64,000 nt of DNA from Candidatus Limnocylindrales bacterium (GTDB lineage Bacteria; Moduliflexota; Moduliflexia; Moduliflexales; JAUQPW01): assembly GCA_035559535.1 (NCBI GenBank), contig DATMBG010000058.1:124001-188000 (forward strand), written 5' to 3'. The position numbers were made by a program, and so were the translations under genes. Shown one piece after another: positions 1 to 64,000 of the stretch. The notes under the pieces were generated by a model. That model had not been told where the DNA came from and ran no database searches. It saw nothing but the letters and a program-made list of their open reading frames with translations. Each line of letters begins with the position of its first letter. The stretch's first letter is position 1.

Positions 1-176
1 CGGGGCATCTTCAAATCAACGACCAAAAGATCAAACTTCTGGCCATTTAACAATTGAAGCGCCTGTTCGCCACTCAACGCCGTTGCAACTTCATAACCCC
101 CACTGATCAGGAATTCTTTTAAAAACTCCAGAATATCTGCTTCATCCTCTACAGCCAGAATCCGAGCTTTTCCCAT
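1..176 (-). CDS. Response regulator receiver domain, N-terminal part (runs off the window)
   Basis: The start is ATG at 174-176 on the minus strand, and about 58 codons are inside the window. The translation begins MGKARILAVEDEADILEF and reaches LLVVDLKMP. This is the first half of a CheY-like receiver domain: an acidic pair (E-D) after the first beta strand, and the phospho-acceptor Asp in VVDLKMP. In the family a histidine kinase phosphorylates this Asp. The output domain, if any, lies beyond base 1, so the regulated process is unknown. The gene is divergent from the purine operon, with about 325 bp between them. Confidence 0.88.
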   Translation of the reverse strand, partial: MGKARILAVEDEADILEFLKEFLISGGYEVATALSGEQALQLLNGQKFDLLVVDLKMP

Positions 177-423
177 AAAAACCCTCTCTCATCCTATAAA
201 CGCTTATTCTATAGACCCCCACTTTAAACCTTCCTTTTAAACAGGTCTTATAATAAAATATTAATTAATTTCGCTAAAAAATCAACAAAATTAACTTGAA
301 TTATACTTTTATTTCGTTTAGGTCGGATCAGAGATCTTTTTATGGTAAAAAATGTTACTTTATGACTTTAAACTTTGGTTCCTCAAGGTCAGCCTAAGAC
401 TTCAGGATTTTGATTTCTATTGG

Positions 424-452
424 TTGACAGGGAGCTATTTTCTCCCTATCTT
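424..452 (+). promoter_or_regulatory. Sigma70-like promoter of the purine operon
   Basis: TTGACA at 424-429, a 17-bp spacer and TATCTT at 447-452 make a near-consensus promoter 50 bp before purC. The spacer contains a short inverted repeat (GGGAG/CTCCC), which could be an operator. No purine (xpt-type) riboswitch core was recognised between here and the purC start. The rest of 177-423 is AT-rich and shows no gene. Confidence 0.6.
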
Positions 453-501
453 TATGTTGTAACAGAATCCCAAAGAACCTTCTCAACGGGGAGGAAGCTA
501 A

Positions 502-1242
502 ATGGTACAAACCATCTATGAAGGCAAGGCTAAGATCGTTAAGGATCAGGAAGGCCCCCAAGAAGTTTCTATCTTCTTCAAGGATGATGCAACGGCTTTT
601 GATGGTTTAAAGAAGGATAAAATTCCTCAAAAGGGTTTTTACAATGCTCGAATAACCTGTCTCATCTTCCGGTATCTAGAAAAAAAAGGAATCAAAACCC
701 ATTTTATTCGGGAACTGGATGAACGAACCTTTCTGGCGAAAAAACTTCAGATGATCCCCATCGAAGTCATCGTTCGAAACCGGGCTACCGGAAGTTTAGT
801 CAAACGAATCGGTCTGAAAGAAGGAGAGATTTTGAGCCCTCCGGTTGTGGAATTTTATTATAAAAATGACCCTCTACACGACCCTTTAATCAATGAGGAT
901 CATGCACGAGTTCTTAAACTGGCCAGTTCAGAAGAACTCTCCCAACTCCGTAAACAAGCTTTAGAGGTTAATAACCTGTTGGTTCCGGTATGTGACCAGG
1001 CTGACCTGATCCTGGTGGACTTCAAGCTGGAATTTGGTCGATATCGGGGTGAAATTCTCCTGGGGGATGAGATATCTCCGGATACCTGTAGATTTTGGGA
1101 TAAGTATACCGGAAAAAAATTAGATAAGGATCGATTCCGGCAAGACTTAGGAGAAGTCATCGAGGCCTATGAAGAGGTTTATCACCGGCTTTCTAAAGTG
1201 ATAAATCAGGAATCAGTCCTTCAGAGTCGGCCTTCAGAATAA
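502..1242 (+). CDS. purC: Phosphoribosylaminoimidazole-succinocarboxamide synthase (SAICAR synthetase)
   Basis: PurC joins aspartate to CAIR with ATP to give SAICAR, a late step of IMP synthesis in the cytoplasm. At 246 aa it has the usual bacterial length. Visible family motifs are the N-terminal YEGKAKIV strand, EVIVRNRATGSLVKR (about residues 89-103) and LILVDFKLEFGR (about 168-179), followed by DEISPDTCRFWD. The ATG is preceded by GGGGAGG at 488-494. It is the first gene of the purine cluster and is read from the promoter at 424-452. No frame damage is seen. Confidence 0.97.
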   Translation: MVQTIYEGKAKIVKDQEGPQEVSIFFKDDATAFDGLKKDKIPQKGFYNARITCLIFRYLEKKGIKTHFIRELDERTFLAKKLQMIPIEVIVRNRATGSLVKRIGLKEGEILSPPVVEFYYKNDPLHDPLINEDHARVLKLASSEELSQLRKQALEVNNLLVPVCDQADLILVDFKLEFGRYRGEILLGDEISPDTCRFWDKYTGKKLDKDRFRQDLGEVIEAYEEVYHRLSKVINQESVLQSRPSE

Positions 1243-1288
1243 CTGATAACTTTTGAATTCTGACTCCGGCTTCTGGTTCCTGTTTTCC

Positions 1289-1531
1289 ATGCTGACGGCT
1301 AAAATTTATATCACCCTTAAAAAAGGGGTTTTAGACCCTCAAGGAATAACCATTCAGGAGGCTTTACAGAACTTAGGTTATCAAAATGTTCGAGAGACCC
1401 GGGTTGGTAAACTTATCGAAATCCAATTAAATTCGGTTTCCAGGGAAGAGGCAGAGCAGCAAGTCCATAAAATGTGTCAGGAACTGCTGGCTAATCCGGT
1501 CATCGAGCAATATGAATTTACCTTATCATGA
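1289..1531 (+). CDS. purS: FGAM synthase subunit PurS
   Basis: PurS is the small structural subunit of the three-part FGAM synthase (PurS-PurQ-PurL), which converts FGAR and glutamine to FGAM. I start it at ATG 1289, giving 80 aa ([13 protein letters not shown]...), the normal family length. The open frame continues upstream to 1253, but that extension is encoded by DNA resembling the GAATTCTGACTC-type intergenic repeats seen elsewhere in the window and has no family counterpart. The body has the PurS pattern of KKGVLDPQG near the start and [12 protein letters not shown] in the middle. Its stop overlaps the purQ start (ATGA), so the two are translationally coupled. Confidence 0.93.
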
Positions 1532-2226
1532 AATTCGGTGTCGTTGTTTTTCCGGGATCCAATTGTGATCAGGATACCTACCAGGCCCTCCAACAGGTTA
1601 CAGGCCAGCAGGTGGAGTACATCTGGCACAAGGAGACAAAGCTGGGAAATTACGACGGGATTATTCTCCCCGGAGGATTCAGTTATGGAGATTATCTAAG
1701 GGCCGGGGCTATTGCACGGTTTTCCAAAATCATGCCCAGTATCATCAACTTTGCCCGAAGTGGAGGACTGGTCCTGGGAATTTGTAATGGATTTCAGATT
1801 CTCCTGGAAAGTGGCTTATTACCGGGAACGATGATGAAAAACCGCACATTGCAATTTATCTGTAAGGATGTCTATGTAAAAATCGAGCAGAACACCACGC
1901 CTTTCACCCTGGACTATGAGAAAAACCAGGTGATAACCCTTCCCATTGCCCATTCCGAAGGAAACTATTACACCGATCCAAAGACGTTAGAAGAATTGGA
2001 AATCAACGGTCAGATCATTTTTCGGTATGTTTCCCCCGAAGGGAAAGTTGAAGAGGAGTGGAATCCCAACGGTTCTCTCCATAATATTGCCGGAATTGCC
2101 AATAAAGAAGGAAATGTCGTAGGTCTTATGCCTCATCCCGAACGGAATGTAGACTCTTTGATTGGGGACGGTATGGGTGCCCGGGTTTTTTCTTCTATGG
2201 TTAACTGGCATCACCGTAAAGGTTAA
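1528..2226 (+). CDS. purQ: FGAM synthase glutaminase subunit PurQ
   Basis: PurQ is the class I glutamine amidotransferase subunit that supplies ammonia to PurL. It is 232 aa. The sequence shows FPGSNCDQD at the N-terminus, [15 protein letters not shown], the nucleophile Cys in [21 protein letters not shown], and the His/Glu end of the triad in [11 protein letters not shown]. It starts inside the purS stop codon and is followed after 6 bp by the unknown 118-aa gene. Separate PurS/PurQ with a short PurL is the Gram-positive/archaeal-type arrangement, not the fused proteobacterial enzyme. Confidence 0.97.
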
Positions 2227-2232
2227 GGGACT

Positions 2233-2589
2233 ATGGTCAACGATATCCCTGCTTTTCTACTTATGAATGTTTTGCAGGTTTACCTGCCGAATATCAAAAG
2301 GAATCTGGAAGCTGAGGGGACCTGGGATGAATTTAAGGCAGGTTTAGGGGATTTTAGCGAGACTTTTTATGAAGGAATGACCGAAGAAGAGATTGAGCAG
2401 GCGTCCCGGAATATTCTAGCCATTTGCTCCCTATATTCTTATCTGCGGGATCTCTTGCTTCAAGCCAATAATATGAGATTGGAGGCCAGGCCCAGGACTG
2501 AAGAGGAGCTGGCCCGATTGGTAGCCAGATATAAAGCCCTTACCAGGGATCCCGAAACGCTTTTCGGAAAAAATTACCATGAACCTTAA
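2233..2589 (+). CDS. Unknown 118-aa protein embedded between purQ and purL
   Basis: I do not recognise this family. The protein is acidic and predicted mostly helical, with no membrane segment, signal peptide or cysteine motif. Notable stretches are [19 protein letters not shown] near the start and [21 protein letters not shown] in the middle. The ATG follows the purQ stop by 6 bp, preceded by AAGGGA, and the 3' end overlaps purL by 11 bp. It is therefore almost certainly co-translated with the FGAM synthase subunits. A role in that complex, such as assembly or ammonia channel regulation, is an inference from position only. The open frame, coupling and codon use like its neighbours argue that it is a real gene. 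Confidence 0.75.
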
Positions 2590-4894
2590 CGAGATAAAGG
2601 TGACCCCGGAAGTCATCCAGGCCCAGGGTCTTTCTCCAGAAGAATACGAAAAGATAAAAACTCTTTTGGGAAGGGAACCGAATATAACGGAGCTCGGGAT
2701 TTTTTCGGTCATGTGGTCGGAACATTGTAGCTATAAATCCTCTCGTTTCTGGTTAAAGAGTCTTCCTACCCAGGGGAGTCGCGTGCTCATAGGTCCCGGG
2801 GAAAATGCCGGGGTTATCGATATTGGAGATGGACTGGCCGTTGTCATGAAAATCGAAAGCCATAACCACCCTTCTTTCGTGGAACCTTATCAAGGGGCCG
2901 CTACCGGGGTTGGGGGTATTTTACGGGATATTTTTACCATGGGAGCCCGACCCATTGCGGTTTTAAATTCCCTGCGGTTTGGGGATTTGAAAAATCCAAA
3001 GACCCGATACCTTCTGGGAGGAGTGGTAGCAGGAATTGCTGGCTATGGAAATCCGTTTGGCGTCCCAACGGTCGGGGGAGAGGTTTATTTTGAACCCTGC
3101 TATAACGGAAATCCTCTGGTCAACGTGATGGCCGTGGGTCTCCTGCGACAGGATCGTGTGCAAAGGGGTCGAGCTGAAGGTATTGGAAATCCGGTCATTA
3201 TTGTAGGCTCCCCTACCGGTCGTGATGGGATCCACGGGGCCGCCTTTGCCTCCAGAGAGTTGAGCGAAAAGTCCATGGAAGACCGACCTTCCGTTCAAAT
3301 CGGAGATCCTTTTACAGAAAAAAAATTGCTGGAAGCTTGTCTGGAACTTTATGAGAGCGGTTATCTGGTCGGAATCCAGGACATGGGTGCTGCCGGTTTG
3401 ACATGCTCTACCTCGGAAATGGCTGCACGGGCCGGTACGGGAATGAAAATCTATCTGGATCAGGTCCCCTTACGGGAATCCGGAATGACCCCCTATGAAA
3501 TCATGCTCTCCGAGTCCCAGGAGCGCATGTTGATGGTAGTTAAAAAAGGCTATGAAAATAAAGCCCGGGAGATTTTTGAAAAGTGGGACTTAAAATTTGC
3601 CGTTATTGGAGAGGTTACCGGAGCCGAAGCACCCCATCAACAGGCCTTACTCCAGATTTATCTGAAAGGGCAGGTGGTAGCAGAAATTCCGATAAGCAGC
3701 CTGACCGATGAAGCACCCCTTTACCGAAGGCCTTTCGTGAAGCCTGATTATTTGAAAGAAACCGCCAACCTGGATCTGGAGAAGATTCCTCTACCTGCAA
3801 ACCCTGAAGAAGTCTTCCTGACTCTCCTGGGTTCCGACAATATTCGAAGTAAGCGCCCGATCTATCAACAATACGATCACACCATCCTTGCCAATACGAT
3901 TCTACGCCCGGAAGAAGGAGATGCAGCCGTTCTTCGGATCCGAAAAGTTGAAACTACGAAGACGGCGGAAGGGATAGAAGAACGCGAGAACGGAAAACTG
4001 AAAAGGGAAAAGGCCATTGCTTTGACGACAGACGGTAATGGGCGGTATTGCTATCTAAATCCGAGGCGAGGTGCACAGATTGCCGTAGCAGAGGCTGCCC
4101 GTAATGTGGTCTGTGTAGGAGCCGAACCCATTGCCATCACCGACGGATTGAACTTTGGTAGCCCGGAGCAACCCGAAGTCATGTGGCAGTTTGTGGAAAC
4201 CATCGAAGGCCTCAAAACGGCCTGTACGGCTTTAGGTATTCCTATTATAGGAGGAAATGTCAGTTTCTATAACGAAACAAACGGAAAGGCCATTTATCCT
4301 ACTCCTATCATCGGAATGTTGGGACTGATTGAAGAGGTTGGTTATATTACCGGACAAAGTTTTAAAGATCCGGGGGACCTGATCGTCCTTCTCGGGGAAA
4401 ATAAAGGTGAGATCGGTGGCAGTGAGTATTTAAAGATTATCCATCAACGTGTCCTGGGGGAAGGACCTTCTCTAGATCTACAAAGAGAAAAAGCGCTTCA
4501 ACAAGCCTGTCTGAAGGCGATTCGCTCAGGTCTTATCAAGTCGGCTCACGATACCTCCCAGGGTGGATTGGCTATTTGCCTGGCAGAGTCCTGTTTGACC
4601 GGACGGGGTAAAGAAAAGAATCCTCATTTACCAGGTATCTCCATCGAGCTTACCGATCCCCTGAGATGGGACTTTTTGCTGTTTGGAGAAGACCAGGCCC
4701 GGATTGTTGTGAGTTTAAGCCCCTTGAATCTGGAAAAACTTCAAGAAATTGCTTATAGCTTTCAGGTCCCTATAACCGTATTGGGTAAGGTGACAGACAG
4801 TGGAATCTTTCAGATCAATGATTGGATTCGTTTACCTGTATCTAAACTCAGAGAAGTCTGGACCGGAAAGCGGGGATTAGCAGACAGTAAGTAG
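2579..4894 (+). CDS. purL: FGAM synthase catalytic subunit PurL (short form)
   Basis: PurL is the ATP-dependent catalytic subunit of FGAM synthase and works with PurS and PurQ. At 771 aa it is the short type without the fused glutaminase. Visible motifs include [14 protein letters not shown] near the start, [20 protein letters not shown] (the ATP/Mg region), and [18 protein letters not shown]. The second half repeats the fold with [18 protein letters not shown] and [17 protein letters not shown]. The ATG lies inside the end of the preceding unknown gene. The stop overlaps the open frame that precedes purF. Confidence 0.97.
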
Positions 4895-4944
4895 TGGGCG
4901 GCTTTTTTCCCCCCACCCAGAACTTACTGCCAGCAAAGCTAAGC

Positions 4945-6318
4945 ATGTGTGGAATCTTTGGTATCTATGGATCACCTGAAACGACCGATGTTGCTCATTT
5001 AACCTATTACGGACTCTATGCATTACAACATCGAGGGCAGGAAAGCGCCGGAATCGTTGTTCATGGTAGCCGGAATGAAACTCACTTCCATAAAGGGATG
5101 GGTCTGGTTTCTAAAGTCTTCAATGAACGAGATCTGGAAGGATTGAAGGGGAAGGTGGCCATTGGGCATGTTCGCTATTCAACCTGTGGGGATAGCAATA
5201 AAAGAAATATTCAACCCATTATTGTACAGTTCTCAAGGGGAAGACTGGCTATTGCCCATAATGGAAATCTGGTCAATGCCCAGGAATTGTTTAAAAGGTT
5301 AGAAGAAGAAGGCTCTATTTTTCAAACCACAACGGATACGGAAATTTTTGCCCATCTTATTGCCAAATCAAGACAGGAAAGCTTTGAAGGGCGGGTTCAA
5401 GAGGCTTTAGCTCAGGTTAAAGGAGCCTATTCTCTGGTTTTATTGTATAATGGGGTGCTCTATGGGATTCGGGACCCAAATGGATTTCGGCCTCTCATTT
5501 TGGGTAATCTGGAAGGCTCTTATATTTTAGCTTCGGAGACCTGTGCCTTAGATTTATTAGGGGCTGAGTTTATCCGGGAAATCGAGCCCGGAGAAATGAT
5601 TAAAATCAGCTCTAAAGGATTGGAATCCTCCAGGTTTTCGGCCAAAAAAGAAAGTGTTTGCATCTTTGAATTGGTTTATTTTGCAAGACCCGACAGCCAT
5701 ATCTTTAACCAAAGTGTTTATCAGGCCCGAATTCGAATGGGAGCCCAGTTGGCTAGAGAATCGAAAACGGAAGCCGATGTAGTTATTCCTGTGCCGGATT
5801 CAGGAGTTGCAGCAGCCATTGGTTTTGCCCGTGAATCTGGAATACCTTATGAAATGGGACTAACCCGGAATCATTATGTGGGGAGGACCTTTATTCAACC
5901 CTCTCCGGAGATTCGAGATTTAAGGTTAAAGATTAAATTGAACCCCATTGAAGAAGCTTTGCAAGGCAAACGGGTTATTGTAGTGGATGATTCTATCGTC
6001 CGGGGGACTACCTGCAAGCAGTTGATCAAATTAATCCGAAAAGCAGGGGCCAAAGAAGTTCATCTCAAAATCAGCTCCCCTCCCATCCGATATCCTTGTT
6101 TCTTCGGCATAGATACTCCAGATCGAAACCAGCTCATCGCGGCGACCCATTCTTTAGAGGAAATAAAAGATTTCCTGGGGGTAGATAGTCTTCAATATCT
6201 TTCCCTGCAGGGACTCCGGGCTGCTGTAAAAGGAAATAAGCATTCCTATTGCGATGCCTGTTTTACAGGACAATATCCTGTAGCCATTAGCAATGCGCAG
6301 TGGGCAATTAACGAGTAG
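4945..6318 (+). CDS. purF: Amidophosphoribosyltransferase (PRPP amidotransferase)
   Basis: PurF commits PRPP to purine synthesis, forming phosphoribosylamine from PRPP and glutamine. I choose ATG 4945 so that the Ntn nucleophile Cys directly follows Met (MCGIFGIYG); this gives 457 aa. The frame extends upstream to a GTG at 4894, which would add a 17-aa propeptide as in some Bacillus-type enzymes. That alternative cannot be excluded. The PRPP loop is VIVVDDSIVRGTT. Cysteines in CIFELVYFARPDS, YPCFFGIDTP and YCDACFTGQYP match the Fe-S cluster type of PurF. It lies between purL and purM in the same direction. Confidence 0.95.
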   Translation: MCGIFGIYGSPETTDVAHLTYYGLYALQHRGQESAGIVVHGSRNETHFHKGMGLVSKVFNERDLEGLKGKVAIGHVRYSTCGDSNKRNIQPIIVQFSRGRLAIAHNGNLVNAQELFKRLEEEGSIFQTTTDTEIFAHLIAKSRQESFEGRVQEALAQVKGAYSLVLLYNGVLYGIRDPNGFRPLILGNLEGSYILASETCALDLLGAEFIREIEPGEMIKISSKGLESSRFSAKKESVCIFELVYFARPDSHIFNQSVYQARIRMGAQLARESKTEADVVIPVPDSGVAAAIGFARESGIPYEMGLTRNHYVGRTFIQPSPEIRDLRLKIKLNPIEEALQGKRVIVVDDSIVRGTTCKQLIKLIRKAGAKEVHLKISSPPIRYPCFFGIDTPDRNQLIAATHSLEEIKDFLGVDSLQYLSLQGLRAAVKGNKHSYCDACFTGQYPVAISNAQWAINE

Positions 6319-6342
6319 GGAGTGCTTAGTTGCTCAAGGCGC

Positions 6343-7374
6343 ATGGCCCCTGGTTCAGTGATTACTTACCGAACTGCCGGTGTGGACGTTGAAAAAGGGA
6401 ATCGTTTTGTCCAGGAGATCAAAGAGTTGGTGCAATCTACCTTTAGCCCTGGCGTGCTAACGGAGTTAGGGGGATTTTCGGGATTATTTTCACTGGATCT
6501 CTCCGGAATTGGCGAACCTGTTTTGGTGGCGACGACGGACGGTGTCGGTACAAAACTTAAGATTGCCCAGATGGTTAACTATCATGAAACAATCGGCATA
6601 GACCTGGTAGCCATGTGTGCTAACGATTTGATTACCTGCGGAGCCAGGCCCCTCTTCTTTCTGGATTATTTTGCCACCGGTCGATTAGAGCTGGAACAGG
6701 GGAAAGCTATCATTGCCGGAATTGTAGAAGGCTGTCGACAGGCCCATATGGCTCTTATTGCTGGAGAGACCGCCGAAATGCCGGGGGTTTATGAGGCTGG
6801 AGAGTATGATCTGGCGGGTTTTGCGGTAGGGATAGTTGATCGAAGTAAAATCATAGACCCCAGCCGGATCCAACCGGGAGATAAGATCCTGGGAATTCCC
6901 GCCAGTGGTATTCACAGTAACGGCTACTCCTTGGTCCGAAAAGTACTCCTGGAAATGAACGCCATTGACCTGACCCAATACTCCACCGAACTTTCCAATA
7001 CTTTTGCCTGCGAACTTCTCAAGCCCACCCGCATCTATGTGGACCTTGTTCAGGAACTCCTGGGAAGATATTCCATTAAAGGAATCAGCCATATCACCGG
7101 AGGGGGTTTTCCGGAGAAATTGGGTCGGATTCTTCCGAAAGGATGTCAGGCCCTCATCGATAGCCATTCCTGGTCTGTTCTTCCCATCTTCCGGTTGATT
7201 CAGACCCTGGGTCAAATTTCAACCGAAGAAATGTTTCGAACGTTTAACATGGGTATCGGAATGGCTCTCGTTACCGATGTCCAAACAGCAAATTCAATTG
7301 TCGAGCAATTTAAAGAAATCAGGCCAATCGGGAAGATCCTGGAGGGTGAAAAGAAGGTGGAGATTCTGTACTGA
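6343..7374 (+). CDS. purM: Phosphoribosylformylglycinamidine cyclo-ligase (AIR synthetase)
   Basis: PurM closes the imidazole ring of FGAM with ATP to form AIR. ATG 6343 gives 343 aa and places the family N-terminus (ITYRTAGVDVEKGN) correctly; a GTG at 6322 is an alternative. Motifs are LVATTDGVGTKLKIA, the CANDLITCGARPLFFLDYF segment, GETAEMPG and GIPASGIHSNGYSLVR, ending with the glycine-rich FNMGIGMALV. It is the last gene of the tightly packed first half of the cluster. The next gene, purN, follows after about 210 bp that contain a repeat. Confidence 0.96.
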   Translation: MAPGSVITYRTAGVDVEKGNRFVQEIKELVQSTFSPGVLTELGGFSGLFSLDLSGIGEPVLVATTDGVGTKLKIAQMVNYHETIGIDLVAMCANDLITCGARPLFFLDYFATGRLELEQGKAIIAGIVEGCRQAHMALIAGETAEMPGVYEAGEYDLAGFAVGIVDRSKIIDPSRIQPGDKILGIPASGIHSNGYSLVRKVLLEMNAIDLTQYSTELSNTFACELLKPTRIYVDLVQELLGRYSIKGISHITGGGFPEKLGRILPKGCQALIDSHSWSVLPIFRLIQTLGQISTEEMFRTFNMGIGMALVTDVQTANSIVEQFKEIRPIGKILEGEKKVEILY

Positions 7375-7502
7375 TATCCCTTTGCCTTCCAGAGGGTAAT
7401 TTGTCATGGTGAGGAGCCCTATGAGCCAAAACCCAGAGCGAAGCCGGGAACTCGCCATAACCGGCTATTCGTTTAATTGCAAACAAATGGGAATATAAAA
7501 TG

Positions 7503-7584
7503 TTCTTTGTCCGTTGTTTGTTGCCCGCTGTTTTTGACTTTTAGTACAAACTCCGGGTAAGGGACAACGGACAATGGACAAAGG
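7503..7584. repeat. Intergenic hairpin repeat of the TTTGTCCGTTG type
   Basis: The left arm carries TCTTTGTCCGTTGTTTG and the right arm GGACAACGGACAATGGACAA, so the two can fold on each other around a loop of about 40 nt. The same 13-base core TCTTTGTCCGTTG occurs at the start of nth (about 13185-13197, minus strand). The repeat ends directly at the purN start codon, so it forms the purN leader. The preceding 7375-7502 shows no gene. Confidence 0.6.
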
Positions 7585-8199
7585 ATGAAACGGGTCGCCG
7601 TTTTTGCTTCGGGACGTGGAACCAATTTGCAGGCCCTTATTGAGGCTACAAAAAAAGGGGAAATTCCTGCAAAAATCGTTTTGGTGATTACGGACCGGGA
7701 AGATGCCCAGGCCCTGAGACGAGCCGCGCAGAACTTTATTAAGGCCTTTTACCTGTCTCCAGAAGGTCTAACCCGTGAAGAGTATGATAGCCTTCTCTTA
7801 AGATTTCTACAGGATAACCAAATCGATCTTATTGCCCTGGCAGGATTTATGCGAATTCTATCTCCGGTGTTGATTCGAGCTTATCCCAATAAAATTCTCA
7901 ACATCCATCCTTCTCTTTTACCGGCTTTTCCCGGACTTCATGCCCAAAGACAGGCCCTGGAATATGGCGTCAAGGTTACAGGCTGTACGGTTCACCTGGT
8001 CGATGAAGAGGTAGATCATGGTCCCATTGTCATTCAGCGAACTGTTCCTGTCTACGATACCGATACAGAAGAAACTCTGTCTGCCAGAATCTTAGAACAG
8101 GAGCATATCGCTTATCCAGAAGCCTTGAAACTTTTGGCCGAAGACCGGTTGATCGTTCAAGGTAGAAGGGTCTTTATTCGTGACGCGGGAACAACTTAA
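7585..8199 (+). CDS. purN: Phosphoribosylglycinamide formyltransferase (folate-dependent)
   Basis: PurN formylates GAR to FGAR using 10-formyltetrahydrofolate. The 204-aa protein begins MKRVAVFASGRGTNLQALIE. It contains the catalytic run NIHPSLLPAFPGLHAQ (Asn and His), then GCTVHLVDEEVDHGPIVIQ with the active-site Asp. Length and start agree with the family. The ATG directly follows a hairpin repeat, so the Shine-Dalgarno sequence (AAAGG immediately before the ATG) is poorly spaced and translation may be weak or coupled. Confidence 0.96.
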   Translation: MKRVAVFASGRGTNLQALIEATKKGEIPAKIVLVITDREDAQALRRAAQNFIKAFYLSPEGLTREEYDSLLLRFLQDNQIDLIALAGFMRILSPVLIRAYPNKILNIHPSLLPAFPGLHAQRQALEYGVKVTGCTVHLVDEEVDHGPIVIQRTVPVYDTDTEETLSARILEQEHIAYPEALKLLAEDRLIVQGRRVFIRDAGTT

Positions 8200-8200
8200 G

Positions 8201-8290
8201 ACGCAGGAACGCTGGGACCAGGAGACGCGGGAACCTGGAGGACACGGGGAAATATCTCCATGTCCCCTTGTCTCCGTATCTCCGCGTTTA
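8201..8290. repeat. Intergenic repeat of the GACGCGGGAACC type
   Basis: Purine-rich units (GACGCAGGAACGCTGGG, then GGAGACGCGGGAACCTGG) are followed by a pyrimidine-rich complement (CCCCTTGTCTCCGTATCTCCGCG), giving a potential long hairpin. It separates purN and purD and is open into the purD frame. Related sequence occurs at 45191-45264 (in potC) and 46178-46239 (before potB). Confidence 0.6.
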
Positions 8291-8295
8291 CCGAC

Positions 8296-9588
8296 ATGAA
8301 AGTATTGGTTATCGGAGGGGGTGGGCGAGAACATGCGATTGTGTGGAAGCTTGCCCAAAGCCCTAAAGTTACCAAGTTATATGCAGCGCCTGGAAATGCA
8401 GGCATCTCTCATCTGGCAGAATGTCTTCCGATCAAGGCTGAAGACATCCCTCAACTGGTAGATTTCGCCAGGAAAGCCCGGATAGATTTAACCTTTTGTG
8501 GTCCGGAACAGCCTCTGGTGCTGGGTCTGGTGGATGAATTCAGGCGGGCCGGATTAACCGTTGTGGGACCGGATCGGGCAGGTGCCCGATTAGAGGCCAG
8601 CAAGGCTTATGCCAAGCAATTTATGACCCGCTTTGGGATACCTACTGCGCCCTATGAAATCTTTGATAATCCCCAAGCTGCAAAAGCCTATTTGCGACAT
8701 AGGGCCTATCCTGTGGTTATCAAAGCAGATGGATTGGCAGCAGGTAAAGGCGTTGTTATCGCGCAAAATCTTGAGGAGGGGCTTCGGACGATCGATCAGA
8801 TAATGATAGCCAAAATATTCGGGAGCGCAGGGGACAAGGTCGTTATTGAAGAATATCTTTCAGGTCAGGAACTCTCCTTCTTCTGCTTTACAGATGGAAC
8901 CACCGTCTATCCACTGGCCTCCGCCCGGGATTACAAAAGAAGCCACGATGGTGATAAGGGACTCAATACCGGTGGAATGGGCTCTTATTCTCCGAACCGA
9001 TTCCTTACCCCGGAGAGGGAAAATGAGATTATGGAACGCATAGCTCTTCCGGTTATTCGGGGACTCCAGACGAATTCGATTACGTATCAGGGTATCCTTT
9101 ATATAGGTCTTATGCTGACCCCGCAAGGTCCTCGGGTTTTGGAGTTTAATGTTCGGTTTGGAGATCCGGAGACCCAGGTTATCTTACCAAGGCTCAAAAC
9201 AGACCTGGTGGAGGTTCTTCTTGCCATTGCCGAACACCGACTCCATAAGGTTAAACTGGAGTGGAGGGAGGATTCAACAATCTGTGTGGTTTTAGCTTCA
9301 GGCGGCTATCCCCAGAGCTACGAGGTCGGTAAACCTATTTTTGGTCTGGAAGAATTAAAGGCTGAAGATGGCTGGATTTTCCACGCGGGTACAGCTTATA
9401 AAAGGAATCCGGACGATCCGACCGGTCCTCCCCGCTTAGTTACCAGCGGAGGTCGGGTCTTAGGAGTAACAGCCCGAGGAAAAACCCTTGAAGAGGCAAG
9501 GGCTAAGGTATACAAAACCGTCACGAGGATTCACTTCGACGGCATGCATTATCGCAAAGATATTGGGGAAGTATGGAGTCTTGAGTGA
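8296..9588 (+). CDS. purD: Phosphoribosylamine-glycine ligase (GAR synthetase)
   Basis: PurD joins glycine to phosphoribosylamine with ATP. ATG 8296 gives 430 aa and a standard N-terminus [20 protein letters not shown]. An upstream in-frame ATG at 8260 would add 12 residues (MSPCLRISAFTD) encoded by the intergenic repeat and is unlikely. ATP-grasp motifs are seen: [27 protein letters not shown] and [16 protein letters not shown]. The purE frame follows with the real purE start about 50 bp downstream. Confidence 0.96.
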
Positions 9589-9640
9589 AAGGGTCCTACA
9601 GGCATCCCGAATCATTCATTACTCGGTACGTACGTTAAAG

Positions 9641-10126
9641 GTGGAAAAACCGCTGGTTGCCATTATCATGGGGAGTAAGTCCGATTGGGAAACGATGCGT
9701 GCAGCGGATGAAGTCCTGACCCAATTTGGAGTTCCCCACGAATGTCGCATTGTTTCTGCGCACCGAACGCCGACCTGGCTGGCAGAGTTTGCGACCAATG
9801 CTGAGTCACGGGGCATTGAAGTGATTATTGCAGGAGCCGGAGGGGCCGCCCATTTGCCCGGTATGACTGCGGCGCAAACCCTTATTCCTGTACTGGGAGT
9901 CCCCGTGGAAAGTCGAGCCTTAAAGGGTCTGGATTCGCTTCTTTCTATTGTCCAGATGCCTGCAGGTATTCCCGTGGGTACCCTGGCTATTGGTCAGGCA
10001 GGTGCCACCAACGCAGCCCTGCTGGCTATCGCCATCCTCTCCAACCACCGCCCCGAATTACGGGAGAAGCTCCGTCAATTTCGAGCCGAGCAAACCCGGC
10101 GGGTGATGAATGAAACATTGCCCTGA
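9641..10126 (+). CDS. purE: N5-carboxyaminoimidazole ribonucleotide mutase
   Basis: PurE class I rearranges N5-CAIR (made by PurK) to CAIR. The frame is open from 9488, inside purD, but homologous sequence begins only at about [20 protein letters not shown] therefore take GTG 9641, giving 161 aa; a TTG near 9579 is an alternative. Motifs are MGSKSD, VSAHRTP (active-site His), [11 protein letters not shown] and [19 protein letters not shown]. Presence of purK next door supports the bacterial two-step route. Confidence 0.94.
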
Positions 10127-10231
10127 CGTAACCCCTTTGGACTCTTTTTGTAACTTCTCCGTGTCCCCTGGGGTTAAAAAGTAAATCCCAAGGTTCACCG
10201 AGAAGATACAAAGTTCGCAAGGATTTTGGAG

Positions 10232-11374
10232 ATGCATCTACCTATTCTTCCCGGTTCAGTGATCGGTGTACTGGGTAGCGGTCAGCTGGGACGTATGCTG
10301 GCGATTGCTGCGCGACGTATGGGTTATCGGATTCACACTTTTTCTCCTGAAAAGGATACCCCTACCGGTCAGATTGCTGACGTTGAGATGGTAGCCTCCT
10401 ATGAGGATCTGGATGCAGTACGTACCTTTGCCCGTGGGGTAGATGTGGTAACCTTCGAATTTGAAAACGTTTCTGCAGCGGCGGCAGAAGCTGCTGCCGA
10501 ATATGTACCTGTGCGACCCAGTGGATTTGTTTTACATACGACCCAGCATCGCTTACGCGAGAAAACGTTCTTAGCCAAAGCCGGATTTCCGGTTACACCC
10601 TTCCGATCGGTTCGTTCCCTGGAAGACTTGCTTATAGGCGTGCAGGATCTGGGTTTCCCCGCAGTCCTGAAAACAGCAGGTTTTGGTTATGATGGTAAAG
10701 GCCAATCCAAACTCACCTCACCGGATGAAGTCGAATCTGCCTTTCAGGCCCTGGGTGGACAGGAGGCTATTCTTGAAGCGTTTATAGATTTCAGGTGCGA
10801 GGTTTCTGTGGTTGCTGCCCGTGGGGTCGATGGAGCCTTTAGTCACTATGGGCTCATCCAAAACACTCACCGAAACCATATCCTGGATATTTCCGTTGCG
10901 CCGGCCCCCTTACCGCCTGAAATTGCCCGTGAAGCCGTGGAAATCGCCCGTCAAGTGCTTGAGCAACTGGATGTGATCGGCGTACTCTGTATCGAATTTT
11001 TCCTTACCCAGAACGATCAGCTTTTAATTAACGAGTTGGCCCCTCGTCCCCACAACTCAGGTCACTTTACCTTAGATGCCTGCATAACCAGCCAGTTTGA
11101 GCAGCAATTGCGTGCCGTTTGTGGTCTACCCCTTGGCTCAACCCGGCAGCTATGCCCTGCTGCAATGGCCAACTTATTGGGTGATCTCTGGCAAAATGGT
11201 GAACCTCATTGGGCTGCCGCCTGCGCCTTCCCCGAGGTAAAACTTCATCTGTATGGAAAACGCGTTCCTCGCCCAGGCCGTAAAATGGGGCATCTCACGG
11301 CCCTTGCTCCGAGTACCGAAGAAGCCTTGCAGCTTGTTCGTTCGGCACGGGCTGCCCTACACCTCCCGCCTTAA
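10232..11374 (+). CDS. purK: N5-carboxyaminoimidazole ribonucleotide synthase
   Basis: PurK carboxylates AIR with ATP and bicarbonate to N5-CAIR, the substrate of PurE. ATG 10232 gives 380 aa; the frame has a TTG two codons earlier. The N-terminus IGVLGSGQLGRMLAIAARRMGY is the dinucleotide-fold signature. ATP-grasp residues appear in PAVLKTAGFGYDGKGQ and in NELAPRPHNSGHFTLDAC. It is the last gene of the purine cluster and overlaps the convergent deacetylase gene by 18 bp at the 3' ends. The 100 bp before it contain a weak CTTCTCCGTG/CACCGAGAAG inverted repeat. Confidence 0.95.
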   Translation: MHLPILPGSVIGVLGSGQLGRMLAIAARRMGYRIHTFSPEKDTPTGQIADVEMVASYEDLDAVRTFARGVDVVTFEFENVSAAAAEAAAEYVPVRPSGFVLHTTQHRLREKTFLAKAGFPVTPFRSVRSLEDLLIGVQDLGFPAVLKTAGFGYDGKGQSKLTSPDEVESAFQALGGQEAILEAFIDFRCEVSVVAARGVDGAFSHYGLIQNTHRNHILDISVAPAPLPPEIAREAVEIARQVLEQLDVIGVLCIEFFLTQNDQLLINELAPRPHNSGHFTLDACITSQFEQQLRAVCGLPLGSTRQLCPAAMANLLGDLWQNGEPHWAAACAFPEVKLHLYGKRVPRPGRKMGHLTALAPSTEEALQLVRSARAALHLPP

Positions 11375-12304
11375 CACCCTCAGGTGAGCTTCCACAGATT
11401 CGGCTAAAGCCTGAAGGTTATAACCTCCTTCCAGCACGGACACAATACGACTGTCACACTTTTCCTGGGCAATTTGCGAAACGATCTCGCTCAGAGAGCG
11501 AAATCCCTCTGTGGTCACCCGGGTATGGGAGAGAGGATCATCCCGGTGGGCATCAAATCCGGCAGAAATGAGGATAAGATCCGGAGCATAGGCCAGAGCC
11601 TGCTTCCTCAGAATAGAGTTAAAAACCGATATATATTCCTGATCTCCGGTTCCTGCCGGTACAGGGATGTTTAAGGTAAATCCCTTTCCTTTTCCGGCTC
11701 CCCTCTCTTCGCTTCCACCGGTTCCCGGATACCAGGGATATTGATGAATACTGAAGTAAAAGACGGTGGGATCTTCATAAAAGATATCTTGGGTTCCATT
11801 GCCATGGTGTACATCCCAATCTATAATTAAGATCTTTTCCAGGTTATAGGTATGTTGGGCATAACGGGCTGCAATGGCTACATTATTGAAAAGGCAAAAA
11901 CCCATGGCTTTATTCGGCTCTGCATGATGACCCGGAGGGCGTACCGCACAAAAAGCTGTGTGTACCCGACCTTGAAGAACCTGGTCGACCGCCGTTAAAG
12001 CTCCCCCTACGGCTTGAAGGGCTACTTCATAAGACTCTGGAGATACCCGAGTATCGGGGTCCAGGTATGTGGCCCCCCCCTCAATATCTCTTTGAAGTTG
12101 ATCCATATAACTCTCAGGATGAACCCATGTAATCTCCTGTCGGGTAGGTAAACGAATAGGGACCTGAATCAGTTCTTCCATTAAACCTGTTCGGTTTAGA
12201 TGTTCTACAATAGCCGTAAGCCGCTCTTTTCTCTCAGGATGGGACTTTCCCGTATTATGTTTCAAATAGACATCGGAATAAATAAAAGCCGTTTTTTTCT
12301 CCAT
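11357..12304 (-). CDS. Histone deacetylase-family deacetylase (AcuC/AphA-like)
   Basis: A zinc-dependent deacetylase of the HDAC/acetylpolyamine-amidohydrolase superfamily, 315 aa. Visible family motifs are HNTGKSHPERKERL, RPPGHHAEPNKAMGFCLFNN (tandem His of the charge relay), IDWDVHHGNGTQ (zinc-binding Asp and His) and SAGFDAHRDDPL (second zinc Asp), ending LEGGYNL. The physiological substrate could be acetyl-lysine (AcuC-like), acetylpolyamine or another small amide. A PotABC-type polyamine importer is encoded 32 kb away, which is only circumstantial. It converges on purK. A long hairpin repeat lies upstream. Confidence 0.9.
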   Translation of the reverse strand: MEKKTAFIYSDVYLKHNTGKSHPERKERLTAIVEHLNRTGLMEELIQVPIRLPTRQEITWVHPESYMDQLQRDIEGGATYLDPDTRVSPESYEVALQAVGGALTAVDQVLQGRVHTAFCAVRPPGHHAEPNKAMGFCLFNNVAIAARYAQHTYNLEKILIIDWDVHHGNGTQDIFYEDPTVFYFSIHQYPWYPGTGGSEERGAGKGKGFTLNIPVPAGTGDQEYISVFNSILRKQALAYAPDLILISAGFDAHRDDPLSHTRVTTEGFRSLSEIVSQIAQEKCDSRIVSVLEGGYNLQALAESVEAHLRVLRREV

Positions 12305-12341
12305 TTTAAGTATTCATCCACGGAAGGCTATGAAAAGGGTA

Positions 12342-12435
12342 GAAGTATGGGGGTGTGAGGGTGTGGGAGTATAGGAGAATATACTTCCATACTTCCATAC
12401 TCCCACACCCCCACACCCTCACACCCCCATACTTC
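12342..12435. repeat. Long hairpin of the GAAGTATGGGAG-type repeat (copy 1)
   Basis: The left arm reads GAAGTATGGGGGTGTGAGGG and onward. The right arm ends with its exact complement CCCTCACACCCCCATACTTC, giving over 25 paired bases. The element lies between nth and the deacetylase gene (both minus). Related copies lie at 31791-31921 and 59331-59446. Without a T-run it is not a typical terminator, but as RNA it would be a very stable stem. Confidence 0.8.
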
Positions 12436-12490
12436 AATGACTTAACGGCCCTTCAGAGTTCTTGAGAGGTAATATTTTTTACCCTTATCA

Positions 12491-13186
12491 TTAAGCAGTT
12501 TTTAGAGTTTTTGCGTAATAATCACAGTAGGCTTTTAGGTCACAAATTTCACACCTGGGTTTTTGGGCTTTACAAATTCGACGTCCGTGATCGATCAGCC
12601 AGTGATGGGCCATGACCCACTTTTCCTTAGGCAGATTCTTCATGAGATCTTCTTCGGTTTCCAGAGGATCACGACCTTTGGCCAAGCCCAGACGATTGGC
12701 TACCCGAAAGACGTGGGTATCCACCGGGATGGTGTCGGCTCCCATGGAGAAAGCCAAGACCACATTGGCACACTTTCGTCCAACACCCGGTAGTTGCATC
12801 AGGGTTTCTCGGTCTTGAGGTACTTTTCCCTGAAATTTTTCAACCAGTATTTGACAGGTAGCCAGGATATGCCGGGCTTTGGTTCGATAATAATTACAAC
12901 TTCGAATTTCTTTTTCTAGTGCTTCCGGGGTTAATCGAAGGAAATCTTGGGGATTGGGATATTTTTTAAAAAGATTTTGTGTAATTCGATTAACCAAAGT
13001 ATCCGTACATTGGGCAGAGAGAATACAGGCGATCAGAAGCTGAAACGGGGTTTCAAAGTTTAGTTTAGGGGTTGGAACCGCATGGAGCTTCTCTAAAATT
13101 TCTAAAATTTTGGTAACTTTCTCTTGGGTCAGGGGTCTGTGGTCTACTGTCCCTTGTCTACGGTCTTCTATTTTTACAACAGGCAA
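12491..13186 (-). CDS. nth: Endonuclease III (DNA glycosylase/AP lyase)
   Basis: Base-excision repair enzyme removing oxidised pyrimidines. It shows the helix-hairpin-helix LPGVGRKCANVVL with the catalytic Lys, VDTHVFRVANRLGL with the catalytic Asp, and the C-terminal 4Fe-4S ligands C-x6-C-x2-C-x5-C in CKAQKPRCEICDLKAYC. The core begins near VTKILEILEKLHAV. The first ~22 residues (MPVVKIEDRRQGTVDHRPL) start from TTG 13186 and are encoded by degenerate repeat DNA of the kind found before purN, so the true start may be internal. It begins 12 bp after the upstream membrane-protein gene, probably as one operon. Confidence 0.94.
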   Translation of the reverse strand: MPVVKIEDRRQGTVDHRPLTQEKVTKILEILEKLHAVPTPKLNFETPFQLLIACILSAQCTDTLVNRITQNLFKKYPNPQDFLRLTPEALEKEIRSCNYYRTKARHILATCQILVEKFQGKVPQDRETLMQLPGVGRKCANVVLAFSMGADTIPVDTHVFRVANRLGLAKGRDPLETEEDLMKNLPKEKWVMAHHWLIDHGRRICKAQKPRCEICDLKAYCDYYAKTLKTA

Positions 13187-13197
13187 CGGACAAAGAC

Positions 13198-16100
13198 CTA
13201 TTCCCAGGTGGACAATTCTTGAGTCATATCTTCTATAAGATAAAGTACGGTCGGTTTATAATTTAGAAAAGTCCAGATAAGGATAAAGAAGAAAATAAAA
13301 CCTATTGCGAGTCCTCCCATCCACCCAGAGCTATCATAGAGGTAAAATAAAAGCCGGGTTAAAAGGTGCAGGCTCAAAAATAAAGTACCCAGATAGAGGA
13401 AGGTTCGAATCCGCCAAATCAGACCGAGTAAGATCCCTCCAATACAGAGGGTCATTAAAAAATCTATTCGCCAACTCTCTCCGATCAGGAGCGCTTCCAG
13501 GTAGGAGAGGGTCAAAATAAACAGGGTACCTGAAAATCGAATATAATGGAAAGTTTTAGGAGATAAGGAATTTTTATTTAACCGGGCGATTCCTATCATT
13601 GTTGCCACAATGGGTACGAGATATAGCTGAGGGCTATAGGTAAAAGTTAAGTTTGCCCATGCCAACAGGGTAAATAAACCCCAATTGCCCAGGAACAGGC
13701 TCAGGTAGGTAAGATAAGAGGTGGTTTGGAGGTAGCTCACCCAGAAGTAAAAACCGGCAATAGCCAACAGGGATAGGATTTTATAACCGCTTACCGATGA
13801 GAAGGGAAGCAGTACCAGAGACATGAGAGGTAGCCATAGAGCCGTATAATGGACTAAGCGGACCAGCATATGAACCTGGTATTTTTTAGTTAATTGTCCC
13901 AGTTCCATCAGGACAAAACTGGCTAAAACCAGCCATAAAGTAACGCGCCCCTTTGCAAAGTAGTCAGGTCTGGCCAGGCTCATGAAGAGGATGAGGTAGG
14001 CCAGACCTATTTCCGATAAGTAAAGAAATTTCTCCTGCCGTTCGGTTACGGCTAAACTCGCGTAAAGCAGGGTCAGTCCTGCCAGAGCTAAAAGATTTAA
14101 AACAAAGCTCAGGGGTTGGGGAGAGGGAACATATTTTAAAAATAGTGCCGACATGAAAGCCACAAAGATAGGAAGAACCTTCCAGGCCATGAAGAAATGA
14201 GGAATGGCAAAACTCTTCAAATAGGTTCGACCCGGAATTTCTCCCCGGGCTTCATAATATTTACCCCAGGCAGTCCAGATCCAGCAGAGAAAGACGGTTG
14301 AAAGGCTGAGATAACCGGTTATGAGGTAGGGATTTCCTTGGGGCGTCCATACATTCGTTAACCAGAAAATAAGATAAAGGACTCCGACATCCACCGCGAA
14401 ATTAGCCCCATAAAGCCATTTATTGGCTCCAAAGATATGGGCATAGCGAGTATAAATGAGGGCAGTAATCCAGAGGGTAGCGATCGTTGCCGGAGATACC
14501 TGACCCAGGGTGAGAATCAGACTTACCAGGGTATAGGCAAAAATCAGGGGATAGAAAATATCGATGGTTGTTTGCCTGGCCTGAGGAGAAAGGGACAGGC
14601 TGATCTTTTCAAATATTCTTCTGTTCGAGGGTTGGGTTATTCCATAAATAACCTCTAACCAGGCCCAGGTGAGCAGAATTGAACTTAAAGAGAGATACTC
14701 AAAGTTGATTTCCTGGAGAGAAGCAGTCCCAAAGGAAAAATTTAAGGCAAAGGTAATCAGAAAGAGAAGGAATAGATAAACGGCTTCTCCCTGGAGATAA
14801 AACCCCAGTCCACAGAAAAGGGTGGCAAAAAGAAGGGTATAGGAATCTGAAAAGATATTGGTCAGATTCGAAAAGTACAGCACCAGGGAAGCAAGGAATA
14901 GTACAATGGCCAGGTTAAATAGCGGTTGATGATAGCCCTTTTCTGGGAGGGATAAAATCTGGCAAAGGGTTCTCTGGCTTACCTGGACGGTATGGGCTAT
15001 CAGGAAAAGGACTAAAGCCAGGAGAATAAAGGCAGAATCCCAGGAACTAAAGGGAAGTGGAGCAATCCAGCTTAAATGGATACTACCAAAAAAGAGAATA
15101 AAGGCCGGATAAAGCCAGTACTTAGAGGGGTATAGAAGGATCAAGAAAAGATAAAAGGCTCCCAATTCCATCAGAACTCCCGGATTCTTCCAGGCCAGGA
15201 TAAGAGATAACCCAGAGAGGAACAGGGCGCTATGGATCAATGAATGTGAGTATAAACGGGCCTCTTCTTGCCAGGCAGAGGACCTTTCTCCGGAAAGATC
15301 TAAATCCGCTTTTAACTGAAGACTTTTTTCATAAAAATAGGCCCCTATGAAATAGAGAAGGCTTAACAGGCCTCCCAGGAGACCGTAGGTTTCGGGTGTT
15401 GGATTATTGGAAAGGGAGACCCCATAAAAGATCCCTCCGGCAAAAATACCGGAAGCTAAATAAACCAGAAAGTTGTTGGGATAAATTTGAGTTGTCCAGA
15501 GATAGAAAATACCCAATAATAGAAGTGCCGCAACATGAAAAAAAGAAGGGATAGGGGTTGTTAAAATGAGTCCCAAAGTTACCAGGGAGGCTGCTAAAGG
15601 AACATCCAGGATAGGGATTAACAATTCTTTTGAAACCTGTTTGAATTCCAGCCATTTTATTACCATAATCTGGGTGAGGAAAAGCAGGGTAAGACTTAAG
15701 GGGAGGAGAAATTCTTTTTGCAAATAACTTATCCAAATTCCAAGGGAGAGGGTTAAGAGGATATTGGTGAGATAGATGAAGACCTTACGTTTATATAAAT
15801 AACCACACAGGCCGTAGAGAACGCTATAGGTCAAAAAAATAATCAGAGACCAGATTATGGAGTAAGAAGGAGCCTGGGAGGGAAAGAAAAGGGTTTGAAG
15901 GGACAAGGGGGTTACCAAGGAAGCAGCACTTTCATAATAGAGAACCCCCAGGGTCGTCAAAAGAATAATCATGGATAGGGCGAACGCAAGGTGATAAAGA
16001 GGCCTGGAGAATTTACCGTTTTCTAAATGGGAATATTGGTGTGCCAGATAGGTTTCAATAACCGTCAATGGAATAAAAGCGAAACAGGTCATCGGTAGGG

Positions 16101-17163
16101 AAAAAGGAACCATCTGAAAGAGGGCAATGGCATACAAAGCGCTGAAACACAGGGTACTCAGGTAAACAAACAGGGAACTTTTGTAGACATAAGCCGATAA
16201 AATATATAAAAGGATCGCCAGGGTTAAAGTCACAATCATAACCCCCGGTTGGAGACCCTTTAAGGAGAGCAAAAGGGCCAGAAAGGTTAAGGCATAACCG
16301 GCCAAGGTTAAAGGATGCGTCCATAGGTAAGGAACTCCTTTAGACTTAAGAATGTTTACGCTGAGAGAATATCCTGTATAAACACCGGTTGCCCCCAGGA
16401 GCATCAAAAGAGGAGCATAGTAAGAAAGAGGAAAGTGTAAGGAAATAAAAAAAACACTAAAAACCCCGATAATAATCAAAAAAGTCACGGTCATCTGCTC
16501 TTGGGTTAGAGCAGTCCCTGAAGAAGTCGGAGGGATTTTCTCCGGAATCGGGGTTGGAGAAGGTTTCTCCAGAGAGCCGGAAGGGGTAAATCTTTTACCC
16601 CCAGAAGTATCAGAAATCAGGGGGGCTGCTTCCTGGGTCCTGAAGGAAGAGGTCGATGCAGATTTCCCATTTTTTTTCTCCGGAAGGGAGGAAGAAGTTA
16701 AATCCAGCGAAGATAAGGAGATTTCTTCCTCAGTTCCTTCATCCACTTCAAATTCAAAAGTTCTTTCAGTTTCCGGTAAGGGAGGGGAAACGGGGGTTTC
16801 CTGGATCATGTCCCCGGCAATCTCCTGGGTATCTTCTTCGACGATTCTTTTGGTCTTCTCGAAGGATTTTTTTATGACTTTTTCTGCAAATTCTCTCAAG
16901 ATATCTTCCTTTGGAATAGGAGGAACCTCTTCAGAAGCCTGGAGAAGGATAAGAAGTTCTTGTTTTTTAGCCAGGTAGCGCTCTTTAAGGGGTAAAATAA
17001 CGGACTCTTCCATAACACCTTCTTCCAACCAGGTGTCGCATTGGGAGAGAAAATAATCCACTTTGACCAACTCTTCGTAGAGCGAAGAATAGGAAGGAGC
17101 ACTACAATTGGGACAGTAGAGATAAGGTTCTTGAATTCTTGAATTGCAATTTTTACATTCCAT
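13198..17163 (-). CDS. Giant zinc-ribbon polytopic membrane protein (1321 aa), function unknown
   Basis: The N-terminus has a zinc-ribbon motif, CKNC (residues 3-6) and CPNC (17-20). A helical acidic region to about residue 150 and a Pro/Ser/Thr-rich disordered linker to about 220 follow. From about residue 225 to the end there are hydrophobic segments at short intervals, probably more than 30 membrane helices, with few charged loops. I do not recognise the family. Large polytopic proteins with N-terminal zinc ribbons exist in several phyla (for example DUF2339-like), but I see no diagnostic motif. A strong AAGGAGGT lies before the ATG. nth follows 12 bp after the stop. Confidence 0.8.
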   Translation of the reverse strand: MECKNCNSRIQEPYLYCPNCSAPSYSSLYEELVKVDYFLSQCDTWLEEGVMEESVILPLKERYLAKKQELLILLQASEEVPPIPKEDILREFAEKVIKKSFEKTKRIVEEDTQEIAGDMIQETPVSPPLPETERTFEFEVDEGTEEEISLSSLDLTSSSLPEKKNGKSASTSSFRTQEAAPLISDTSGGKRFTPSGSLEKPSPTPIPEKIPPTSSGTALTQEQMTVTFLIIIGVFSVFFISLHFPLSYYAPLLMLLGATGVYTGYSLSVNILKSKGVPYLWTHPLTLAGYALTFLALLLSLKGLQPGVMIVTLTLAILLYILSAYVYKSSLFVYLSTLCFSALYAIALFQMVPFSLPMTCFAFIPLTVIETYLAHQYSHLENGKFSRPLYHLAFALSMIILLTTLGVLYYESAASLVTPLSLQTLFFPSQAPSYSIIWSLIIFLTYSVLYGLCGYLYKRKVFIYLTNILLTLSLGIWISYLQKEFLLPLSLTLLFLTQIMVIKWLEFKQVSKELLIPILDVPLAASLVTLGLILTTPIPSFFHVAALLLLGIFYLWTTQIYPNNFLVYLASGIFAGGIFYGVSLSNNPTPETYGLLGGLLSLLYFIGAYFYEKSLQLKADLDLSGERSSAWQEEARLYSHSLIHSALFLSGLSLILAWKNPGVLMELGAFYLFLILLYPSKYWLYPAFILFFGSIHLSWIAPLPFSSWDSAFILLALVLFLIAHTVQVSQRTLCQILSLPEKGYHQPLFNLAIVLFLASLVLYFSNLTNIFSDSYTLLFATLFCGLGFYLQGEAVYLFLLFLITFALNFSFGTASLQEINFEYLSLSSILLTWAWLEVIYGITQPSNRRIFEKISLSLSPQARQTTIDIFYPLIFAYTLVSLILTLGQVSPATIATLWITALIYTRYAHIFGANKWLYGANFAVDVGVLYLIFWLTNVWTPQGNPYLITGYLSLSTVFLCWIWTAWGKYYEARGEIPGRTYLKSFAIPHFFMAWKVLPIFVAFMSALFLKYVPSPQPLSFVLNLLALAGLTLLYASLAVTERQEKFLYLSEIGLAYLILFMSLARPDYFAKGRVTLWLVLASFVLMELGQLTKKYQVHMLVRLVHYTALWLPLMSLVLLPFSSVSGYKILSLLAIAGFYFWVSYLQTTSYLTYLSLFLGNWGLFTLLAWANLTFTYSPQLYLVPIVATMIGIARLNKNSLSPKTFHYIRFSGTLFILTLSYLEALLIGESWRIDFLMTLCIGGILLGLIWRIRTFLYLGTLFLSLHLLTRLLFYLYDSSGWMGGLAIGFIFFFILIWTFLNYKPTVLYLIEDMTQELSTWE

Positions 17164-17625
17164 GGATATTTACCTCCTTAAAAGGAGCTCAACCATGGGT
17201 TAGATAAAACTTAGAGATTCTAACCTGAGTAACCATCTAATATCCGTTCCGTTTTGAGATCCTCCCAGGGCTATTTAAGATTGAGACAAACCATCTACCC
17301 TGCATGACCCATACCAAATGGAACCGGAGTCTAACTCTATACGTAGAGCGGGAAGGTATCTATTTACGTTAATTGATTCTAACTTTTATACCGGTTATCC
17401 TGAGGTTGTCAACATTATTTTTCCAGGGATGCCTGTAAATCTATATTAGTCTGGTTAAAAACTTCTTGACATTCTCCAGGGTATCCACTAGGGTATCTCA
17501 TATTTTACTTTTGGGTCCAAGGGGATAAATTTATAAAGGATAGAGATTGACGTTTATTTCGAGGGGTAAATAACCTTGATTTTAAAGGAGACACTGTTTA
17601 TAAATTTAATTTGAGGATTATACCT
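17164..17625. other. Divergent intergenic region, no gene seen
   Basis: About 460 bp separate the divergent membrane-protein genes. No coding signature is visible. A TTGACA occurs at about 17465-17470, but the best -10 match at 17 bp spacing (TAGGGT) is weak. A GAGG about 10 bp before ATG 17626 fits as the downstream ribosome site. Promoters for both genes are expected here. Confidence 0.4.
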
Positions 17626-18750
17626 ATGGCGGAAGAAACTCACAGTGAAGGAAAACCAAAAAAGACCAGAATCCGTTCAACGAAACGGGAAACACGGGAA
17701 TCTGAACCCGGTAAAGGAAGACCGGTTCCTTCAGATAAAATATCCGAGCACCTTAGATTGGCCAGGAAGGGTATGGAGATCTTGTCTGGTATCTCCTATC
17801 GAGAGACCCGAGAGAAAGAGAAGTCAGATTTGCGTCCCCATGCTTCTGGACCGACTTCCATTCAAAAACCCGGAGAAGTGGAGAAAATAGAGGCTGATCT
17901 TCCTACCCGTGAGGGACGTACTAAGACCGATTCTCCTGGGTTACGTCCACCGGGCTCCAGAAAGGGTATGGTTCAAGCACCGGGAGAAATCGAAAGAGAA
18001 GTTGGTTTACCTTCCCTGCGGGAAGTTCGTATCAAGGAGCAAGTAACTCGCCCGGGTCAGGTACGTCCTTTACCTTCTTTACCTTTTGGGATTCGAAAAC
18101 CCGGAGAAATTATCAGAGGGAAAGACCTCCCCTTAAAGCGGCCCATACGTGTGAAAGAGATTGAAAAGATACGACCTCTACCCACCGGGGAAGAATTAAT
18201 CCGAAAACCAGGTGAGATCCCAAAATCCTCCTGGGCAACATCGTCGGCTATTTCTGAACCGACAGTCGAAAGGATCGAGCCGGGTTATATCTTAAAAAAC
18301 TCGCAGGGTGAAAAAAAAGGTCAGATTAAATTTTTAGCCTGGACGGCTTTGTTTCTAGGAATTCTTAATTTGATCCTTGTGATGGGAATTTATGGTCTAA
18401 GAACCTTCGTACCTGAGCCTGCCTTCAACCGGTTGGAGGCCACCCAAACGGAATTGATTAAAGAGGTGGGAGATATGAAATATAAATCTTCTTTAAGGAA
18501 TGTAGCCGACACTCTTTTTAAAGCCCGGGTTCTTATAGAAGTTAACAAGGATTATAAGGAAGCCGCTAAGGAGTTGGAAAAGGTCAAGATGGGATTAAAT
18601 TCCCTGGAAGCAGATTTACCTGAGCAGAAAAGAAGAGAAGTTAAAGAACTCCAAAGACAGGTGGAAGCGGCCCTTATCGAAGTACAGAAGGGACCAACCC
18701 CCCTCCAGGAGAAATTAACCGATATTTCTACTCGACTCAATGCCCTTTAG
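17626..18750 (+). CDS. Repeat-rich single-pass membrane protein, function unknown
   Basis: The ATG at 17626 (GAGG about 10 bp upstream) gives 374 aa; a TTG at 17611 is less likely. Residues 1-225 are highly charged, rich in Lys/Arg/Glu/Pro, and probably disordered. They contain at least four degenerate units with the pattern KPGEI-x(5,8)-DLP-x(3,5)-R-x(2)-RxKE and a following RPLP or LRPP. One membrane helix follows (FLAWTALFLGILNLILVMGI, about residues 240-260). The rest is a predicted coiled coil rich in KELEKVK and EQKRREVKELQRQVEAAL. Inferred topology is a disordered cytoplasmic half and a periplasmic coiled coil, or the reverse. No family is recognised. Confidence 0.75.
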   Translation: MAEETHSEGKPKKTRIRSTKRETRESEPGKGRPVPSDKISEHLRLARKGMEILSGISYRETREKEKSDLRPHASGPTSIQKPGEVEKIEADLPTREGRTKTDSPGLRPPGSRKGMVQAPGEIEREVGLPSLREVRIKEQVTRPGQVRPLPSLPFGIRKPGEIIRGKDLPLKRPIRVKEIEKIRPLPTGEELIRKPGEIPKSSWATSSAISEPTVERIEPGYILKNSQGEKKGQIKFLAWTALFLGILNLILVMGIYGLRTFVPEPAFNRLEATQTELIKEVGDMKYKSSLRNVADTLFKARVLIEVNKDYKEAAKELEKVKMGLNSLEADLPEQKRREVKELQRQVEAALIEVQKGPTPLQEKLTDISTRLNAL

Positions 18751-18865
18751 ATTAAAGTCCAAAGTCCGGAGTCTAAAGTTAGAGGAAGACCCCTTTTAAA
18801 AACCCAAGGTGTCTTTTAGCTAACTTTTGAACCTTTGGATTTTGGGTTTTATTTAGGTTCAATTT

Positions 18866-19939
18866 TTGAAAGTCACGGTCGTTACCCCTTATTACTTTCC
18901 TTCCCTTCGGGGAAATGCTATAGCCGTTCAGCGCCTGGTATCCGGTTTACAACAAAGGAACGTGGAAACCCAGGTGATATCCCTGGAACCTCAAAGGGAG
19001 GAAACTCTGATCTGTGGAGAGGTTCAAAGGTTTAAGCCGGATCTTATTCATGGGATCCATGCCTACCGTAGCGGGAAGATAGCGGTAACTCTCAGCCAAA
19101 AGTTATGAATTCCCCTGGTTATCTCTGTAAGAGGTACCGATATTAACCATCACCTTTTCGATCCAGATAAGCGGCCCGTTGTAGTAGAATCCTTTCTGGT
19201 GGCAACCCGAATTATTGTCTTTGCCCGGTTTATGAAAAATAGACTCTGTGAAGAGTTTCCGGAACTTAAGGACAAAATAGCTATTATTCCCCACACTGTT
19301 AAACTGGAGAGGCGAATTCATGATTTTTCCGATAAATTAAAGCTTACCGGGGAAGAGTTTATTTTTTTAGTTCCTGCCGGTATTCGACCGGTCAAAAATG
19401 TTACTTTTTGTTTAAGGCCTTTGGCCAGACTGCGGGAAAAATACCCTTGTCTCCGATTGGTTTATGCAGGACCTATTTTAGATGAAGAGTATGGAACTCA
19501 ATTTTTGGAGGCCATTAAAGGCCTGGACTGGGTGATTTATTTGGGGGCAGTTCCCCATGAAAATATGTATAGTCTCTTGAATCTGGCAGACGTGGTCATT
19601 AATTCCTCGATCTCCGAGGGTATGCCCAATGCAATTCTGGAGGCTATGAGCCTTGGAAAAGCCGTCTTGGTTTCAAAGATCCCAGGGAACGAAGCCCTTG
19701 TTACAGACGGCCGGGAGGGTTTTACCTTTAGTTCAGAATCTGAATTTTATTCTAAAGCAGAAAGACTTATCCGGGAGGAGGATTTAAGAAAAAAATTGGG
19801 AGCCCGAGCGAAGAAAAAGGTCATTTTAAACTTCTCAAATCGTCGGGAAATTGAAGACCATCTTCAAGTTTATAAGCAGGCCATGGAAGCTTACTTCCCA
19901 AAAAACAGAAGATCTGAGACCTGTTGCAGCCGTCTCTAG
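18866..19939 (+). pseudogene. Family 4 glycosyltransferase interrupted by an in-frame TGA
   Basis: One continuous frame encodes a GT-B glycosyltransferase of about 357 residues, but codon 81 (19106-19108) is TGA. Before the stop: MKVTVVTPYYFPSLRGNAIA (from TTG 18866) to TLSQKL. After it, in the same frame: IPLVISVRGTDINHHLF, then VARIIVFA-like sequence, and the donor-site SEGMPNAILEAMSLGKAVL with the E-x7-E pair. In related proteins the interrupted position is typically Gly (KLGIPLV...RG), so a GGA-to-TGA change explains it. It would otherwise transfer a sugar from a nucleotide donor to an envelope glycan or lipid. A sequencing error is the main alternative. Confidence 0.85.
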
Positions 19940-19943
19940 AGGT

Positions 19944-20363
19944 CTAACCTTCTGATTTTTTGACAATAAATTTCAGAATATCCATAGGAGTAATAATCCC
20001 AACGACTTTCTGCTCCCTATCCGTTACCACCACCCGACGGATATTCTCCTCTACCATCAGCTTGATGACTTGATCAATGGAATCTTCTTCAACTACAGAG
20101 GAGACAATGGGAACCATAATATTTTCGACATAACCCGGGTACAAGGTTGGGGACTCCCGATATTCTTCCGGTAACAGGTGAGTCTCCAGGATATCTGTCT
20201 TAGACACCACCCCGATTAACTTCCCCGTTTCATCTACCACCGGGGTCCCGCTGATATTTTTCTCGATAAAGAGTCTGGAAAGTTCCTCCGTTGAGGTTTT
20301 TAAGTTGACGCAAACGACCGGTTTGGTCATTACATCTTTCGCTTTTATATCTTTGAGTTTCAT
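19944..20363 (-). CDS. Two-CBS-domain protein
   Basis: 139 aa made almost entirely of a Bateman module. CBS1 is VMTKPVVCVNLKTSTEEL to GVVSKTDIL (about residues 10-58), and CBS2 is IMVPIVSSVVEEDSIDQVI to VVGIITPMDILKFIV (about 80-135). Such modules bind adenine nucleotides and act as energy or ligand sensors. No output domain is attached. GGGAGG lies upstream of ATG 20363. It converges on the broken glycosyltransferase and diverges from glutamate dehydrogenase, with 121 bp between, but no functional link is shown. Confidence 0.92.
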   Translation of the reverse strand: MKLKDIKAKDVMTKPVVCVNLKTSTEELSRLFIEKNISGTPVVDETGKLIGVVSKTDILETHLLPEEYRESPTLYPGYVENIMVPIVSSVVEEDSIDQVIKLMVEENIRRVVVTDREQKVVGIITPMDILKFIVKKSEG

Positions 20364-20484
20364 GTCTTCAACCTCCCGATATTAAAAATTTTGATAGACA
20401 AAGTGAGAGAAACCTTTTAGAGTTTTCCCTAGAAATTAAGATTTTATATTACGTGATGACCGAATAATAATCAAGGAGATTTTT

Positions 20485-21768
20485 ATGAAACCGGCTCATT
20501 TTCAAAGCATGAAATATCCCATGCCCGAGAAGAAGATCACCAATTTCCAAACCATTGTTATTCAATTCGAGAATGCTGCAGAACGCTTAAAATTAGAGCC
20601 TTATATGCGGAAGATTTTGAGAACACCTTTCCGGGAAATAGCGGTGCAACTTCCTGTTGTTATGGATGATGGCAGAATAGAGGTCTTTACCGGCTATAGG
20701 GTACAACACAATGGAGCCCGAGGACCTTATAAGGGAGGTCTTCGATATCATCCCGATGTCGATCTGGACGAGGTTAGAGGATTGGCCATTTTAATGACCT
20801 GGAAAACAGCCCTGATGAACCTCCCCTTCGGTGGCGGAAAAGGAGGCGTTCAGTGCGATCCCCATAAGATGTCTCCACGGGAACTGGAGCAACTAACCCG
20901 AAAATTTACGGCCAGAATTGGTTTAGTACTGGGTCCTTATCGGGATATTCTGGCCCCTGATTTAAATACCGATGAACAGGTTATGGCCTGGATATTCGAT
21001 GAGTATAGCTCCCGGCATGGGTATACGCCTTCTATTGTTACAGGTAAGCCCATTTCCCTGGGTGGTTCAATCGGAAGAAAGGAAGCTACCGGAAGAGGAA
21101 TCGTTTATATCATCCAGGAAGTCCTGAAGGATCTGGAAATAGATATCAAAACGACTACGGCAGTTATTCAAGGATTTGGTAATGTGGGATCCTATACCGC
21201 TCAGTTCCTGTATGAAGCGGGGGTAAAAATCCTGGCAGTTTCCGGCAGGGATGGGGGGATTTATAATCCGTCCGGGTTAAATATTCCCGATTTGATCAGG
21301 TATGTTCAAAATCACAGATCTGTAGCCACCTATCCTTATGGAGATCCGATTACCAATAAAGAACTTCTAAAATTGGAGTGTGATCTGCTCATTCCTGCGG
21401 CGGTAGGAGGGGTTATTACTAAAGAAGATAACGTTCTGGATCTTAAAGCTAAGATCGTGGTAGAAGCTGCCAATTGTCCCACCACACCCATCGCCGATAA
21501 AATTCTTCAAGAACGGGAGATTCCGGTTATTCCAGATATCCTGGCCAATGCCGGAGGAGTTGTGGTCTCGTATTTTGAATGGGTGCAAAATCTTCAGCAG
21601 TTCAGGTGGGATCTGGATCACATCAATCGGGAACTGCAGGCCCATCTTATTAAGGCTTATCGAGAAGTCCGTAGCCTGGCCGAGCAGGAAAAGGTAACTC
21701 TAAGAACGGCGGCCCATATGATCGCCATGGGTCGGGTTGCGGAAGCAGAGAGAATCAGAGGCCATTGA
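20485..21768 (+). CDS. gdhA: Glutamate dehydrogenase
   Basis: Interconverts glutamate and 2-oxoglutarate plus ammonia with NAD(P). 427 aa, as in the hexameric small GDH family. Seen are GARGPYKGGLRYHPDV, the catalytic Lys region PFGGGKGGVQCDP, DILAPDLNTDEQVMAW, GSIGRKEATGRGI, and the Rossmann motif GFGNVGSYTAQFL. The start follows AAGGAG by 7 bp. Cofactor preference cannot be read reliably. No terminator was found in the 133 bp downstream. Confidence 0.96.
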   Translation: MKPAHFQSMKYPMPEKKITNFQTIVIQFENAAERLKLEPYMRKILRTPFREIAVQLPVVMDDGRIEVFTGYRVQHNGARGPYKGGLRYHPDVDLDEVRGLAILMTWKTALMNLPFGGGKGGVQCDPHKMSPRELEQLTRKFTARIGLVLGPYRDILAPDLNTDEQVMAWIFDEYSSRHGYTPSIVTGKPISLGGSIGRKEATGRGIVYIIQEVLKDLEIDIKTTTAVIQGFGNVGSYTAQFLYEAGVKILAVSGRDGGIYNPSGLNIPDLIRYVQNHRSVATYPYGDPITNKELLKLECDLLIPAAVGGVITKEDNVLDLKAKIVVEAANCPTTPIADKILQEREIPVIPDILANAGGVVVSYFEWVQNLQQFRWDLDHINRELQAHLIKAYREVRSLAEQEKVTLRTAAHMIAMGRVAEAERIRGH

Positions 21769-21901
21769 AATTCTTAAATTCTTTGAATACCGCCAAAAAC
21801 ATCGAGTTAAACAAAGTAACGATTCCATACGTATCTTTGAGGATCTTTATATCTCGCCGTACCCCGGCAATTAGACTCTAACCGGACAGGCTCTTAGCTA
21901 T

Positions 21902-22660
21902 CTACAGGTACCCCTGCAGACGATACATCAGGAATCCTACCACTTCATGCAGGATAAGATCTATATTATGTAGACCACCTGCCGAAGGTATAAAACTGAA
22001 GGGAGTAACAATGGGACTGGCCATAAAATCTGTCGGATAAGCATCGGGATATATCCCTTGTTTATGAAAAACCCCCAAAGAGCGACGCATGTGATAGGAA
22101 GAAGTCACTAATAAAACGTTCTGATAGTTATACTCCCGAATGAGCCTGGCCGAGTTAACGGCATTTTCATAGGTGTTGCGGGATGTTCTGTCGGTAATAA
22201 TCTGATCGGGAGATAATCCAAGCTCTATGGCGAACCCTTTCAGCATTTCGGCTTCACTGGTCCTTCGATCGAACAAACTTCCATTCCCTCCCGAGATGAG
22301 AAGCTTATCGCCTATCCCCTGTTTCATTAAAGAAATCCCGGTCAGGATCCGGTCGACCCCCTCCCCAAACTCGATGTGACCTCTCCCGCTCAACTCGAGA
22401 TTGACCATTCCCGTAAGTACAACAATTACGTCATAGTGGGGTTTTAATCGGTCAGGAGAAGGGCGTGGCATTTCCAACCAGCTTAATACATGATTGGAGG
22501 TATAGGGGATACTCAAGACGTAGAGAACAATGAGTAGAGCTAACAACCAGCGCCGGGTATGTTTTCGATTATAGAATATAAAAATGGCCCCTAGAGATAA
22601 GAAGAGAAGCGGCAGGGTATAGACAAGAAACTGCAAAATTTTAGATAGGATGAAGAACAT
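21902..22660 (-). CDS. YdcF/ElyC-family (DUF218) envelope protein
   Basis: 252 aa with two N-terminal membrane helices (residues about 5-28 and 36-55), then a soluble DUF218 domain. The domain shows DVIVVLTGMV, LLISGGNGSLFDRRTSEAEM, SRNTYENAVNSARLI and VLLVTSSYHMRRSLGVF, the usual conserved blocks. ElyC of E. coli is linked to peptidoglycan/undecaprenyl carrier metabolism, and YdcF binds nucleotides. The exact role here is unknown. The gene ends beside the tRNA-Leu gene's 3' side and is transcribed in the same direction. Confidence 0.88.
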   Translation of the reverse strand: MFFILSKILQFLVYTLPLLFLSLGAIFIFYNRKHTRRWLLALLIVLYVLSIPYTSNHVLSWLEMPRPSPDRLKPHYDVIVVLTGMVNLELSGRGHIEFGEGVDRILTGISLMKQGIGDKLLISGGNGSLFDRRTSEAEMLKGFAIELGLSPDQIITDRTSRNTYENAVNSARLIREYNYQNVLLVTSSYHMRRSLGVFHKQGIYPDAYPTDFMASPIVTPFSFIPSAGGLHNIDLILHEVVGFLMYRLQGYL

Positions 22661-22690
22661 ATATACCTTTCAGAGTGGATGGAAAATTGT

Positions 22691-22778
22691 TGGTGCCGGA
22701 GGGGGGGATCGAACCCCCATGGGCGTAAAGCCCGCGGGATTTTGAGTCCCGTGCGTCTACCAGTTCCACCACTCCGGC
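22691..22778 (-). tRNA. tRNA-Leu (anticodon CAA)
   Basis: An 88-nt class II tRNA with a full cloverleaf. The acceptor arms GCCGGAG/CTCCGGC pair perfectly. The anticodon loop is CTCAAAA, with anticodon CAA reading UUG. There is a long variable arm (CGGGCTTTACGCCCAT region) and the T-loop TTCGATC. CCA is encoded at 22691-22693. It lies just upstream of the ElyC-like gene on the same strand. Confidence 0.96.
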
Positions 22779-22940
22779 TTCAGATCTGGGGATGTACAAT
22801 TTCCTAATTTAGGAATTCTTTTAGGCTTTGTCAAGGGAAAATCGGTGTTTAACCCTCTCTGATTGCCCTGCTCTTGGGGTAGATTCAAGAAATGGGATTT
22901 TGAGATCGCTGGATTTTTGAGGGTTTATCCTACAAACCCC

Positions 22941-22970
22941 TTGACATTCCCGGTTAGCTCCATTTATATT
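22941..22970 (+). promoter_or_regulatory. Promoter of tRNA-Ala
   Basis: TTGACA at 22941-22946, an 18-bp spacer and TATATT at 22965-22970, 44 bp before the tRNA 5' end. This is a strong match to sigma70-type promoters, expected for a stable RNA. Confidence 0.65.
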
Positions 22971-23014
22971 ATAAGAGTCTGAAGAGCCCAAAAATCTTTC
23001 CGATTTCCCATAAT

Positions 23015-23088
23015 GGGGGCGTAGCTCAGTTTGGGAGAGCACGAGGCTGGCAGTCTCGGGGTCAGGGGTTCGATCCCCCTCGCCTCCA
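23015..23088 (+). tRNA. tRNA-Ala (anticodon GGC)
   Basis: A 74-nt cloverleaf: acceptor GGGGGCG with CGCCTCC, D arm GCTCAGTTTGGGAGAGC, anticodon loop CTGGCAG (anticodon GGC) and T arm AGGGGTTCGATCCCCCT. The acceptor contains the G3-U70 wobble pair, the identity element for alanyl-tRNA synthetase. CCA is not encoded. Confidence 0.95.
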
Positions 23089-23119
23089 TATTCCTTACCT
23101 TCGATTTGGAATAGCCTGC

Positions 23120-23920
23120 CTAAAGACCGGTTTTAATAACTTCCATAAACTGCAAAACCCTTTCTTTTTCTACCGGATTTGAGAGGACCTCTCCTTTGTG
23201 GAAAAAAGTGCCCACAATGGCCCCATCCGCGTACTGTAAAAAGGGAAGGATATTTTCTGGTTTTGCCCCACTTCCCACCAGAACCGGAACATCCGGAACA
23301 GCTCTTTTGACTTTTATCAACTCCGATAAGCTGGGTTCTACACCGGTGACCACTCCGGAGACAATCAGGGCATCGGCCAGTTCCCGGTAAGCCGTTTCTT
23401 GTGCCAGGATTTCAATCGAAGGATCTCCCAGGGGAAAGGCATGTTTGACCAGGATATCTGCGAAAATCTTTACCGGAGCTCCCAGAAATTTTCGATAGGC
23501 TAAAATTCTCTCCGGCTGTCCAATAGCAATTCCATGGGAAGTGATCATAACCCCACTGTAGATATTGACACGAATAAACCGGGCGCCTACGGTATGGGCA
23601 ATGGCTAGAGCCGCCCTGGCATCATTTCGTAACACATTAATTCCCAGGGGAATACGGATCCTACGGGAAATTTCGTGGGCGATAAGGGTCATCGCAGAAA
23701 TAGTATGAGGTTCTACTGGAGAAAGTTTGAAAGGAAGGTCTCCAATGTTTTCCACTATAATACCATGGACCCCACCTTCTGCCAGTTCCATGGCATCTTT
23801 CACGGCTCGATCCAGGATCTCAGACAGGGGAAAATGACCTCGAACACTCCCTGGAAGGGGAAGGAGATGGACCATCCCGATAATCGGCTTGGGTACACCG
23901 AAAATTTCCGTTAACGTCAT
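23120..23920 (-). CDS. BtpA/SgcQ-family TIM-barrel protein
   Basis: 266 aa from ATG 23920, chosen because GAGGGAG lies 10 bp upstream and homologous sequence begins with MTLTEIFGVPKPIIGMVHLL. The frame extends 21 codons further. Motifs are MVHLLPLPGS, GVHGIIVENIGDLPF, IRVNIYSGVMITSHG and PVLVGSGAKPENI (phosphate-binding end of a TIM barrel). The family is named after cyanobacterial BtpA (photosystem I stability) and SgcQ (sugar operon); the enzymatic activity is not settled. Its upstream neighbour on the same strand is a hydroxyacid dehydrogenase, 86 bp away. Confidence 0.9.
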   Translation of the reverse strand: MTLTEIFGVPKPIIGMVHLLPLPGSVRGHFPLSEILDRAVKDAMELAEGGVHGIIVENIGDLPFKLSPVEPHTISAMTLIAHEISRRIRIPLGINVLRNDARAALAIAHTVGARFIRVNIYSGVMITSHGIAIGQPERILAYRKFLGAPVKIFADILVKHAFPLGDPSIEILAQETAYRELADALIVSGVVTGVEPSLSELIKVKRAVPDVPVLVGSGAKPENILPFLQYADGAIVGTFFHKGEVLSNPVEKERVLQFMEVIKTGL

Positions 23921-24006
23921 CTGAATAGATCTCCCTCTCTTGTTAAAGAATGACCCCGTGGAATGGTCGCCGACCCGGTGCACCGTAGGTTCACAGCAAA
24001 GGAATA

Positions 24007-24996
24007 TTACCTCTCATAAACTTGAGGATTTACTACACACGCTAAATCTGGACGACCTCCTTGAAGAACCGTTACGACATTTTGGGCTGCCATTCTTCCA
24101 GAAGCCTGCGTGCTCTCAATGGAGTAACCTGCTATGTGGGACGTTAGCACAACATTCTCCAGCTCGCGTAAAGGGCTTTCTTTTAGAGGTTCTTGCTCGA
24201 AAACATCTAACCCGGCTCCGGCTATTTTCTTTTCCTGTAAGGCTTTTATCAAAGCTTTCTCATCGATCAATCCCCCACGGGCTGTATTGATGAGAAAAGC
24301 GGTTGGCTTCATCAGACTTAGGGCTTTCTCATCAATCAAATGGGAAGTTTCTGCCGATAGAGGGGCGTTAATGGAAACAAAATCTGATTCCCGGAGAAGT
24401 TCTTCCAGGGATACATATTGCACTCCATACTCCCGGGCAAAGGTTTCGTCTCGATAAATATCATAGGCTAAGATTTTCATTTCAAATCCGCGGGCCCGTT
24501 TGGCAACCCCTTTACCGATCCGACCTAATCCGATAATTCCCAAAGTCTTATTCCAGAGATCGGTACCCATAAATACTTGCCACTTTTTCTCTCGAACCGC
24601 TTTATCTGCAAGATGAATTTTTCTGGCGATGGTGAGCATGAGTCCGAAGGTGAAATCGGCCACACTATGGTTTAAAGCTCCAGGGGTTATGGTTACCACA
24701 ATTCCTCGCTCGGTGGCAGCCTGAAGATCTACACTTTCAAATCCTACCCCGCGACGCGCTATGATTTTTAGCCGATCCACCGATTCCAGAACCTTTCTCG
24801 TTAACTTAATTCCTCCGGCAATGATGGCATCAACCCCTTGAAGCATTCGGATAGCCTCTTCTTCTGTAATGACCCGATCATCTTTCTCGCCGCCATACCC
24901 ACTTTCTACGATCTCACATCCATGGGTTTTCAAATATTCGAGAGGGACAGGATCCTCATTGAAATAGCGTGGTGTAATGAGAACCTTATAAGCCAT
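24007..24996 (-). CDS. D-2-hydroxyacid dehydrogenase (phosphoglycerate dehydrogenase-like)
   Basis: 329 aa from ATG 24996 (MAYKVLITPRYF), preceded by AAAGGAG; the frame reaches 25020. The Rossmann motif LGIIGLGRIGKGVAKRARGF binds NAD. Catalytic residues appear as Arg in INTARGGLID, Glu in the FEQEPL region, and His in LTSHIAGYS. It lacks the C-terminal ACT/ASB domains of long SerA. The substrate may be 3-phosphoglycerate or another 2-hydroxyacid. Its start overlaps the end of the class V aminotransferase by 11 bp, so the two are likely coupled steps on one substrate. Confidence 0.9.
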   Translation of the reverse strand: MAYKVLITPRYFNEDPVPLEYLKTHGCEIVESGYGGEKDDRVITEEEAIRMLQGVDAIIAGGIKLTRKVLESVDRLKIIARRGVGFESVDLQAATERGIVVTITPGALNHSVADFTFGLMLTIARKIHLADKAVREKKWQVFMGTDLWNKTLGIIGLGRIGKGVAKRARGFEMKILAYDIYRDETFAREYGVQYVSLEELLRESDFVSINAPLSAETSHLIDEKALSLMKPTAFLINTARGGLIDEKALIKALQEKKIAGAGLDVFEQEPLKESPLRELENVVLTSHIAGYSIESTQASGRMAAQNVVTVLQGGRPDLACVVNPQVYER

Positions 24997-26167
24997 GAGT
25001 TTTTCTCCTTTCTGCAACAATTTTTTCGATTCCTTGAAGGAAAACTTCTATTTCCGCTTCCTGAGTAAAAAAAGCAATGGAGATCCGAACTCCATCTGGT
25101 TTCTTCACCAGCCGGCTCAAGATTTTCCATCGTGACCAGAGTAAGGTGAGAAGTTCTTCACCTGGAAGAATATCTAAACTAAAGGTAATAAGGCCTGTGG
25201 ATAAAGTCGGATCTAAAGGACTATAAAGGCGGACTTCTGGAATTTGAAGCAGCCGATCTTTTGTATAGCTTACCAGGTGAGCCACCCGGGAAGCTATTTC
25301 TTGTAAATCCCAGGCGGATAAGAACTCGATTCCCTTCTCCAGGGCCATATACAAAGGTACAGCCCGGGTACCGTATTCATAACGTTCTGCTGAAGTTTTT
25401 AAGGTATAGGTGTAGGTTTCCCAGTCAAAAGTACTGCAGGAACCCCAGCCGATCTGGGAAATCTGGAGTTGAGATAAATAAGCAGGATGTATATAAAGCA
25501 TTCCAACTCCCAGAGGTCCCAACAACCACTTATGCCCACAGGCTGCATAAAAATCACATCCTATCTCCTTAACATTTACAGGAAATTGACCCACAGCCTG
25601 GGCTCCATCCAGAAGAACAGGGATCCCTTTTTTATGGGCTATCCGGCAAATTTCCTCTACAGGTAAACGGAGCCCGGTGCTACAGGTTACATGGCTCAAA
25701 GCCAGAAGCCGGGTTCGCGAAGTCAGTAAATCCGCCAATTTAGAGAGGATTTGCGAATGGGAGTTGGTCAAGGTAAGAACTTTGACCTGAAGGCCCCGGG
25801 TCCTGGCCAGGTGTAACCAGGGTAGAAGCCCGCTCTCATGCTCCTGATCTGTTATGATAACCTCATCTCCAGGCTTCCAATCGAATCCACCGGCTACGAG
25901 ATTAATTCCTTCGGAGACATTCCGGGTAAAAGCCACTTCCTGAGGGTCTGCTCCTATCAAGCGGGCTACCCTTTCACGAGCCTTTAGATATCCTTTCGTC
26001 AGTTCATCTTTTACAGCAGGATGAAAAGGGCCTTTGGAAAGTATAAATCGGTAAATTCGAGTTAATTCCTCAACCACCACCCGGGGCATAGGCCCAAAGG
26101 TTCCGGTATTCAAATATAGGGATTCTTGCAGAGCGGGAATTTCTTCTCGGACCTGATCGAATTTCAT
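24986..26167 (-). CDS. Class V aminotransferase (cysteine desulfurase/isopenicillin-N-epimerase-like)
   Basis: 393 aa from ATG 26167; a TTG five codons earlier (26182) is an alternative. PLP-fold motifs: LYLNTGTFGPMP, FTRNVSEGINLVAGG, IITDQEHESGLLPWL, the PLP aspartate region PVLLDGAQAVGQFPV, and the Schiff-base Lys in YAACGHKWLLGPLGVGM. The active-site Cys loop of cysteine desulfurases is not evident, so a transaminase, lyase or epimerase role is more likely than sulfur mobilisation. It overlaps the following dehydrogenase gene. Confidence 0.9.
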   Translation of the reverse strand: MKFDQVREEIPALQESLYLNTGTFGPMPRVVVEELTRIYRFILSKGPFHPAVKDELTKGYLKARERVARLIGADPQEVAFTRNVSEGINLVAGGFDWKPGDEVIITDQEHESGLLPWLHLARTRGLQVKVLTLTNSHSQILSKLADLLTSRTRLLALSHVTCSTGLRLPVEEICRIAHKKGIPVLLDGAQAVGQFPVNVKEIGCDFYAACGHKWLLGPLGVGMLYIHPAYLSQLQISQIGWGSCSTFDWETYTYTLKTSAERYEYGTRAVPLYMALEKGIEFLSAWDLQEIASRVAHLVSYTKDRLLQIPEVRLYSPLDPTLSTGLITFSLDILPGEELLTLLWSRWKILSRLVKKPDGVRISIAFFTQEAEIEVFLQGIEKIVAERRKTHGL

Positions 26168-26208
26168 AGCCTGTAAATTCAAGTTTTAGATTTCTCTCTA
26201 TTTGAAAC

Positions 26209-26973
26209 TTATCTGGAGGGAGCTGCCGGACTACCCATACCCGGTGCCGGGGCAGGTCCCGTTGTAGTACCTGCTGGAGTTCCCGGTGCAGCCCCTGCCG
26301 TAGTCCCAGGTGCTGGAGTTCCCGGGGTGCCGCCTTGCGAAGTCCCTGGACCCTGAGCCGGCGTCGAACCGGTGGGGGTTGTTACAGAACGCCCCAGGTC
26401 ATAGTAGCCTACCCCCAGGGTGGTACTTTCACCCGGAGCCTGGCTGGTTACCAGAGTACCGCTTATACGTCGGGCTTCTTCTTCCGTTGTGGTATACTGG
26501 GCCGAACGGGAAAGATCTACCTGGGAATAATCCAGAATCCTTGCAGAGCCATTCCGGAAAACCGCCACGATAACACATTCATTAACAATATAGCGTTGAA
26601 TGGGAAGCACCCGACCGTTCGTCAAGGCCAAATACGTTGCCCAAACCGTCCGGCTCTGAAAACTCGGATTTGGAACAAATCCGGGCCGATTACAGGGAGA
26701 AGTGGCTGCCTGGGCAGATGACGTTTTTTCTTTACCTTTGGACCCGGGTCCGCCTGATTTTTCAGTTGCCGAAACGGTTTGTTTTCCTGTTCCAGCTTTT
26801 TTCCCAGATGGTTTTTTACCCGCTTCTTCTGAAGGCTGAGAGGACTGAGGTTTCTCAAGACCTGGACTACCCGGAGCCTGCATACCGGTTTCTTCTGCTG
26901 CAGGGATCGTTTGTACAGAAAATCCCTCGCATAAGCCGAGTATTAAAATAATAACTAAGAGTTTTTTAATCAT
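26209..26973 (-). CDS. Secreted Pro/Gly/Thr-rich protein, function unknown
   Basis: 254 aa from ATG 26973 (GGAGAC upstream); the frame extends to 26994. A signal peptide MIKKLLVIILILGLCEGF leads a Lys/Ser/Gly-rich segment. A small folded region (about 105-175: TVWATYLALTNGRVLPIQRY, VNECVIVAVFRNGSARI) precedes a tail of about 60 residues of PG, APGT and TAG runs. The tail is low-complexity and probably disordered. No family is recognised. It is in the same direction as the aminotransferase group, 41 bp upstream. Confidence 0.75.
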   Translation of the reverse strand: MIKKLLVIILILGLCEGFSVQTIPAAEETGMQAPGSPGLEKPQSSQPSEEAGKKPSGKKAGTGKQTVSATEKSGGPGSKGKEKTSSAQAATSPCNRPGFVPNPSFQSRTVWATYLALTNGRVLPIQRYIVNECVIVAVFRNGSARILDYSQVDLSRSAQYTTTEEEARRISGTLVTSQAPGESTTLGVGYYDLGRSVTTPTGSTPAQGPGTSQGGTPGTPAPGTTAGAAPGTPAGTTTGPAPAPGMGSPAAPSR

Positions 26974-27252
26974 GGAAGTCTCCTTTCTCTCCACGCTTTA
27001 AAAGAGTTATATCCCTTTCTACTTTAATTAACTCTATTCGAATTAAACGCTTTGTCAATTAATATTTAGAGAGAAAAAAGAAAAGCTTTGAATTTTTTAT
27101 TGACAGATTTCTATGAAATGTGATTTCCTTAGTTAATCTCGGTATATGCTCTCTCGGAGAGGGAAGGAGGTGATAGTTACAACATTTAATGAGTTGGGTT
27201 TATCGTTTTAAGCTGAAGTGTATAACTTCGATTCCTTCGAGGAGGTGCAAGC

Positions 27253-28617
27253 ATGTTAATTATAACCAGTAAAAAAACTTTAGATGACAATCTTCCCCCG
27301 GAACCCCCTATTCCGACCCAGGTCTTAACAAATCAGGAATATATTCCGCTTCCCAAGACCGAGAAGCAGCGGCAGGTAGATTATCTGCTCAATGAATATG
27401 CAGATAAATATGGAAAGAAGCGAGGGCTTTCCAGACGAGCCTTTTTCAAAACTGCCAGTGGATTTGCTGCGGCCCTCCTGGCCATGAACAAAGTCTACGG
27501 GATGAAATTCTTTGATGTCGAGGAAGTAGAAGCCGCCGATGAAGCCGCCGCCCTTGCCAAGAAGAAACCGGGTAATCAATTCATCTTTGATGTTCAGACC
27601 CACTATCTGGATGCTCCTACCCTGAAAGCTAACTACTCGAAGGCTTTGAGCGCCAAGATGATTGTGGATCTGCTGGATGGATTCCGTAAGTCTACCGTGA
27701 AGGGAAGCGGACTTATGGATTTGAACCGGTCTACCTACATCAAAGAAATCTTCCTGGATAGTGAGACGGCCATGTGCATCATGAGCGGCGTTCCTTATGT
27801 ACCGGGCTCACCGGGGACCCTCCTTCCCATTGAGGAAATGGTTGGAACCCGAGATGAGGTCAATGCCAAAGCCGGTACTCGAAGGATGCTCAGCCATGGA
27901 CTCCCGGTTCCGACCCGAGGAAAAGCCAACCTGGATGAAATGGAAAGACAGGTTAAAGAGTTCAAAATAGATGGATGGAAACTCTATCCAGGAGATGGGG
28001 GTGAAGGGACCGGCTATCGGGGTTGGTACATGGACGATGAGAAGATAGCTTATCCGGTTTGGGAAAAAGCTAAACAACAAGGAATCAAAAATATTTCCGT
28101 CCATAAGGGATTGGCAGCCCTCTGGTTCTCCGTACCCCATTGCAAGGTAGATGATGTCCATAAAGCCGCCGAAGATTTCCCGGATCTGAATTTTATCATC
28201 TATCATTCTGGATTCCCCTGGGTCTCCGATCTGGCTTACAATCAAGGGTTTAAACCCCATGTGACCAATGTTTATCCAGAACTGGGAAGCACCTTTGCAT
28301 CGACGGTCGTGGGAGCTCCTATGACTGCCGCCCATGTTATGGGACAGCTCATCACCCATTACGGTCCTGACCGTATTATCTGGGGAACCGATAGTATCTG
28401 GTGGGGCAGTCCTCAATGGCAGATCGATGCCTTCAGGAAATTCCGTATTCCCGATGAACTGATCGCCGGATATGGATATAAACAGATTACCGATGAAGAC
28501 AAGACTAAAATCCTGGGTCTGAATGCTGCCAGACTCTACGGGATCAATGTGGAAGAAACCATGAAAAAACTCTCTATGGATGGGATCTCCCGAATGAAAA
28601 AGATCATGAACGCTTAA
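27253..28617 (+). CDS. Tat-exported amidohydrolase (amidohydrolase_2-like TIM barrel)
   Basis: 454 aa, ATG preceded by GGAGGTG. A twin-arginine motif SRRAFFK at residues 60-66 is followed by a hydrophobic stretch, placing the signal unusually far from the N-terminus. The mature part starts with FIFDVQTHYLDA, where QTH replaces the usual H-x-H metal pair. Other blocks are GWKLYPGDGGEG, ISVHKGLA, FIIYHSGFPW and WGTDSIWWGSPQW with the conserved Asp. It probably hydrolyses or decarboxylates a small aromatic or cyclic substrate in the periplasm; the substrate is unknown. A strong terminator follows at once. Confidence 0.88.
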   Translation: MLIITSKKTLDDNLPPEPPIPTQVLTNQEYIPLPKTEKQRQVDYLLNEYADKYGKKRGLSRRAFFKTASGFAAALLAMNKVYGMKFFDVEEVEAADEAAALAKKKPGNQFIFDVQTHYLDAPTLKANYSKALSAKMIVDLLDGFRKSTVKGSGLMDLNRSTYIKEIFLDSETAMCIMSGVPYVPGSPGTLLPIEEMVGTRDEVNAKAGTRRMLSHGLPVPTRGKANLDEMERQVKEFKIDGWKLYPGDGGEGTGYRGWYMDDEKIAYPVWEKAKQQGIKNISVHKGLAALWFSVPHCKVDDVHKAAEDFPDLNFIIYHSGFPWVSDLAYNQGFKPHVTNVYPELGSTFASTVVGAPMTAAHVMGQLITHYGPDRIIWGTDSIWWGSPQWQIDAFRKFRIPDELIAGYGYKQITDEDKTKILGLNAARLYGINVEETMKKLSMDGISRMKKIMNA

Positions 28618-28630
28618 CCTCCCATCGAAA

Positions 28631-28666
28631 AAGCCCCCGACCTCTCCAGGTCCGGGGGCTTTTTTG
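28631..28666 (+). terminator. Rho-independent terminator after the amidohydrolase
   Basis: AAGCCCCCGACCT, a CTCC loop, then AGGTCCGGGGGCTTTTTT. The stem pairs fully except for one bulged C and ends in six T residues, 13 bp after the stop codon. Confidence 0.93.
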
Positions 28667-28867
28667 TTTAAAAGGGATTTTTTCCTTTGCCAAATTAACA
28701 AACTTATGTTAAAGAGGTGAGGTCTTGTACCAGCCTATAGGCCGGTATGGGAATCTTTGGGCAGGTAATGAAGAACGTAGTTTAAAAGAATAAACTTATT
28801 TTACAAACTTCCCACTCAGTAATTCTACGTTCTAAAGGCAGTAACTTCTATTAAAAAAGGATAGAGT

Positions 28868-29134
28868 ATGACGTATATTGTTAAATTAAATAAGAAATTC
28901 CAACTGACCCTTCCACCCGAAATTCGAGAAGCCCTCAAACTTCAACCCGATGATATCTTTATCCTTTGGTTGGAAGGTAAAACCTTGATACTCAAACGCA
29001 AAGATAGACCGACCTCCGTGGAGTGGATTCGGAAAAAGTCTGGATATGAGTTATCAGACCAAAACCCTCCAACGGAAGAAACAGAAGAAACCGATAACCT
29101 TGCTAATCTCAGGGAAACTCCTGAGGAGGTATGA
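28868..29134 (+). CDS. AbrB/SpoVT/MazE-fold DNA-binding protein
   Basis: 88 aa. Residues 1-47 form the swapped-hairpin fold: VKLNKKFQLTLPPEIREALKL, then DDIFILWLEGKTLILKRK. The tail is acidic (PPTEETEETDN) and probably flexible. Such proteins are transition-state regulators or antitoxins, but no toxin gene lies next to it, so a stand-alone regulator is more likely. Its last 13 codons lie inside a 110-bp tandem duplication, so the C-terminus is also present as a non-coding copy downstream. AAAAAGGA precedes the ATG. Confidence 0.87.
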   Translation: MTYIVKLNKKFQLTLPPEIREALKLQPDDIFILWLEGKTLILKRKDRPTSVEWIRKKSGYELSDQNPPTEETEETDNLANLRETPEEV

Positions 29135-29314
29135 CGGAATACCTGTGAAAATGCGTATTACCCCTTTTATTTTTTAATGGTTACATCAAACATAACCAAT
29201 CCTTTAACCTTGCTAATCTCAGGGAAACTCCTGAGGAGGTATGACAGAATACCTGTGAAAATGCGTATTACCCCTTTTATTTTTTAATGGTTACATCAAA
29301 CATAACCAATCCTT
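29095..29314. repeat. 110-bp tandem direct duplication across a convergent gene junction
   Basis: Bases 29095-29204 and 29205-29314 are identical apart from one base (ATGACGGAAT versus ATGACAGAAT). Copy 1 contains the real 3' end of the AbrB-fold gene plus a dead copy of the 3' end of the peptide-binding protein gene. Copy 2 contains a dead AbrB tail plus the real 3' end of the transporter gene. Near-identity implies a recent event. Confidence 0.97.
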
Positions 29315-30785
29315 CATCGGGTCGGGCTTTCCAATTGAGTCGATTGTTGACCCCATAGATATCCTCCTGTTCATAGAGAAAAACCCAGGCGGCATCTTCC
29401 ACGATGAGTTCAGCAGCTTTATGATACAACTCTCGCCGTTTGTTTTCATCCATGGTTATCCGGGCTTCTTCAATAAGCTTATCAAATTCCGGATTGCTGT
29501 AGTTAGATAGGAGTTCTCCGGTGTGAAAGAGGGGAAAGTAGGTATTATCGGCATCGTAGGTACTATTTCCCCAGCCCAGTAGATAAACAGGACCCGGTTT
29601 ATGGGTATACATCATGTTAACATAATTACCCCATTCATGGGTTTTTACCTGAGTACGAATCCCTACCTTTTGCCATTGCCCGGCGATGGCTTCTGCAATT
29701 TGCTTATCATTCAAGTAACGTCCGTCGGGAGAGTTTAAGATAAGGTCGAATCCGTTGGGGTACCCAGCCTCTGCCAGTAGTTTCTTAGCCTTATCGGGAT
29801 CAAAGGGGTAGGGCTGGATGTCGGGGTTGTATCCAAAATGGTCTTTGGTCAAAGGAGTTGCTACCCGGAAACCATGTCCTTCCAGAACGTTTTTTATCAG
29901 GCTATTGACATCGACCGCATAGTTGAGAGCCTGCCGGACCCGTTTATCGGCTACAGGTCCTCCATGGAGGGTATCGATTCCCACAAAAATGACCCGAACG
30001 CTGGGGGCTGTGGAAATAAAAGCCTGTCCACTTCCTTCGATTTGAGGGACCAGGTTGGGAGGAACATTGGTGATAATATCCACATCTCCGGTTAGAAGGG
30101 CTGCTACCCGTGTGGTTGCTTCCGGTATAGGTCGAAAGATGACCGTTTTAACGGAAGGAGCTCCACGAAAGTAGGAAGGATTTGCTTCCATGACCAGTTG
30201 ATCGTCTTTAGTCCATTTCACGAACCTGAAAGCTCCGGTTCCTACCGGATGGGTGGCAATATAGGTATCTCCTTTTTCTTTAACATATTTAGGCGGAACA
30301 ATGGAACCATACAGGCATAGAAAAGCAGGAAGGGGGGCAAAGGGCTCTTTAGTTACAATATGAACGGTATACTCATCGATGATCTCCACATGGTCCAGGA
30401 ACTTAAGACTGGACAGTTGCTTCATTTTGTTCTCCGGGTTGGCAATGCGCTCCAGGCTGAATTTGACGGCTTCAGCATTAAAATCCTCTCCGTTGTGAAA
30501 TTTAATCCCCCGTCGAAGTTTGAATTCCCAGATTTTATCGTCGATCAGCCTGTAAGATTCTGCCAGTAATGGCTCAATCTTGAGATCCGGGGTTCTCCGA
30601 AGTAAGGTATCGAACATATTCAAAAGAACATTAAAGGCCGGAGTCTCCTGATGATTGTGGGGGTCCAAGGTAGAGGGATCTACGCCCTGGGCCACCACCA
30701 CCTGACCTTGAGGTTCTGCAGAAGCCGGGGAGAAGTTTAAAGCCAGGATAAAAAGGATTCCCAACAGGAAAGGGGATTTTTTCAT
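29277..30785 (-). CDS. Peptide/solute ABC transporter substrate-binding protein (SBP_bac_5)
   Basis: 502 aa with a Sec signal peptide (MKKSPFLLGILFILALNFSP, cleavage near ASA). The family blocks are VVAQGVDPSTLDPHNH, EFKLRRGIKFHNGEDFNAEA, HPVGTGAFRFVKW, VRQALNYAVDVNSLI and YNPDIQPYPFDPDKAKKLL. It would capture di/oligopeptides, nickel or another small solute in the periplasm; the ligand is not readable. It is the third gene of an operon with the two permeases upstream. Its 3' end is part of the 110-bp duplication but the frame is intact. Confidence 0.94.
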   Translation of the reverse strand: MKKSPFLLGILFILALNFSPASAEPQGQVVVAQGVDPSTLDPHNHQETPAFNVLLNMFDTLLRRTPDLKIEPLLAESYRLIDDKIWEFKLRRGIKFHNGEDFNAEAVKFSLERIANPENKMKQLSSLKFLDHVEIIDEYTVHIVTKEPFAPLPAFLCLYGSIVPPKYVKEKGDTYIATHPVGTGAFRFVKWTKDDQLVMEANPSYFRGAPSVKTVIFRPIPEATTRVAALLTGDVDIITNVPPNLVPQIEGSGQAFISTAPSVRVIFVGIDTLHGGPVADKRVRQALNYAVDVNSLIKNVLEGHGFRVATPLTKDHFGYNPDIQPYPFDPDKAKKLLAEAGYPNGFDLILNSPDGRYLNDKQIAEAIAGQWQKVGIRTQVKTHEWGNYVNMMYTHKPGPVYLLGWGNSTYDADNTYFPLFHTGELLSNYSNPEFDKLIEEARITMDENKRRELYHKAAELIVEDAAWVFLYEQEDIYGVNNRLNWKARPDEGLVMFDVTIKK

Positions 30786-30865
30786 AGTTATGTTTTCCCC
30801 AAGGGACCACGAAGAACCCTCGACGGGGATAAGACTTCCTGGCCCTTCAGGGATAGATAAACGGT

Positions 30866-31786
30866 TTAGATTTCCAATCTTGGATCCAGCGTATCCCGGA
30901 TCCAGTCTCCTAATAAATTAATTCCCAGTACGGTCAACATGATGGCCAGCCCTGGAAAAGTCGCCAGCCACCAGGCATTATAGAGATACTGACGCCCGTC
31001 GTTGAGCATTCCCCCCCAGGTCGGTGTAGGGGGTTGAACCCCTAACCCCAGGAAACTCAAAGCAGACTCCAGGATAATCATGCGGGCAACTTCTAAGGTA
31101 GCAATAACAATTCCCGGACTGATTACATTGGGAAGAATGTGACGAAAGAGGATTCTAAGGTTTTGGCCTCCCAAAGCATGGATTGCTTCAATGAATTCCA
31201 GCTCTCGAACCGACAATACTTCAGCTCGAATCACCCGGGCATAAACGACCCAGCCGGTAATTCCGAGGACGATGATAATATTTCTTAAACTGGGACCCAG
31301 GACTGCTACGACGGCAATAGACAGGAGGATAAAAGGAAAAGCCAATTGGATATCGGCCAGGCGCATAAAAATATCATCCAACCAACTCCCATAATAACCG
31401 GCGATCAAGCCGATGAGAATCCCGATGGTTCCTGAGATAAGAACTGCTGAAAGCCCTACAATGAGGGAAATTCGGGCGCCATAGATCAATCGACTGAGAA
31501 TGTCCCGTCCTAAATGATCCGTACCGAGAAGATGCTCTCGACTTCCTTTAGGATCCCAGACAGGGGGTTTAAGGCGGTTATTGATATCTTGAGCGATAGG
31601 ATCGTGGGGAGCCAGATAGGGGGCCAAAAGAGCTGAAGCTACCACGATGAAGAGGATAAAAAGTCCCGCCAGGGCGGCTTTACTTTTAAATAGACTTCGA
31701 GCAATCTTTCTGAATTCGATCCCTTTTTCCAATTGAGCCAGGCTTGATTCGCCGTGAGCTTTGTCTACTGCTTCGAGTGCCTCCAT
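30866..31786 (-). CDS. Peptide ABC transporter permease (DppC-type)
   Basis: 306 aa with about six membrane helices. The N-terminal FRKIARSLFKSKAALAGLFI and HLLGTDHLGRDILSRLIYGA are typical of DppC/OppC. The EAA loop is seen as EAIHALGGQNLRILFRHILPN, the ATPase contact site. The C-terminal WWLATFPGLAIMLTVLGINL and GDWIRDTLDPR also fit. It follows dppB across a long hairpin repeat and precedes the binding protein. No ATPase genes (DppD/DppF) lie in the window, so they must be supplied elsewhere. Confidence 0.93.
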   Translation of the reverse strand: MEALEAVDKAHGESSLAQLEKGIEFRKIARSLFKSKAALAGLFILFIVVASALLAPYLAPHDPIAQDINNRLKPPVWDPKGSREHLLGTDHLGRDILSRLIYGARISLIVGLSAVLISGTIGILIGLIAGYYGSWLDDIFMRLADIQLAFPFILLSIAVVAVLGPSLRNIIIVLGITGWVVYARVIRAEVLSVRELEFIEAIHALGGQNLRILFRHILPNVISPGIVIATLEVARMIILESALSFLGLGVQPPTPTWGGMLNDGRQYLYNAWWLATFPGLAIMLTVLGINLLGDWIRDTLDPRLEI

Positions 31787-31790
31787 TTAT

Positions 31791-31921
31791 AGTATGGGAG
31801 TGTGGGAGTATGAAAGTATGGAGGTATGGAGGTCTAGAGGTATGGGAGTATGGGAGAATCTACACCCATACTCCCACACTTCCACACTCCCATACACCCA
31901 TACACTTCTTTACTCCCACTC
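31791..31921. repeat. Long hairpin of the GAAGTATGGGAG-type repeat (copy 2)
   Basis: A run of GTATGGGAG/GTGTGGGAG/GTATGGAGG units is followed by complementary CCATACTCCCACACTTCC units. It fills the whole gap between the two peptide-permease genes, inside one transcript, and would form a large RNA stem. Translations of either strand give repetitive peptides such as VWEYGSMEVW and HTPTLPHSHTP, which are not real proteins. Confidence 0.8.
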
Positions 31922-31924
31922 AAC

Positions 31925-32842
31925 TTACTCATATCGAACCCGCGGATCCAGGTAAGTATACAAAATATCCACCACAAAATTAATTAGAACAAAAATACAG
32001 GCCAGGGTAAAGACGGCTGCCTGAACGACGGGAAAATCTCGATTATAGATGGCTTGAACCGTCAACCGACCCACACCGGGCCAGGCAAAAATCGTCTCGG
32101 TGATGATGGCCCCGCCCAGTAAGGTTCCCATTTCAAGTCCAATAACGGTAACAATGGGTATAGCGGCATTTTTAAGGGCATGACGGAGAATCACCGACCA
32201 GGGCGGGACCCCCTTGGCCCGGGCCGTCCGGATGTATTCCTGTCCCAAAATTTCTAACATCTCAGATCGGGTTAGGCGGGCCGTACGGGCCATGGTAAAC
32301 ATACCCAAAGTCAAGGCAGGTAAAATGAGATGATCAATTCCTCCCATACCGAAAGAGGGAAGCAATCGTAATTTTACACCGAAAATGAGGATCAACATAA
32401 TGCCCAACCAGAAAACCGGCATAGACTGCCCTAAAAGGGCTATGACCATACCCACATGATCCAGCAAAGAATTCCGTTTCACAGCAGAAAGAATCCCTAT
32501 AGGGACTGCTATGGAAACCGAGATAAGCATGGCTGCCAAGGTAAGCTGAACGGTTGCAGGCATGCGATCCCATACCAGCTGAAGCGCAGGTTGATTGTGA
32601 CGGAAGGAAAGCCCAAAATCGCCATGAAGGGCTCCTTTAAGGAAACGTCCATACTGCACAATTAAAGGATCATCAAATCCCATCTCGTGGCGGAATCTCG
32701 CTCTATCTTCAGCCGTAGCTTCCTGAGGTAGCAAAAGGGCCGTGGGATCACCGGTTAAATGCAGGATGGCAAAGGTTACAATGGAGACTCCAAGTAAAAC
32801 TAAGAGGGTCTGAAAAAATCGTCGGATTAGATGCTTCTTCAC
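31925..32842 (-). CDS. Peptide ABC transporter permease (DppB-type)
   Basis: 305 aa from GTG 32842. Typical DppB features: the N-terminal helix LIRRFFQTLLVLLGVSIVTF, DDPLIVQYGRFLKGALHGDF, MPATVQLTLAAMLIS, the EAA loop EYIRTARAKGVPPWSVILRH, and the C-terminal YTYLDPRVRY. It is the first gene of the three-gene importer operon (dppB-dppC-binding protein). Confidence 0.94.
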   Translation of the reverse strand: MKKHLIRRFFQTLLVLLGVSIVTFAILHLTGDPTALLLPQEATAEDRARFRHEMGFDDPLIVQYGRFLKGALHGDFGLSFRHNQPALQLVWDRMPATVQLTLAAMLISVSIAVPIGILSAVKRNSLLDHVGMVIALLGQSMPVFWLGIMLILIFGVKLRLLPSFGMGGIDHLILPALTLGMFTMARTARLTRSEMLEILGQEYIRTARAKGVPPWSVILRHALKNAAIPIVTVIGLEMGTLLGGAIITETIFAWPGVGRLTVQAIYNRDFPVVQAAVFTLACIFVLINFVVDILYTYLDPRVRYE

Positions 32843-33086
32843 CTGAGTTATGGGTTATGAAAAAGTGTCCTGCCGTTGTGAGGAAGTCCCTGGATGAAAC
32901 CCAGCACTTATCCCCGGCTTGTTAAGGGAATAACTTCCATGATGAAACGACAGGGGGAGCCTGTAGGGAATTGGGAATATCCCTTTACGACCAGGACTTC
33001 TCACAATGGCAACCTTTCTTCACCGATTACCTTGATTTTATACATGTATTCTCCGGCATGCAAGAAAAATAACTGGAGTTTTTTTA

Positions 33087-33115
33087 TTGACTTAGGGTTC
33101 TTCATTAAATAATAT
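33087..33115 (+). promoter_or_regulatory. Promoter of the MBL-fold hydrolase gene
   Basis: TTGACT at 33087-33092, a 17-bp spacer and TAATAT at 33110-33115, 35 bp before the ATG. The preceding 32843-33080 carries no gene that I can support. Confidence 0.65.
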
Positions 33116-33149
33116 AAAAAAAAGAGCTTCACAGGTGAGGAAATTTTCC

Positions 33150-34028
33150 ATGGAACTTAAGCAAATTAATCCCTATGTTTTTTACCTGCCGGGTCCCGCT
33201 AATATTGGCGTGGTTATTCATCGGAATAAAGCGGTTCTTATCGATACAGGGGTGGATGAAGGAGGGGCTCGAAAAGTTTTAAAAGACCTGGAAAGTAAAC
33301 ATATCCAGATCCATGCCATTATCAATACCCATGCCCACGCAGATCATTTCGGAGGTAATCACTATATTATCAGAAGAACCGGCGCCCTCGTCTATGCCCC
33401 GGATATTGAAGAAGCTTTTATCCGAAATCCTATTCTGGAACCCTTTTATCTGTACGGAGCGGCTCCCATCGATAGGTTAAAAAGCAAGTTCCTGATGGCC
33501 CAGGGAAGCAAAGTCGATTATATCGTCCAAAATAGGATGGAGATTATTGGACTGGAATTTCAGTTTATACCTATTCCAGGCCATTCCATTAATCAGATGG
33601 GAATAGGGGTTCAGGAGGTATTTTTCTGTGCCGACGCCATTTTTCCTCCTGAAATCATTGAGAAGTATAAAATTCTCTACTGCTATGATGTGAAGCAACA
33701 AAAAGAGACCCTGACCGGGATGAAAACCCTTTCCTTCAAGTACTATTTACCCATCCATGGGGAACTCAGTACCGATATTTCTGGCTCTATCGATTTGAAT
33801 TTGAAGAGTATTGAAAGGTTAGAAAATCTGATCCTGGAAGTTCTGGATGTCCCTAAAGGAACAGAGGAGCTCATCAAGGCGGTAGCAGATCGTTACCATC
33901 TGGACTTAAATTTTGAGCAATATTTTCTAACAGGAAATACCCTGAAGAGTTACCTATCTTCCCTGAAAACAGAGGGAAAAGTGGATTGTAAAGTGGAAAG
34001 GAACATCTTGAAATGGTATAAAACGTAG
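33150..34028 (+). CDS. Metallo-beta-lactamase-fold hydrolase
   Basis: 292 aa from ATG 33150, with AGGTGAGG upstream; a GTG at 33135 opens the same frame but overlaps that site. The zinc motif THAHADHFGG is intact, with further ligands in PIPGHSINQ, FCADAIF and PIHGEL. The order resembles glyoxalase II/SoxH-like hydrolases. The C-terminal ~70 residues form a helical DNA-binding-like or substrate-cover domain (EELIKAVADRYHLDL, LKSYLSSLKTEGKVDCKVE). The substrate is unknown. Confidence 0.9.
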   Translation: MELKQINPYVFYLPGPANIGVVIHRNKAVLIDTGVDEGGARKVLKDLESKHIQIHAIINTHAHADHFGGNHYIIRRTGALVYAPDIEEAFIRNPILEPFYLYGAAPIDRLKSKFLMAQGSKVDYIVQNRMEIIGLEFQFIPIPGHSINQMGIGVQEVFFCADAIFPPEIIEKYKILYCYDVKQQKETLTGMKTLSFKYYLPIHGELSTDISGSIDLNLKSIERLENLILEVLDVPKGTEELIKAVADRYHLDLNFEQYFLTGNTLKSYLSSLKTEGKVDCKVERNILKWYKT

Positions 34029-34140
34029 CACTTATTAAACGCATTAAAGAAAAGATTTAACGAACTCCGGACCAGAATAGTCTGCTTTTTAATCTCCCTC
34101 CAGGGATAGGTATTAGAGAGCTATCTGATATTTTAAAAAT

Positions 34141-34962
34141 TTATTTTCTAAACCGTTTGAGCAAATCTCTGGCACCTGTGGCCAGGATCCCCGCATCGTT
34201 TCCGATGGCGATCATTTGATATCCTTGTTGAATATAGGATTCTACTTCATCCAAACTGATGGCATAAAGACCGGCTGCAATGCCTGCTTTTTTACTGGCT
34301 TCCAGAACCCTATCAATGGCCTGAAGAACTTTGGGATGGGTGACTTGGGTGATGAGACCCATGGAAGCGGCGAGATCTTGGGGACCTATAAAGTAGCAAT
34401 CGATTCCCTCCACTTTAAAGATTTCGTCTATATTATTTACGGCCTCTATATGTTCGATTTGGATAATGACCATAATCTCGTCGTTGGCGGTTTTCACGTA
34501 GTCGTTCATTTCGAGGTAATAGTGGGACGGTCGCATTGGACCGATTCCTCGGATGCCTTGAGGAGGATATTTACACGCCTTTACGGCCAGTTCGGCACTC
34601 CGTCGGTCGTTGATCATGGGGATTAAAACACCCTGAGCCCCCATATCCAGGACCCGTTTAATAAGGACCGGATCATTCCAGGCGACTCGAACAATGGGGG
34701 TAGCATCGGATCCGTTCATAGCCTGAAGGTGATGGAGACAGGTTCTCAGATCAAGAGAACCATGCTCGGCATCAATAACCAACCAGTCGAATCCCACATA
34801 AGCCATAATTTCGGCTATCTCCGGGCATCCCATGCCGATAAACGCGCCCAATGTAGCCTCTCCGGCTTGAAGTTTCTGCTTTGTTTTATTTTTCCTAGTT
34901 TTGGGGTTTTTGGCCGGGTTAGATTCCTTAGGGGGCAACTTAGATCTTGTCCTGTTTTTCAT
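34141..34962 (-). CDS. HpcH/HpaI-family aldolase
   Basis: 273 aa. A basic N-terminal extension (about 35 residues rich in Lys/Asn/Pro) precedes the class II pyruvate aldolase barrel. Motifs: DWLVIDAEHGSLD (active-site His and metal region), PIVRVAWNDPVLIKRVLDMG, GAQGVLIPMIND, the metal-binding IIQIEHIEAV and DCYFIGPQDLAASMG. Family members cleave 4-hydroxy-2-oxo acids to pyruvate or oxaloacetate derivatives, often in aromatic or sugar-acid catabolism. AAGGATAGGAT lies upstream. It converges on the MBL gene. Confidence 0.92.
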   Translation of the reverse strand: MKNRTRSKLPPKESNPAKNPKTRKNKTKQKLQAGEATLGAFIGMGCPEIAEIMAYVGFDWLVIDAEHGSLDLRTCLHHLQAMNGSDATPIVRVAWNDPVLIKRVLDMGAQGVLIPMINDRRSAELAVKACKYPPQGIRGIGPMRPSHYYLEMNDYVKTANDEIMVIIQIEHIEAVNNIDEIFKVEGIDCYFIGPQDLAASMGLITQVTHPKVLQAIDRVLEASKKAGIAAGLYAISLDEVESYIQQGYQMIAIGNDAGILATGARDLLKRFRK

Positions 34963-35252
34963 AAGATCCTATCCTTTCTTTCGTGGGGCGATCCCATACA
35001 CGATTTTGATTTTTAAAATTTACTTGCTATTGCAGGTATTCTAAATTACAGTTTTACTGGCTAAGGTTATAGTCAATCAGGTATGTCTTTGCTGGGGTTT
35101 AGAATTTTAACAGGTTATCTCAGGAAAGGTATTTACCATCTGGTAAGTTGTCAACGGTTTTTTATAGGTTTTTAAAGTTTCTTCATCTTGAGAAATAGAT
35201 CTTTTAAGATCCCCCTTGACAATTTTTAAGAATCTTCCCAGATTAACCCTTG

Positions 35253-36743
35253 ATGCCAGAGTATATTCCTAAAAAACGAAGGATTTACTTATTAAATGGG
35301 CTTCCACCCGAAGTCGTGGCCGTAGCCTTTGCTAAAACCAGTCGATCCCCTGAATCTTTTGATGTGATCGCAAAAGAATTAACTGAAGAGAAATCCTCTC
35401 AATTCCATGAAAAATGGGTGGTAGGTTATGGTCATCAGAGCGTAGCCGAGCATGCAGTTCTCAGTATTGCCATTGAGAATGTGTCTCGATATGCGGTGGA
35501 AACCATCGAAAGTAATCGTCTGGCAGCTTATACGGAAAAATCTTCCCGCTATCAGATTTTTACTTTGAACGATTTTTATATTCCGGAGGAAATCGAGCAC
35601 TCTCCGTATAAGGATTTATATACCGAAACCTGTATTTATTTACTGGAGACCTATCAGCGGATCCAGCGCAAGCTGGAAGAATATGTAAAAAGCCGAGGTC
35701 TTGTACCCAGGAAAGAGGGAGAAAGCGATCGGGGCTATGAGGCAAGGGTTCGTGCCTTTGCTTTGGATCGATCCAGATTTTTGATGCCCATCGCCGCCCT
35801 GGCCAATGTAGGGATGACCATCAACGCCAGGAGCCTGGAACATGCCATTACGAAAATGCTTTCCAGTCCTCTCAGTGAAGTGAGGAAAATCGGGGAGACT
35901 TTAAAAGAAGAATGCCGTAAGGTGGTTCCCACTTTGCTCAAGTATGTAAGTCCGAGTCCCTATCTTATGGAAACCCAGGCAGCCCTTGGTAAGTTGGTGG
36001 AAAGTTTAGATAAAGATGGGAAGAGGGAGGTAGGAGAGTGGGAAGGTAGGGAAGTTTTATTTTCGGCCTCCTCATCTCCCTACCCTTCCCGACCCTCCTA
36101 CTCATCCGATTCTGTAACGCTTCTGGACTATGATCCCGAGGCCGAAGATAAACTGGTGATTGCTTTACTTTATAAGTTTTCCCATCTGTCCTATCAGGAG
36201 TTGCAGAGGGTGGTTAAAAAAATGACTGCAGCCGAAAAAGAGCGGGTGATTGATGAAGCTTTGCGACGGTTAAAGGATTTTGATACCCCTCTTCGAGAAT
36301 TGGAGTATATTGGCTATACCTTTGACTGTCTCATGGATTATGGGGCATATTTCGATTTAAAACGGCATCGAATGTGTACGCAAACCCCCCAGGAGCCGAC
36401 GATTGCCCATGGATTTGTTTTACCCCCCCTGGTCGAGGAGGCCGGATTAAAAGAGGATTTTCTGGAAAGTATCCGAAAGGCAGAGACCGCTTATGAACGG
36501 ATTTCTTCATTGTTTCCCCAGGAAGCCAGGTATTTAATCCTGAATGCCCATAAACGGCGAATGCTCTGGCATATGAATCTAAGGGAGGTCTACCACGTGG
36601 TTCGGCTCCGCAGTAAACCTCAAGGTCATTTTACTTACCGAAAAGTGGCTCAGGAAATTTACAAATTGGTAAGCCACGTTCACCCGATCATAGCCCGATA
36701 TTTGCAGGTTAATCTGGAGGATCTCAGTGTGCGCCCCCCTTAA
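35253..36743 (+). CDS. thyX: Double-domain ThyX-like flavin-dependent thymidylate synthase
   Basis: 496 aa, about twice the length of classical ThyX, with two related halves. Half 1 has WVVGYGHQSVAEHAVLSIAI and SNRLAAYTEKSSRY, in the place of the RHRxxSxxxxSxR motif but without RHR. Half 2 has FDLKRHRMCTQTPQ (RHR retained) and HMNLREVYHVVRLRSKPQGH. Long ThyX-like proteins of this kind occur in several phyla; thymidylate synthase activity is likely but unproven. About 28 residues around 256-284 are encoded by an in-frame hairpin repeat. ATG 35253 has no clear ribosome site; a TTGACA lies at 35216-35221. Confidence 0.85.
   Translation: MPEYIPKKRRIYLLNGLPPEVVAVAFAKTSRSPESFDVIAKELTEEKSSQFHEKWVVGYGHQSVAEHAVLSIAIENVSRYAVETIESNRLAAYTEKSSRYQIFTLNDFYIPEEIEHSPYKDLYTETCIYLLETYQRIQRKLEEYVKSRGLVPRKEGESDRGYEARVRAFALDRSRFLMPIAALANVGMTINARSLEHAITKMLSSPLSEVRKIGETLKEECRKVVPTLLKYVSPSPYLMETQAALGKLVESLDKDGKREVGEWEGREVLFSASSSPYPSRPSYSSDSVTLLDYDPEAEDKLVIALLYKFSHLSYQELQRVVKKMTAAEKERVIDEALRRLKDFDTPLRELEYIGYTFDCLMDYGAYFDLKRHRMCTQTPQEPTIAHGFVLPPLVEEAGLKEDFLESIRKAETAYERISSLFPQEARYLILNAHKRRMLWHMNLREVYHVVRLRSKPQGHFTYRKVAQEIYKLVSHVHPIIARYLQVNLEDLSVRPP
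36020..36103. repeat. In-frame hairpin repeat inside the ThyX-like gene
   Basis: The left arm runs GAAGAGGGAGGTAGGAGAGT and onward. The right arm reads CTCCCTACCCTTCCCGACCC and onward, largely its complement. The translation is a low-complexity insert (REVGEWEGRE ... SSPYPSRPSYSS) between otherwise conserved ThyX segments. The length keeps the frame. Confidence 0.8.
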
Positions 36744-36774
36744 AATATCCTAAAATATAGGGAAACAAAAATGC

Positions 36775-36803
36775 TTGACAAGTTAGAGAGTGTTTGCTAA
36801 CGT
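36775..36803 (+). promoter_or_regulatory. Promoter upstream of bactofilin
   Basis: TTGACA at 36775-36780, a 17-bp spacer and TAACGT at 36798-36803, about 90 bp before the GTG start. It probably drives bactofilin and the close-packed gcvH. Confidence 0.55.
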
Positions 36804-36893
36804 TAGGTACGACAAGAATTTATAACTCTTTTTAAATAGCGATCTTAGAAGCAGAGGTTTATCATTAAATTTTCTTAAAAAGGAGGACTAATT

Positions 36894-37478
36894 GTGGCAC
36901 TCTTTGGAAGGCCAAAATCAGAGCCTGAACCTGAGCATACAAATCCAGAAGTAACTGCTGTGAACCATAAAGAGAAGGAGTCCAGTAAAATTCCTAAACG
37001 ACCTGCTTCACCGGCCCAAATGGGACCCTCACGAAAAGAAGGGATGACGGTGATCGGAAAAAGTATTACCATTAAAGGGGAGCTTTCCGGTGAGGAAGAT
37101 ATTAAGGTAGAAGGTAGGGTCGAGGGTCGTATCATTGTAAAACGAAATGTATTGGTCGGCCAAACCGGGGTGATTGAAGCTGATATCGAAGCTGAAAATA
37201 TCAGCATCGCGGGAACGGTCATGGGAAATATTAAAGCCGGAAATAAGGTGGAAATTGTCTCTACCGGCAGGATGAACGGAGATATCAAGGCACCTCGGGT
37301 TATTGTAGCAGAAGGGGCTCACTTTAAGGGTAATGTGGACATGGATACAAGTTCCAGAACCCCGGGAACTATGGGAAATAGCAGTTTGAAAGTGAAGGAT
37401 TCGGAGATTTTATCTCAAATTACACGAGATATTCCCTCGAGTTTTGAAGAAATCCCTGAGGATGAGCTGGTAGAATAG
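36894..37478 (+). CDS. Bactofilin-family cytoskeletal protein
   Basis: 194 aa from GTG 36894 (AGGAGGAC upstream). The bactofilin domain is a right-handed beta-helix with short repeating strands: MTVIGKSITIKGELSGEEDI, then VEGRVEGRIIVKRNVLVGQTG, SIAGTVMGNIKAGNKVEIV and GRMNGDIKAPRVIVAEGAHF. N- and C-terminal tails are disordered and charged. Bactofilins polymerise without nucleotide and organise cell-shape or polar machinery. gcvH starts 60 bp downstream. Confidence 0.94.
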   Translation: MALFGRPKSEPEPEHTNPEVTAVNHKEKESSKIPKRPASPAQMGPSRKEGMTVIGKSITIKGELSGEEDIKVEGRVEGRIIVKRNVLVGQTGVIEADIEAENISIAGTVMGNIKAGNKVEIVSTGRMNGDIKAPRVIVAEGAHFKGNVDMDTSSRTPGTMGNSSLKVKDSEILSQITRDIPSSFEEIPEDELVE

Positions 37479-37537
37479 GGGTATGCATCCAAGTGCCTCT
37501 ATGGTTCAGTTTTGTTTTTAGGTTGGGAGATAGCGAT

Positions 37538-37924
37538 ATGTACCCGGAGGATTTAAAATATACCAAGGAGCATGAGTGGGTTCGAGTCGTGGGAAACAAA
37601 GCCATTGTAGGTATCACAGAGTTCGCCCAGGATCAATTGGGCGATGTGGTTTTTATAGAATTACCGGAAGTTGGGGAGAAGGTTAAGCAGTTTGAGTCTT
37701 TTGGCACCATTGAATCGGTCAAAGCGGTTTCGGATCTTTATGCCCCTTTAAGTGGAGAAGTCGTAAAAGTCAATGATGCCCTGGAGGACGAACCAGAGCG
37801 GGTCAACAAGGATCCCTATGGTGAGGGCTGGATGCTTGAAATAGAAATCAAAAACCCTGCTGAGTTAAATAACCTCATTTCCGCCAAGGAATATGAGGCT
37901 TACATCAAAGACCAGGCTAAGTGA
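37538..37924 (+). CDS. gcvH: Glycine cleavage system H protein
   Basis: 128 aa from ATG 37538 (GGGAGA upstream); the frame opens at 37493 but the extra 15 residues are not part of the family. It starts MYPEDLKYTKEHEWVRV. The lipoylated Lys lies in GTIESVKAVSDLYAPLSGEV. It carries the aminomethyl group between the P and T proteins and also serves as the octanoyl acceptor for LipM-type lipoate synthesis, consistent with the octanoyltransferase-like gene next to it. gcvT and gcvP are not in the window. Confidence 0.97.
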   Translation: MYPEDLKYTKEHEWVRVVGNKAIVGITEFAQDQLGDVVFIELPEVGEKVKQFESFGTIESVKAVSDLYAPLSGEVVKVNDALEDEPERVNKDPYGEGWMLEIEIKNPAELNNLISAKEYEAYIKDQAK

Positions 37925-37933
37925 TTGATAAAA

Positions 37934-37961
37934 GTAGCGGCACGGCGCGCCGTGCCCTTAC
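37934..37961. repeat. GTAG-GGCACGGCGCGCCGTGCC-TTAC palindrome
   Basis: A perfect 18-bp palindrome GGCACGGCGCGCCGTGCC is flanked by GTAGC and CTTAC. The motif resembles a short palindromic repeat that I recall in intergenic regions of many unrelated bacteria. It lies between gcvH and the lipoate transferase gene. It lacks a T-run, so it is not a standard terminator. Confidence 0.75.
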
Positions 37962-37983
37962 AAGATAAGAGCTTTTTATTCCT

Positions 37984-38811
37984 TTGAATATAGAGGCTGC
38001 GCGATGTTGGAGGCTCATTTTAGATAGCGGAGATATAGATGGCTATCTCCATATGGCCATCGATGAGGCTATTTTGTGGTCTTGTCAGGAGGGTCAGGCC
38101 CCTCCTACTTTACGATTTTATACGTGGGATCACCCGACGCTTTCCGTTGGCTACTCTCAGAAGGTTTCTAAGGAATTCGATATTACAACATGTCAGAAGT
38201 TAAAATATCCTGTTGTCCGCCGAATTACAGGCGGAAGGGCTGTTTTACATGATCAAGAAGTTACCTACAGCGTTGTGATCTCCCAGGTAGATCCGCTTTT
38301 TTCAAGAGGCGTTCTACAAGCCTATCGTAACCTGGCAACCGGTCTACTTAGAGGATGTAGAATACTCGGTATAAATGCTCAAATGACTCCAAAACCCCGA
38401 GAGAAACCCCTTCAATCCCATAGATCACCCGTATGCTTTTCTTCTGCTTCCTGGTACGAAATCCTGGTAGAAGGAAAAAAGCTTATCGGAAGTGCCCAAA
38501 AACGATTCCAGAATGCCTTGCTACAGCAAGGATCCATCTTGATGGGATTTAATCCACAACGCTGGGTGGATATTTTACGTGTTAAATCTACAACCCTTCT
38601 CGAGCAGCTTGTTTGCCATACTACTTCGATAAAGGACCATATCCCGGAGGGTGTTTCTCGGGAAAGGGTTATCTCGGCCATGATAAGAGGTTTTGAACAG
38701 GTCCATGGGATAACTTTTCAGGAAACAGGCTTGACCGTATTAGAATGGGAACGGGCTCATTATCTTTATCGTACAAAATATTCTCAGGATACCTGGAATT
38801 ATCGATTTTAA
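37984..38811 (+). CDS. Lipoate-protein ligase/octanoyltransferase (LplA/LipM family)
   Basis: 275 aa from TTG 37984; no in-frame ATG fits before the conserved WRLILDSGDIDGYLHMAIDEA. Motifs are LRFYTWDHPTLSVGYSQ, VVRRITGGRAVLHDQEVTYS (RRxTGGxAV, substrate loop), and the active-site Lys in VEGKKLIGSAQKRFQNALLQ. A Cys in QSHRSPVCFSSASWYEI fits LipM-type octanoyltransferases, which use a Cys nucleophile and GcvH as acceptor. Adjacent gcvH supports that reading. It lacks the C-terminal domain of LplA ligases. Confidence 0.88.
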   Translation: MNIEAARCWRLILDSGDIDGYLHMAIDEAILWSCQEGQAPPTLRFYTWDHPTLSVGYSQKVSKEFDITTCQKLKYPVVRRITGGRAVLHDQEVTYSVVISQVDPLFSRGVLQAYRNLATGLLRGCRILGINAQMTPKPREKPLQSHRSPVCFSSASWYEILVEGKKLIGSAQKRFQNALLQQGSILMGFNPQRWVDILRVKSTTLLEQLVCHTTSIKDHIPEGVSRERVISAMIRGFEQVHGITFQETGLTVLEWERAHYLYRTKYSQDTWNYRF

Positions 38812-38880
38812 TCCTATTATCATTTCATGGGAACACTGAAATGACTTCAGTGCGCCAATTTGGAGGAGAGGGAGTAAAGA

Positions 38881-40572
38881 ATGTCGGCTAAAAGGTTTGG
38901 GTTTTTGGAAGCAGCCATGCAGAGGTTAACCAAAGGTAGAGGCAAGGCTGCTCCAGACAAGGAAACGGACAAATATGAAGCAGCTTTAAAGGAAAATCCT
39001 AATAATACCGAAGCATTGAATGCTTTGGGAGATATTTATGCCAAGCAGGGACTCAATGATAAAGCCAAGGAATATTATGTAAGGGCCGGCAGATTATTTG
39101 CCGAAGATGGATTTACTTTGAAAGCCATTGCCGTCTATAAAAAAGCTCAACGTACCAAGCCTGATTCGGCGGATACTTATATAGAACTGGCCAATTTGTA
39201 TGTCCAAAAAGGACTCATCGGAGATGCTAAATTAAACTATATGACGGCCGGAGAGCTCCTGCGTCAGGCAGGCGCTATGAAAGAGTCCTTGGATGTATTT
39301 CGAAAAGCCGTTGATTTAGATCCTGAAAATATCACCCTCCATTTAAAGTTGGCAGAACAATACGAAAAGAGTCGCTTTGTCGAAGAAGCCAGCGGACTTT
39401 ATTTGGATATCGCCCATAAGTATATCCATCAAGGAATGATCAGTGAAGGGGCCGAACTCTATAAAAAAGTCATCAGCATACAACCGGAAAATGTAGATCT
39501 CCAATTTGAACTGGTTTATCTGTACCTTAATCAGAATCTTTTGGAGGAAGGTATCGGCCTGTTGGAGAAAATCCAGGAACAATACAGCCACTCTATCCCA
39601 ATCCTTGAAAAGATTGCAGAAGCTTACAGTCGGATAAGAAAACTGGATAAGGCAGCCCGTATTTACCAACGCCTCGTGGAACTGGATCCCTCGAATAAGG
39701 TGTATCGGAGTAGGCTGGGTTTGCCGACCCCATTCGATCAGTCCCCACAGGAAGAGATTACCGATCTGACCCAGATTGCAGACCTAGAACCTGGGTCTTT
39801 AAACTTTGGTGAAGAACCCCCCTTATTACAATTCGAACCTGTAGAACCGGCTTCCCAAACAAGGGGAACCCCAGATCAAACCCTTGAATGGAACCCTCCT
39901 ACAGTAAAAAAAGAATCTGATGATCTCTCCGGAGTAGATCTTCCAGAAGGTGTCTCTTTAGTTTCTGCTGCCCCTGAACCCCCAACGTCAACCCCTCCTC
40001 CCGGGGAAACAAATTCTGGCTATTTTGACCTGGCAGCCCGATTGGACACTTCCCTTAAAATCAGCCAGGAATATGAAGTACAGATGACCCAGAATCCTTC
40101 CGACTCCAAGATTCAGATCAAGGTAGATGCTGTTAATCGGGTCGGAGGTGACAATGTGGGGGATATTATCAAAGAATTTAAAAAAAGTGTCCTGGACGAG
40201 GTGGGTGAGGAAGACTATGAGACCCACTATGAATTAGGTATTGCCTACAAAGAAATGAACCTGCTGGATGATGCCATCGAAGAATTCAAATTGGCTGCTT
40301 TATCTCCGGCTAAATATATGGAATGTTCCAGTATGATAGGTCTGTGTCTGGCCGAAAAGGGGGAATATGACCAGGCTATTGCCCATCTGAAAGAGGCTTT
40401 GGAAAAAAGTGGGTTCGATCCAGAGCAATATCTTAATATTCGCTATGAACTGGCCCGAATCTATGAAGAAGCAGGTCAACCGGATCAGGCCCTCAAGCTT
40501 TATAAGGAAATCTATCAGGTTAATCCCCAGTTTATGGATGTGGCCCAACGCCTGACCCAACTGGCTTCCTAA
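38881..40572 (+). CDS. TPR-repeat scaffold protein
   Basis: 563 aa. Tetratricopeptide repeats run over residues about 30-270 (LNALGDIYAKQGLNDKAKEY, ADTYIELANLYVQKGLIGDA, PENITLHLKLAEQYEKS, PILEKIAEAYSRIRKLDKA) and again about 430-560 (HYELGIAYKEMNLLDDAI, YELARIYEEAGQPDQALKLY). A Pro/Glu-rich linker (about 280-380) joins them. No catalytic domain or signal peptide is seen, so it is probably a cytoplasmic protein-protein scaffold. GGAGGAGAGGGAG precedes the ATG. Confidence 0.92.
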   Translation: MSAKRFGFLEAAMQRLTKGRGKAAPDKETDKYEAALKENPNNTEALNALGDIYAKQGLNDKAKEYYVRAGRLFAEDGFTLKAIAVYKKAQRTKPDSADTYIELANLYVQKGLIGDAKLNYMTAGELLRQAGAMKESLDVFRKAVDLDPENITLHLKLAEQYEKSRFVEEASGLYLDIAHKYIHQGMISEGAELYKKVISIQPENVDLQFELVYLYLNQNLLEEGIGLLEKIQEQYSHSIPILEKIAEAYSRIRKLDKAARIYQRLVELDPSNKVYRSRLGLPTPFDQSPQEEITDLTQIADLEPGSLNFGEEPPLLQFEPVEPASQTRGTPDQTLEWNPPTVKKESDDLSGVDLPEGVSLVSAAPEPPTSTPPPGETNSGYFDLAARLDTSLKISQEYEVQMTQNPSDSKIQIKVDAVNRVGGDNVGDIIKEFKKSVLDEVGEEDYETHYELGIAYKEMNLLDDAIEEFKLAALSPAKYMECSSMIGLCLAEKGEYDQAIAHLKEALEKSGFDPEQYLNIRYELARIYEEAGQPDQALKLYKEIYQVNPQFMDVAQRLTQLAS

Positions 40573-40669
40573 ACCTTACAACTTTTGTAAATTAATCCCT
40601 GCCTTTTATATACGTTTATTAATTTTTCCCTTGACATTTTTCCCCGCCTGCTATATTTACAGGGTTTGT

Positions 40670-41254
40670 ATGACCGGCAGAGAACATTATATTGCGGGGA
40701 TTGCCACCAGTATTCTGGTCGGTATGGCTTCTTATATGTCCCACGGCAATAAATCCATCGCCTATCTTATTTCTGCAGCCGGAATTATTTCGACAACCTT
40801 TCTGGATCCAGATCTGGATATGGCGGAAAACGCCCTTATTAATCGAAAATATACCCCAAGTGTCGTAAAACGTTGGGGATTTTTCAAATTTATCTGGTTG
40901 CCCTACGGTTATGTGTTTCGACATCGGTCTGTATTTACCCATTTTCCGTTCCTTAGTGATCTCATCCGTCTCTTGTATTTATTTGTGGTCGTTTTTCTCC
41001 CCATTGACCTGACTTTATTTAATCTTTCCTTAACTTCCAAACTCAAAACCCTCCATCTCAAACCTAACGAGATCCTGGCCGTCTGGCTGGGTATGGGGAG
41101 TTCTACGGCCGTACATTACCTCACCGATCTAGTCACAACCGAGTTTTTCACAGATGAAAGACCCCCTAAACAACTCCCCCATTATCCTCGATATCCAGAA
41201 AAACCTATCCCTTATTACCGCCATCAGGATAAAGATCCTAAACATCCCTCGTAG
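40670..41254 (+). CDS. DUF2227-like metal-binding membrane protein
   Basis: 194 aa from ATG 40670. Histidines and aspartates of the family are seen in REHYIAGIAT, STTFLDPDLDMAENALI, WGFFKFIWLPYGYVFRHRS and FTHFPFLSD. Membrane helices lie in residues about 14-50, 90-115 and 140-160. The tail is rich in Pro, His and Lys. DUF2227/YdjM-like proteins are predicted metal-dependent membrane hydrolases. TTGACA at 40631-40636 with TATTTA or TATATT 14-16 bp on would put the RNA start only a few bases before the ATG, so the message may have a very short leader. Confidence 0.82.
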   Translation: MTGREHYIAGIATSILVGMASYMSHGNKSIAYLISAAGIISTTFLDPDLDMAENALINRKYTPSVVKRWGFFKFIWLPYGYVFRHRSVFTHFPFLSDLIRLLYLFVVVFLPIDLTLFNLSLTSKLKTLHLKPNEILAVWLGMGSSTAVHYLTDLVTTEFFTDERPPKQLPHYPRYPEKPIPYYRHQDKDPKHPS

Positions 41255-41348
41255 GAAAAACCCGGTTTTGGTTTAATTTCAATAATTTCTTTATCTGGAG
41301 AGTCTTCATTTTCATTTTCCCCCTATTTATAGATTCGAAAGAATTAAC

Positions 41349-41376
41349 TTGACACTTTATTAAAGATAAATATACT
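41349..41376 (+). promoter_or_regulatory. Strong promoter of the secreted-protein/metalloprotease operon
   Basis: TTGACA at 41349-41354, a 16-bp spacer and TATACT at 41371-41376. It lies about 190 bp before the first start codon, so the transcript has a long untranslated leader (41385-41564) in which I recognise no known riboswitch. Confidence 0.65.
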
Positions 41377-41564
41377 TAACCGCAGGTTTTTTACTTTTCT
41401 GGCTGGTCTCAAATCAGATTTTTCCTTCAGGTCTTCAGATGGTAAAAAATTTACCTTAAATAGATTTTATGCCAGATAGAGGGGAAAGATCTTAAGTGTT
41501 CCTGCAGGGAATTGAAAGGCTATCAAAACGATGTAGGCGGTAAAAGAAGATTTTGTTGTTTGTT

Positions 41565-42176
41565 ATGAAAGATCAAAAAGTTTATAGGTTCCTAAAGCGT
41601 TGGGTGAGCTGTAGAGTTGGTGGGGTCATCGTTTTTTTTAATATTTTATCCTACCCGGCCTTTGCCGTTACTATACTTCCCATGAGTTTGGTCGAGATGA
41701 TTGACCGGGCGGATAAGATTTTTGTGGGTATCTGCCTGTCTGTTCAACCAGATTCCATTATTCTGGAACAGACCCCCTTACCGGTTACTACCTATACCTT
41801 TGAAGTCATAGAACCCCTCAAGGGGACTTTGCCCAAGAAAATAACCTTCAGCCAAGTAGGAGTAAATGCCAGCTCAGACCTGGCGATTTCGCAATCCATT
41901 CCGGGGAAACCGGTTCGTATCCCTTTTCATATTCCTGGTATGCCGACATATCATCCGGGAGAAGAGGTTTTACTTTTCCTGAGTGGAGAGAGTAGAATCG
42001 GGTTAACTTCTCCGGTAGGCCTTCTCCAGGGTGCTTTTTTTGCCAGGAAGGATAAAATCTCCGGCAAAAAGTTCCTTGTAAACGGGATTCAAAACGCAGG
42101 GCTTATGCCGGGCCATGAGGGTCCCTGGCCCTTTGAGGACCTTTTAGCCCAGATTCGAGCCAACCTGAAAAAATAG
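41565..42176 (+). CDS. Secreted protein of unknown function, partner of the metalloprotease
   Basis: 203 aa from ATG 41565; the frame opens four codons earlier. A leader with a basic start and the hydrophobic run GGVIVFFNILSYPAFA indicates Sec export. The mature part is predicted beta-rich: SLVEMIDRADKIFVGICLSV, TTYTFEVIEPLKGTLPKKIT, TYHPGEEVLLFLSGES. The last two blocks resemble conserved elements of secreted proteins found beside matrixin-like genes, but I cannot name the family. It ends 15 bp before the metalloprotease gene, so the two are co-transcribed and may be inhibitor or chaperone and enzyme (inference). Confidence 0.78.
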   Translation: MKDQKVYRFLKRWVSCRVGGVIVFFNILSYPAFAVTILPMSLVEMIDRADKIFVGICLSVQPDSIILEQTPLPVTTYTFEVIEPLKGTLPKKITFSQVGVNASSDLAISQSIPGKPVRIPFHIPGMPTYHPGEEVLLFLSGESRIGLTSPVGLLQGAFFARKDKISGKKFLVNGIQNAGLMPGHEGPWPFEDLLAQIRANLKK

Positions 42177-42191
42177 AGGCCTGAAAGTCCC

Positions 42192-44339
42192 ATGTCCGAA
42201 ATCCAAAATTCCATCCCAACCAAATCCGGTGTATTGGTTTTAGTGATGGGTTTATGGGTTCTACCTATCCCCTTAGCCTATGCCGGCGGACCCATGATTT
42301 TTAACACTGCCGGTGTACCCTATAGGTGGAACACGCAGAATTCGATTCCCTACCGAACGGATTTAGGGAATTTGGGCTCTTTAAGTAATGCCACCGCAAC
42401 AAATCTGGTTGATATGGTTTTTCAAAGGTGGGCGGCGGTCTCTACAGCTACTTTATCTTTTACTCGGGTCGGTAACATCTTTCATCCTTCTACCCAACAA
42501 CCCACCGATGTTAACAGATCGAATTTCCCTATTTTTTTATCTTCAAACAGTCCCCTGGGGGAGAATATTGTGGTTTTTGATGCAGATGGAAAAATTTTTG
42601 ACACGCTCTTTGGGGTTAACTCGGGTATATTAGGATTTGCAGGACCCACCTGGCTTGAAGGAGATAATATTGTTGAGGGACAGGTTTTTCTCAACGGGGC
42701 CTATCTGGACGGAAATTCATCCAACGGAGAAGTGTCTCAGGTGGAGTTTGAGGCGGTTATTTTCCATGAGTTAGGGCACTTCAACAATCTGGACCATGCC
42801 CAAATCAATGGATTCAAGTACAAGGCAGGCTTGGCGCCGGCCCCTTCGGTTGAGACTATGTTCCCTGTTCTTTTAACCGTTGAGCAGAGATTTCCTGCTA
42901 AAGATGATGAAGTCGCCTTATCGTCACTTTACCCGACCTCCTCCTTTACTTCAACCACAGGAACTATTACCGGGACCATTTTTAATCTGACTCCCGGGGG
43001 AAAGATGGCGTTTACCGGAGCGAACGTTATCGCCAGAAACGTTGCTGATCCCTGGAATGATGCAGTTTCCCAAGTTTCTGGAGCCACAAAAATTCCTGCC
43101 GGGGTTTATACCCTGAGCGGACTAACACCGGGAGCCAGCTATACTGTTGAAATTCAACCGATTGATCCATCTTTTACCCAGGGTTCCAGTGTAGGTCCTT
43201 TAGATCCTCCGGTTCCGTTACCGGGTCCTTCAGAATTTTATAATGGCTCCAACGAATCCAGCACCGACCCTCCGGATAATCCCAAGGATTATACAACCAT
43301 ACAGGTTTCAGCCGGAGTTGTTGTAAGTGGAGTGGATATTTTGATTAATACGGGAATCCCACAACCCGGTCTTACCCCTACGCCGGTTCCCACGGCGACT
43401 TCAAAACCACCCTCTGGAGCAACACCGACCCCAACGGTAACGCCAACTCCGGTGGGCACGTCGGAACCTCCTATACCGGAACCCACTCCAACCCCGGTCC
43501 CAACTCCCATAACTCCTCCTGCAAATCCAACCTCAACTCCCATAGCCTGGGGAAGTCCTGGGGATATTCCCTTACCGGGGGATTACGACGGAGATCATAA
43601 AGCAGATGTAGCCGTGTGGCAACCCATTACGGGCATTTGGTACCTTCTTATGAGTGGAAATAACAGTCCTTTTACTCAGTTCTGGGGTTTAAGAGGTGAT
43701 AAGCCTGTACCGGGGGATTATGATGGAGATAAGCGGACAGATCTGGCAGTTTGGCGGCCTTCCACAGGAACCTGGTATATCCAGAACTTCCAGGGTGGGG
43801 TTCGGATGGAGGTGTTGGGAAGATCTTCCGATATTCCGGTTCCTGGAGATTACGATGGAGATGGAATAGACGATATAGTTCTTTTCAGACCTTCCTTGGG
43901 GGGATGGGGTATAAAACCTTCCGGTGGAGGGGGTCTCCTCCAGGTACAGTGGGGGTTACCTGGAGATATTCCGGTTCCGGCAGACTATGATGGGGATGGA
44001 AAGATCGATATTGCCGTCTGGCGGCCCAGTAATGGAACCTGGTATATTCTCCTCTCCAGAGGAGGTTCCGAAATCATTGCCTGGGGTCTAAAGGGAGATA
44101 TACCGGTTCCGGCAGATTATGATGGGGATGGGATGACAGATCTAGGGGTCTGGCGACCCGGTGATGGAAGCTGGTACCTTCTCTTCTCAAAGGGGGGCTA
44201 TCGTATAACCCCCTGGGGACAGAACCAGGATATTCCGGTTCCGGCAGACTATGATGGGGATGGAAAAGCAGACCTGGCTTATTGGCGGCCTTCCACGGGA
44301 AGCTGGTTTATTCTCCCATCTTCCACAGGAGGTCCTTAA
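42192..44339 (+). CDS. Secreted matrixin-like zinc metalloprotease with six VCBS/FG-GAP-like repeats
   Basis: 715 aa. A signal peptide (VLVLVMGLWVLPIPLAYA) is followed by a protease domain with the zinc motif HELGHFNNLDHAQ at about residue 192 and the downstream Met in SVETMFPVL, as in metzincins. Residues about 255-390 form a carboxypeptidase-regulatory-like beta domain (TGTITGTIFNLTPGG). A Pro/Thr linker (about 395-450) is rich in TPTP. From 455 to the end there are six 44-residue units with the calcium-binding-like core DYDGDGK.D.AVWRP.. and W.. turns, likely a beta-propeller. It probably acts outside the cell. Confidence 0.9.
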   Translation: MSEIQNSIPTKSGVLVLVMGLWVLPIPLAYAGGPMIFNTAGVPYRWNTQNSIPYRTDLGNLGSLSNATATNLVDMVFQRWAAVSTATLSFTRVGNIFHPSTQQPTDVNRSNFPIFLSSNSPLGENIVVFDADGKIFDTLFGVNSGILGFAGPTWLEGDNIVEGQVFLNGAYLDGNSSNGEVSQVEFEAVIFHELGHFNNLDHAQINGFKYKAGLAPAPSVETMFPVLLTVEQRFPAKDDEVALSSLYPTSSFTSTTGTITGTIFNLTPGGKMAFTGANVIARNVADPWNDAVSQVSGATKIPAGVYTLSGLTPGASYTVEIQPIDPSFTQGSSVGPLDPPVPLPGPSEFYNGSNESSTDPPDNPKDYTTIQVSAGVVVSGVDILINTGIPQPGLTPTPVPTATSKPPSGATPTPTVTPTPVGTSEPPIPEPTPTPVPTPITPPANPTSTPIAWGSPGDIPLPGDYDGDHKADVAVWQPITGIWYLLMSGNNSPFTQFWGLRGDKPVPGDYDGDKRTDLAVWRPSTGTWYIQNFQGGVRMEVLGRSSDIPVPGDYDGDGIDDIVLFRPSLGGWGIKPSGGGGLLQVQWGLPGDIPVPADYDGDGKIDIAVWRPSNGTWYILLSRGGSEIIAWGLKGDIPVPADYDGDGMTDLGVWRPGDGSWYLLFSKGGYRITPWGQNQDIPVPADYDGDGKADLAYWRPSTGSWFILPSSTGGP

Positions 44340-44426
44340 GATAAGGGCTATTTCTGGATAGAAATACCACCTAACTAAACGGCAGGAGCAGCCCCTGAAA
44401 GGCCTCCTTTTCAAATAGAAAAGATT

Positions 44427-45284
44427 TTACTTCCTTTGAAGTTTCTCGGCCAGGGTGACCAAAATAAACGATATTACCAGTACCAGGGTACTAATAGCGT
44501 TTACCACGGGCGAAACCCCTAATTTGACCATGGAATAAATTTGAACCGGCAATGGGGTTGCGCCAACTCCCGCCGTAAAAAAAGAGATTACAAAGTCGTC
44601 GAAGGATAAAGTAAAGGCCAAAAGGGCCGCAGCCACAAGACCCGGCGAAAGTAAAGGAAGGGTAACCTTAAAAAAGGTCGTTACTTCATCGGCCCCTAAA
44701 TCCATGGCGGCCTCTTCCAAAGTTCGATCTAAACCTTGAAGACGCGCTCGAACAACCACCATGACAAAGGAGATGTTGAATGCTACATGGGCGATGATGA
44801 TGGAGGCCATCCCTAATTGAAATTTGATCAAAACAAAAAACAGGGTCAGGGAAATGCCCATAACAATATCCGGAATAATAATTGGGAGATAGAGCACACC
44901 CTCCAGAATTCTCTTTCCTTTAAAGGAATACCGGTACATCGCCCAGGCCGTAAGGGTTCCGATTACAAGGGAAATGGCCGTAGAAACCAGCGCCACAATA
45001 AGGCTCACCTTAAGAGCCTCTAGAATCTTTGTGTCCTCAAAGAGCTTGATATACCAGTCTAGCGTAAATCCTTTCCAGACCACATTGAACCTGGAGTTAT
45101 TAAAAGAAAAAACTATGAGAATCAGAATGGGGGTATAGAGAAAAAGGTATCCCAACCCGGTAACCCAATCCAGCCAGGAGCTATTGGAATGTGGAGACGC
45201 GGGAGCCCGGAGACGCGGGAGCCCGGAGACGCGGGGACGCGGGGCGGTGGGGAGGTGGAGATACTGGGAAGGCGGATTATTCAT
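44427..45284 (-). CDS. potC: Spermidine/putrescine-type ABC permease PotC
   Basis: 285 aa with six membrane helices. The PotC body begins WLDWVTGLGYLFLYTPILIL and includes VFSFNNSRFNVVWKGFTLDW, LPIIIPDIVMGISL, the EAA loop EEAAMDLGADEVTTFFKVTL and FTLSFDDFVISFFTAG. The first ~34 residues (Pro/Arg-rich, PTAPRPRVSGLPRLRAP) are encoded by a GC-rich tandem repeat and have no family counterpart. The ATG overlaps the potB stop, arguing that they are translated. It works with PotA and PotB; no PotD binding protein is present. Confidence 0.92.
   Translation of the reverse strand: MNNPPSQYLHLPTAPRPRVSGLPRLRAPASPHSNSSWLDWVTGLGYLFLYTPILILIVFSFNNSRFNVVWKGFTLDWYIKLFEDTKILEALKVSLIVALVSTAISLVIGTLTAWAMYRYSFKGKRILEGVLYLPIIIPDIVMGISLTLFFVLIKFQLGMASIIIAHVAFNISFVMVVVRARLQGLDRTLEEAAMDLGADEVTTFFKVTLPLLSPGLVAAALLAFTLSFDDFVISFFTAGVGATPLPVQIYSMVKLGVSPVVNAISTLVLVISFILVTLAEKLQRK
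45191..45264. repeat. GGAGACGCGGGAGCCC tandem repeat inside the potC 5' end
   Basis: The 16-bp unit GGAGACGCGGGAGCCC occurs twice in full and once in degenerate form, followed by GACGCGGGGCGGTGGGG. It is related to the repeats at 8201-8290 and 46178-46239. It is in frame with potC and codes for its N-terminal extension. Confidence 0.8.
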
Positions 45285-46152
45285 ATTCCTTTGTCACTCT
45301 TAAGTAGATAAACACGGAAATAAGGACCAGAATCATCAGAACCAGGGAGATTGCCGAGCCGAAAGGCCAATCCCGTGCGGGACCGAATTGATTCTGGATA
45401 AGACTTCCCATCATCATGGTTTTGGCTCCACCTAATAAGTCGGGGGTCACAAAGGCTGCTACAGAAGGTATAAAAACCAGAATAGACCCGGCGATAACTC
45501 CCGGAAGGGTCAACGGAAGGGTTACCTTTAAAAATCGCCAAAACGGAGTCGCCCCCAGGTCTTCCGCAGCTTCCAAAAGGGTTTTATCCAGTTTTTCAAT
45601 AGAAGCATACAGCGGAAGGACCATAAAGGGGAGAAAGCCATAGACCATCCCCACTAAAACAGCTCCTTCAGTATAGAGCAATTTTAAAGGTTCCCGGACG
45701 ATATGAAACTTCAGCAGCAACTGATTGATGAGACCAGTATCTCGAAGCAGTAGCATCCAGGCATAGGTCCGAATCAGGAAACTGGTCCAGAAAGGTAAAA
45801 TGATGAGAACCAAAAGGGTATTTTTCCATTTCTTACCGGCAAAGGCGATTCGATAGGCGATAGGGTAACCGGTTACCAAACATATCCCAGTTGTCATCAG
45901 AGCCAGTTTGAAGGATCTGATCAGGATGGTCAGATAAAGGGGATCCAGAAACCTGCGATAATTCTCCAGGGTAAACTGGTATAGAATTCCTCCATAGGGA
46001 CCTTTTTGGAGGAAACTGTAAAGAAAGATAATAAGCAGGGGAACCAGAAAAAAAACACCCAGCCAAAACAAGGAAGGACCCAGTAAGCTCAACAGGCTCA
46101 AGGAAGGATGATGGTTGAAAAAGACGAGGAGTTGGTGTCTGAATCTTTTCAT
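45277..46152 (-). CDS. potB: Spermidine/putrescine-type ABC permease PotB
   Basis: 291 aa from ATG 46152; a TTG at 46167 is an alternative. Six membrane helices, starting LLGPSLFWLGVFFLVPLLII. The EAA loop is LLEAAEDLGATPFWRFLKVTL; IPSVAAFVTPDLLGGAKTMM is typical of PotB. It lies between potA and potC, overlapping potC by 8 bp. The 90 bp separating it from potA carry a degenerate GGAGAC/ACGCGGG repeat. Confidence 0.94.
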   Translation of the reverse strand: MKRFRHQLLVFFNHHPSLSLLSLLGPSLFWLGVFFLVPLLIIFLYSFLQKGPYGGILYQFTLENYRRFLDPLYLTILIRSFKLALMTTGICLVTGYPIAYRIAFAGKKWKNTLLVLIILPFWTSFLIRTYAWMLLLRDTGLINQLLLKFHIVREPLKLLYTEGAVLVGMVYGFLPFMVLPLYASIEKLDKTLLEAAEDLGATPFWRFLKVTLPLTLPGVIAGSILVFIPSVAAFVTPDLLGGAKTMMMGSLIQNQFGPARDWPFGSAISLVLMILVLISVFIYLRVTKEYE

Positions 46153-46177
46153 TTCATTAAAATACAATATCTTGCGG

Positions 46178-46239
46178 TGTGGAGACCTGATATCCAGGAC
46201 GCGGGATCAAAAGAGCCCTCTCTGTATCCCCGTATCCTC
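46178..46239. repeat. Degenerate GGAGAC..GACGCGGG repeat between potA and potB
   Basis: GTGTGGAGACCTGATATCC and AGGACGCGGGATC are followed by TCTGTATCCCCGTATCCTC, a weakly complementary half. It is similar in order to the element at 8201-8290. Confidence 0.5.
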
Positions 46240-46242
46240 TAC

Positions 46243-47334
46243 TTAGTCTTTCAAAATGATACTATCTTCCGGTTTCCACGAGATCCAGACCTTATCCCCT
46301 ACTGTCCAGGGCCCGCTTTGACTTTCTCGATCTCCTTTTTGCAACAACACCGTAACTTTTTGAGTATAAGAAAGCGATACAATGAAATGGGTAGCATTTC
46401 CTGTATAAATCTTTCGTTCGATAAAACCGGGGAATTGGTTTTCACCATTTTTAGAAGACATTTCCGACCTCAGCCACATTCTTTCCGGTCGGACCGAAAA
46501 ATGAACTTTCTCCCCGATTTTCAACTGATCCTCTTTGGGTAGCTTCACAATAAGTCCATCTTCTGTTTCCACTTCCAGTCTTTGCCCGGTATTACCAGTG
46601 ATTTTCCCTTTGAAGAAATTTGATATTCCGATAAAATCGGCCACAAATCGGGTTTTAGGATATTCATAGATCTCTTCAGGAGATCCCAGTTGCTCAAGTC
46701 GTCCTTGATTCAGGACGGCGATCCGATCCGACATGGTTAGGGCTTCTTCTTGATCATGGGTCACATAAATAAAAGTAATTCCAACCTGGTGTTGAAGGTT
46801 TTTTAACTCTAGCTGCATTTCTTTTCTCAATTTGAGATCCAAGGCCCCTAGAGGTTCATCGAGGAGTAACACCTGTGGCTTAAGCACAATGGCACGTGCC
46901 AGTGCCACTCGCTGCTGTTGCCCACCACTTAATTGTTTCGGATACCTATGATCAAGACCTGTTAATTGCACCAGCTCCAAGGCTTCTGCCACCCGTTGAC
47001 GGATTTCTGTACGGGGTAATTTTTTGCGTTCCAGACCGAAGGCGATATTCTCGGCTACGGTCAGATGAGGAAATAAAGCATAATTCTGAAATACGGTATT
47101 GACATTCCTTTCATACGGCCGCTTATGATTCACAATCTGGTTATTGATGAGGATCTCGCCTTCGGTAGGGATTTCAAAGCCGGCAATGAGGCGTAGGGTG
47201 GTGGTTTTACCGCATCCACTAGGTCCTAAAAGGGAAAAAAACTCACCTTTATGGACCTGTAAAGAGAGGTTATCCACAGCGGTTGTGCGGTCAAACCGCT
47301 TGGTGACATTCCTTAATTCGACATCTATAACCAT
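46243..47334 (-). CDS. potA: Spermidine/putrescine-type ABC ATPase PotA
   Basis: 363 aa. The ATPase domain (1-235) has Walker A LLGPSGCGKTTTLRL, the Q-loop, the signature LSGGQQQRVALARAIVLKP, Walker B VLLLDEPLGALD and the H-loop YVTHDQEEALTM. The C-terminal TOBE domain (about 270-355: VHFSVRPERMWLRS, FIERKIYTGNATHFIVSL) is the regulatory part of PotA/CUT1-type importers. It is the first gene of potABC. The substrate could be polyamines or a related cation; PotD is missing. Confidence 0.94.
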   Translation of the reverse strand: MVIDVELRNVTKRFDRTTAVDNLSLQVHKGEFFSLLGPSGCGKTTTLRLIAGFEIPTEGEILINNQIVNHKRPYERNVNTVFQNYALFPHLTVAENIAFGLERKKLPRTEIRQRVAEALELVQLTGLDHRYPKQLSGGQQQRVALARAIVLKPQVLLLDEPLGALDLKLRKEMQLELKNLQHQVGITFIYVTHDQEEALTMSDRIAVLNQGRLEQLGSPEEIYEYPKTRFVADFIGISNFFKGKITGNTGQRLEVETEDGLIVKLPKEDQLKIGEKVHFSVRPERMWLRSEMSSKNGENQFPGFIERKIYTGNATHFIVSLSYTQKVTVLLQKGDRESQSGPWTVGDKVWISWKPEDSIILKD

Positions 47335-47523
47335 CCTTTTTTATCTGGCTTGTTCCATTTAGGACCCATAAAACAGGTATCCTTTATAAAGTTGGAATTT
47401 ACTGGGTAAACCCATGAAGGTAAGCCGAATTTTACACATATAATTGGTTTTAAAACTTTACAAGTCAAGGATAAATTTTACCAGGATATTATTTTACCCA
47501 ATTCATAGATCTTCAAATATCAT

Positions 47524-47552
47524 TTGACGCAACCGGAGCTTTTTACTAATTT
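47524..47552 (+). promoter_or_regulatory. Promoter of the molybdenum hydroxylase operon
   Basis: TTGACG at 47524-47529, a 17-bp spacer and TAATTT at 47547-47552. The longest open frame of the first gene would start at this -35 box, so the promoter supports the downstream TTG start at 47611. Confidence 0.6.
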
Positions 47553-47610
47553 AATTAGAGTACAGGACTTGTTTACTAACCAAAACCTTAACGGAAAGGA
47601 GGATCTGTTC

Positions 47611-48489
47611 TTGCAAGCATTCGATTATGCTTCCGCGCGGACAGTGGACGAAGCAGTTTCTTTACTTGCTCAACACGGAGAGAGGGCGCGTATTCTCGCG
47701 GGTGGAACCGACATTATCGTTCAGGTTCGAGAAGGGCGTCGTTCCGTAGATCTTTTGCTTGATATTAAGAAGATACCAGAGGTTAATCAATTATCCTATG
47801 ATCCGATTAATGGTTTGCGCATTGGTGCGGCGGTTCCCTGCTATAAGATTTATGAGCAAGCAGAGATCGCCACGGCATATCCCGGGTTAATCGATGCCGT
47901 GTCGTTGATCGGGGGCATACAAATCCAGGGGAGGGCTACTTTAGGGGGAAATTTATGTAACGCCTCTCCGGCGGCGGATACAATTCCGGCACTTATTGTA
48001 CTCCAGGCCACCTGTCTTATTGCAGGGCCCCAGGGAACCCGAGAGGTTCCCGTCGAACGGTTTTGTACCGGCCCCGGAAGGACGATCCTTCAAAGGGGTG
48101 AATTTCTCCTTTCCTTTCATCTTCCTCCTCCACAGAAGCATTCCGGTGCCCGCTATCTCCGTTTCATTCCAAGAAATGAAATGGATATCGCCGTGGTCGG
48201 TGTAGGGGCATCGGCGGTATTGAATGAGGCTCATACCCGATTTGTTTCAGCCCGCATAGCTTTGGGAGCCGTTGCCCCCACGCCACTTTTGGCAGTTGAG
48301 GCGGGGGAGATTCTGGCCGGGAAAGAGATTTCAGAAGAAAACATCCAGCGGGCTGCTGAAGCAGCTCAAGCCATAGCCCGTCCCATCAGTGATATGCGAG
48401 GAACCGCAGCGTATAGACGACATCTGGTCGGTGTATTAACTCGTCGTGCACTCCAGGGAGCTATTCAACGAGCAAAGAAGGAGGCGTGA
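47611..48489 (+). CDS. Molybdenum hydroxylase FAD subunit (CoxM/XdhB-like)
   Basis: 292 aa from TTG 47611, chosen because AAAGGAGG lies 8 bp upstream and the family begins at (M)QAFDYASARTVDEAV. FAD-binding motifs: RILAGGTDIIVQVREG and the second loop GGIQIQGRATLGGNLCNASPA (split here: GRATLGGNL and NASPAAD). The C-terminal CO-dehydrogenase flavoprotein domain is seen in VSARIALGAVAPTPLLA and RHLVGVLTRRAL. It passes electrons from the Fe-S subunit to FAD and then an acceptor. It is first in the operon. Confidence 0.94.
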   Translation: MQAFDYASARTVDEAVSLLAQHGERARILAGGTDIIVQVREGRRSVDLLLDIKKIPEVNQLSYDPINGLRIGAAVPCYKIYEQAEIATAYPGLIDAVSLIGGIQIQGRATLGGNLCNASPAADTIPALIVLQATCLIAGPQGTREVPVERFCTGPGRTILQRGEFLLSFHLPPPQKHSGARYLRFIPRNEMDIAVVGVGASAVLNEAHTRFVSARIALGAVAPTPLLAVEAGEILAGKEISEENIQRAAEAAQAIARPISDMRGTAAYRRHLVGVLTRRALQGAIQRAKKEA

Positions 48490-48498
48490 AATAATTGT

Positions 48499-48548
48499 TC
48501 AGAAGTCAGAATCCCAGCTTAGAATTCAGGATGCCCTCTGACTTCTGA
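48499..48548. repeat. TCAGAAGTCAGA hairpin before the Fe-S subunit gene
   Basis: TCAGAAGTCAGA (48499-48510) and TCTGACTTCTGA (48537-48548) are perfect complements around a 26-nt loop. Related GTCAGAAG elements occur at 52468-52517 after the large subunit and, in decayed form, near 1253-1288. Confidence 0.7.
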
Positions 48549-48566
48549 GTCGTTACGATATCGGGA

Positions 48567-49052
48567 ATGTCTAAAAAAGTGCAAGTACAGGCGCGAATTA
48601 ATGGGGAAGAAGTAGAATTTCTCTGTGAACCTCGTCAGAGCCTGTTAGAAGTACTCCGAGATGAACTGGGTCTTACGGGAAGCAAAGAAGGCTGTAATAA
48701 CGGGAATTGTGGGGCCTGCAATGTCATCATGGATGGTGTGCTGGTGAATTCCTGCCTGGTCTTGGGAGTAGAAATCCAGGGAAAAGAAATCACCACCATC
48801 GAAGGGCTGGCCGGACCCGAGAAGTTGCACCCCCTACAGCAGAAATTTCTGGAATATGCGGCTCTACAATGTGGAATTTGTACGCCGGGCTTCATTGTTG
48901 CGTCCAAAGCGCTCCTGGATAAAAATCCACACCCTACCGAACAAGAAGTAAGGTATTGGTTAGCGGGGAATCTGTGTCGATGTACCGGTTACGATAAAAT
49001 TGTCCGGGCCGTTTTAGCTGCCGCTGAAGTCGACCATGAAGGAAGAAGATGA
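48567..49052 (+). CDS. Molybdenum hydroxylase 2Fe-2S subunit (CoxS/XdhC-like)
   Basis: 161 aa. The plant-type 2Fe-2S domain has C-x4-C-x2-C-x(n)-C in KEGCNNGNCGACNVIMDG and NSCLV. The second, helical 2Fe-2S domain has QCGICTPGF and GNLCRCTGYDKIV. Length and order match CoxS-type small subunits. It shuttles electrons from the molybdenum site to the FAD subunit. The large subunit gene follows only after about 1.1 kb containing a TIR pseudogene, which is unusual for this operon type. Confidence 0.96.
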   Translation: MSKKVQVQARINGEEVEFLCEPRQSLLEVLRDELGLTGSKEGCNNGNCGACNVIMDGVLVNSCLVLGVEIQGKEITTIEGLAGPEKLHPLQQKFLEYAALQCGICTPGFIVASKALLDKNPHPTEQEVRYWLAGNLCRCTGYDKIVRAVLAAAEVDHEGRR

Positions 49053-49485
49053 GGGGTTCTAAGGATCGTAGGTTTCCTATGCATCAAGTTAAGGATGAGA
49101 CCTGGGGCCTACATACCCTCTGACCTCCTTCCCAACATGGGAGTGGAGAATCGGTCGTCGCTAGACCCCTGGGTTCTCCCCTTCCCTTGAAGGAAAGGAG
49201 AGGGGGAGAGGGTTAGGTTTGAAAAAATACCCTTGAAAGAAGGGGGGTGTTCAGGCCGAAAATAAGGCTTTTCCCTTTCTTAGCTGGATGCGTGTACCGT
49301 ATAGCTTACCCGTTTCCGGTTGAAGAAACTATGCAGGGGAACATGAAAGACCCTTTCGCATTTCATCGATAAAGTAAGTAAGAATGAAGAAGCCTGTAAG
49401 TCCATTTGCCTCGGGAAATGGTGTGAAATTTAGGTCTGCTGAAAATTTTTATTACGTTATACCAGTCAAACCCAGAAGGCAGTTC
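49053..49485. other. Non-coding stretch between the small subunit gene and the TIR remnant
   Basis: No supported gene. A CCCCTTCCCTTGAAGGAAAG stem followed by GAGAGGGGGAGAGGG lies near 49178-49215 and looks like another degenerate intergenic repeat. The rest shows no coding signature. Confidence 0.45.
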
Positions 49486-49488
49486 TAA

Positions 49489-49887
49489 AGTACATCCGAG
49501 TCTAGGAGGTATAAGAGCATCCATTTGGATTTATCTGGGTAACATAAGAGGGATGATTTTATGGGAAGGGAAAAAGTCACGGAAGCCATCAAAAGATGCA
49601 AAGTGTTTATCCTTATGCTCTCAAAAGTGTCGATTAAATCCCCGCATGTGATTAATGGAGTAGCCCAGGCCATAGAATTCGGTAAACCTATTCTACCGGT
49701 TTATTTAGAACCCGTCGAGATCCCAGAACCCTTACAGACTTATCTGATAGGTACACAGCCTATCAAACTTTATCAAGGAAATGAGAAGGAGAATTTTCAG
49801 GCCATGCTAGAGGCCCTGGCTCGGTTAGGAGTAAACATGGGAGATCTGGAAAAACCCGAAGAGGGGACGGCCTTGCTGGTGGGTTAA
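49489..49887 (+). pseudogene. TIR-domain protein remnant
   Basis: The open part (ATG 49561 to 49887, 108 aa) reads as the C-terminal two thirds of a TIR domain: VTEAIKRCKVFILMLSKVSI, then AIEFGKPILPVYLEP and IGTQPIKLYQGNE. The same frame upstream continues the domain (RRYKSIHLDLSG, stop, HKRDDFMGREK), with in-frame stops at 49540-49542 and 49486-49488. The N-terminal FISY/FISH strand is not found. TIR domains cleave NAD or mediate assembly in defence and signalling proteins. Here the gene is decayed, and no effector partner is present. Confidence 0.72.
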
Positions 49888-50161
49888 CGTGGAAAACAGA
49901 GAAAAACCTTACCCTTAAAAGGAGTGACGGGAGCCGAAGGCCGGAGCGAAGCAAAGGGGACCAGATACCCTCTAGACTTGAAGGGATGGCTTCACAAAGC
50001 CCCCGGAGGTATCGGAGGGTTCAGAACGACAACCTGATGGATCAAGGTTAACTTTTAGGGACCAGATTGTATGATCGTAATTACCTGTAGGAAAACCCAA
50101 AACCTTTGGTAAGACTGAATCCTGGTAAAAGGTTATTCTGTTAAAGAGGAGGAAACAGGTC

Positions 50162-52465
50162 ATGTCTAAATTAGAAAATCCTATCCAAGAGGAACTATCC
50201 AAGGAAAAACCGAAATATAAGGTTATAGGTACGCGTCCTATTCGTCACGATGGGACCGATAAGGTTACAGGAAGGGCCATTTATGGGGCCGATGTAAAAA
50301 TATCCGGGTTATTGCATGGTAAAATTCTAAGGAGCCCGCACGCCCATGCTCGTATTCGATCCATTGATGTAAGTCGGGCCCTGGCATTACCCGGGGTTAA
50401 AGCCGTAGTAACAGCACAAGATCTGCCTCCGGTTGCCGATAAGATCGAGGAACTTGGAGAAGGAGCCGTTAATATAAAATATTTGCAGGAAAATATCCTG
50501 GCCCGGGAGAAAGTCCTCTATAAAGGTCATGCTGTGGCCGGAGTTGCAGCCATCAATCCGCATATTGCCGAAGAAGCTTTAGCTCTGATTGAGGTAGATT
50601 ATGAGGTACTCCCTCCGGTGTTGGAGGTTCGGCAGGCTATGAAAGAAGATGCTCCCTTATTACATCCAGACCTGAAAACCAAGTCCCTGGGTGAGAAAAC
50701 CGATAAAGTCAGCAATATTGCCCAGCATGTCCAATATAAGTTAGGAGATCCCGAGAAGGGATTCCAGGAAGCAGATCTTGTGATAGAAAGGGAGTTTACC
50801 ACCTCTACCGTACACCAGGGATATATTGAGCCGCATAACGCCACAGCCCTGTGGAACGCCGATGGCAATCTGACCGTTTGGTGCAGTACCCAGGGGGCCT
50901 TCATGGCGCAAAAGCAACTTTCCGATGTTCTACAAATACCGGTTTCCAAGATCAAGGTAATTCCGGCGGAGATTGGCGGTGGATTTGGGGGCAAGATCCC
51001 GATTTATCTGGAACCCGTTGCCGCTCTACTTTCTCGAAAGACCGGTCGTCCGGTCAAGATAGTCATGAGTCGGACTGAAGTATTTGAAGGGACGGGCCCC
51101 ACCCCGGCTTCCTATATTAAGGTCAAGATGGGAGTCAAGCGGAATGGACGCATTGTAGCCGCTCAGGCCTACCTGGCTTATGAAGCCGGAGCTTACCCTG
51201 GATCTCCTATAAATCCTGGCTGTATGTGTATTTTCGCTCCGTATAACATCCCCAACGTGTTGATCGATGGATACGATGTGGTTGTAAACAAGCCAAAAAC
51301 CGCGGCTTATAGAGCTCCGGGGGCTACCAACGCTGCATTTGCCAGCGAGACGGTGATTGATGAGATTTGTGAGCAACTGGGGATGGATCCCCTGCAATTT
51401 CGTCTGTTAAATGGGGCGAAAGAGGGGGATCGTAAAGCCGACGGTTTACCTTATCCCCGAATCGGGTATCTGGAAACAGTGGAAGCTGCCATGAAGCACG
51501 AGCATTATCAAACTCCCCTGAAAGGACCGAACCGGGGAAGGGGCGTGGCTTCGGGTTATTGGTTTAATGTGGGTCTTCAGTCCAGTGCCATTATCAGTGT
51601 TAATGCCGATGGTACCGTAAGTCTGGTAGAAGGATCTACAGATATCGGAGGTACCCGTGCTTCTGTTGCCATGCAGGCCGCTGAGGTGTTGGGGATTGCA
51701 GCCGAAGATGTTCGCCCCGTGGTGGGAGATACAGATTCCGTAGGCTATACCGATGTAACCGGGGGAAGTCGGGTCACTTTTGCGACGGGATGGGCAGCCT
51801 ATGAAGCTGCACAGGATGTTAAGCGACAGATGATAGAACGGGCCGCGAAAATTTGGGGGGTTTCCCCGGAAGAAGTCACCTTTGTTGAGGGGGTCTTTCA
51901 GTTGAGTAAAGATCCCGAGAAACGCATGACCTTTAAGGAACTGGCCGCCCAATTATCCAAAACCGGTGGACCGGTTGTAGGTCGAGCTACCGTGGCCCCT
52001 CGTGGGGTAGGAGGAGCCTTTGCCACCCACATCGTAGATGTTGAAGTAGATCCGGAAACCGGAAAAGTCCAGATTCTCCGTTATACGGCTGTCCAGGATG
52101 CCGGAAAGGCGATCCATCCCAGTTACGTGGAAGGGCAGATGCAGGGCGGTGTAGCCCAGGGAATTGGCTGGGCCCTTAATGAGGAGTACTTCTATACCCC
52201 GGATGGACGGATGGCCAATGCCAGTTTCCTCGATTATCGTATGCCAACCTGTTTGGATCTTCCCATGATTGATACAGTGATTGTGGAAGTTCCTAATCCT
52301 GGGCACCCCTTTGGGGTCCGAGGCGTCGGTGAAGTACCTATTGTTCCTCCGGCTGCCGCCATAGCTAACGCCATTTATCGGGCCGTGGGAGTCCGAATGC
52401 GGCATCTCCCCATGTCCCCTGGTCGGGTCCTGGAAGAAATCTTGAAGAAAAATCAGAAATCGTAG
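50162..52465 (+). CDS. Molybdenum hydroxylase large (molybdopterin) subunit, xanthine dehydrogenase family
   Basis: 767 aa, ATG after GAGGAGG. N-terminal aldehyde-oxidase a/b hammerhead: GTDKVTGRAIYGADVKISG and LHGKILRSPHAHARI. Mo-cofactor motifs are GGGFGGKIPIYLEP, TAAYRAPGATNAAF, GSTDIGGTRASVAMQAAEVL, and the catalytic-Glu region GHPFGVRGVGEVPIVPPA. It lacks the AYxCSFR active-site loop of form I CO dehydrogenase, so it is a hydroxylase of another substrate (heterocycle, aldehyde or purine-like). Export is not indicated. It is followed by a MoaD-like gene. Confidence 0.95.
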   Translation: MSKLENPIQEELSKEKPKYKVIGTRPIRHDGTDKVTGRAIYGADVKISGLLHGKILRSPHAHARIRSIDVSRALALPGVKAVVTAQDLPPVADKIEELGEGAVNIKYLQENILAREKVLYKGHAVAGVAAINPHIAEEALALIEVDYEVLPPVLEVRQAMKEDAPLLHPDLKTKSLGEKTDKVSNIAQHVQYKLGDPEKGFQEADLVIEREFTTSTVHQGYIEPHNATALWNADGNLTVWCSTQGAFMAQKQLSDVLQIPVSKIKVIPAEIGGGFGGKIPIYLEPVAALLSRKTGRPVKIVMSRTEVFEGTGPTPASYIKVKMGVKRNGRIVAAQAYLAYEAGAYPGSPINPGCMCIFAPYNIPNVLIDGYDVVVNKPKTAAYRAPGATNAAFASETVIDEICEQLGMDPLQFRLLNGAKEGDRKADGLPYPRIGYLETVEAAMKHEHYQTPLKGPNRGRGVASGYWFNVGLQSSAIISVNADGTVSLVEGSTDIGGTRASVAMQAAEVLGIAAEDVRPVVGDTDSVGYTDVTGGSRVTFATGWAAYEAAQDVKRQMIERAAKIWGVSPEEVTFVEGVFQLSKDPEKRMTFKELAAQLSKTGGPVVGRATVAPRGVGGAFATHIVDVEVDPETGKVQILRYTAVQDAGKAIHPSYVEGQMQGGVAQGIGWALNEEYFYTPDGRMANASFLDYRMPTCLDLPMIDTVIVEVPNPGHPFGVRGVGEVPIVPPAAAIANAIYRAVGVRMRHLPMSPGRVLEEILKKNQKS

Positions 52466-52467
52466 GA

Positions 52468-52517
52468 GTCAGAAGCCGGGGTCAGAAGTCTGAATATTCT
52501 GAACCCCGGTTTCTGAC
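52468..52517. repeat. GTCAGAAGCCGGGGTCAGA hairpin after the large subunit gene
   Basis: GTCAGAAGCCGGGGTCAGA is followed by TCTGAACCCCGGTTTCTGAC, a nearly perfect complement, starting a few bases after the stop codon. It could act as a 3' stabilising or weak termination stem, but there is no T-run. Confidence 0.7.
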
Positions 52518-52544
52518 CTCTACGGTTAATCTGCCTTTCATAAG

Positions 52545-52615
52545 GTAATCTATCCTGGCGAGGAACCCTTGGACAGAACCTGTGAAGTATTCAGAGGCTC
52601 GCCAGGATAGATTAC
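52545..52615. repeat. Perfect 18-bp inverted repeat with a 35-nt loop
   Basis: GTAATCTATCCTGGCGAG at 52545-52562 and CTCGCCAGGATAGATTAC at 52598-52615 are exact complements. The unit is 71 bp in total and lies 29 bp before the MoaD-like gene. It could be an RNA leader structure, an operator or a small mobile (MITE-like) remnant. I see no second copy in the window. Confidence 0.85.
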
Positions 52616-52643
52616 TCGTTTGATTACAAATTCGTAGAAAGAA

Positions 52644-52919
52644 ATGGCTACAGTATGGATTCCCTCGCTCATGCGGTCGCTCACCCATGGAGTGGAAAAA
52701 GTGACCGTATCCGGCTCTACCTTGGGAGAAGTACTGGACAATCTGGATAAGGCTTATCCCGGTCTGAAAAATCGCCTTTGGGAAGAAGGCCGGATTACTC
52801 CTCATGTTACAGTGGTCATAGATGGAGAAATGGGTATTCAGGGATTGTGGTATCCCGTACAGGAACACAGTGAGATTCACTTTCTTCCGGTTATCAGTGG
52901 GGGGGTTGACCTGGATTAA
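52644..52919 (+). CDS. MoaD/ThiS-like ubiquitin-fold sulfur carrier
   Basis: 91 aa. A beta-grasp protein: MATVWIPSLMRSLTHGVEKV, TVSGSTLGEVLDNLDKAYPG, HVTVVIDGEM, EIHFLPVISGG. Sulfur carriers end in Gly-Gly, but here GG is followed by VDLD, so it needs trimming by a protease before adenylation, or the tail is natural in this subfamily. Position after a molybdenum hydroxylase suggests cofactor sulfur supply, possibly with the MoeB/ThiF homologue at 62202-63236. Confidence 0.85.
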   Translation: MATVWIPSLMRSLTHGVEKVTVSGSTLGEVLDNLDKAYPGLKNRLWEEGRITPHVTVVIDGEMGIQGLWYPVQEHSEIHFLPVISGGVDLD

Positions 52920-52931
52920 GGATTCTTAAGT

Positions 52932-53267
52932 TTATTCGATGGCTTCGTCAACCTTCAAGCAAAGTCCCGGAAGTACTTCCGACGTAATCCTGTCTCCGGT
53001 TCCCTATAATCCCAACCGTTCCCATCCATTGAATGAGAGTTTCAAGATTTCTAGAGTCCTGGCCTCGGAAGATACCAGCCAACATTCTCGAACATCTATC
53101 CAGGCATAATCCTTGAGCTTTTTTTCAGCATCCGCTCGGATGTTAGAGGGTGGGAGGATTTTGTATCTCTGTTTTATTTCCGGCATTTCAAGATATTCTT
53201 CGTAGGTTATGTCTTTTGTTTTAAGAGACCTGAGAAATTCTTTACCTTCTTTAAACATTTTCTTCAA
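52932..53267 (-). pseudogene. Uma2-family (DUF820) gene remnant with internal deletion and premature stop
   Basis: The N-terminal part ITYEEYLEMPEIKQRYKI is joined directly to the late part LPPSNIRADAEKKLKDYAWI, RECWLVSSEARTLEILKL, GWERLGL. In intact Uma2 proteins about 90 residues with the catalytic Asp/Glu core lie between, so they have been lost in frame. After a TAG at 53004-53006 the same frame continues GTGDRITSEVLPGLCLKV to a natural TAA at 52932-52934, exactly the usual Uma2 ending. Two lesions make it non-functional. It overlaps the end of hyuB by 17 bp. Confidence 0.82.
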
Positions 53268-55059
53268 AGGCTAAAAAATAATGCCGCATCTGGGAAGTTT
53301 TACTTACATCCAGTTCCAGAGAGTCCTTTTGAAAAAACACCCCATACTCCCGCATGGCTTGTTCTCGGGTGATATAGCCCCCTTTGACGTCCCGTATGAT
53401 CAACCGGATGGATCGAACAAAAGGACTTCCATAACCGCCGCCTCCTGGAGTTTCCAGATGGATTATATCTCCGGCTTGTAGGGGTATATCCTCTTCAGAG
53501 ATAAGATAAATCACAGAAGGTGTGGCAAATTTGCTCAAAACGGGAGGGACTTTACCTTCAGAGGCTTCTAACCCGTATATATAGTGGGTTCCTCGAATCT
53601 GGAGGACGTACCGACTGCCGGACCCACTCCAACCATTGGCTGCCCCGAAGGGGCGACTGACTCCTCTACCTCCCAGAATGGAAAAGAAGGCCTGACCTCG
53701 CCGTAGGGTAAACGTGCAAACTACTCCAAAACCCCCTCGAAATCGCCCGGCTCCGGCAGAACCTTCCCGGATTTTATATTCTTGAAACAGAAAGGGATAT
53801 CGGGTCTCCAGAACTTCCAGAGAGGGGAGACGGTGAAGGCCTACCAGGGGTGAGCCGTTGGTCAACCCGTCGGCCTGGTTACTGCCGCCATATCCGCCAT
53901 GCAGGGATCCCGTGAATTTGTAGCTTCCGTGGACGGGGTCTTGACCATACAAAGAAAAACTGGTCCCAGTGGAGAAAGATCCGGCTATGGCCCGACCCGG
54001 AGCAGCTTGATGAAAAACTCCAAAAATGACATCTATAATTCGCTGGGATATTTCCAGGACCGAAGCAGATACCGGCTTTGGAAAAGGAGCATTGAGAAAG
54101 GTCTCCTTTGGAACGATAAACTGGAAAGGCTTAAAACTTCCGGCACTCAGCGGGATGTCCGGATAAATATGTTTTAGGGCGAGATAGCAAGAAGACAGAG
54201 TCGTAGGTAGCGTGCTGTTGAAAGGTCCATCGGATGGAGGGTCACTTTCGGAGAAATCCAGGCAGGCCCCTACGTCTGTTACCTGGAACTTCAAGGAGAT
54301 TTTCAGAGGTTTACCGTCGGGTTGATCTCTATCCAGATAATCCGAGAATGTGTAAACCCCCTTGGGAATATCCTGGAGATATCGCCGCATCTCTAACTCG
54401 CTCCGGCGTTGGAGTTCCAGGATACTTTCCTGAACGGCCTTCAAACCATACCGATCTAAAAGTCGGGTTAAGCGTTGAGTTCCCATCTGAAGTGCCTGGA
54501 TTTGAGCCTGGAGATCTCCCAAAAGGATTTTGGGAAATCGACTATTCCCCAGAAGAATTTTCAAAATATTGGAGTCGGGTTGATCTTCTGAACCAAATTT
54601 TACCAATGGGAATCGAACTCCTTCCTGATAAATATCCTGGACTCGGGGAGAGAACCCGGTGGGGCTTCGACTCCCCATATCCAGGTGCTGACCTATGTTG
54701 GCCAAAAAGGCAAAACGATGCCCTTGATAAAAATAAGGTTTGATCAGGGCGATGTGATTTAGGCTGAGGCTACCACTGTAGGGATCGTTGCAGAGGTAGA
54801 TATCCCCTTCGGCTATGGAAGTTTCTTGCTCTAAAAGTTGCTGGATTGTGGTTTCAAGTGCTCCGGTATAAAGCGGATATCCCCGGCTCCCCTGAACCAG
54901 TAAATCCCCAGAACTTCCCGCATAGAGTCCAGAGGCACGATTTTGGCTTTCGGAAATAGCCGGAGAAAAAGCAAATCGCTCAAACCACGTGTCCATTTCC
55001 TCGGCAATTTGCTCTAAACCCCCTTTAATAATCACTAAAGTTAAAGGATTAAGGCCCAT
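53251..55059 (-). CDS. hyuB: Hydantoinase B/oxoprolinase-type protein
   Basis: 602 aa from ATG 55059. The HyuB family blocks are present: RASGLYAGSSGDLLVQGSRG, GDIYLCNDPYSGSLSLNHIA, SPTGFSPRVQDIYQEGVRFP, PFNSTLPTTLSSCYLALKHI and the C-terminal LETPGGGGYGSP. HyuB pairs with HyuA (the ATP-binding subunit) to hydrolyse hydantoins, 5-oxoproline or caprolactam-like rings. No HyuA gene lies in the window, so it may be elsewhere or this subunit acts alone. It is preceded by an AT-rich spacer with no clear promoter call. Confidence 0.92.
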   Translation of the reverse strand: MGLNPLTLVIIKGGLEQIAEEMDTWFERFAFSPAISESQNRASGLYAGSSGDLLVQGSRGYPLYTGALETTIQQLLEQETSIAEGDIYLCNDPYSGSLSLNHIALIKPYFYQGHRFAFLANIGQHLDMGSRSPTGFSPRVQDIYQEGVRFPLVKFGSEDQPDSNILKILLGNSRFPKILLGDLQAQIQALQMGTQRLTRLLDRYGLKAVQESILELQRRSELEMRRYLQDIPKGVYTFSDYLDRDQPDGKPLKISLKFQVTDVGACLDFSESDPPSDGPFNSTLPTTLSSCYLALKHIYPDIPLSAGSFKPFQFIVPKETFLNAPFPKPVSASVLEISQRIIDVIFGVFHQAAPGRAIAGSFSTGTSFSLYGQDPVHGSYKFTGSLHGGYGGSNQADGLTNGSPLVGLHRLPSLEVLETRYPFLFQEYKIREGSAGAGRFRGGFGVVCTFTLRRGQAFFSILGGRGVSRPFGAANGWSGSGSRYVLQIRGTHYIYGLEASEGKVPPVLSKFATPSVIYLISEEDIPLQAGDIIHLETPGGGGYGSPFVRSIRLIIRDVKGGYITREQAMREYGVFFQKDSLELDVSKTSQMRHYFLAFEENV

Positions 55060-55182
55060 GTGTGAACGTATAAAAAGTAAATTGTAAAATATAAATTCCC
55101 TTCTTTACATTTTACAAAATATATATTATATATGATGAAAGGTGGGGTACCTTATCTCTGCATAACAAGATTTTCTGTAAGC

Positions 55183-55274
55183 CATTATTGCGAAGAACGA
55201 GAGCGACGAAGTAATCTTTCAGGTTCTGGAAAGATCTCCTGGATTGTTTCGCTCCTGTCGTTGCTCGCAATGAT
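55183..55274. repeat. CATTATTGCGAAGAACGAGAGCGACGAA-type dispersed repeat (MITE-like)
   Basis: An imperfect inverted repeat: the left arm ATTGCGAAGAACGAGAGCGA pairs with the right arm TCGTTGCTCGCAAT around a GTAATCTTTCAGG...GGATTGTTTC centre. It matches a widespread bacterial repeat recalled for the consensus ATTGCGAGGAGCGAAGCGA; its translations read like HCEERSDEA. It is divergent from family members by several substitutions, so it is an old copy. Confidence 0.7.
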
Positions 55275-55490
55275 CTACAGAAGAAAATGTTATGCCGGGT
55301 TAAAAGGGCTACCTCCCTAGAATTAAAAAAAGCTAGCATACCTTTCAAAAAGGTAGTATATTAGTAAATTAGGCTACACTAGTTAGCAAGGAGGGTTAGG
55401 TCATTTCAGGTAATATTTATTCCTTTGCCGATTTATTTCAACCTAAAAATGGGTTGACGGCAAGGAATTAAATTCTATGAAAGGATTATC

Positions 55491-55670
55491 GTGGCTAATA
55501 TATACATTAAAGTAAACGGGAGTTTCCCTAAAGCATTACAGGAATTTAAAAGACGATCCGGATTCATTCTCCGGGAATACAAAGAGAGTCAGTATTTTGT
55601 ACCGGCTTCGGTAAAAAGACAGCTCAAGCGGAAACGGAAGCTGAAAAAAAGTAGAGAGTATTCTCGCTAA
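55491..55670 (+). CDS. rpsU: Small ribosomal subunit protein bS21
   Basis: 59 aa from GTG 55491 (AAAGGA 6 bp upstream). It starts VANIYIKVNGSFPKALQEF and contains KRRSGFILREYKESQYFVP, and ends in a basic tail SVKRQLKRKRKLKKSREYSR. Pattern and charge match bS21, which contacts the 16S rRNA 3' end in initiation. It is isolated from the usual dnaG/rpoD or gatB neighbours. TTGACG (55454) and TATGAA (55476) 16 bp apart could be its promoter, leaving little or no leader. A terminator follows. Confidence 0.85.
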   Translation: MANIYIKVNGSFPKALQEFKRRSGFILREYKESQYFVPASVKRQLKRKRKLKKSREYSR

Positions 55671-55682
55671 ATTCCTTTTCCG

Positions 55683-55709
55683 CCCCCTCTATAGAGGGGG
55701 TTATTTTTT
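55683..55709 (+). terminator. Rho-independent terminator after rpsU
   Basis: CCCCCTC, loop TATA, GAGGGGG, then TTATTTTTT. It begins 12 bp after the rpsU stop. The 55710-55889 spacer to the next gene shows no further feature. Confidence 0.92.
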
Positions 55710-55889
55710 CTCTCCTGGGTAAATCTTTTCCTGTTTGAGTCCTCTGGGTTTCTTGTAAATTTCTTTCCTTATAGGTTCCCTGATAATTTGATTGACTTTA
55801 TTTCTCGGGCGGGATATCCTGTTATTTTGTTAATAAACTTAAGGGTTTTAGTCGATTTTAACGAAATTTGTTTTAAACGGGGGAACATC

Positions 55890-56333
55890 ATGCCGGCTTT
55901 AACAAAAGAACAGCTTAATGAGTTTTTAATGAAGGGAAACCTGATTGCAAAATTAGCGACCCTTAAAGAGGACGGTGCGCCGTACGTAAACCCTGTTTGG
56001 TATGAGTATGATGGGCAGTATATCTATATTATCGGGAGGGCTCGGGCTCAATTCGTCCATAATATTCGGAAAGATCCCCGGGTTGCAGTTTGTATAGATA
56101 CCCCTACCCCGCCCCATACCCGTGTTCTCATAGAGGGAAAAGCGGAGATCATCGACAAGGACTGGGTCGAAATGGGATACCGGATGGCCCGACGTTACCG
56201 GGGGGAGGTGGAAGGTCCCAAGTATATTGAAAAAACCCTTAACAGACCTCGGGCCATGATTCGAATCACTCCTGAAAAAATCACCTCCTGGACCGGTCCA
56301 GAATGGCATCGGCGTTATTTTGATCCTGAATAA
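55890..56333 (+). CDS. Pyridoxamine-phosphate-oxidase-fold (PPOX/split-barrel flavin) protein
   Basis: 147 aa from ATG 55890 (GGGGGA upstream); the frame opens 34 codons earlier but those have no family match. Split-barrel blocks are IAKLATLKEDGAPYVNPVWY, YIYIIGRARAQFVHNIRKDP and RVAVCIDTPTPPHTRVLIEG. The C-terminal PRAMIRITPEKITSWTGPEW is common in F420- or FMN-dependent PPOX proteins. The cofactor (FMN versus F420) and substrate cannot be told. The lipoprotein gene begins 22 bp downstream. Confidence 0.9.
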   Translation: MPALTKEQLNEFLMKGNLIAKLATLKEDGAPYVNPVWYEYDGQYIYIIGRARAQFVHNIRKDPRVAVCIDTPTPPHTRVLIEGKAEIIDKDWVEMGYRMARRYRGEVEGPKYIEKTLNRPRAMIRITPEKITSWTGPEWHRRYFDPE

Positions 56334-56354
56334 AAATGAGGAAGGAGGCCTTTT

Positions 56355-56774
56355 ATGCGTTTTAATCTCTTTCCAACGTTTTACAGGCTGAGCGTTTTAA
56401 CCCTGCTTGTGTTTCTTCTGTCCGGGTGTGTATCTACAAAGGGTAAACCCATTCCAAAGGATTCGGTCGTAAAAATCCAGAAAGGGATTACAACCAAAAC
56501 GGATATTCTTGAACAATTTGGGGCTCCTGACGAGATTTTATATTCTCCCCGAGGGGAAGAAATATTTATCTACAGGTATTCAGAAAAGCTCGACTTGCAT
56601 GCAGGTCAGGCGGTAGGAGTTATTCTCCGGAGGGATGTTCCCGGTTTAGGAACCCTGGTAGACCTGGGAACCCGTCGAGTTTCTGAAAAAGAGGATCGAC
56701 TCATGGTTTTTTTAGATGATAAGGGCATTGTTCAAAATATCGGATTTACCCATGAGACGGGTAAAGGGAAATAA
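56355..56774 (+). CDS. SmpA/BamE-like outer-membrane lipoprotein
   Basis: 139 aa, with GGAAGGAGG before the ATG. The signal peptide ends in a lipobox, LLSGC (Cys at about residue 25), so it is lipidated and exported. The mature part has VVKIQKGITTKTDILEQFGA, PDEILYSPRGEEIFIYRY and LMVFLDDKGIVQNIGF, the pattern of SmpA/OmlA/BamE-type domains. BamE tunes the BAM complex. The homology is fold-level only, and a different role is possible. The 45 bp after it hold no gene. Confidence 0.82.
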   Translation: MRFNLFPTFYRLSVLTLLVFLLSGCVSTKGKPIPKDSVVKIQKGITTKTDILEQFGAPDEILYSPRGEEIFIYRYSEKLDLHAGQAVGVILRRDVPGLGTLVDLGTRRVSEKEDRLMVFLDDKGIVQNIGFTHETGKGK

Positions 56775-56819
56775 TGAATTTAGGAGTTCCATAGTCCCGC
56801 AGGAATTCCTGTTCCGGCT

Positions 56820-58016
56820 TTAAAATCGGTCTTGACTCAGATACTTCACCGCTGCATAGGCTACGGTTTTAACTCCGGTAACCAGGGCTTCCTCGTCGAA
56901 ATCAAAGTAGGGAGAATGAAGGGGATGGATATGTCCTTTTTCAGGGTTGTGAACTCCGATTTTGATAAAAGTTCCCGGAATGGTCTGACAAAAGGCCCCA
57001 AAGTCTTCTCCCGTCATATGCGGATGGGGAAGACGTAATACCTGATCATCTCCCAAGATTTCACGGGAAGCTTCTTCGACCAGTTGGGTCAGAGCCGGTT
57101 CGTTAAGGGTAGGGGCTACGCCAAGGAGATAGGTAAACTCATATGTGGCTCCCAGCGCCTCTGTTACGCCTTTCACAATCCTTTCGATTCTTTCTCTGAC
57201 ATAGGTCCGGGTTTCCGGTAAAAGGGTTCGAACGGTTCCCCGGAGTTCCACTTCATTGGCAATAATATTGTGTCGGGTACCTCCGTGAACAAGCCCAATG
57301 CTAACCACGACCGGATCCAGGGGATCGGTCATGCGACTGGCGATAAGTTGAATCATATTGATAATCTGGGAAGCAATGACAATGGGATCAATGGTCATAT
57401 GGGGCAGGGCGGCATGACCTCCCTTACCGATAATCTTGAGAGAAAAGGAGTCTGAGGCAGCCATGGAAGGGCCGTAATTCAATCCAATCTGGCCTAATCG
57501 GATAGGGGCCGGCCACATATGGACTCCCAGGATGGCCGAAACTTTTGGGTTTGTCAAAACCCCGTCTTGAATCATCCCTGCAGCTCCTTTCCCACCGGCT
57601 TCCTCGGCAGGTTGAAAGATAAATTTAACGTTTCCAGGAATCTCATTCCGCAGGCTATGAAGAACCCGGGCAGCTCCCAGGATAATGGTAGAATGGCCAT
57701 CATGTCCACAGGCGTGCATGACGCCCTTATGCTTAGAGGTATAGGAAGTTTGGTTCCTTTCTTCGACCGGAAGGGCATCCATATCTCCCCGAAGTCCAAT
57801 GACTTTATCTTCTGAATTTCCTTTGAGTAAAGCCACTACCCCTGTTTTACCCACTCCTGTCTGAACTTCCAGTCCCATATCTCTTAAAGCCCGGGCAATT
57901 TTTTCCGATGTGCGGACTTCTTCAAAAGATAACTCCGGGTATTGATGCAAATCCCGACGAAACTCCGTCAAAAAACTTTTAATCTCCTCAGCCTTCTTGC
58001 TGATTTTTTCTTTCAT
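56820..58016 (-). CDS. M20-family N-acyl-amino-acid/hippurate amidohydrolase
   Basis: 398 aa. M20D metallopeptidase: IHQ-region LHQYPELSFEEVRTSEKIA, GLRGDMDALPVEE, the metal site HACGHDGHSTIILGAA, FQPAEEAGGKGAAGMI, the dimerisation domain from about residue 185, and PHMTGEDFGAF with the last His. It removes acyl groups from amino acids, such as hippurate, indole-acetyl or N-acetyl compounds. No export signal. The gene is followed by a minus-strand aminotransferase (58108) upstream on the same strand. Confidence 0.94.
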   Translation of the reverse strand: MKEKISKKAEEIKSFLTEFRRDLHQYPELSFEEVRTSEKIARALRDMGLEVQTGVGKTGVVALLKGNSEDKVIGLRGDMDALPVEERNQTSYTSKHKGVMHACGHDGHSTIILGAARVLHSLRNEIPGNVKFIFQPAEEAGGKGAAGMIQDGVLTNPKVSAILGVHMWPAPIRLGQIGLNYGPSMAASDSFSLKIIGKGGHAALPHMTIDPIVIASQIINMIQLIASRMTDPLDPVVVSIGLVHGGTRHNIIANEVELRGTVRTLLPETRTYVRERIERIVKGVTEALGATYEFTYLLGVAPTLNEPALTQLVEEASREILGDDQVLRLPHPHMTGEDFGAFCQTIPGTFIKIGVHNPEKGHIHPLHSPYFDFDEEALVTGVKTVAYAAVKYLSQDRF

Positions 58017-58107
58017 GGGTCTATTTAACCACGAAGAACCCCAAACGCTTCCACAAGTATTGAACCACAGAAAACAGGAAGTAAAGCATTCTTGAGGTTT
58101 TCGTGAC

Positions 58108-59307
58108 TTAGGGTTTGTTTGTTCTCTTAAACTTCTTCAGAGCCTCCACCATACGCTGCATTCCTGTTTCTATGTTTTCATAGGAATTGGCATAGGAAAT
58201 TCGGATATAACCTTCTCCGTAAGTACCAAAGAAAGTTCCGGCAGTTAAGGCCACATGGGCCTCATATAAGAGGTATTTAGCCAGGTCTGCCGATGGAACG
58301 CCGTAGCTTTTAATCGAAGGAAACACGTAAAAAGCTCCCTGGGGGCGAACACAGGTTATTTCTGGAATCTGACTGAGATACTCCAGGACCATCAGCCGTC
58401 TCCGATCAAACTCCTTGACCATGGCATACATAGGTTCCTGGGGGCCTCGTAGTGCCTGGACGGCACCCTTCTGGGCGAAGGAGGTAGCACAGACGGTACA
58501 ATATTGATGAACCCGGATCATGGCTCCGATCAATTCCTTGGGGGCAGCGACATAACCTAACCGCCAGCCGGTCATGGAATAAGCTTTAGAAAAACCGTTG
58601 ATGGTGATGGTTCGTTCTTTCATACCGGGAAAACTCCCGATACTATAGTGCCTGGTTCCTTCATAGACCAGTTTCTCATAAATTTCATCGGATAATACCA
58701 GGAGGTCTTTTTGCCGGGCAAAATCGGCAAGCTGCTCCAACTCTTCTTTGCTCAAAACGACCCCTGTAGGATTGTGGGGACTGGTGATCAGCATGGCCTT
58801 GGTTCTGGGGGTTACAAGAGCCTCCATATCCTCTATCCGCGGTTTAAATCCATGCTCTTCGGTCAGGGGAATGGAAATCGGATTTGCTCCAACCAGCCTG
58901 ATACAATGCTGATAACTGGTCCAGGCCGGATCTGGGATAAGAATCTCATCTCCAGGATCCAGGGTAGCCCATAAAGCCATGAGAATTCCCTCGATGGTCC
59001 CGACTGTAACGATTATCTCGGTATTCGGATCTACCTCCAGGCCGTTGTCTACCCGAAGTTTTTCCGCAATGGCCTCCCGTAATTCGGGAATTCCATAATT
59101 GGAGGTATAATGAACCCAGCCCTGATCCAGGGCATCCTTGGCGGCCTGCTTAATGTGAACCGGGGTATCAAAATCCGGTCTTCCTATTTCCATGTGAATA
59201 ACCTGCTTCCCCTGCTTCTCTAATTTAGCTACTTCTTCGCCCACCGAACGGATAGCTTGAAAGGGAATATGATCCATCCGCCTGGCTATACGGGATCTTG
59301 TAATCAT
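58108..59307 (-). CDS. Class I/II aminotransferase (AspC-like)
   Basis: 399 aa from ATG 59307 (AAGGAGA upstream). PLP-binding: VHYTSNYGIPELREAIAEKL, ITSPHNPTGVVLSKEELEQL, VLSDEIYEKLVYEG, and the Schiff-base Lys in NGFSKAYSMTGWRLGYVA. The C-terminal Arg that binds the carboxylate lies in GYIRISYANSYENIE. Likely aspartate or aromatic aminotransferase; substrate not determined. A GAAGTATGGGAG-type hairpin precedes it. Confidence 0.94.
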   Translation of the reverse strand: MITRSRIARRMDHIPFQAIRSVGEEVAKLEKQGKQVIHMEIGRPDFDTPVHIKQAAKDALDQGWVHYTSNYGIPELREAIAEKLRVDNGLEVDPNTEIIVTVGTIEGILMALWATLDPGDEILIPDPAWTSYQHCIRLVGANPISIPLTEEHGFKPRIEDMEALVTPRTKAMLITSPHNPTGVVLSKEELEQLADFARQKDLLVLSDEIYEKLVYEGTRHYSIGSFPGMKERTITINGFSKAYSMTGWRLGYVAAPKELIGAMIRVHQYCTVCATSFAQKGAVQALRGPQEPMYAMVKEFDRRRLMVLEYLSQIPEITCVRPQGAFYVFPSIKSYGVPSADLAKYLLYEAHVALTAGTFFGTYGEGYIRISYANSYENIETGMQRMVEALKKFKRTNKP

Positions 59308-59330
59308 TTTGATCTATCTCCTTGAATAAG

Positions 59331-59446
59331 GTAGAAGTATGGGAGTATGGGGGTATGGGAGTAAATTTTCCCGCACTTCGACACTTCCACACTTCTTACT
59401 TCCGCACTTCCACACTCCCATACTCCCACACTTCCATACTTCTACA
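59331..59446. repeat. Long hairpin of the GAAGTATGGGAG-type repeat (copy 3)
   Basis: GTAGAAGTATGGGAGTATGG and GGGTATGGGAG form the left arm; CACTCCCATACTCCCACACT and CCATACTTCTAC form the right arm. It lies in the gap between the patatin gene and the aminotransferase gene, so it belongs to the leader of the latter or the 3' end of the former. It has the same word structure as copies at 12342-12435 and 31791-31921. Confidence 0.8.
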
Positions 59447-59507
59447 CTTCCCCCTTTGAGTAAGTAAATATTTTTTCTCTGTTCCCTCAGTCAAAGAGTC
59501 CAAACGT

Positions 59508-61808
59508 TTAGAACGGGAATCCTGCCGAGAAGTAAACCTGCCGTCTTCCCTCATCTCCAATCCCGAAATCCAGATAAATCGGACCAATTATGGTATCCAG
59601 TGCAAAACCGAAACTTCCTCCGTAACGGAGCCTGAGATTATTCTCTAAATCGTCCAGGGAGTCCCAAACATTTCCGGTGTTAAAAACCAGAGTTGCATAA
59701 GCACCTCTTCCCAGCCCCAGAGGGAGATCGAGTAATTTATAACGGTAGCCAAGTCTCAGAATAGCGATTTGATCCCCCCGAAGTTCTTCCCGCTCATACC
59801 CCATAAAGGAATCAGGTCCGCCAAAAAGATAATCCTCATAGGTGGGAAGATCGGTACCGAAGGAGGTCCCTAATTGGACTCCTACCGAGAAATGGTTTTT
59901 AGGGAAAGGAGAAAAAAACTTGGAATAATTAAAAGAAAGCCGATGGAAATTCGGGTCACCACCCAAGGATTTATTTGCAAAGTCGTAGATAAGATGGAAG
60001 ATACTTCCAGAATTCGGGAAAGGGAATTGATCCAGTGTATCTGCCTGGGAACTTAGAGAAATCATCGCTACATTCTCTCGGAATTCCGGAAGGTCTGGAC
60101 CTCCTACATCTACGGTAAAGTCTTCTCGCTTCCATTGATATCGAGAAGTAATCTCTCCCAGGTTTTTGAAGATGTTTCCGGCTACAAATTCAAACCCTTT
60201 AGCCCGATCTGTAAATTGACCCAGACGCCTTTGATTTTCAAAAATAAGCTGAAAATCATCTTTATAAAAGATTCGAGGATTGATAAAAAATCCAGAGTTA
60301 AACAGCCCATATCGGAAATACGAACTCTGAAAATTGAAAATGCTCCCAAATTGGACTTCTGTAGATAATTTAGAACTAGTTCCACCAAATCGGTTAAAGC
60401 TTAGATCTGCAATTCCTACTCCCTTATATTTATCGTCGTAACGAAATCCGAATCGCAGCAGGTTCGGTTCTCTTTCATTGATCTTGAGTTCTAAAATTTT
60501 TCCCCCACTTTTTCCTTCCTCCACATTCACCTTAACCGATTCAAAAAAACCGAACCCAAAGATTCTCCTGATTTTCTCCTGTAATTCCGTAAGCGATAAC
60601 GTCTCTCCTTTTTGGATCTCCAGGGTTTTCATTAATTGCAACTCTTTGATTTTGACATCGCCTTCGATTCTTACCTCTTCAATTTTGATTTCGCTTCTAG
60701 GTCCGGTTTTTATTCTGGTGGATTGGGTAGGTGGGGGCTGATTAGACTGGTACTTTTTTAAGGAGTCTGCCAGGTCCCGCAGCCGTTGGATTTCCTTTCT
60801 GGCGGCTTCTTCGCCTTTTTCAATTAACAGACGAGCTTTGGTGAAATCAGACGCAGAATAATCCTTCAGATCTGGGGTGATCACAATATCTGCAAGGGCT
60901 AATTGTTGTTCTGTCGAATGGGCTATTTGCAAAGAAATGGCTTGATCGATAATTGCAAAGAAAGATTGGAGATCTTCTTTTTTTCTCAGGGGTGTCGAGA
61001 CATTCACGGCAATGACCTTATCTGCGCCCATATTTTTAACCACATCCACCGGAACGTTTTTGACAAGTCCGCCGTCTACCAGGAGTTTATCTCCCCATTC
61101 TACCGGGGTAAAAACCAGGGGAACCGCAATACTCGCCCGCATCGCTTCTGGCAGCGATAGCTGACTCCCGTCCAGAAGAACTTCAGCACCGGTGACAATA
61201 TCGGTGGCAACGGCCCGGTAGGGGATTTTAAGGTCGTCGAAATTTGTAATACCCGCAGCGGGGATAGTCAAAAGGGCCAGGAGGTTAGAGAGCTTCTGTC
61301 CAGCAGATAAACCACTGGGGATCTGGAGCTTATATCCTTTAAATCCGATCTCCAGAAGGTATTTGGAGACCTCTTTTTTCTGCTCGAAAAAAAGGGTTTT
61401 TCGGGGCGGGTTATCACGGAAGGCATCTTGCCAATTCATGGTCACCGCCAGGCGGGCAAGTTCTTCCGGTGAGTATCCCAGGGCGTATAGACCTCCCATG
61501 ACACTCCCCATACTGGTTCCTGCAATTCGATCTATGGGAATTCCTACTTCCTCTAATACTTTTAAAACCCCGATATGGGCAAAACCCCGGGCCCCTCCCC
61601 CACTTAGGGCAAGACCTATTTTAGGCCGAGGAGAACTTAACTCCCCGGGTCCCTTTTCATTCTTGAAAGGAGACCCGGTTTCCTTTTCCTGGGTTAAGGA
61701 AGGTTTGGGCGAGGAGTTATCTATCTGGCCTTTAGCCGAAAGGCAAAAGGTAAAGGGTAAAAGGTAAAAGGTAAAAATAGCAAAGCAGCGAAATAGACAA
61801 TTATTCAA
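59508..61808 (-). CDS. Patatin-like phospholipase with POTRA and outer-membrane beta-barrel (PlpD/BamA-like)
   Basis: 766 aa from TTG 61808. After a leader (FYLLPFTFCLSAKG, itself repeat-encoded) comes a patatin domain: IGLALSGGGARGFAHIGVLK (oxyanion loop), IAGTSMGSVMGGLYALG (GxSxG nucleophile) and LLVDGGLVKNVPVDVV (DGG catalytic Asp). A POTRA domain follows (about 375-450: EIKIEEVRIEGDVKIKELQL). The C-terminal ~300 residues are a surface-antigen barrel ending SAGFPF. Such two-part proteins translocate a lipolytic passenger to the cell surface (type Vd). Confidence 0.93.
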   Translation of the reverse strand: MNNCLFRCFAIFTFYLLPFTFCLSAKGQIDNSSPKPSLTQEKETGSPFKNEKGPGELSSPRPKIGLALSGGGARGFAHIGVLKVLEEVGIPIDRIAGTSMGSVMGGLYALGYSPEELARLAVTMNWQDAFRDNPPRKTLFFEQKKEVSKYLLEIGFKGYKLQIPSGLSAGQKLSNLLALLTIPAAGITNFDDLKIPYRAVATDIVTGAEVLLDGSQLSLPEAMRASIAVPLVFTPVEWGDKLLVDGGLVKNVPVDVVKNMGADKVIAVNVSTPLRKKEDLQSFFAIIDQAISLQIAHSTEQQLALADIVITPDLKDYSASDFTKARLLIEKGEEAARKEIQRLRDLADSLKKYQSNQPPPTQSTRIKTGPRSEIKIEEVRIEGDVKIKELQLMKTLEIQKGETLSLTELQEKIRRIFGFGFFESVKVNVEEGKSGGKILELKINEREPNLLRFGFRYDDKYKGVGIADLSFNRFGGTSSKLSTEVQFGSIFNFQSSYFRYGLFNSGFFINPRIFYKDDFQLIFENQRRLGQFTDRAKGFEFVAGNIFKNLGEITSRYQWKREDFTVDVGGPDLPEFRENVAMISLSSQADTLDQFPFPNSGSIFHLIYDFANKSLGGDPNFHRLSFNYSKFFSPFPKNHFSVGVQLGTSFGTDLPTYEDYLFGGPDSFMGYEREELRGDQIAILRLGYRYKLLDLPLGLGRGAYATLVFNTGNVWDSLDDLENNLRLRYGGSFGFALDTIIGPIYLDFGIGDEGRRQVYFSAGFPF
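61741..61780. repeat. AAAGGTAAAAGGTAAA tandem repeat in the patatin signal sequence
   Basis: AGGCAAAAGGTAAAGGGTAAAAGGTAAAAGGTAAAAATAG consists of 7-9 bp AAAGGTA units on the plus strand. Read on the minus strand it codes for the leader sequence FTFYLLPFTFCL of the patatin protein. Confidence 0.75.
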
Positions 61809-61829
61809 GTCTGAAATGGATTTTTGTAA

Positions 61830-62108
61830 TCAAAAGGTAATATCAAACTGTTTAAACTCTCCGGTATATTTCTCATTTTGCACATTAATCCGCTCCACCA
61901 CAGATCCCGGAGGGCCTTTTTGGCACCATTTTATAAATTGAGCAATAGCCTCTTCTTCCCCTTCAGCTACAGCTTCTACACGTCCATCTCGAAGGTTTCT
62001 AACCCAGCCGGTTAAACCTAAACTCCGGGCTTTGTGGAGGGCACTGGCCCGATAACCAACACCCTGAACGTATCCTTCAATATAAAGATGTACCCGAGCT
62101 TTGGACAT
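61830..62108 (-). CDS. acyP: Acylphosphatase
   Basis: 92 aa from ATG 62108 (MSKARVHLYIEGYVQGVGYR); the frame runs on to 62165. The acylphosphatase signature VQGVGYRAS holds the catalytic Arg, and GWVRNLRDGRVEAVAEG the catalytic Asn. The product hydrolyses acyl phosphates such as acetyl or carbamoyl phosphate. It is the normal length. The gap upstream to the MoeB-like gene carries a weak GGAGG/CCTTCC repeat. Confidence 0.95.
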   Translation of the reverse strand: MSKARVHLYIEGYVQGVGYRASALHKARSLGLTGWVRNLRDGRVEAVAEGEEEAIAQFIKWCQKGPPGSVVERINVQNEKYTGEFKQFDITF

Positions 62109-62201
62109 AGTATAGATGTCTGAGAATAGGAGGAAATAAAGGTAGGAAAGCAGAGAGGTTCTCACGCTTTATTTTCATACTTCCATGCCTTCCTGCTCTT
62201 A

Positions 62202-63236
62202 TTATATCCCGATGTACCTGGCATAAAGTCCTTTTGCGACGAGCGGGTCTTTGACCCCTTTGATAATGCTTCGGCCATCAGGAAATAGGGTCATTTCGAA
62301 TCCGTTAACTTTAAATTTGAGGATGTAAGCATTATAGCTGACCTCACCCAGAGATTGAAGTTTTTGAGCCAGACTTTCAAACTGAATCTGTACAGGGGTT
62401 TTATGGCTAATTTGTACCGCATCACGACCGCAGAGAACCGTCATATAGGAACCTTCTTTTCCTTCCAGGAATTCAAAGTTACCTTGCTTACAGGTGGGAC
62501 AGTTGGCGGCTTCCCTTGAATGAGAAATGTCGACCTTTGTAAAACTCCCCTCCCAGATATCAACCATGACGATTTCTTTCCGTAAGGCTTTCCAGTTTTG
62601 GGTTAGAATTTTTAACCCTTCCGTAACCTGAATCGAAGCAATGACATTTACAATCGGTGCAATAACTCCGGCTGTATCACACGTCGGGGTAGCTCCTGCC
62701 GGGGGAGCTGTTTCCAGCACACAACGCAGACAAGGAGTCTCATAGGGAATAATCGTCATGGAAAGACCATAACTACTTACACAAGCTCCATAAATCCAGG
62801 GAATTTTATGCTTTACACAGGCATCGTTGATCAGGTAGCGGGTTTCGAAGTTATCGGTCCCATCCATAACCAGGTCCGCACCTTCCAGGATACTTTCGAT
62901 ATTTGTGGGGTTAACGTCGGTTACCAGAGACTCGATTTGGATATGGGAGTTGATTTTCTCCAGTTTTCTTTGAGCAGCCACAGCTTTAGGAAGATTTTCT
63001 CGAACATCTTCTTCATCAAACAGAATTTGACGTTGGAGATTATTCTCTTCCACAAAATCCCGATCTACAATTTTTAGCCTTCCCACTCCGGCCCTGGCCA
63101 GGGAACTGGCTATAACCGTTCCTAAAGCACCGCAGCCGATGACGACCGCATAACTCTTCAGGAGCTTTCGCTGACCTTCTTCTCCGATTCCCGGGAAGAA
63201 GATCTGGCGAGAGTATCTTTCTAAATTTTTATCCAT
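62202..63236 (-). CDS. MoeB/ThiF-family adenylyltransferase (E1-like)
   Basis: 344 aa. RYSRQIFFPGIGEEGQRKLL, then the nucleotide loop VIGCGALGTVIASSLARAGV and the Arg/Asp catalytic segment DRDFVEENNLQRQILFDEED. A structural zinc is bound by CLRCV and CPTCKQG. It activates the C-terminal Gly of a ubiquitin-like sulfur carrier (MoaD or ThiS) by adenylation. The MoaD-like protein at 52644-52919 is a candidate partner but is 9 kb away. It ends with a domain of about 75 residues of unclear fold (YNAYILKFKVNGFEMTL). Confidence 0.93.
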   Translation of the reverse strand: MDKNLERYSRQIFFPGIGEEGQRKLLKSYAVVIGCGALGTVIASSLARAGVGRLKIVDRDFVEENNLQRQILFDEEDVRENLPKAVAAQRKLEKINSHIQIESLVTDVNPTNIESILEGADLVMDGTDNFETRYLINDACVKHKIPWIYGACVSSYGLSMTIIPYETPCLRCVLETAPPAGATPTCDTAGVIAPIVNVIASIQVTEGLKILTQNWKALRKEIVMVDIWEGSFTKVDISHSREAANCPTCKQGNFEFLEGKEGSYMTVLCGRDAVQISHKTPVQIQFESLAQKLQSLGEVSYNAYILKFKVNGFEMTLFPDGRSIIKGVKDPLVAKGLYARYIGI

Positions 63237-63253
63237 AAATTTGTTAACTTTAT

Positions 63254-63775
63254 TTACAATTTCTTAGGTTCTTCCTTTTTGGCACGCTTTTTAAGCTTTC
63301 TTTTAATGAGATCTTGTTTAAGACGGCTGAGCCGATCTATAAACAAAATACCGTTCAAATGATCGATTTCATGTTGGATGACCCGGGCCAGGAAAGTATC
63401 GGTGGTAAAGCTAACCGGCTTTCCATTTTCATCTAAGGCTTCTACGGAGATTTTTTTAGCCCGGACGACTTCACCGGATATTTCGGGAATGCTTAAACAT
63501 CCCTCCTCATCGGAAGTCGAACCCTCTGAGTGGGTTATAACCGGGTTAATGAGCTTCATCAACTTTGCCCCTTCATCCTTTGGGCTGGCATCCACCACAA
63601 TAACCCGAAGCGAGACTCCGACTTGAGGAGCGGCTAAACCAACTCCCGGCGCCGCATACATGGTTTCAACCATATCATCCAACAGACGCCGAATAGAATC
63701 ATCGATTTGTTCAACAGGTTTGGCTTTTTGTTTCAAAATAGGATCTGGATATTCTTTAATCTCTAAGATGGCCAT
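63254..63775 (-). CDS. def: Peptide deformylase
   Basis: 173 aa. It removes the formyl group from nascent proteins. All three motifs are seen: GVGLAAPQVGV (motif 1), EEGCLSIP (motif 2, metal Cys) and QHEIDHLNGILFID (motif 3, HExxH). The C-terminus is basic (KQDLIKRKLKKRAKKEEPKK). 17 bp separate it from the MoeB-like gene, suggesting one operon. Confidence 0.98.
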   Translation of the reverse strand: MAILEIKEYPDPILKQKAKPVEQIDDSIRRLLDDMVETMYAAPGVGLAAPQVGVSLRVIVVDASPKDEGAKLMKLINPVITHSEGSTSDEEGCLSIPEISGEVVRAKKISVEALDENGKPVSFTTDTFLARVIQHEIDHLNGILFIDRLSRLKQDLIKRKLKKRAKKEEPKKL

Positions 63776-63851
63776 TTTTATTGATTCAGATCTGATCAGG
63801 TAAAACGAAGTGTTATAGGGGTTTTATTTTAAAACGGAATAGCACTTCGCT

Positions 63852-64000
63852 TTACGTACCTGAACTTTCAAAACCAACTCCGGTTACGGTTACTTTACCG
63901 TATTTTCCTTTTTCTTCCTGAATTTGAAACTGAACCGGAAGAAATTTTTGGATGACCGCGACATTGGTAAAAAGATGTTGGGTTAGACGAGAAGTTGTAA
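63852..64000 (-). CDS. C-terminal end of an unidentified gene (partial)
   Basis: A frame open from the window edge ends at TAA 63852-63854. The 48 residues inside include TSRLTQHLFTNVAVIQKF and EEKGKYGKVTVTGVGFESSG. The family is not recognisable from this piece. Its direction matches the def operon downstream, about 75 bp away. Confidence 0.55.
   Translation of the reverse strand, partial: TTSRLTQHLFTNVAVIQKFLPVQFQIQEEKGKYGKVTVTGVGFESSGT

Follow-up and report, generated by a model that had tools for sequence, protein, structure and literature searches.

We describe a hairpin made of octamer repeats that is read in frame inside the thyX gene of a Candidatus Limnocylindrales bacterium, in a window of 64,000 nt (contig DATMBG010000058.1). 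The element belongs to a genome-wide family of repeats, leaves the reading frame open, is shared with the sister species, lies in a segment predicted to be disordered and has analogues in other enzymes. We consider it highly probable that a copy of this genus-specific hairpin repeat was taken up in frame at a permissive linker of ThyX, where it would be translated as an unstructured peptide and tolerated. The features on which this account draws are collected in Table 1.

Table 1. Features of the thyX locus and members of the octamer-hairpin family. Positions without a prefix are those of the window.
Feature	Position	Strand	Basis or remark
Double (two-domain) FAD-dependent thymidylate synthase ThyX, 496 aa	35253..36743	+	ORF, Pfam Thy1, TIGR02170, Foldseek
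In-frame octamer-hairpin element, peptide about DGKREVGEWEGREVLFSASSSPYPSRPSYSS	36016..36107	+	Inverted repeat, fold, octamer scan; pLDDT <50 at nt 36024-36107
Purine (R) arm, octamers with GT end	36016..36055	+	Octamer scan, score 38.5
Loop of ThyX element	36056..36065	+	
Pyrimidine (Y) arm	36066..36107	+	Octamer scan, score 23.4
Intergenic family member	12333..12438	.	Octamer scan
Intergenic member between two minus-strand ABC-permease-like genes, ~7 and 5 bp away	31794..31919	.	Occupied in sister species
Intergenic member, 123 bp; 164 bp in sister species	59331..59453	.	
Weak, probably decayed family member	62112..62202	.	Octamer scan
In-frame octamer element in molybdopterin oxidoreductase	L139 602-680		
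In-frame octamer element in GlgC	L159 19753-19848	minus	
Probable in-frame element in protein with FGE-sulfatase domain	L222 7793-7908	minus	Domain recognised only after element

The hairpin and the ThyX protein

The gene product is assigned to ThyX both by profile and by fold. Pfam Thy1 matched two stretches of the 496-aa protein, TIGR02170 scored 92.1 bits (cut-off 87.9), and the predicted model matched ThyX structures in Foldseek. In the AlphaFold model (mean pLDDT 85, pTM 0.84), pLDDT falls below 50 at residues 257-284, which are the hairpin segment; in the first fold helix 235-254 precedes it, and strand 287-292 in the second fold follows it. The open reading frame crosses the hairpin without a stop. 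A sequence-only reading of the window had placed a hairpin with purine and pyrimidine arms at 36020-36103, in frame between the two halves of a ThyX-like enzyme; the hairpin, its arms, the frame and the position between the folds were all borne out, and only the limits are better drawn as in Table 1.

The motif RHRxxSxNExSxRY, which we take to be the signature of ThyX, is not complete within either domain. It is divided: the N half alone has ExSxRY (alignment residues 94-99), the C half alone has RHR (370-372), and the residues of both parts are invariant or nearly so across 45 homologous sequences. This suggests that the complementary halves of the double ThyX form composite active sites.

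Within the element, GGGAGGTAGGAGAGTGGGAA occupies 36025-36044 and the inverted-repeat arms 36036-36054 and 36085-36103 are 84% complementary, with further overlapping pairs. Among all windows of thyX, the linker has the highest inverted-repeat score (11.5; mean over the gene 7.0). As RNA the hairpin has a minimum free energy of -42.4 kcal/mol (z -1.83), equalled by 7 of 200 dinucleotide shuffles, and with DNA folding parameters 23 of 200 shuffles were as good. Folding energy is thus modest evidence, since the base make-up of the element folds well anyway, and the octamer grammar of both arms is the stronger argument.

The octamer consensus contains no stop codon in any frame of either strand (ATG GGA GTA TGG GAG TAT GGG AGT; complement ACT CCC ATA CTC CCA TAC TCC CAT), and since the unit length of 8 and the codon length of 3 have no common factor, a single 24-nt cycle is read in all frames. 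On average 4.3 of 6 frames are open in single arms, and whole elements have 2.3 open frames vs. 0.95 after shuffling. Between the two species, coding elements differ in length by 0 (ThyX), 9 (oxidoreductase) and 0 nt (GlgC), and intergenic elements by 18, 20, 40, 41, and 49 bp; the frame is preserved in the coding elements, while length change between genes is irregular.

Conservation in the sister species and among homologues

The ThyX of the sister species (JAUQPW010000033.1; 93% protein identity) has an element of equal length at the corresponding position, so that the insert is a feature of the genus and not of this genome alone. It was absent from more than 80 further double-ThyX homologues (mostly Chloroflexota, also Armatimonadetes and others), and sharing of the same peptide by unrelated phyla, which would have spoken against an inserted repeat, did not occur among them. 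The linker DNA measures 132 nt in this genus vs. 60 nt in the homologues L056 and L057. The two species differ at 23 of 92 sites (25%) in the ThyX element, compared with 91 of 1399 (6.5%) in the rest of the gene, and constraint on the element appears to be relaxed. More generally, orthologous elements are 58-75% identical vs. about 93% for their flanks, and both length and sequence turn over fast within the sites. At each of the nine distinct sites that were compared, both species have an element, with no empty orthologous site among them, and there is therefore no sign of recent movement.

A genome-wide family of octamer hairpins

The family has the form (RTGGGAGT)n-loop-(ACTCCCAY)n, and its commonest units are ATGGGAGT, GTGGGAGT, ATGGGGGT, and ATGGAAGT. 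When the exact ThyX arm was used as a query, it returned its own locus and two weak matches only, and the family was therefore defined via its octamer grammar. With R-[TG]-G-G-R-R-G-T as the octamer, a scan for arrays gave 56 arms in 464 kb (the window and a further 400 kb), as against none in the shuffled control. Paired R-loop-Y elements numbered 55 in 1.588 Mb (28% of the genome), from which we extrapolate about 194 per genome; the reversed-sequence control gave three, of another kind. Polarity is constant, with the R arm preceding the Y arm on either strand. A three-unit pattern matched 331 times in this genome (165+166) and 372 times in the sister species (212+160), but not at all in two other genomes of the same order, and only two of ~380 further genomes were positive (7 matches and 1 match). 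The family would thus seem to be essentially limited to this genus. An unrelated genome, G373 (C24, C26, C34; L184, L188, L191), contains a few such arrays, of which 4 are forward and 3 reverse.

Most members occupy intergenic gaps, often a few bases from both neighbours, which agrees with the earlier suggestion that the word structure of the hairpin is that of the intergenic repeats. In a first sample, 18 of 33 elements lay between tandem genes and 7 between convergent ones. A general role as terminator is unsupported, given that the elements lie mostly in tandem-gene gaps, one of them between adjacent permease-like genes (31794-31919). The own arms of an element match only slightly better than arms swapped among elements, and hence the elements are not plain duplicates of a single sequence; no fixed element sequence recognisable by profile was found, and the octamer grammar alone is conserved. 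Co-evolution of the arms received no support from this comparison or from cross-species pairing tests. Likewise, mobilisation by a RAYT is not supported, since no match to the Y1 transposase (PF01797) was found in the 96% complete assembly (5 of 14 control genomes were positive). Neither a target-site duplication nor a mobiliser is known for the octamer elements.

Three further arrangements were seen. A very regular array of 18 octamers of the ATGGGAGT type, whose partner arm is almost absent, lies at L143 16618-16761 and is possibly young or source-like. Between rpoA and hemC (L002 1346-1395) there is a hairpin with purine and pyrimidine arms but without the octamer period (GGGAGAACAGGAGAGGGGAG), and in hemC itself (L002 about 1495-1530) a purine/pyrimidine stretch lacks any partner arm; both are at most doubtful candidates for the family.

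In-frame elements in other enzymes

Within the 28% of the genome scanned, octamer elements also occur in frame in conserved proteins unrelated to ThyX: GlgC and a molybdopterin oxidoreductase, with a third, probable case in a protein that has an FGE-sulfatase domain. Compared with known structures, GlgC has about 27 residues more than 5l6s at the element (residues 49-82 opposite 197-204), and oxidoreductase residues 191-242 stand against 284-289 of 2vpw, again a longer stretch. On both strands the purine arm precedes the pyrimidine arm, which is why the element peptide always begins charged/Gly-rich and continues Ser/Pro/Thr-rich. Only 4 of the 55 elements lie inside conserved genes, although a crude gene call classes ~86% of the DNA as coding; coding copies are thus strongly depleted. 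They are also lower-scoring than the others (median 59 vs. 114, p 0.008, n=4).

Repeats in the same linker of Anaerolineae ThyX

The corresponding linkers of Anaerolineae ThyX hold, in frame, a CCCTCACCCC...CCCTCTCCC/GGGAGAGGGG...GGGGTGAGGG palindrome, a ACCACAGAG.../...CTCTGTGGT palindrome, or tandem heptamers, that is, at least three unrelated repeat classes. The two palindromes recur in the genomes whose ThyX carries them, the CCCTCACCCC type with 4-65 matches and the ACCACAGAG type with 10-43; a heptamer linker recurs in 2 of 4 test genomes (39 and 19). The CCCTCACCCC type is also found in genome G394, whose ThyX linker is without it. Among 86 linkers (the query and the sister species included, the latter twice), 41 are the top inverted- or tandem-repeat window of their own gene, where about 3 would be expected per measure. 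Repeat types switch at least 25 times on a ThyX tree that was built by a quick method with the linker left out, with repeat labels assigned by hand and long branches flagged. Three near-identical ThyX genes of Anaerolineales (branches about 0.02) have differing linkers between alignable flanks (about 3720-3790 in each), with a palindrome in L072, no clear repeat in L073 and heptamers in L075. The site is thus a record of repeated uptake and loss of unrelated repeats.

Discussion

The account that we favour is that a copy of the octamer hairpin reached an already variable linker between the halves of the double ThyX, at a time before the genus diverged into its two known species. The element would be translated as an unstructured peptide, with the purine arm charged and Gly-rich and the pyrimidine arm Ser/Pro/Tyr-rich. 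Tolerance of the insert would follow from a linker that bears no structural load and from an octamer consensus that is stop-free in all frames, the protein is probably functional, and the peptide itself is probably neutral. The sequence-only reading had likewise proposed that a repeat inserted in frame and was tolerated; this is supported, with the qualification that the insertion event is deduced from homologues that lack the element, no empty site having been found.

It is conceivable, though clearly less probable, that no copy was inserted and that the element instead expanded at its present site from a short purine/pyrimidine seed in the linker, by slippage and strand switching, much as other elements of this genome change in length. 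This alternative departs from the favoured account solely in the origin of the element, and the confidence given to the one overlaps with that given to the other. The fast change of orthologous elements relative to their flanks, the near-equal complementarity of swapped arms and the lack of empty sites among the nine compared are all consistent with growth in place. On the other hand, ~190 elements have a single octamer consensus and a single R-to-Y polarity, which points to a shared source or to a process with sequence specificity, and the two ThyX orthologues are equal in length. A selected RNA structure in thyX, such as an attenuator, translational pause or mRNA stabiliser, seems to us a poor candidate. 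The fold is kept in both species (-40.0 and -52.4 kcal/mol) and family members do occur in tandem-gene gaps; yet the purine arm of this genome pairs better with the pyrimidine arm of the sister species than with its own, leaving no arm-specific co-variation, the element diverges faster than the gene, and the hairpin is missing from all other thyX genes compared. Moreover, no Rfam family exceeded threshold in the stretch 31700-36900, where microRNA-like hairpins scored sub-threshold only. In yeast mitochondria, ribosomes hop over hairpin insertions, and by this precedent the insert might be skipped as a bypassing element, or else spliced out, and so remain untranslated. We regard this as scarcely credible, as the coding elements are stop-free in frame with indels that are multiples of three in both species, unlike the intergenic ones.

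Palindromic elements of Rickettsia (RPE) and Wolbachia are ~100-150 bp long, present in many copies, and inserted in frame in conserved genes at solvent-exposed sites, with the same positions occupied in related species (PMC10969869, PMC3767692). The octamer hairpins resemble them in copy number (55 in 1.588 Mb, about 194), in their in-frame occurrence within unrelated conserved proteins and in positions shared with a sister species, as well as, for ThyX only, in a predicted surface-exposed location (the linker 257-284 between the folds). In contrast to RPE, they are variable-length arrays without a fixed sequence, mostly intergenic, and belong to another, uncultured lineage. Judged by features, the phenomenon would be comparable to RPE, but it involves a different repeat, and we do not file it as a member because a fixed element sequence is missing. 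As high-copy palindromes largely in intergenic gaps, the hairpins also recall REP elements and BIMEs with their RAYT, from which they differ in being octamer arrays rather than a fixed 20-40 nt palindrome and in the lack of a Y1 transposase in the assembly. Mitochondria of Nematomorpha have coding palindromes whose perfect arms encode conserved residues (PMC6649704); there, too, hairpins lie within the coding sequence of enzymes, whereas the octamer elements have imperfect arms, and the linker that these encode is predicted to be disordered. Bacterial intrastrand triplex motifs are interspersed repeats that are prone to unusual DNA structure and linked to instability (PMC4666352), and in this the octamer elements are similar to them. 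We found no description of the octamer repeat or of repeat-filled ThyX linkers in the literature, which is weak evidence given that subscription journals were mostly outside our coverage.

With respect to the recurrence of repeats in the ThyX linker, survival at a harmless spot is a simpler reading than targeting. One could go beyond mere harmless survival and propose that DNA repeats dock preferentially in this linker in different phyla and overwrite one another there time and again, their families being exchanged by a directed process (repeat recombination or targeting), and with unit lengths of 7 and 8 supplying ready-made stop-free coding sequence; we hold this to be unlikely.

Rickettsia and Wolbachia are the main known sources of palindromic repeats that lie in frame within protein genes, and the present case adds another lineage and a different kind of repeat. 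Within one enzyme family, unrelated repeats fill the same linker repeatedly, sometimes between near-identical genes. ThyX linkers thus offer a natural record of the rate at which repeats enter proteins, of the unit lengths that are tolerated, and of targeting as opposed to survival, and thus of how enzymes absorb junk DNA.
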